Assembly (NCBI GenBank): GCA_902805805.1
Contig: CADCUE010000010.1
Span: forward strand, 1-18,930
DNA from: an uncultured Frankineae bacterium
GTDB taxonomy: Bacteria; Actinomycetota; Actinomycetes; Mycobacteriales; SCTD01
Length of the DNA: 18,930 bases
Direction of reading: 5' to 3'
Position numbers and translations under genes: made by a program. Positions within the stretch are counted from its first letter, which is position 1. Every line of letters begins with the position of its first letter. Shown here piece by piece: positions 1 through 18,930 of this stretch. The notes under the pieces are model-generated. The model did no database searches and was not told the DNA's origin. It saw nothing but the letters and a program-made list of their open reading frames with translations.

Positions 1-340
1 CCGGCGGCCGGCCAGGTGGACGCACGGCCGTGGCGGTGCGCAGAGCCGGGCGCCGGGACGCCGGAGGGCGTCCGGACCGCAGCGGCGACGCAGTCACGGG
101 CGGCGCGGGCGGGCGTCCGGTCGCGGAGGTCGCCGCGAGCCCGAGCAGCCGGTCGGTCAGGGCGTCGGACGGCGTGGGGTCGCTGACCCCGCCCAGGCGG
201 GCCTTGAGGCGCCGCTGCAGGTCGACCTCGGCCCGGCAGGTGCGGCAGTGGGCCAGGTGGCGCAGCGCCCGCTCGCGGGCGGCGTGGTCGAGCTCGCCGT
301 CGACGAGCGCGGCGGCGACGTCCGCCAGGCAGCCGCTCAC
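1..340 (-). CDS. rseA: Anti-sigma factor with zinc-binding HC2 domain (RseA type), 3' end outside window
   Basis: This minus-strand frame opens with GTG 36 bases after the sigma-factor stop and runs off the window edge after 113 codons. Residues 28-35 read HLAHCRTC, the H-x3-C-x2-C signature of zinc-dependent anti-sigma factors, set in a short helical N-terminal region. After about residue 70 the chain becomes rich in Pro, Arg and Ala, as in the linkers of such proteins. Position directly behind a SigE-type ECF sigma gene fits the sigE-rseA pair of mycobacteria, where RseA holds the sigma factor inactive in the cytoplasm until stress. No Shine-Dalgarno is evident before the GTG, so translation may be coupled to the upstream gene. 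No membrane segment lies in the visible part. The gene symbol rests on synteny and the motif, not on an alignment. Confidence 0.72.
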   Translation of the reverse strand, partial: MSGCLADVAAALVDGELDHAARERALRHLAHCRTCRAEVDLQRRLKARLGGVSDPTPSDALTDRLLGLAATSATGRPPAPPVTASPLRSGRPPASRRPALRTATAVRPPGRPP

Positions 341-376
341 GACCGGGGCCCGGTCATGACGAGAGCCCGGCGCACG

Positions 377-1048
377 TCACGACACCTCCACCGCGGGGGC
401 GCGGTGGGCCAGGGCGGCGCGCAGCTGCGACCGGCCCCGGTGGATGCGGCTGCGGACGGTCCCGATCTTGATGCCGAGCGTCGCGGCGATCTCCTCGTAC
501 GACAGGCCCTCGAGATCGCACAGGACGACGGCGGCCCGGAAGTCGGGCGGGAGCGCGTCGAGCGCGGCCTGCACGTCGTGGTCGAAGTGCGTGTCGTCGT
601 AGACCTGCGCCGGACCCCGGTCGGTGCTGGGGAGGCGCTCGGCGTCGTCCGGGAGCGCGTCGAAGCGGATGCGGGCCTTGCGGCGCACCGTGTCGAGGAA
701 CAGGTTGGTGGTGATCCGGTGCAGCCAGCCCTCGAAGGTCCCGGGGGTGTAGCTGGCCAGCGAGCGGAACACGCGGACGAAGACCTCCTGGGTGAGGTCC
801 TCGGCGTCGTACGGGTTGCCGGTCAGGCGGTAGGCCAGCCGGTAGACGCGCGCGGAGTGCGTGCGGACGACCTCGTCCCACGAGGGAGCCGTCCAGGCCC
901 CGCTCGGTGCCGACACGGTGGCGGGCACCGCCTCCGGCACGGCCGGCAGGCCGGCGGCCGCTCCCGCGCTGTCGTCGAGCACCCGGGTCTCCTCGTGTGA
1001 CGTCGCGGCGAGGACGTCGAGCACGCCCGTCCCGCCGATCACCACCAT
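377..1048 (-). CDS. sigE: ECF RNA polymerase sigma factor, SigE type
   Basis: A 223-residue group 4 sigma factor that would direct RNA polymerase to stress promoters. Region 2 spans about residues 57-125 and includes [15 protein letters not shown] (81-95) and the promoter-melting stretch ending at DTVRRKAR. Region 4 spans about 160-212 with the helix-turn-helix [20 protein letters not shown] (181-200). The open frame extends far upstream to 1528, but that part lies over the divergent methyltransferase gene. ATG at 1048 is chosen because a GGGGGA box lies 9 bases before it; ATG at 1057 is possible but would overlap the box. A variable N-terminal extension of about 50 residues precedes region 2, as in mycobacterial SigE. 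The anti-sigma gene follows on the same strand. An ECF-type promoter motif at 1106-1131 suggests autoregulation. Confidence 0.9.
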
Positions 1049-1105
1049 GGTGCCCATTCCCCCGTGAGGTCGGTGTGAAGTGCGGGTGCGCCCCGTCCCT
1101 GCTCC

Positions 1106-1131
1106 AACGCCGCGCCGTTCGGGCCGGTTCC
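1106..1131 (-). promoter_or_regulatory. Candidate ECF sigma promoter upstream of sigE (GGAAC-N18-GTT)
   Basis: On the minus strand GGAAC (1131-1127) is followed after exactly 18 bases by GTT (1108-1106). This resembles the bipartite GGAAC / cGTT promoters used by actinobacterial SigE and SigH type factors. Transcription would start near 1099, giving a leader of roughly 50 bases before the ATG at 1048. Both elements can arise by chance in such GC-rich DNA, but their position suits autoregulation. Confidence 0.5.
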
Positions 1132-1171
1132 CCTCGCCGCCCGGCTCGCGCCCCTCGCCGCGCCGTCCCGA

Positions 1172-1177
1172 TAGGCT
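1172..1177 (+). promoter_or_regulatory. Candidate -10 box (TAGGCT) for the O-methyltransferase gene
   Basis: TAGGCT fits the TAnnnT -10 pattern and is one of very few A/T-containing spots in this divergent region. It would place the transcript start near 1184, about 30 bases before the TTG at 1214. No clear -35 hexamer is visible. Confidence 0.3.
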
Positions 1178-1213
1178 CCCCGCGACCGGACCACAGGGAC
1201 CGGCGCACGCACG

Positions 1214-1894
1214 TTGGAGGCGGTCATCGAGTCCGGCAGCAGCACCTCGGAGCAGCGCGGCAAGGGCGGCGGCGCCGCGCTGACCGACTGGATCACCGCC
1301 TGGCAGCCGGAGGACCCGGCCACCTCGGCGGCGCGGCAGCGCGCGGCCGAGGTGGGTGTCGGGGCCGTCGACGTGCCCACCGGCGGCCTCCTGCGGCTGC
1401 TCGCCGCCGCGACCGGGGCCAAGGCCGTGGTCGAGCTGGGCACGGGGGCGGGCGTCTCGTCGCTGTGCCTGCTGCGGGGCATGCGCTCCGACGGCATCCT
1501 CACCAGCGTCGACTCCGAGCCCGAGCACCAGCGCCTGGCCAAGGCCTCCTTGCAGGAGGCCGCCGTCCCGAGCGGCCGGGCGCGGCTGATCGGCGGACGC
1601 GCGCTGGACGTGCTGCCCCGGCTGTCCGACGCGGCGTACGACCTCGTCTTCTGCGACGCCAACCGGACCGAGAACCTCGACTACCTGGACGCGGCGCTGC
1701 GGCTGCTCCGCCCGGGCGGGACGGTCGTGTTCGCCGGGGCGCTGGCCGGCGGCAAGGTCGCCGAGTCCTCGGCGCGGGACGCCGACGTGCTGGCCCTGCG
1801 CGAGCTGGCCAAGGTGGTCCGCGACGAGCCGCGGCTGGCGTCCGCCGCCGTCCCGGTCGGCCAGGGCCTGCTGGCCGCCTGCCTCGTCGGCTGA
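1214..1894 (+). CDS. Class I SAM-dependent O-methyltransferase (Rv1220c-like)
   Basis: A 226-residue Rossmann methyltransferase of the CCoAMT/catechol O-methyltransferase-like family. The SAM-binding motif I is VVELGTGAG (72-80), followed by the acidic strand end SVD (98-100) and YDLVFCDAN (142-150) at the metal/SAM site. The [12 protein letters not shown] segment matches the post-motif III strand. The substrate is not predictable. Divergent placement beside a SigE-type sigma gene mirrors Rv1220c-sigE in M. tuberculosis, and the sequence resembles that protein throughout. The start is unclear: the frame opens with TTG at 1214, yet the best Shine-Dalgarno, GGAGG at 1216-1220, lies inside that reading and points to the ATC codon at 1226. 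No in-frame ATG or GTG lies near there. The last codon is 6 bases from the convergent TetR stop. Confidence 0.87.
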
Positions 1895-1900
1895 CCGGCG

Positions 1901-2623
1901 TCAGGGGGCGGCGTAGGGCAGCCCGAGCATCTCGCCGAGCGCGGCGAGCTCGCGCTCGAACAGCGGCTCGGCGTCGGTGAGGGCGAAGCCGACATGACCG
2001 AACGCCTCGATGACGACGGCTCCGTAGAGGCGCACCCAGCAGTGCAGGAAGACCTCCAGCGCGCCGAGCGGCAGCCCGCTGTCCTCGCTGCGCCACGCGC
2101 ACAGCTCCTCGACCAGGCGCGCGTCGATCTGGTCGTCGGGGCGGACGGCGAACGGGCGCTGCGCCCACAGCTCGGCGAACAGGCCCAGGAACACCCCGCC
2201 GAAGCGCCGGCCGGCCTCGTCGGTCGCGCTGCCGGGCGGCGCGTCCACGCCGGGCAGCGGGCTGCCGAACAGCAGCCCGAGCTCGGCGCGGTGGTCCAGG
2301 CCCCAGCGCCGGAAAGCCCGCGCGGTCGCCAGCAGCCGAGCTGACACATCGCCCGGCTCGGCGGCGTCCCGTGCGCGTTCCAGCTCGCCGGTGAGCTCGT
2401 CGTACAGCTCGCCGATGAGCTGGCCCAGCAGGTCCTCGTGCGACGTGACGTAGCGGTACAGGCCCGGCGCGGTCATCCCCATCTCCCGGGCGATGGCGCG
2501 CAGCGTCACCGCGGCCGGTCCGCCGGCGACGAGCAGCGCACGGGCGGTCGCCAGGATCTCCTGCGCCGTCGCCGTCCGCGCGCGCTCCCTCCGGCTGAGC
2601 GCCGGCGCCTGCGCCGCTGACAC
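1901..2623 (-). CDS. TetR/AcrR family transcriptional regulator
   Basis: A 240-residue one-component repressor. The N-terminal helix-turn-helix is LRAIAREMGMTAPGLYRYV (about residues 41-59), including the characteristic GLYRYV recognition helix, and is preceded by the usual RERARTATAQEILATARALL helix. The C-terminal two-thirds is a helical ligand and dimerisation domain of the kind seen in TetR proteins next to exporters. The frame is open up to 2683, with GTG there and ATG at 2650, but an AGGAGGAGG at 2632-2640 sits 8 bases before GTG at 2623, so that start is preferred. The gene is divergent from an MmpL-type exporter, with inverted repeats between, which suggests it controls both itself and the pump. 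The inducer is unknown; a lipophilic or drug-like molecule would be typical. Confidence 0.9.
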   Translation of the reverse strand: MSAAQAPALSRRERARTATAQEILATARALLVAGGPAAVTLRAIAREMGMTAPGLYRYVTSHEDLLGQLIGELYDELTGELERARDAAEPGDVSARLLATARAFRRWGLDHRAELGLLFGSPLPGVDAPPGSATDEAGRRFGGVFLGLFAELWAQRPFAVRPDDQIDARLVEELCAWRSEDSGLPLGALEVFLHCWVRLYGAVVIEAFGHVGFALTDAEPLFERELAALGEMLGLPYAAP

Positions 2624-2667
2624 CTTGACGGCCTCCTCCTGGCGTGGCATCTTCACGCCGTTCTCAG

Positions 2668-2673
2668 AGTTTA
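2668..2673 (-). promoter_or_regulatory. Candidate -10 box (TAAACT) for the TetR gene
   Basis: On the minus strand TAAACT matches TAnnnT and lies in the most AT-rich patch of the region. The inverted repeat at 2677-2700 would fall between this box and its -35 region, so a bound repressor could block transcription. The -35 element is not recognisable. Confidence 0.35.
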
Positions 2674-2676
2674 CAC

Positions 2677-2700
2677 CGTTCACGAACGCTTCGATCGTTC
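2677..2700. promoter_or_regulatory. Candidate TetR operator: overlapping inverted repeats between tetR and mmpL
   Basis: CGTTC-AC-GAACG (2677-2688) is a perfect 5-bp inverted repeat with a 2-base spacer. The same GAACG pairs again with CGTTC at 2696-2700 across 7 bases. Three CGTTC-type half-sites therefore lie within 24 bases, midway between the two divergent start codons (2623 and 2717). Position and symmetry are typical of TetR operators. Binding is inferred. Confidence 0.55.
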
Positions 2701-2716
2701 ACCCCGAGGAGGCCTC

Positions 2717-4930
2717 ATGTTCGCCAGGCTAGGCGCCACCGTCCACGACTCCCGCCGCGCCGTCCTCGTGCTCGCGGCGCTGGTCGTCGTGGTCGCGGCC
2801 GTGATCGGCACCAGCGTCTTCGGCCGGCTCGTCGACGGCGGTTTCGAGGACCCCGGCAGCGAGTCGCAGCGCGCGATCGCCGCAGCCGAGCAGGCGTTCG
2901 GACGTACGGACGGGGACGTGCTCGCGGTCTACCGCAGCGACGCGCTCGCGGTGACCGACCCCGCGTTCGCGTCCTCCGTGACGGCGGTGCTGGACGACCT
3001 GCCGGCGCAGGACGTCGCCGCGGTGACGTCGTACTGGTCGACGGGGTCGCCGTCGCTCGTCTCCGCAGACGGCCGGTCGACGCTCGTCGTCCTCCAGCTG
3101 GCCGGTGCCACCGAGCTCGAGCGGGCCGAGGCGTACGACCGGGTCAGGGACGCGCTCGTCCCGTCCGGTGACGTCCAGGTCCTGCGCGGCGGCGCCGTCC
3201 CGACCGGTGCCGACATCGGCGAGCAGGTGGAGGCCGACATCGTGCGGGCCGAGACGCTGTCCTTCCCGGTGCTGCTGGCCCTGCTCGTCGTCGTCTTCGG
3301 CGGGCTGGTCGCCGCCGGCCTGCCGCTGCTCATCGGGACCGTGGCGGTGCTGGGCGCGTTCCTGTCGCTGCGGCTGCTCACCGAGCTCACCGACGTGTCG
3401 GTGTTCGCGATCAACATCGTGACGATGCTCGGCCTCGGGCTCGCCATCGACTACGCGCTGTTCGTCGTGAGCCGGTTCCGCGAGGAGCTCGCCGAGCGGC
3501 CGCGCTCGCACGACCCGGTGCGCGAGCGGGCGGCGCTGCGCGCGGCGGTCGTCGCCACGATGGACACCGCCGGCCGCACCGTCGCGGTGTCCGGCCTGGT
3601 GGTGGCCGTGGCGCTGACGTCGCTGCTGTTCTTCCCCCAGCTGTTCCTGCGGTCGATGGGCCTCGGCGGGATCTCGGCCGTGCTCGTCGCCATGGGGGCG
3701 GCCCTGACGCTCCTGCCGGCGCTGCTCGCCGTCCTCGGCCGCCGGGTCGACGCCCTGCGCCTGCCGCTGCGGCGGCGGGAGCGCAGCGACGAGTCGGGCG
3801 GCTGGGCGCGCCTGGCCCGCACGGTCATGCGCCGTCCGGTGCCGGTCGCGCTCGGGACCGTCGCGCTGCTGGTGTCCCTGGGGCTGCCGGCGCTGGGCGT
3901 GAGCTTCGGCGGGGTCGACGCGCGGGTGCTGCCGGAGGGCACCGAGAGCCGCCTTGCCGCCGAGGCGCTCGCGGACGGGTTCCCGCAGGCGACGTCGTCA
4001 CCGGTCGAGCTCGTCGTCGAGGGCGCCGATCCGGCCGGCCTGACCGGCTACGTCGACGCGCTGGCCGCACTGCCCGGCGCGACCAGCGCCCGGGTCGTGC
4101 AGGAGTCGTCCGGCACCGCCCTGGTCGAGGTCGGCTTCCGCGGGGCGGCGCTGGGCGGGCCCGCCGACGCGCTGGTGGACGCGGTGCGCGCGGTGCCGCT
4201 CCCGGCCGGCGCGCAGGTGCTCGTCGGCGGCGAGACCGCCGGCCTGCAGGACCTGCTCGACAGCCTGACCGCGACGGCTCCGGTGGCCGTCGGGGTGGTC
4301 GTCGCGGCCACCCTCGTGCTGCTGTTCCTCGCGTTCGGCTCGGTCGTCCTGCCGGTCAAGGCGGTCGTCATGAACGTCCTGTCGCTGGGCGCCACCCTCG
4401 GCGTGCTCGTCTGGGGCTTCCAGGAGGGCGGCCTGGCCGGGCTGCTCGGCTTCACCGAGACGGGCACCGTCGAGGCCACGCAGCTCGTCCTCATCCTGGC
4501 GATCGCCTTCGGGCTCTCCATGGACTACGAGGTGTTCCTGCTGTCGCGGGTGCGCGAGGAGTGGGACCGCACGGGCGACAACGCCCGCGCCGTCGCGGCC
4601 GGGCTGCAGCGCAGCGGCCGGATCATCACCAGCGCGGCCGTGCTGCTGCTGGTGGTGTTCCTCGCCTTCACCACGAGCGGCATCACGTTCATCCAGATGA
4701 TCGGCGTGGGGGTCGCGGCGGCCATCGTCGTCGACGCCACCGTCGTGCGCGCCCTGCTCGTCCCCGCCACGATGCGCCTGCTGGGCGGCGCCAACTGGTG
4801 GCTGCCCCGTCCGCTGCAGGCCGTGCACGCTCGCTTCGGGCTGCGCGAGAGCGGGCCGGTCGAGCCGCTGCCCGTGCCGTCGATGCGGCCGGCCGAGCAG
4901 CCGCGCGACGTCCCTGCCCTGCGGGGCTAG
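2717..4930 (+). CDS. MmpL-family RND transporter
   Basis: A 737-residue proton-driven RND exporter of the MmpL/hydrophobe type, in the cytoplasmic membrane. The layout is the classic internal duplication. TM1 lies at about residues 15-35, then an extracytoplasmic domain to about 180. A TM cluster spans about 181-340 and contains GLGLAIDYALFVVSRFREE with the Asp245-Tyr246 pair. A second TM at 373-395 and a second external domain to about 515 follow, then a second TM cluster spans about 520-690 with IAFGLSMDYEVFLLSRVREEW and the Asp603-Tyr604 pair. These two DY pairs are the proton-relay residues of the family. The C-terminal tail is short. ATG at 2717 follows GAGGAGG. The divergent TetR gene is its likely regulator. 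The substrate could be a lipid, a siderophore or a drug; sequence alone does not say. The stop is 5 bases from the convergent pepA stop. Confidence 0.93.
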   Translation: MFARLGATVHDSRRAVLVLAALVVVVAAVIGTSVFGRLVDGGFEDPGSESQRAIAAAEQAFGRTDGDVLAVYRSDALAVTDPAFASSVTAVLDDLPAQDVAAVTSYWSTGSPSLVSADGRSTLVVLQLAGATELERAEAYDRVRDALVPSGDVQVLRGGAVPTGADIGEQVEADIVRAETLSFPVLLALLVVVFGGLVAAGLPLLIGTVAVLGAFLSLRLLTELTDVSVFAINIVTMLGLGLAIDYALFVVSRFREELAERPRSHDPVRERAALRAAVVATMDTAGRTVAVSGLVVAVALTSLLFFPQLFLRSMGLGGISAVLVAMGAALTLLPALLAVLGRRVDALRLPLRRRERSDESGGWARLARTVMRRPVPVALGTVALLVSLGLPALGVSFGGVDARVLPEGTESRLAAEALADGFPQATSSPVELVVEGADPAGLTGYVDALAALPGATSARVVQESSGTALVEVGFRGAALGGPADALVDAVRAVPLPAGAQVLVGGETAGLQDLLDSLTATAPVAVGVVVAATLVLLFLAFGSVVLPVKAVVMNVLSLGATLGVLVWGFQEGGLAGLLGFTETGTVEATQLVLILAIAFGLSMDYEVFLLSRVREEWDRTGDNARAVAAGLQRSGRIITSAAVLLLVVFLAFTTSGITFIQMIGVGVAAAIVVDATVVRALLVPATMRLLGGANWWLPRPLQAVHARFGLRESGPVEPLPVPSMRPAEQPRDVPALRG

Positions 4931-4935
4931 GGCGG

Positions 4936-6459
4936 TCAGGCGCTCCGGCGCACGTCGGCCGCGGGGCTGCCCGCGAGAGCGGTCAGCCACGCGGTGAGCA
5001 GGCGGACGCCGTACCCGGTCCCGCCCTTGGTCCGCTCGTCCTCGTCGCTGCCGGTGAACGCCGGCCCGGCGATGTCGAGGTGGGCCCACGGCCGGCCGCC
5101 GGTGAACTCGCGCAGGAACAGCGCCGCGGTGATGGAGCCGCCCATGAGCTTGAGCTTCGGCTGGCCGATGTTGCGCAGATCGGCGACGGGCGAGTCGAGC
5201 GTCGGCCGGTAGTCCTCCACCAGGGGCATGCGCCACACGGGCTCGCCGGACGCGACCGCCGCCTGCTCGAGCTGCGCCGCCAGGGCGTCGTCGCTGGCGA
5301 ACAGGCCGGCGTGCCGCTTGCCGAGGGCGACCGGCATGGCGCCGGTGAGGGTCGCCACGTCGACGATGACGTCGGCGTCCAGGTCGAGGTCGGCGTACGC
5401 GAGGGCGTCGGCCAGGACCAGCCGGCCCTCGGCGTCGGTGTTCAGCACCTCGACGGTGCGTCCGCCGTACTGCGTGAGCACGTCGCCGGGGCGCTGGGCG
5501 GTCCCGCTGGGCATGTTCTCCGCCACGGCGGCGAGAGCGGTCACCCTGATCGGGAGCCCGAGGTCGGCGACCGCGCGCAGCGTCGCGAGGACCGCGGCGG
5601 CCCCGCCCATGTCGCTCTTCATGTCCAGCATGGAGGCGGTGGGCTTGAGCGACAGCCCGCCGGTGTCGAAGGTGATGCCCTTGCCGACCAGGACGACGTG
5701 CCGCGAGCCGCCGCCGTCGTAGCGCGCCTCGACCAGGCGCGGTGGCCGGGTCGAGCCCTGACCGACGCCGAGGATCCCACCGAAGCCGCGGGCGGCCAGC
5801 GCGCTCTCGTCGAGCACGTCGACCTCGAGGCCGTCCAGCAGCGCGCGAGCGGTCGTGGCCAGCCAGTCCGGCGACTTCTGCAGCGACGGGGTGTTGACGA
5901 GGTCGCGGGCGACCGCCGTCGCCCGGACGACGACCAGCGCCGCGTCGAGCTCGGCCGACCGCTCGCCGGCCCCGACGACCGTCACGGACGTCAGGGCACG
6001 CGGCTCGGGGGCGGCCTTGCGCGAGAAGGAGTACGACGCGAGCAGCAGCCCCTCGACGAGCGCGGCCAGCCCGGCGGCGTCCACCTCGAGGCCGCGCAGG
6101 TCGACCGCCAGCGACGCGCTGCCCTTGGCCTTGCGGGCCAGCGCGGCGCCGGTCCTGCGCAGGTCGTCCGGGGTGCCGCTGCCCGTGCCGGCCAGCAGCA
6201 CCCGCTCCAGCCCGCCGTCGCCGGTGACCGGCAGGCCGACCACCTCGCCGGCCTTGCCCTTCGCCGACTCCCGCACCAGCACCGCAGCCGGGTCGACGCC
6301 GAGCCCGTCCGGCACGGCGCCGACCAGCCGGGCCGACTCGCCCTCCGGAGCGGTGGGCACGGCCAGCACGACGGTGTCCGGCAGGTCGTCCGCGAGGACG
6401 AGCGCCGGCAGCGGCGCGGCCGGCTCGACGGCTCCGCCGCGGTCGCGAGCGGGCGGCAC
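4936..6459 (-). CDS. pepA: Leucyl aminopeptidase (M17 family)
   Basis: A 507-residue cytosolic M17 metalloexopeptidase that removes N-terminal residues such as Leu from peptides, usually as a hexamer with two metal ions. The catalytic C-terminal half carries VGKGITFDTGGLSLK with Lys260, Asp265 and Lys272, DMKSDMGGAAAV with Asp283, and NTDAEGRL with Asp342, Glu344 and Arg346. All the metal ligands and catalytic residues known for E. coli PepA are present at a constant offset of 10. The N-terminal 160 residues form the variable macro-like domain. GTG at 6459 begins one base after the DUF3117 stop and has no clear Shine-Dalgarno, so coupled translation is likely. Length is normal for the family. 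Confidence 0.94.
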   Translation of the reverse strand: MPPARDRGGAVEPAAPLPALVLADDLPDTVVLAVPTAPEGESARLVGAVPDGLGVDPAAVLVRESAKGKAGEVVGLPVTGDGGLERVLLAGTGSGTPDDLRRTGAALARKAKGSASLAVDLRGLEVDAAGLAALVEGLLLASYSFSRKAAPEPRALTSVTVVGAGERSAELDAALVVVRATAVARDLVNTPSLQKSPDWLATTARALLDGLEVDVLDESALAARGFGGILGVGQGSTRPPRLVEARYDGGGSRHVVLVGKGITFDTGGLSLKPTASMLDMKSDMGGAAAVLATLRAVADLGLPIRVTALAAVAENMPSGTAQRPGDVLTQYGGRTVEVLNTDAEGRLVLADALAYADLDLDADVIVDVATLTGAMPVALGKRHAGLFASDDALAAQLEQAAVASGEPVWRMPLVEDYRPTLDSPVADLRNIGQPKLKLMGGSITAALFLREFTGGRPWAHLDIAGPAFTGSDEDERTKGGTGYGVRLLTAWLTALAGSPAADVRRSA

Positions 6460-6460
6460 G

Positions 6461-6628
6461 CTAGGCGAGGACGGCCTGGAGCGCGTCGGCGAGGCCCTTG
6501 ACCTCGTCGGCGTTCAGCTCGACGACGAGCCGGCCGCCACCCTCCAGCGGGACGCGCATGACGATGCCGCGACCCTCCTTGGTGACCTCGAGCGGACCGT
6601 CGCCCGTCCGCGGCTTCATGGCCGCCAT
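6461..6628 (-). CDS. DUF3117 small conserved protein (Rv1211-like)
   Basis: A 55-residue protein starting MAAMKPRTGDGPLEVTKEGR, with RGIVMRVPLEGGGRLVVEL following. This is the strongly conserved DUF3117 sequence of actinobacteria, represented by Rv1211 in M. tuberculosis, whose function is unknown. The open frame runs further upstream to 6832, but that extension encodes low-complexity repeats. ATG at 6628 has a GGAGGT box 7 bases before it and gives the known family start. The pepA start follows its stop by one base, indicating an operon. The last 15 or so residues, ELNADEVKGLADALQAVLA, form a predicted helix. Confidence 0.92.
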   Translation of the reverse strand: MAAMKPRTGDGPLEVTKEGRGIVMRVPLEGGGRLVVELNADEVKGLADALQAVLA

Positions 6629-6721
6629 TGGCCAACCTCCATCGCTTCGTGTGTGCGGGCCAGGACAGCCCCCACGGGTTCGTGTCCATTGTCCCGTACG
6701 GACGGCTCGGCGCGCCACGGG

Positions 6722-6805
6722 GTCCGAGCGGACGTCGGAGCGGACGTCCGTCCAGGCGTCCGGGCGGGCGTCCGCACAGGCGTCCGGACGGGGGTCCAGA
6801 CTGAC
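6722..6805. repeat. Seven tandem copies of a degenerate 12-bp GTCC repeat
   Basis: Seven consecutive 12-base units each begin with GTCC or GTCG: starts at 6722, 6734, 6746, 6758, 6770, 6782 and 6794. Typical units are GTCCGGGCGGGC and GTCCGCACAGGC. The array fills most of the 233-base space between the divergent DUF3117 gene and the enoyl-CoA hydratase gene. It includes the perfect 10-bp palindrome CGTCCGGACG at 6781-6790. Nothing else is recognisable in this intergenic space apart from start-codon signals. Confidence 0.75.
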
Positions 6806-6861
6806 CGGACGCGGACGCCGGCCGGCCCGCACCCACCGCCGTGACCCGAGGAGACCCCACC

Positions 6862-7650
6862 GTGTCCGACACCGTCCTGCTGGAGCGCACCGGCGCCGTC
6901 GCCGTGGTGACCCTGAACCGCCCGGAGGCGCTCAACTCGCTCGTCCGGGAGATGAAGGTCGCGCTGCGCGACACCGTCTCGGCGCTGCGGGACGACGACA
7001 GCGTCCGGGCGGTCGTGCTCACCGGGGCCGGCCGCGCCTTCTGCGTCGGGCAGGACCTGCGCGAGCACGCCGCGCTGCTCGAGGCCGGCGACCCAGCGCC
7101 GCTGAGCACCGTGCGCGAGCACTACAACCCCGTGGTGACGGCCCTGTCCGAGATGGGCAAGCCGACCATCGCCGCGATCAACGGCACCGCTGCGGGCGCG
7201 GGCCTGGGCCTGGCCTGCGCCCTCGACTTCCGGATCGGGGCCAGCGGCGCCCGCTTCACGACCGCGTTCGCCGGCATCGGGCTCACGGCCGACTCGGGGC
7301 TGTCGTGGACGCTGCCGCGGCTGGTCGGCAGCGGACGGGCCAGCGCGCTGCTGCTGCTGGCCGAGCCCTTCCACGCCGAGCAGGCGCTCGAGATGGGGAT
7401 GCTCAACGCCGTCGTCGCCCCCGAGGCCGTGCTGCCCGCGGCGCTCGAGCTGGCCGACCGCCTCGCCGCCGGACCGACGGCGGCGTACGCCTGCATCAAG
7501 GCCTCGCTGCGCACCGCGGCGGACAGCACGCTGGTCGAGGCGCTCGCCGAGGAGGACCGCCTGCAGACGCTGGCGGGCCGTACGCAGGACCACGCCGCGG
7601 CGGTGCGCTCCTTCCTCGCCAAGGAGCCGGCTGTCTTCTCGGGCCGGTAG
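6862..7650 (+). CDS. Enoyl-CoA hydratase/isomerase family protein (PaaG-like)
   Basis: A 262-residue crotonase-fold protein acting on acyl-CoA thioesters in the cytosol. GRAFCVGQDLREH (58-70) and INGTAAGAGLGLACALDF (106-123) form the CoA-binding and oxyanion-hole segments. The catalytic region GLTADSGLSWTLPRLVG (140-156) has Asp144 and lacks the hydratase glutamates. That pattern resembles the isomerases PaaG and PaaB of phenylacetate degradation, so a 1,2-epoxyphenylacetyl-CoA isomerase or related isomerase is more likely than a true hydratase. GTG at 6862 is chosen because CGAGGAG lies 8 bases before it; the frame also opens at GTG 6841, which would put that box inside the gene. No other paa gene is in the window, so its pathway is uncertain. 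It converges on an SRPBCC gene 17 bases away. Confidence 0.88.
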   Translation: MSDTVLLERTGAVAVVTLNRPEALNSLVREMKVALRDTVSALRDDDSVRAVVLTGAGRAFCVGQDLREHAALLEAGDPAPLSTVREHYNPVVTALSEMGKPTIAAINGTAAGAGLGLACALDFRIGASGARFTTAFAGIGLTADSGLSWTLPRLVGSGRASALLLLAEPFHAEQALEMGMLNAVVAPEAVLPAALELADRLAAGPTAAYACIKASLRTAADSTLVEALAEEDRLQTLAGRTQDHAAAVRSFLAKEPAVFSGR

Positions 7651-7656
7651 CCGGCC
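7642..7656. terminator. Short GC stem-loop across the enoyl-CoA hydratase stop codon
   Basis: GGCCGG-TAG-CCGGCC forms a perfect 6-bp stem with the stop codon as its loop, between two convergent genes. No U tract follows, so it would be an atypical terminator. It may only reflect base composition. Confidence 0.25.
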
Positions 7657-7667
7657 TCCGGAGCGGC

Positions 7668-8135
7668 TCAGGCGGCCCGTGGCGCGGCGGGCCGGCCGGC
7701 CTCGACCCAGCGGGCGAAGCGGCGCAGGGACAGCTGCACGCCCAGACCGAACAGCGGCTTGACGAGCGGCCAGCCCAGCCGTCCCAGCGCGCCGAGCGGC
7801 AGCTCGAGCTCCTCACGCCAGACGAACGTCGACCGGCCCTCGCCCCGGGGGCGCACCTCGAAGACGCCCGGACCTCGCACCAGCCAGCCGACGTGCAGGA
7901 CGTCGCAGCGCACGGGGGGCTCCCAGCGCGTGATGACCATCCGGTCCAGGAAGCCGACCGGTCCGACGCCGGTGAAGGCCTCGATCCCGCCGCCGACCCC
8001 CTGCCCGCCGTGGGTGGTCGGCCAGACCTTCGTCCCGAGCATCCAGGACGACTGACCGGCCCAGTCGGTGGCTCCCGCCCAGGTCTGCTCGACGGGAGCG
8101 TCGACGTCGACGGTGCGGACGAGGGTGGCGGTCAC
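7668..8135 (-). CDS. SRPBCC family protein (polyketide cyclase/START-like fold)
   Basis: A 155-residue protein with the helix-grip SRPBCC layout. An N-terminal strand TLVRTVDVDAPVEQTWAGATDW is followed by the cavity-forming region GGGIEAFTGVGPVGFLDRMVITRWEPP. The strands VRCDVLHVGWLVRGPGVFEVRPRGEGRSTFVWREELELP come next, and a long C-terminal helix after PLFGLGVQLSLRRFARWVEAG closes the fold. Such proteins bind hydrophobic ligands; the ligand and role are unknown here. The frame is open to 8171, but GTG at 8135 is preferred. It gives the usual family start just before the first strand, and GACACT lies 6 bases upstream, the geometry of a leaderless transcript. This choice is tentative. A tandem repeat lies upstream. 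Confidence 0.78.
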   Translation of the reverse strand: MTATLVRTVDVDAPVEQTWAGATDWAGQSSWMLGTKVWPTTHGGQGVGGGIEAFTGVGPVGFLDRMVITRWEPPVRCDVLHVGWLVRGPGVFEVRPRGEGRSTFVWREELELPLGALGRLGWPLVKPLFGLGVQLSLRRFARWVEAGRPAAPRAA

Positions 8136-8194
8136 CCGGCCAGTGTCGAGCGCGCGGCTGCCGGTCGCCACCCGGGCCGACCGGTGGCTGACGG

Positions 8195-8292
8195 TGCGGC
8201 TGCTCGGCGGCTGCGGCTGCTCGGCGGCTCCGGCTGGTCGACGACTACGGCTGCTCGGTGCGGCTGCTCGGCGGCTACGGCTGCTCGGCGGC
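8195..8292. repeat. Tandem 17-bp repeat (TRCGGCTGCTCGGCGGC) overlapping the end of the DivIVA-like gene
   Basis: Units begin at 8195, 8212, 8229 (diverged), 8246 (13 bases, shortened), 8259 and 8276. The units at 8195, 8212 and 8259 are identical, and the last differs by one base. The array fills the space upstream of the SRPBCC gene. Its last unit supplies the TAG stop and the last five codons of the DivIVA-like gene on the minus strand, so the gene end may have been formed or shifted by repeat growth. Confidence 0.75.
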
Positions 8293-8580
8293 CGCGTCGC
8301 CGTCGAGGGCGCCGGACTGCGCGAGGCGCCGGTCGCGCTCGGCGAGCTCGGCGGCCAGGCGGTCGAGCACGGCGTCGACCTCGCTCATGCGGTAGCCGCG
8401 CGGAGCCATCGAGAAGCGCAGGCCCTCGAGGTCCTGCGCCCGCAGCGGTCCGTCGGGCAGGGCGAGGTCCGGCAGGTCCTGCGGGGCGTCCGCCATGACA
8501 GGTCCTTCGCGGGTGGCCACCGCGGCGGCGACGAACAGCACGAGCACGACACCCACCAGCGCAAGGACCGTCACGACCAC
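8275..8580 (-). CDS. Small membrane protein with DivIVA-type domain
   Basis: A 101-residue protein. Residues 1-22 (VVVTVLALVGVVLVLFVAAAVA) form one transmembrane helix. After a proline-rich linker, LEGLRFSMAPRGYRMSEVDAVLDRLAAELAERDRRL (51-86) is the DivIVA N-terminal motif with its RGY(R/D)xxEVDxxLDRL core leading into a coiled coil. Similar one-helix DivIVA-domain proteins occur in many actinobacteria and may mark curved or growing membrane, but this one is uncharacterised. The frame continues upstream to 9000 over the photolyase-like gene, so a local start is needed. GTG at 8580 keeps the membrane helix, while ATG at 8496 (AAGGA about 7 bases upstream) would give a soluble 73-residue form. 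The C-terminus lies in the 17-bp repeat. Confidence 0.78.
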   Translation of the reverse strand: MVVTVLALVGVVLVLFVAAAVATREGPVMADAPQDLPDLALPDGPLRAQDLEGLRFSMAPRGYRMSEVDAVLDRLAAELAERDRRLAQSGALDGDAAAEQP

Positions 8581-8620
8581 ACGATGATGCTGCCACGGCC
8601 GGGGCGGGCATGACCGGGTC

Positions 8621-9841
8621 GTGACCCCTGCCCCGGACACCCGCTCCCCCGCCGCCGACCCGCGACCGGACGCCGTCGACCTCGACGTGCCGCTCGCCCC
8701 GGACCTGCACGCGCCGCACACCGCCACCGGCGAACAGGTCCCGATCCGGGACCTGTCGCAGCTCGCGCCGCCGGCGCGCCCGGCCCGCCGGTGGACTCCC
8801 AAGCGGGTCGTCATCACCCCCGCGGCGCTGGACCACCCGCACGGTCGCCGCATCGTGGAGCGCGTCGAGGCGCTGGGCCTGCCGGTCGAGCGGCTCAGGG
8901 CCAACCGCCTGACGGGGGTGCGCGGCGACGACGAGCGGCAGACGTACGCCCTGGCCAAGGCGACGATGGCGATCGTCGTGAGCCCGCCGTCCCGGCGCAA
9001 GCTGCAGCCGATCTCCCCGAGCGCCGACTGGCGGTTCGACCTCGCGGAGGGCTGCCCGGCGCACTGCCAGTACTGCTACCTGGCCGGCTCGCTGTCGGGG
9101 CCTCCCGTGACGCGCGTCTACGCCGACGTGGACGAGATCCTGGAGGGCCTCGCGCCGTACGTCGGCCAGGGCACGATCACCAGCCGCAGCGACGCCCGGC
9201 GCGGCGAGGGGACGACCTTCGAGGCGTCCTGCTACACCGACCCGCTCGCCCTCGAGCACCTCACCGGGTCGTGGGAGCGCGCGGTGCGCTTCTTCGGCGA
9301 GTGGGACGCCGACGTGCAGCTGCGCTGGACGACGAAGTACGCCGACGTCGACCGCTTCGTGGGGCTGCCGCACGCCGGGCGCACGCGGGTCCGCCTGTCG
9401 GTCAACGCCCTGCCCGTCACCACGCGCATGGAGGGCGGTACGGCCCGGCTCGAGGAGCGCGTGGCCGCGCTCGGGACGCTCGCCCGCGCCGGCTACCCCG
9501 TGGGGCTGACGATCGCGCCGATCATGCCGCTGCCCGAGTGGCGGCGGGAGTACGGGCACCTGCTCGACCTCGTCGTCGACGCGGTGCGCGGCGTCCCGGA
9601 CCTCGACCTGACCGCCGAGCTGATCACGCACCGCTTCACCCCGGGCAGCAAGGAGGTGCTGCTCGGCTGGTACCCGCGCACCCGGCTCGAGATGGACGAG
9701 GCCTCGCGCACGCAGAAGCGCGGCAAGTTCGGCGGGGTGAAGTACGTCTACCCCCAGTCGGTCATGCGCGAGCTGCGCGGCTGGTTCGAGGCGTCGATCG
9801 CCGAGCGGCTCCCGTCCTGCCGGGTCCTGTACTGGACGTGA
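8621..9841 (+). CDS. Spore photoproduct lyase-like radical SAM protein
   Basis: A 406-residue radical SAM enzyme related to SplB. The iron-sulphur cluster motif is CPAHCQYC (145-152), the CxxxCxxC pattern, followed by YLAGSLSG. The upstream IVVSPPSRRKLQPISPSADWRFDLAEG and downstream FEASCYTDPLALEHLTGSWERA segments match this family. Cys204 in the latter is a plausible counterpart of the hydrogen-donor cysteine of B. subtilis SplB, subject to alignment. The C-terminal part ends CRVLYWT. True SplB repairs thymine-dimer spore photoproduct. Homologues in non-sporulating actinobacteria are of unproven function, perhaps repair of UV or desiccation damage. The GTG start has no strong Shine-Dalgarno. 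The gene is divergent from the DivIVA-like gene by 40 bases. Downstream lies the repeat array. Confidence 0.88.
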   Translation: MTPAPDTRSPAADPRPDAVDLDVPLAPDLHAPHTATGEQVPIRDLSQLAPPARPARRWTPKRVVITPAALDHPHGRRIVERVEALGLPVERLRANRLTGVRGDDERQTYALAKATMAIVVSPPSRRKLQPISPSADWRFDLAEGCPAHCQYCYLAGSLSGPPVTRVYADVDEILEGLAPYVGQGTITSRSDARRGEGTTFEASCYTDPLALEHLTGSWERAVRFFGEWDADVQLRWTTKYADVDRFVGLPHAGRTRVRLSVNALPVTTRMEGGTARLEERVAALGTLARAGYPVGLTIAPIMPLPEWRREYGHLLDLVVDAVRGVPDLDLTAELITHRFTPGSKEVLLGWYPRTRLEMDEASRTQKRGKFGGVKYVYPQSVMRELRGWFEASIAERLPSCRVLYWT

Positions 9842-9844
9842 GCG

Positions 9845-9934
9845 GCCGACGGTCGCCGCTGCCGCGGGCCCGCTTGCCGAGCAGGGCGCGCCGACGGTCG
9901 CCGCCGCCAGCAGGGCCCGCTCGCCGGCCGGCTC
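9845..9934. repeat. Imperfect 45-bp direct duplication after the photolyase-like gene
   Basis: GCCGACGGTCGCCGC occurs at 9845-9859 and again at 9890-9904, exactly 45 bases apart. The remaining 30 bases of each copy share blocks such as GGGCCCGCT. It forms the first part of the gene-free stretch 9842-10530 and precedes the main 95-bp array. Confidence 0.6.
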
Positions 9935-9943
9935 TCGGTCGGG

Positions 9944-10463
9944 ATGTGGCGATCACGCCCGCTCAGCACCCCGCCAAGATCGCCACATCCGCGGGCCGCC
10001 CCGGCCGGCCGGCCCCTCGACAGCGACGCCGCGCCCGGGAAGTGGCGATCACGCCCGCTCAGCACCCCGCCAAGACCGCCACATCCGCGGGCCGCCCCGG
10101 CCGGCCGGCCCTCGACAGCAGCGCCACGCCCAAGAAGTGGCGATCACGCCCGCTCAACACCCCGCCAAGATCACCACATCCGCGGGCCGCCCCGGCCGGC
10201 CGGCCCTCGACAGCAGCGCCACGCCCGGGAAGTGGCGATCACGCCCGCTCAGCACCCCGCCAAGATCACCACATCCGCGGGCCGCCCTCAGCCGGCCGGC
10301 CCTCGACAGCAGCGCCGCGCCCGGGAAGTGGCGATCACGCCCGCTCAGCACCCCGCCAAGATCACCACATCCGCGGGTCGCCCCGGCCGGCCGGCCCTCG
10401 ACAGCAGCGCCACGCCCGGGAAGTGGCGATCACGCCCGCTCAGCACCGCGCCAAGATCACCAC
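9944..10463. repeat. Tandem array of six 95/96-bp units, each with a hairpin core
   Basis: GTGGCGATC recurs at 9946, 10042, 10137, 10232, 10328 and 10423 (spacings 96, 95, 95, 96, 95). Each unit holds a 41-base core: a 9-base left arm, a 23-base loop beginning ACGCCCGCTC, and a complementary right arm (GATCGCCAC, GACCGCCAC or GATCACCAC). Cores are joined by 54/55-base linkers rich in CCGGCCGGCC. In the first copy the arms extend to a perfect 11-bp inverted repeat (9944-9954 with 9978-9988). Loop length is 23 in all six copies. The array lies between two convergent genes, so it may act as a terminator or boundary or give a structured 3' RNA. Reading frames cross it, but the 95-bp period rotates the frame between copies, so it is not coding. 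Confidence 0.92.
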
Positions 10464-10520
10464 ATCCGCGGGTCGCCATCCGCGGGGTCGCCACATCCGC
10501 GGGTCGCCGCCCGCGGGTCC
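10464..10520. repeat. Four short tandem copies of ATCCGCGGGTCGCC
   Basis: Units start at 10464, 10478, 10495 and 10509, with small indels and a degraded last copy. The unit is the first part of the linker in the last 95-bp units, so this looks like secondary expansion of the array edge. It ends 10 bases before the dehydrogenase stop codon. Confidence 0.65.
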
Positions 10521-10530
10521 CCCCGACGGG

Positions 10531-11439
10531 TCAGTAGCCCCGCTCGACGTCCACCAGGCCGGTCAGCGGCTCCCCCGCGGCGGACCGGCGGACGTTGTCC
10601 GTGATGCGGCGGGCCAGCAGCGGCTGCGCCGTCTGCCAGGGGTTGGCCGTGTGCGGGGTGATCAGGCAGTTCGGCAGGCTCCACAGCGGGTGGCCGTCCG
10701 GCAGCGGCTCGGGATCGGTCACGTCCAGCGCCGCGCCCCCGATCTGCCCGTCGCGCAGGGCCGTGACGAGGGCGTCGGTGTCGACGTGCGGGCCACGCGC
10801 GACGTTGACCAGCCAGGCCTCGTCCGACATCGCTGCGAGCTGCGCCGCCCCGATGACCCCGGTCGTCTCCGGGGTGAGCGCCAGGGCCAGCACGACGATC
10901 AGCGCGTCCCCGAGCACCGCGTCGAGCTCGTCCAGCGGCACCGTGCGGGCCGCGCCCGGCACCGGCTCGCCGGACCGGCGTACGACGGTGACCGGGCAGC
11001 GGAACGGCGCCAGCAGCCCGAGCAGCGAGGTGGTGATGCCCCCGGCGCCGAGGACCACCACCGGAGCGTCGTAGAGGGTGGCCGCTGACTGCTCGCCCCA
11101 CGACTGCGCCCGCGCCCGCTCGGGGAGCGAGCGCAGACCGGCGAGGGCGAGGGCGAGCGCGTGCTCGGCGACGGGGTCGGCGTAGACCCCCTTGGCGCAG
11201 GCCCAGGTCAGCGACGGGTCGAGGACGTCGACGAAGCGCTCGACGCCCGCGAACGGCAGCTGGACCCAGCGCACGGACGGCGCCTGCTGCAGCGCCTCCC
11301 GCAGCCCGTCGGGGTCGTCAGGGGCCATCCAGACCAGGCCGTCGGGCTCCTCGGAGAGCGCGGCGACGCGACCGCCGCCCTCCACGACCGCGGCGACGAC
11401 GTGATCCGCCTGCGACGGCTCGACCGCGATGCTCGTCAT
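10531..11439 (-). CDS. D-isomer-specific 2-hydroxyacid dehydrogenase
   Basis: A 302-residue NAD(P)-dependent oxidoreductase that would interconvert a 2-oxoacid and a D-2-hydroxyacid, such as glyoxylate or hydroxypyruvate. The nucleotide-binding segment is APVVVLGAGGIT; the last glycine of the usual GxGxxG is replaced by Thr. The catalytic trio appears as Arg in VNVARGPHVD, Glu in DVTDPEPLP and His in LITPHTANP. The N-terminal 100 residues, with GVERFVDVLDPSLTWACAKGVYADPVAEHALAL, form the split substrate domain. ATG at 11439 gives a normal start at MTSIAV. The frame also opens at 11472, but that would run close to the divergent quinone reductase. No Shine-Dalgarno precedes it, so the mRNA may be leaderless. 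The stop lies beside the repeat array. Confidence 0.9.
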   Translation of the reverse strand: MTSIAVEPSQADHVVAAVVEGGGRVAALSEEPDGLVWMAPDDPDGLREALQQAPSVRWVQLPFAGVERFVDVLDPSLTWACAKGVYADPVAEHALALALAGLRSLPERARAQSWGEQSAATLYDAPVVVLGAGGITTSLLGLLAPFRCPVTVVRRSGEPVPGAARTVPLDELDAVLGDALIVVLALALTPETTGVIGAAQLAAMSDEAWLVNVARGPHVDTDALVTALRDGQIGGAALDVTDPEPLPDGHPLWSLPNCLITPHTANPWQTAQPLLARRITDNVRRSAAGEPLTGLVDVERGY

Positions 11440-11489
11440 CGCGGCAGCATGGCACGCTGCGCATCCAGCCACGTTCGGAGGAGGCGCAG

Positions 11490-12464
11490 GTGCGGGCAGT
11501 CGTCGTGAGCAGGACCGGTGGTCCTGAGGTGCTCGAGGTGCAGGAGCGACCGGACCCCGTCCCGGGGCCGTCCGACCTGCTCGTCGACGTCGAGGCCGCG
11601 GGCGTCAACTTCATCGACGTCTACCAGCGCGAGGGCCGCTACCCCCTGGAGCTGCCCTTCGTCGCCGGCAGCGAGGGCGCCGGTGTCGTCCGCGCCGTCG
11701 GCGACTCCGTGCAGGACCTGCGCCCGGGTGACCGCGTCGTCTGGGCGATGGTCAACGGGACCGGCTACAACAGCGCGACGGTGATCCCGGCGGCCAGGGC
11801 GGTGAAGATCCCGGACGGCGTCTCCAGCGAGCAGGCCGCGGCCGTCCTGCTGCAGGGGATGACGGCCCACTACCTGTGCGAGAGCACCTACCCGGTGGCG
11901 TCCGGCGACGAGGTGCTGGTGCACGCGGCGGCCGGCGGCACCGGGCTGCTGCTCACGCAGATGGTGGCCCGCAAGGGCGGACGGGTGATCGCGACCGTGT
12001 CCACAGCCGAGAAGGAGGAGCTCGCCCGGGCCGCCGGCGCCGCCGAAGTGATCCGCTACGACCGCGAGGACGTCGCCGAGCAGGTGGGCCGGCTCACCGA
12101 GGGACGCGGCGTCGCGGTGGTCTACGACGGCGTGGGGAAGTCGACGTTCGACGCCAGCCTGGCCTGCCTGCGCCGGCGCGGCGTGCTGGTGCTGTTCGGC
12201 GCGTCCAGCGGCCCGGTGCCGCCGGTCGACCCGATCCGGCTGATGGGCGGCTCGACGTTCCTCACCCGGCCGACGCTCGCCCACTACGTCGCGGAGCGGG
12301 AGGAGCTGGTGGCGCGGGCGACGGACGTGCTGAGCTGGGTCGAGGACGGCACGCTGGACGTGCGGATCGGCCAGCGCTACAGCCTCGACGAGGCGGCGCA
12401 GGCCCACGAGGACCTCGCCGGACGGCGTACGACCGGCAAGTCGCTGCTGCTCCCGTCCGGTTAG
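11490..12464 (+). CDS. NADPH:quinone oxidoreductase, zinc-independent MDR family
   Basis: A 324-residue medium-chain dehydrogenase/reductase of the zeta-crystallin type that would reduce quinones with NADPH in the cytosol. The GroES-like N-terminal domain contains EAAGVNFIDVYQREGRYPLELPFVAGSEGAGVV (about 35-67), the quinone reductase signature. The Rossmann part has VLVHAAAGGTGLLLTQMV (142-159) with the AAAGGxG NADPH loop, and DGVGKSTFDASLACLRRRGVLVLFGASSGP later. No zinc-ligand cysteines of alcohol dehydrogenases are present. GTG at 11490 has GGAGGAGG five bases upstream. The gene is divergent from the hydroxyacid dehydrogenase with 50 bases between starts. Its stop overlaps the stop of the convergent LOG gene by four bases. 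Confidence 0.92.
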   Translation: MRAVVVSRTGGPEVLEVQERPDPVPGPSDLLVDVEAAGVNFIDVYQREGRYPLELPFVAGSEGAGVVRAVGDSVQDLRPGDRVVWAMVNGTGYNSATVIPAARAVKIPDGVSSEQAAAVLLQGMTAHYLCESTYPVASGDEVLVHAAAGGTGLLLTQMVARKGGRVIATVSTAEKEELARAAGAAEVIRYDREDVAEQVGRLTEGRGVAVVYDGVGKSTFDASLACLRRRGVLVLFGASSGPVPPVDPIRLMGGSTFLTRPTLAHYVAEREELVARATDVLSWVEDGTLDVRIGQRYSLDEAAQAHEDLAGRRTTGKSLLLPSG

Positions 12465-13057
12465 GGCTCGGCCTCCAGGACCTCCTCGGCCAGCGGCGAG
12501 AACTCGACCGGCGCCTGCAGCCCGGCCTCGACGAGGTCCAGCGCCTGCTCCACCGAGGTCGCCCACTGCAGCGCGCCGACGGCCGGTGCCCGGACGAAGC
12601 CGCGCTCGGCCAGGAGCTCGACCTGCGCGCGCAGCGGGACGTACAGGCCGTCGACGTCGAGCGCGACCACGGGCTTGACGTGCATGCCGAGCGAGCGGGC
12701 GACCCAGACCTCGAACAGCTCCTCGAGCGTGCCGAGCCCGCCGGGCAGCGCGAGGAAGGCGTCGGCGCGCTCGTCCATGAGCCCCTTGCGCGTGCGCATG
12801 TCGTCGACGACGAGCAGCTCGTCGGCCGCCCGGTCACCGACCTCCTCGTCGAGCAGGGTCCGCGGGATGACGCCGACCGTACGCGCGCCGCCGGCCCGCG
12901 CGGCACGCGCGACGGCGCCCATCATCGACAGCTCACCGCCGCCGGACACCAGCGTGTGGCCGCGTCGGGCCAGCTCCGCGCCGACGTCGGCGGCGAGGTC
13001 GACGTACGACGGGTCGATGCGGGGGCTGGACGCGCAGTAGACGCAGACCGCCGCCAT
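12461..13057 (-). CDS. LOG/TIGR00730 family protein (nucleoside monophosphate phosphoribohydrolase)
   Basis: A 198-residue Rossmann protein. SGGGELSMMGAVARAA (38-53) binds the phosphate, and ALPGGLGTLEELFE (103-116) is the PGGxGTxxE motif carrying the catalytic glutamate. The Arg-Lys of DMRTRKGLMDE (86-96) is also conserved. Family members hydrolyse N6-substituted adenosine 5'-monophosphate (cytokinin riboside phosphates) or other nucleotides to base plus ribose 5-phosphate; the bacterial substrate is usually unproven. ATG at 13057 gives the usual start MAAVCVYCAS. The frame opens further up at 13129, but that part overlaps the preceding gene. It lies 13 bases after the stop of a second LOG gene, so the pair probably forms an operon with coupled translation. 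It may now carry the LOG activity alone if the upstream copy is dead. Confidence 0.9.
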   Translation of the reverse strand: MAAVCVYCASSPRIDPSYVDLAADVGAELARRGHTLVSGGGELSMMGAVARAARAGGARTVGVIPRTLLDEEVGDRAADELLVVDDMRTRKGLMDERADAFLALPGGLGTLEELFEVWVARSLGMHVKPVVALDVDGLYVPLRAQVELLAERGFVRAPAVGALQWATSVEQALDLVEAGLQAPVEFSPLAEEVLEAEP

Positions 13058-13070
13058 CAGGCGCCCGCGC

Positions 13071-13913
13071 TCATCCCTCGTCGCCGCCGATGTGCTCGGC
13101 TCCCGTGGCGACGGGAGGCTTGTCGTCACGCTCCTCGTACGCCGCGTCGATGTGCTGCACCGCCTCGGCGACGTCGTCGGTCACCAGGAACAGGTCCAGG
13201 TCGGCCACGGCGATCAGCCCGCGCTCGGCGAGGGTGCCCTTGAGCCAGTCGAGCAGCGGCGACCAGAACTCGCGGCCCATGAGGATCACCGGGAACTGGT
13301 TGACCTTGCGCGTCTGCACCAGGGTCAGCGCCTCGAACAGCTCGTCCATGGTGCCGAAGCCGCCCGGGCAGATCACGAACGCCTGGGCGTACTTGACGAA
13401 CATCGTCTTGCGGGCGAAGAAGTAGCGGAACTCGATGCCGAGGTCGACCCACTCGTTCAGGCTCTGCTCGAACGGCAGCTCGATGCCGAGGCCGACCGAC
13501 AGGCCGCCCGCCTCGCTCGCGCCGCGGTTGGCCGCCTCCATGATCCCGGGACCGCCACCGGTGATGACGGCCCAGCCGGCGTCGGCGAGCGCCCCGCCGA
13601 GCTCCTGCGCCATGGCGTAGTCCGGGTGCTCCGGCGGCGTCCGGGCGCTGCCGAACACGCTGACCGCCCGGGGCAGCTCGGCCAGCAGGCCGAAGCCCTA
13701 GACGAACTCGGTCTGGATGCGGAGCACCCGCCACGGATCGGAGTGCACCCAGTCCGAGGGGCCTCGGGAGTCGAGCAGGCGCTGGTCGGTCGTCGTCTGC
13801 TGCACCTGACCCCGGCGCAGGATGACCGGGCCGCGCTGCTTCTGCGGGGTGTGCGCCCCGTCCGCGGACGCGGTGGAGGCGCTCAGGCGCTCGGGATCGA
13901 TGGAGGCGGGCAC
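13071..13913 (-). pseudogene. LOG/TIGR00730 family gene interrupted by an in-frame amber codon
   Basis: Read as one frame from GTG 13913 to the stop at 13071, this gives a 280-codon protein typical of actinobacterial TIGR00730 proteins. It has an N-terminal extension with QVQQTTTDQRLLDSRGPSDW and SDPWRVLRIQTEFV, then VFGSARTPPEHP, AVITGGGPGIMEAANRG, FRYFFARKTMFVKYAQAF and the catalytic ICPGGFGTMDELFE. Codon 72 is TAG (13698-13700). In homologues as remembered, EFV-E-GFG is continuous, so one base change (GAG to TAG) explains the break. The frame is identical on both sides and conservation does not drop across it. Either a recent nonsense mutation or a base-calling error fits. GTG at 13658 could restart a 195-residue product holding all the active-site motifs, though no good Shine-Dalgarno precedes it. 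A paralogue follows immediately. Confidence 0.85.
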
Positions 13914-13919
13914 CGTGCC

Positions 13920-13925
13920 AACCTA
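13920..13925 (-). promoter_or_regulatory. Candidate -10 box (TAGGTT) giving a leaderless LOG transcript
   Basis: TAGGTT on the minus strand ends exactly 6 bases before the GTG at 13913, the spacing expected if transcription starts at the start codon. No Shine-Dalgarno of note is present. A -35 hexamer is not clear. Confidence 0.5.
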
Positions 13926-14008
13926 ACCGCGGGACTGCGGCCCACCCCTCCGCAGCGCCGCGGCTCGGGTGGCGTGCCGACCTCCCCGGCGCGGGATGGT
14001 CGGCTGGC

Positions 14009-14014
14009 TAGGGT
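14009..14014 (+). promoter_or_regulatory. Candidate -10 box (TAGGGT) giving a leaderless transcript for the membrane protein gene
   Basis: TAGGGT ends 6 bases before the GTG at 14021, the same geometry as the divergent promoter at 13920-13925. The start codon lacks a convincing Shine-Dalgarno, which fits a leaderless mRNA. Confidence 0.5.
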
Positions 14015-14020
14015 GGCCGC

Positions 14021-15622
14021 GTGAGGTCGCGGCGCGCACGGCCCGGCGCGCTGTCCGTCATCACGCTGCTGTGGGCGGCACTGCTGCTCGGCTGGCTGCA
14101 GCTCGCACCCCTCTACCGGGCCGCGGACGAGACGACGCACGTCGACCTGGTCCTGCGGGTGGCCGACGGAGGCTCGTACGCGGAGCCCGGCACGCTGGAG
14201 GTCGACCCGCAGGTGCGGGCCTCCTTCCCGCTCGCCGGGCTGTCGACGGCCGAGCGGCCCGAGCTCGCGGCGTACTTCCCACTGCCGTTCGACTCGACCG
14301 ACGTGCCCGCGCAGGACCGGTCCTTCGCCGAGCTGCCGACGCCGCGCGAGCTGCCGCGGCAGGTCAACCAGATGACGCAGCACCCACCGCTGTACTACCT
14401 GCTGCTGGCCGGGGGGTCGCGACTGCTGCCCGGCTTCGACGGCTGGTCGTTCCAGGTGCAGATCGGGGTCCTGCGGCTGCTCAGCGCGCTGCTGCTGCTG
14501 CCGCTGCCCGCGCTCGCCGCCGCGGCCGCCCGCCGGCTCGGCGCCGCCGCCCCCGTCGCGACGGCGGCGGCCCTGCTCCCGCTCGCCGTCCCGCAGCTGG
14601 CCCACGTGGGCGCCAGCGTCAACAACGACGTCCTGCTCACGCTGCTCGGCGCCGCCGCGGCCGGACCCCTGATCGCCGTCGGCCGCGGGGACGTCACGCG
14701 CCGGACCGGCGCGGTCCTCGGCGTCCTGCTCGGTCTGGCGCTGCTCACCAAGGCCCTCGCGGTGGGTCTGCTGGCCTGGGCCGCGATGGCGTACGCCCTG
14801 GCCGTGCTCGGACCGTCGCGCGGCGCACGACTGCGGGCGATCACGTCCGGGGCGCTCGCCGCCGGGCTGGCGCTGGCCGTCGGCGGCTGGTGGTGGGTCG
14901 CCAACCTCGTGCGCTACGGCACGGTCCAGCCGCAGGGCCTGCCGGCGTTCGTCCCGCGCGACACCGACCCCGATCTGACCGTGTTCACGCTGGGCGTGCT
15001 CGAGCGCCTGACCGCCAGCACCTGGGGCAACTTCGGCTGGCTGGAGGTGCAGGTGCCCGAGGCCGTGCGCGTCGTCGCCGCGCTGGTCGTGGTGCTCGCG
15101 CTGGTGCTGGCGCTGAGCCGCCGGCTGGACGTGCCGTGGGGGCGCCCCGCCTCCGCCGTGGCACTGGTCGCGTTCTGCCTGCAGGTCGCCGTCGTCTACC
15201 AGCAGTCGCTCAAGAACTACCTGCGCGGCGGCTACTACGCCGGGCTGCAGGGCCGCTACCTGTTCTCCTTCGTCGCGGTGCTGGCCGCGCTGGTCGCGAT
15301 CGGGCTGGCCCGGGTGCTGCCCCGGCACCGGCTGCCGCTGGCCGCGCTGGCCGGCGTCCTCGCCCTGCAGCTCGTCGGCGTGCTCACCGCGCTGCACGGC
15401 TTCTGGTGGCCCGCCGGCGAGGGGCTGCGGCGGGCGCTGGCGGTGCAGTCGGCCTGGGCGCCCTTCCCCCGGCCGGTGACGGCGCTCGCCGTGCTCGTCG
15501 CCTCGGTCGCCGTCGCCCTGCTGGTCGGGCTGCTCGGACGGCGCAGCCGCGCGGCCGACGGCCCGGTCGCCCCTCCGCCCGCGCTCGACGGCGAGCCGGT
15601 GCGGACCGCGACGAGCGCCTGA
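14021..15622 (+). CDS. Polytopic membrane protein, DUF2142/GT-C glycosyltransferase-like
   Basis: A 533-residue integral membrane protein. TM1 is about residues 11-30, followed directly by the luminal-type acidic motif RAADETTHVDLV (33-44) with Asp36-Glu37. A long extracytoplasmic loop leads to QHPPLYYLLLA (120-130), then hydrophobic segments cover most of the rest, with ASVNNDVLLTLLGA (198-211), LLTKALAVGLLAW and QGRYLFSFVAVLAAL. DE near the first loop, HPPLYY and NND are features of DUF2142 and related GT-C proteins that use lipid-linked sugars. A role in moving sugars onto a cell-surface glycan or lipid is therefore plausible but unproven. The next gene is a cytosolic glycosyltransferase on the same strand, 67 bases on. 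The GTG start fits a leaderless transcript. Confidence 0.75.
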   Translation: MRSRRARPGALSVITLLWAALLLGWLQLAPLYRAADETTHVDLVLRVADGGSYAEPGTLEVDPQVRASFPLAGLSTAERPELAAYFPLPFDSTDVPAQDRSFAELPTPRELPRQVNQMTQHPPLYYLLLAGGSRLLPGFDGWSFQVQIGVLRLLSALLLLPLPALAAAAARRLGAAAPVATAAALLPLAVPQLAHVGASVNNDVLLTLLGAAAAGPLIAVGRGDVTRRTGAVLGVLLGLALLTKALAVGLLAWAAMAYALAVLGPSRGARLRAITSGALAAGLALAVGGWWWVANLVRYGTVQPQGLPAFVPRDTDPDLTVFTLGVLERLTASTWGNFGWLEVQVPEAVRVVAALVVVLALVLALSRRLDVPWGRPASAVALVAFCLQVAVVYQQSLKNYLRGGYYAGLQGRYLFSFVAVLAALVAIGLARVLPRHRLPLAALAGVLALQLVGVLTALHGFWWPAGEGLRRALAVQSAWAPFPRPVTALAVLVASVAVALLVGLLGRRSRAADGPVAPPPALDGEPVRTATSA

Positions 15623-15654
15623 GCGAGCCTGCGGCCCGCGCGCCCGTCCCGCCC

Positions 15655-15660
15655 TAGTCT
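15655..15660 (+). promoter_or_regulatory. Candidate -10 box (TAGTCT) before the glycosyltransferase gene
   Basis: TAGTCT fits TAnnnT and lies 29 bases before the GTG start, leaving a short leader that contains GAGGGAGG. It suggests the glycosyltransferase has its own promoter in addition to any read-through from the upstream gene. Confidence 0.35.
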
Positions 15661-15689
15661 GGCGCCGCTCAACGACGCGAGGGAGGCAC

Positions 15690-17144
15690 GTGACGACCGC
15701 CGAGCCGGACGAGCCCGCCCGCTCGTCCGCAGCCGGTTCGGCGGCCCGCACGCGGATCGTCATCGCCACCGCCGATCCTCTCAAGCCGCAGATGGCCGGA
15801 CCGGCGATCCGGGCCTGGCAGATCGCCACGGCCCTGAGCGTCGAGCACGACGTGCGGCTGGTCACGGCGTCGGAGTGCTCGTCGACCAGCTCGGCGTTCG
15901 AGGTCGGGCGGCTCCGCAGTGAGGCCGACGCCCGGGCCCTCGAGGCCTGGTGCGACGTGCTGCTGTTCCAGGGCAACGTGCTCGAGGACCACCCCTTCCT
16001 GCACACCAGCGAGAAGGTCGTCGTCGTCGACCTCTACGCCCCGTTCCACCTCGAGTCCCTCGAGCAGACCCGCGAGCACGCGCCGCAGGACCGGCGGCTG
16101 CGACTGGAGAACGCCGTCGCCGAGGCCAACCGGCAGTGCCTGCGCGGCGACTTCCTCGTGTGCGCGAGCGAGAAGCAGCGCGACTTCTGGCTCGGTCACC
16201 TCGCCGCGCTGGGTCGGCTGAGCCCGAGCACGTACGACGCCGACGCCACCCTGCGCTCGCTCGTCGACGTCGTGCCCTTCGGCATCCCGCCCGAGCCCCC
16301 GCAGGCCGCCGCGCCGGTGCTCAAGGGCGTCGTCGACGGCATCGCTCCCACGGACAAGGTCGTGCTGTGGGGTGGCGGCATCTACAACTGGTTCGACCCG
16401 TTGACGCTGATCCGCGCCGTGGACCTGCTGCGGAGGCGGCGCGACGACGTGCGGCTGTTCTTCCTCGGCATGCAGCACCCGCACCCCGACGTGCCCGAGA
16501 TGCGGATGTCCCTGGCGGCCCGGACCCTGTCCGCCGAGCTCGGGCTGACCGGCACGCACGTGCTGTTCAACGAGGACTGGGTGCCCTACGACGAGCGCGG
16601 CGCGTACCTGCTCGAGGCGGACGTCGGCGTCAGCACCCACCTCGACCACGTCGAGACGGCCTTCTCCTTCCGCACCCGGATGCTGGACTACCTGTGGGCC
16701 GGGCTGCCGATGGTCTGCACGCGCGGGGACGTGTTCGCCTCGCTGGTGGAGGCGCACGGCCTCGGCATCACGGTCGACCCGGGCGACGTCGTCGGCCTCG
16801 CCGACGCGCTCGAGCGGCTGCTCACCGACGACGCCTTCGCGGACAGCTGCCGGGAGCAGGTGCGCGCCCTGGCGCCGGGCTACCACTGGGACCGCGTCCT
16901 GGCCCCGCTCGTGGCGTTCTGCCGGGACCCGCGGCGGGCGCCGGACCTCGCGGACGCCGACGCGCGACGGCGGCTCGCCCGCGGTCCCGGCCGCCTCTAC
17001 CAGCCGCGCAGCGGGCTCCGCCGCGAGGTGGCCATCGCCGCCGACCACCTGCGCGACGGGGGCGTGCGCCTGCTGGCGCGCAAGGCCGCCAGCCGGGTCG
17101 CGTACGCCACCGGTCGCAAGCAGCCACCGGCGCCGCCGGGCTAG
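15690..17144 (+). CDS. Glycosyltransferase, GT-B fold (GT4-like)
   Basis: A 484-residue cytosolic glycosyltransferase. The N-terminal domain starts at RIVIATADPLKPQMAGPAIRAW (22-43), with the glycine-containing acceptor loop. The C-terminal nucleotide-sugar domain includes VLWGGGIYNWFDPLTLIRAV and LFFLGMQHPHPDVPEM. It continues with WVPYDERGAYLLEADVGVS and the donor-site region ETAFSFRTRMLDYLWAGLPM (about 321-340), which holds the E-x7-E-like pattern of GT4 enzymes. SFRTRMLDYLWAGLP is typical of actinobacterial glycosyltransferases in O-antigen-like clusters. The sugar and acceptor are unknown. The neighbouring DUF2142/GT-C-like gene suggests a joint surface-glycan pathway. The last 70 residues are basic and might contact the membrane. 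GTG at 15690 follows GGGAGG. Its TAG overlaps the stop of the convergent protease gene. Confidence 0.87.
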   Translation: MTTAEPDEPARSSAAGSAARTRIVIATADPLKPQMAGPAIRAWQIATALSVEHDVRLVTASECSSTSSAFEVGRLRSEADARALEAWCDVLLFQGNVLEDHPFLHTSEKVVVVDLYAPFHLESLEQTREHAPQDRRLRLENAVAEANRQCLRGDFLVCASEKQRDFWLGHLAALGRLSPSTYDADATLRSLVDVVPFGIPPEPPQAAAPVLKGVVDGIAPTDKVVLWGGGIYNWFDPLTLIRAVDLLRRRRDDVRLFFLGMQHPHPDVPEMRMSLAARTLSAELGLTGTHVLFNEDWVPYDERGAYLLEADVGVSTHLDHVETAFSFRTRMLDYLWAGLPMVCTRGDVFASLVEAHGLGITVDPGDVVGLADALERLLTDDAFADSCREQVRALAPGYHWDRVLAPLVAFCRDPRRAPDLADADARRRLARGPGRLYQPRSGLRREVAIAADHLRDGGVRLLARKAASRVAYATGRKQPPAPPG

Positions 17145-18742
17145 GCGACGCGGATGGCCCTGACGGACTGCACGACCTTGCCCGCCCGGTCCACGCCGCG
17201 CACGACGAGCATGCCGGCGCGCACGCCCTGGACCGGCAGGACCTGAGCACGGGCCGTGCCGTCCGCCGCGATCGGCACCGTCGCCAGGACAGCCGACTTC
17301 GTCGTCCTGCGGGTCTCCCAGGAGGTCCGGTAGAAGGTCCGGCCCCCCTCTGTCACCGCTCTGCGGACCTGGACCTGCTCGGTCACGGTCCAGCTCTCGA
17401 GCACGGTCACGGTCGACGCCGGGCGGAAGTCCGACAGCAGGATCGGGACGGCCTGTCCCGGCCTGGTCCGCGGGGTGACGACGCGCACCTTCGGCGCCGG
17501 CGCCACGACGGGGGGCTCGGCCACGACCGGCGCCGGGGACGTCGTCGGAGGGGGTGTCGGGCCGCCGACGAGCAGGGCGTACGGGTCCACCAGTCCCGCG
17601 CCGGTGTGGTCGTCCCGTCCCGGGGTCTCGAGGTCCACGGCCGTGCTGACCAGTGCGGCCTGCACCTCTGCCGGGGTGGCGGCGGGGTGCGCCGCCCGGT
17701 AGAGCGAGGCGACGGCGCTGACGGCCGGAGCCGCCATCGACGTCCCGGAGACCGTCGCGTAGCCGCCGTTGCCCCAGGTCGACAGGATGCCGCCGCCCGG
17801 AGCGGCGATGTCCACGGCCGGTCCGCTGTACGAGAACGGCGACGACACGTCGTTGCGCTCGGTCGAGGCGACGGCCAGGGCACCCGGGGAGGCCGCCGGG
17901 TAGTTGACCTCGTTGCCCGTGGCGCGGTTGTTGCCCGCCGACGCCACGACGAGGGCGCCGCGGTCGGTGGCGTACTGCACCGCGGCGTCCAGGGCGCTGC
18001 TGCGACCAGGACCGCCCAGCGACAGGTTGATGACCTTCGCGCCCCGGTCGGCGGCGTGGACGATGCCGCGGGCGACGGCCGTGGACCCGCCGCTGCCGGT
18101 GCTGTCGAGCACGCGCACCGGCAGGATGGCGGTGCCTGGCGCGACGCTGGCGACTCCGGTGCCGTTGTCCGCGAGGGCGCCGACGATCCCGGCGACGTGC
18201 GTGCCGTGGCCCTTGGGGTCGCTGCAGGCGCCCAGCGCCTCGCCGGTGAAGTCGGCCCCGAGGTCGCAGCGCACCTGCCCGCGCGCGAAGTCCTCGTGAC
18301 TGGCGCGCACACCGGTGTCGACCACGGCCACCAGGTGCTGGGCACGGTCGGTGGCGACCGGCAGGCGGTCCACGCCCAGGCGGTCCAGGCTCCACTGCTG
18401 CGACCGGTACGGGTCGTCGACCGCAAGGGCGGTCATGGGCGTGTCGATGGCCACGCCGTCGCTGCCGGGGAAGGCGGCAGCCCTCTGCACGGCCTGGCCG
18501 ACGGTCGGCGCGACCACCTCGACGAAGGTCGGCCGTCCGGTGGCGTCGATCAGGATGGCGGAGACGGCACCCTCGCGGGCGTCCTCGTCGGTGATGGCGG
18601 GCTGCACCTGAGCCACGGCGGGCAGCGGGGAGCCGGCTGCCGGTGCTGCGGCCAGGCTGAGAACGCCGGTGCCGGCAGCCGTCGTGGCCAGCGCCAAGGC
18701 GACCAAGGTGCTCCGGCGGCGGCCGGTGCGGGGGGTGCTCAT
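17141..18742 (-). CDS. Secreted S8 family serine protease (subtilisin-like)
   Basis: A 533-residue exported subtilase. Residues 1-38 are a signal peptide with RTGRRRSTLVALALATTAAG and an alanine-rich end; the RRR-ST-L stretch weakly resembles a Tat signal. Residues 40-110 form a propeptide-like region. The catalytic domain (about 112-390) has Asp142 in VAVVDTGV, His179 in KGHGTHVAG, Asn271 in SAGNN and Ser335 in SGTSMAAP, so the triad and oxyanion residue are intact. Cys159 and Cys173 could form a disulphide. A Pro/Thr/Ala linker (about 394-418) leads to a roughly 110-residue beta-rich C-terminal domain of unknown role. No sortase signal or C-terminal membrane helix is seen. ATG at 18742 has GAAGGA about 10 bases upstream. 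Its stop shares the CTAG tetramer with the convergent glycosyltransferase. It lies 51 bases after a truncated recG-like frame. Confidence 0.93.
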   Translation of the reverse strand: MSTPRTGRRRSTLVALALATTAAGTGVLSLAAAPAAGSPLPAVAQVQPAITDEDAREGAVSAILIDATGRPTFVEVVAPTVGQAVQRAAAFPGSDGVAIDTPMTALAVDDPYRSQQWSLDRLGVDRLPVATDRAQHLVAVVDTGVRASHEDFARGQVRCDLGADFTGEALGACSDPKGHGTHVAGIVGALADNGTGVASVAPGTAILPVRVLDSTGSGGSTAVARGIVHAADRGAKVINLSLGGPGRSSALDAAVQYATDRGALVVASAGNNRATGNEVNYPAASPGALAVASTERNDVSSPFSYSGPAVDIAAPGGGILSTWGNGGYATVSGTSMAAPAVSAVASLYRAAHPAATPAEVQAALVSTAVDLETPGRDDHTGAGLVDPYALLVGGPTPPPTTSPAPVVAEPPVVAPAPKVRVVTPRTRPGQAVPILLSDFRPASTVTVLESWTVTEQVQVRRAVTEGGRTFYRTSWETRRTTKSAVLATVPIAADGTARAQVLPVQGVRAGMLVVRGVDRAGKVVQSVRAIRVA

Positions 18743-18793
18743 GAGGTGCGGGTCCTTCCGTGGACGTGCTGCGCCGAGAGGGCTGCTCTCTAG

Positions 18794-18930
18794 ACGTCGG
18801 CCGTCCCGGCGAGGGCCTGCGCCGCAGCCCGCCGCTGGGCCAGCACCACCTGCAGCACGAACGCCTCGTCCCAGGTCAGGCGCTTGCGCGCTGCCCCCAC
18901 CTCGGGGAACCCGCCCGGCGCGTGTATGCC
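18794..18930 (-). pseudogene. recG: RecG-like N-terminal-domain fragment ending in a stop before the helicase module
   Basis: The minus-strand frame entering from the right edge gives 45 residues and a TAG at 18794-18796. It contains IHAPGGFPEVGAARKRLTWDEAFVLQVVLAQRRA. The IH-P...AR-RL-(W/F)-DEA-LQ-L-QRR pattern is the end of the wedge-domain region of actinobacterial RecG, just before the linker into the helicase motor domains. In intact RecG about 450 more residues follow, including the Walker A motif. Here a stop comes about 10 residues later and the next 51 bases match nothing of RecG in any frame; the subtilase gene then begins. The fragment seems cut by a rearrangement, or the family call is wrong. 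Only 137 bases are visible and the true start is outside the window. Confidence 0.5.

Follow-up and report, generated by a model that had tools for sequence, protein, structure and literature searches.

What is a sixfold repeat doing between two convergent genes of an uncultured Frankineae bacterium, and what kind of sequence is repeated there? In the stretch of DNA analysed, 18,930 nucleotides of one contig (hereafter the window), a 41-base core occurs six times between 9946 and 10463, at start-to-start distances of 96, 95, 95, 96 and 95, inside a convergent gap of 689 bases. Each unit of the repeat consists of one element and a linker of 44/45 bp. The motif GTGGCGATC occurs eight times in the window, where 0.34 occurrences were expected, and none of 200 shuffles reached eight. 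The first-pass annotation had described a six-unit 95/96-bp array with complementary arms around a loop of constant length. The array and its spacing are real and the loop is 23 bases long in all six copies, but the arms are fully complementary in copy 1 only, those of the other five carrying one mismatch each (Table 1). No Rfam family was detected in the window at gathering scores, nor any tRNA or tmRNA. Further short tandem repeats were found in the window by TRF at 6722-6801 (12/24-bp units) and 8195-8296 (17-bp unit, 6.2 copies), and a Lysine_decarbox domain (PF03641) is present in two adjacent minus-strand genes at 12461-13057 and 13071-13658.

Table 1. Coordinates in the window of the element copies, the array and the flanking genes. 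Bit scores are from the covariance model.
Feature	Position	Strand	Details
Element copy 1	9944..9988	+	11-base arms ATGTGGCGATC/GATCGCCACAT, loop 23; 73.2 bits
Element copy 2, core	10042..10082	+	3' arm GACCGCCAC, one mismatch; 67.3 bits
Element copy 3, core	10137..10177	+	3' arm GATCACCAC, one mismatch; 62.2 bits
Element copy 4, core	10232..10272	+	3' arm GATCACCAC; 66.1 bits
Element copy 5, core	10328..10368	+	3' arm GATCACCAC; 66.1 bits
Element copy 6, core	10423..10463	+	3' arm GATCACCAC; 67.1 bits
Tandem array, element plus near-identical GC-rich linker, unit 95/96 bp	9940..10477	.	95-bp period (TRF)
Degenerate tail, 14-16-base repeats from right-arm end plus linker start	10460..10532	.	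TRF rows 10460-10519 and 10466-10532, and sequence
Left flanking gene, spore photoproduct lyase family (PF20903)	8621..9841	+	
Right flanking gene, D-2-hydroxyacid dehydrogenase family (PF02826)	10531..11439	-	Start as chosen by the purpose-written gene caller; longest ORF reaches 11472

Relatives of the locus were searched with the left flanking protein, and the best 80 loci were compared with the window. The closest of these 80, L001 of the uncultured Frankineae bacterium AVDCRST_MAG07, shows 78-85% DNA identity to the window in five blocks covering most of it, and both flanking genes are kept. The two genes lie 105 bases apart in L001 with no array between them. This gap was not alignable to that of the window, and the comparison of the two gave no filled/empty pair with sharp ends or a target duplication. 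When compared by blastn (E 1e-3) with the best 80 loci, the array matched nothing but the window itself.

Copies elsewhere were recovered by three kinds of search. A 64-base query matched G002 (Frankiaceae MAG CAN_BIN20) and G001 (the genome of L001). The arm pattern GTGGCGATCN{10,35}GATCGCCAC, run over 200 genomes of the order, matched 34, of which five (G019, G131, G002, G007 and G001) were kept as carriers by eye on loop length and sequence and 29 were set aside; the accepted places numbered 55 in G019, 5 in G002, 4 in G131 and 1 each in G007 and G001. A covariance-model search of relatives, as suggested in the first-pass annotation, did recover further core copies: the model, built from an alignment of 28 copies, gave 117 matches over both strands of G019, equal to at least 59 places, and 23 copies in the other four carriers, which belong to the same family (G002 10, G001 7, G131 5, G007 1). 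With the six of the window, these make 88 sites in 55 clusters. Eight of 24 family genomes matched the model at E <= 0.01, three of them weakly (G004, G078 and G045; best E 0.007, 9e-5 and 4e-4), and these three were left out of the counts. Larger samples were run under stricter filters, with which weak copies can be missed: the model matched 5 of 397 genomes of the order at E <= 1e-6, the five carriers only, and 1 of 394 of the class, while the exact pattern matched 1 of 396 of the phylum, the single genome being G019 in both cases. The 25-base core pattern was found in no viral contig, and a distant blastn search of plasmids gave no match. The lowest site of G019 scored 43.9 bits and the next unrelated match 17.5 bits (318,554 bases), and copies of middling score were rare near the known ones. 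Some arrays of G019 lie at or near contig ends (L177:64-209, L185:47-174 and 3278-3413; contigs C31 and C27); copy numbers may be underestimated, since assemblies may break in such arrays. Two other palindromic sequences with loops unlike those of the element were seen: one identical 38-base GTGGCGATC...GATCGCCAC sequence at five places in G118, possibly another repeat, and two adjacent GTGGCGATC palindromes 48 bp apart at G190:C1:2521816-2521908.

From the aligned copies, we read the unit as a palindrome of about 48 bp, made of two inverted half-sites of about 21 bp that would lie some three helical turns apart. The consensus of the 28 aligned copies begins with GGAT, has the arms GGATGTGGCGATC and GATCGCCACATCC, and contains neither a GTAG nor a CGTC tag. 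The loop measures 22-24 bases in 86 of the 88 sites (24 in 49, 23 in 32, 22 in 5, and 20 and 25 once each). Among 27 G019 representatives (the first copy of each array, loop 24), pairwise identity is 99.6% over the 9+9 inner arm bases and 54% over the middle 18 loop bases. The arm value is inflated because the model was made largely from copies found with exact arms; the step from 43.9 to 17.5 bits and the dearth of middling copies near known ones speak against this. By our reading of the column counts, conservation runs symmetrically into the loop, so that the half-site is roughly GGATGTGGCGATCAYGCNCGC. The exact half-site GATGTGGCGATC was found 86 times in G019, 84 of them within listed palindromes, the remaining two being a remnant beside an array and a site in an open coding frame.

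Most of the arrays (22 of 25) come from one draft genome, G019. Distances between the centres of neighbouring copies cluster at 75, 85.5 and 95.5 bp: 24 of 28 fall at 74-76, 84-86 or 94-97, and the four misfits are 61, 102, 123 and 124. Linker lengths lie near 23, 34 and 44 bases. Outside the main mode the evidence for a period is only moderate (p 0.009 to 0.022), and with the period left free the scan was highest at 9.7 bp, not 10.5. Neighbouring copies fit better head to tail in 30 of 33 pairs, with 2 ties and 1 reversed, and this sole reversed pair (L184) becomes head to tail by eye after a one-base shift. Linkers are unrelated between different arrays; in some array pairs (L175, L191, L174, L186 and L179) the flanks or linkers are partly common to both. 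A neutral local minisatellite and nothing else, the deflating outcome named in the first-pass annotation, would suit the near-identity of the six window units and their absence from L001. For the element this reading is refuted by the dispersal of the same palindrome in five other genomes with unrelated linkers, and as an account of the whole it is hardly credible; for the sixfold amplification, which the nearest relative does not have, neutral expansion is possible.

The clusters lie at particular places among the genes, which were called with a purpose-written caller trained on these loci. Fifty-two of the 55 clusters are not inside a gene, two are inside one and one overlaps a gene. The 52 comprise 20 in convergent gaps, 21 in tandem gaps, 2 in divergent gaps and 9 at a locus edge, one edge cluster (L185) overlapping a gene end by about 10 bases. 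Compared with 146 element-free gaps of at least 60 bp from the same loci (13 convergent, 79 tandem, 54 divergent; lengths unmatched), the clusters are over-represented in convergent gaps (p 1.7e-7) and under-represented in divergent gaps (p 1.6e-5). G019 taken alone has 12 convergent, 15 tandem and 0 divergent. In tandem gaps, 16 of the 21 clusters are closer to the upstream stop than to the downstream start (p 0.027), at a median of 46 bp from the stop, and their strand relative to the gene shows no preference (9 same, 10 opposite, 2 ties).

Inverted repeats placed so soon after stops would be expected of a hairpin RNA, acting as a bidirectional terminator or as a stabiliser of mRNA 3' ends, and several copies do fold well (z -4 to -7). 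This explanation is nevertheless given little weight. The arms are fixed in sequence and show no covariation beyond that of shuffles, and none was detected at the loop edges; at the second loop position (C/T versus G/A), Watson-Crick pairs are fewer than predicted (0.27 vs 0.38) and G-U pairs more frequent (0.25 vs 0.16). A loop of 22-24 bases, imperfect stems in five of the six window copies and the even division between strands likewise count against it. Between 9700 and 10700, no promoter- or terminator-like site was found, and a GC stem followed by a T run is absent. The strong bidirectional terminator suggested by the first-pass annotation found no backing in the scan of this site for T-run terminators, and its structured repeat RNA is disfavoured by the absence of covariation and of a strand preference; neither an intrinsic terminator nor a structured RNA is supported. 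A protein on duplex DNA fits better than an RNA hairpin, because the arms are fixed without covariation, neither strand is preferred, the half-sites lie about three turns apart and neighbouring copies about seven, eight or nine. The element is probably a protein-binding site, a putative function read from these features of its sequence.

Copies inside genes bear on whether such sites stay in place or are inserted. In G019, the cobB gene (L135) contains one copy in frame, between the CbiA and GATase_3 domains. Two fixed residues are separated by 25 residues in G019, by 9 in 10 of 14 orthologues and by 11, 11, 12 and 13 in the remaining four. The G019 stretch is longer than the commonest length by a net 16 residues (48 bp) and than the remaining four by 12-14 residues; the exact ends of the insert are unreadable against the divergent orthologues. 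This alignment holds 14 of 17 non-self loci, the partial matches L221-L223 having been dropped, and L224 is absent from the DNA view. As judged from the alignment, the element occurs in cobB as a discrete insert within the gene. Three further copies lie in frame in a histidine-rich stretch of a NicO-family transporter of G019 (L186:5084-5331) at distances of 84 and 123 bases; since these distances are divisible by three, the palindrome has become part of the protein. In L192, a pair of copies overlaps a gene end. Among 99 flanking proteins, one junction is common to G002 (L144) and G019 (L174). Both genomes have copies there, G019 five, and the neighbour gene, for which the match spans 37% of the length, has opposite orientations in the two. 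The junction (L174:6006-7436 and L144:1158-1209) adjoins a glutamate racemase-like (murI-like) gene, named by eye. Pfam gave no match for the C27 repeats or for the neighbour protein in L174.

Sites that serve a regulator or a nucleoid protein as operators, held by selection and not mobile, would account for conserved arms with a free loop, half-sites in dyad, spacing in register and the absence of a strand preference, and the murI-like junction with copies in both G002 and G019 agrees with them. Such sites are at odds with the placement at gene ends and the near absence from divergent gaps, where promoters lie, with the copies inside cobB and the NicO gene, with a single shared junction among 99 flanking proteins, and with a copy number that ranges from 1 to at least 59 in the five carriers. 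We regard immobile operators as rather unlikely. The dispersal, the insert in cobB and the occurrence of head-to-tail copies whose flanks are not shared agree with an insertable element.

A search for the mover of such an element gave no candidate of the usual kinds. Y1_Tnp (PF01797) was found in none of 11 draft genomes, the five carriers included, while the control was positive in 5 of 14 known genomes. A composite transposon was considered on contig C27 of G019, where copies lie near both ends, and was rejected, the four intervening genes reading as ordinary. With a REP/REPIN family mobilised by a RAYT (Y1) transposase the element would have its habits in common: REPs are likewise extragenic, occur in unidirectional and convergent gaps and in arrays, and occasionally form in-frame inserts (PMC3733652). 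The missing Y1_Tnp counts against this origin, although a RAYT may have been lost or escape from drafts, as do the lack of a GTAG or CGTC tag and the head-to-tail arrays; we consider it improbable. The alternative of a MITE, a deletion derivative of an IS whose transposase, encoded elsewhere in the genome, would recognise the 13-base ends, draws on the terminal inverted repeats, the non-coding nature of the element and the discrete cobB insert. No IS with these exact ends was found in G019 by a search for exact half-sites, which outside palindromes gave just the remnant and the coding-frame site described above. The near-constant size is also unlike such derivatives and the spacing is left unexplained, which makes a MITE unlikely.

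The element was also compared with described repeats. In REPINs, a less conserved spacer separates two conserved 16-mers in inverted orientation; REPINs form hairpins and tandem clusters and are non-autonomous (PMC3116915, PMC2817692). The present element resembles REPs and REPINs in being a short, extragenic, dispersed palindrome that occurs in clusters (PMC3116915, PMC2817692). It differs in having no RAYT among the 11 drafts and no GTAG-type head, in its direct-orientation arrays and in spacing classes about one helical turn apart; its half-sites lie 32-33 bp apart from start to start, compared with 71 bp in the GI REPINs of SBW25. BIMEs are likewise regularly spaced extragenic palindromes and are reported to bind proteins (PMC2817692), but their palindromes alternate in orientation, whereas the pairs here are mostly head to tail. 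CGTC-tagged repeats, including RPE-4 and RPE-6 of Rickettsia, are palindromes that are mostly intergenic and sometimes inside genes (PMC3733652), as in cobB and NicO here. Their stems of 8-9 bp and loops of 4-5 bases contrast with 13 and 22-24 in the element, which has no CGTC tag, and head-to-tail dimers are negligible among them (PMC3733652) and prevalent here. The table of PMC3733652 gives no transposase association for these families, so its absence alone would not make the element new. REPs have also been reported within genes and in gaps between unidirectional or convergent ones, and for some dimer spacers the length is kept and the sequence is not (PMC3116915, PMC3733652, PMC2817692); such positions, a missing transposase and length-kept spacers, being already described, are therefore not new traits here. 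MITEs are similar in being non-coding with terminal inverted repeats and differ from this element of about 48 bp, for which no parent with these exact ends was found in G019. No description of the element was found in the available text of the open-licence literature, where the motif strings returned only cancer, mouse or insect work by title and abstract; the actinobacterial genomes listed in a passage of PMC12306157 are of other genera. We file the element as new, REP-like but not REP, and set apart from described kinds by the absence of a RAYT, a tag and alternating orientation. The dispersed REP/BIME-like palindrome, amplified locally, that the first-pass annotation had proposed is borne out in its dispersal, its mostly extragenic position at gene ends, its discrete insert and its sixfold unit, but not in an assignment to the REP/RAYT class, which the missing tag, the missing Y1 domain and the head-to-tail order oppose.

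The reading that we favour, with somewhat better than even confidence, is a REP-like, insertable, non-coding palindromic element of about 48 bp in one Frankiales-type family, putatively mobile and protein-bound, and multiplied sixfold in the window by tandem duplication. Some enzyme that recognises the half-sites would insert the copies, and each of them would be, or would once have been, bound in duplex form by a dimeric protein. A second copy may have been set down, or retained, so that it faces the same side of the helix as its predecessor. The six units of the window would have come from one element and its 44/45-bp linker through ordinary tandem duplication. A bolder form, which we advance tentatively and hold to be possible though doubtful, is a minimal mobile two-half-site protein-binding unit of about 48 bp, moved by an enzyme other than a RAYT or the transposase of an IS that has the same ends. 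A bound copy would then direct the next one into the same flank, in the same orientation and seven, eight or nine turns off, giving register without duplication of the flank.

REP-like palindromes are usually explained by RAYT, and here the same habits appear in a clade in which no RAYT was detected. The spacing classes hint that a protein on duplex DNA, not an RNA hairpin, shapes or maintains the arrays. For the host, the position of the array suggests as the likeliest effect a protein-bound roadblock or boundary in the 3' region common to two convergent genes, which would be tolerated and possibly useful. The element thereby bears on an old question, the role of extragenic palindromes at gene ends.
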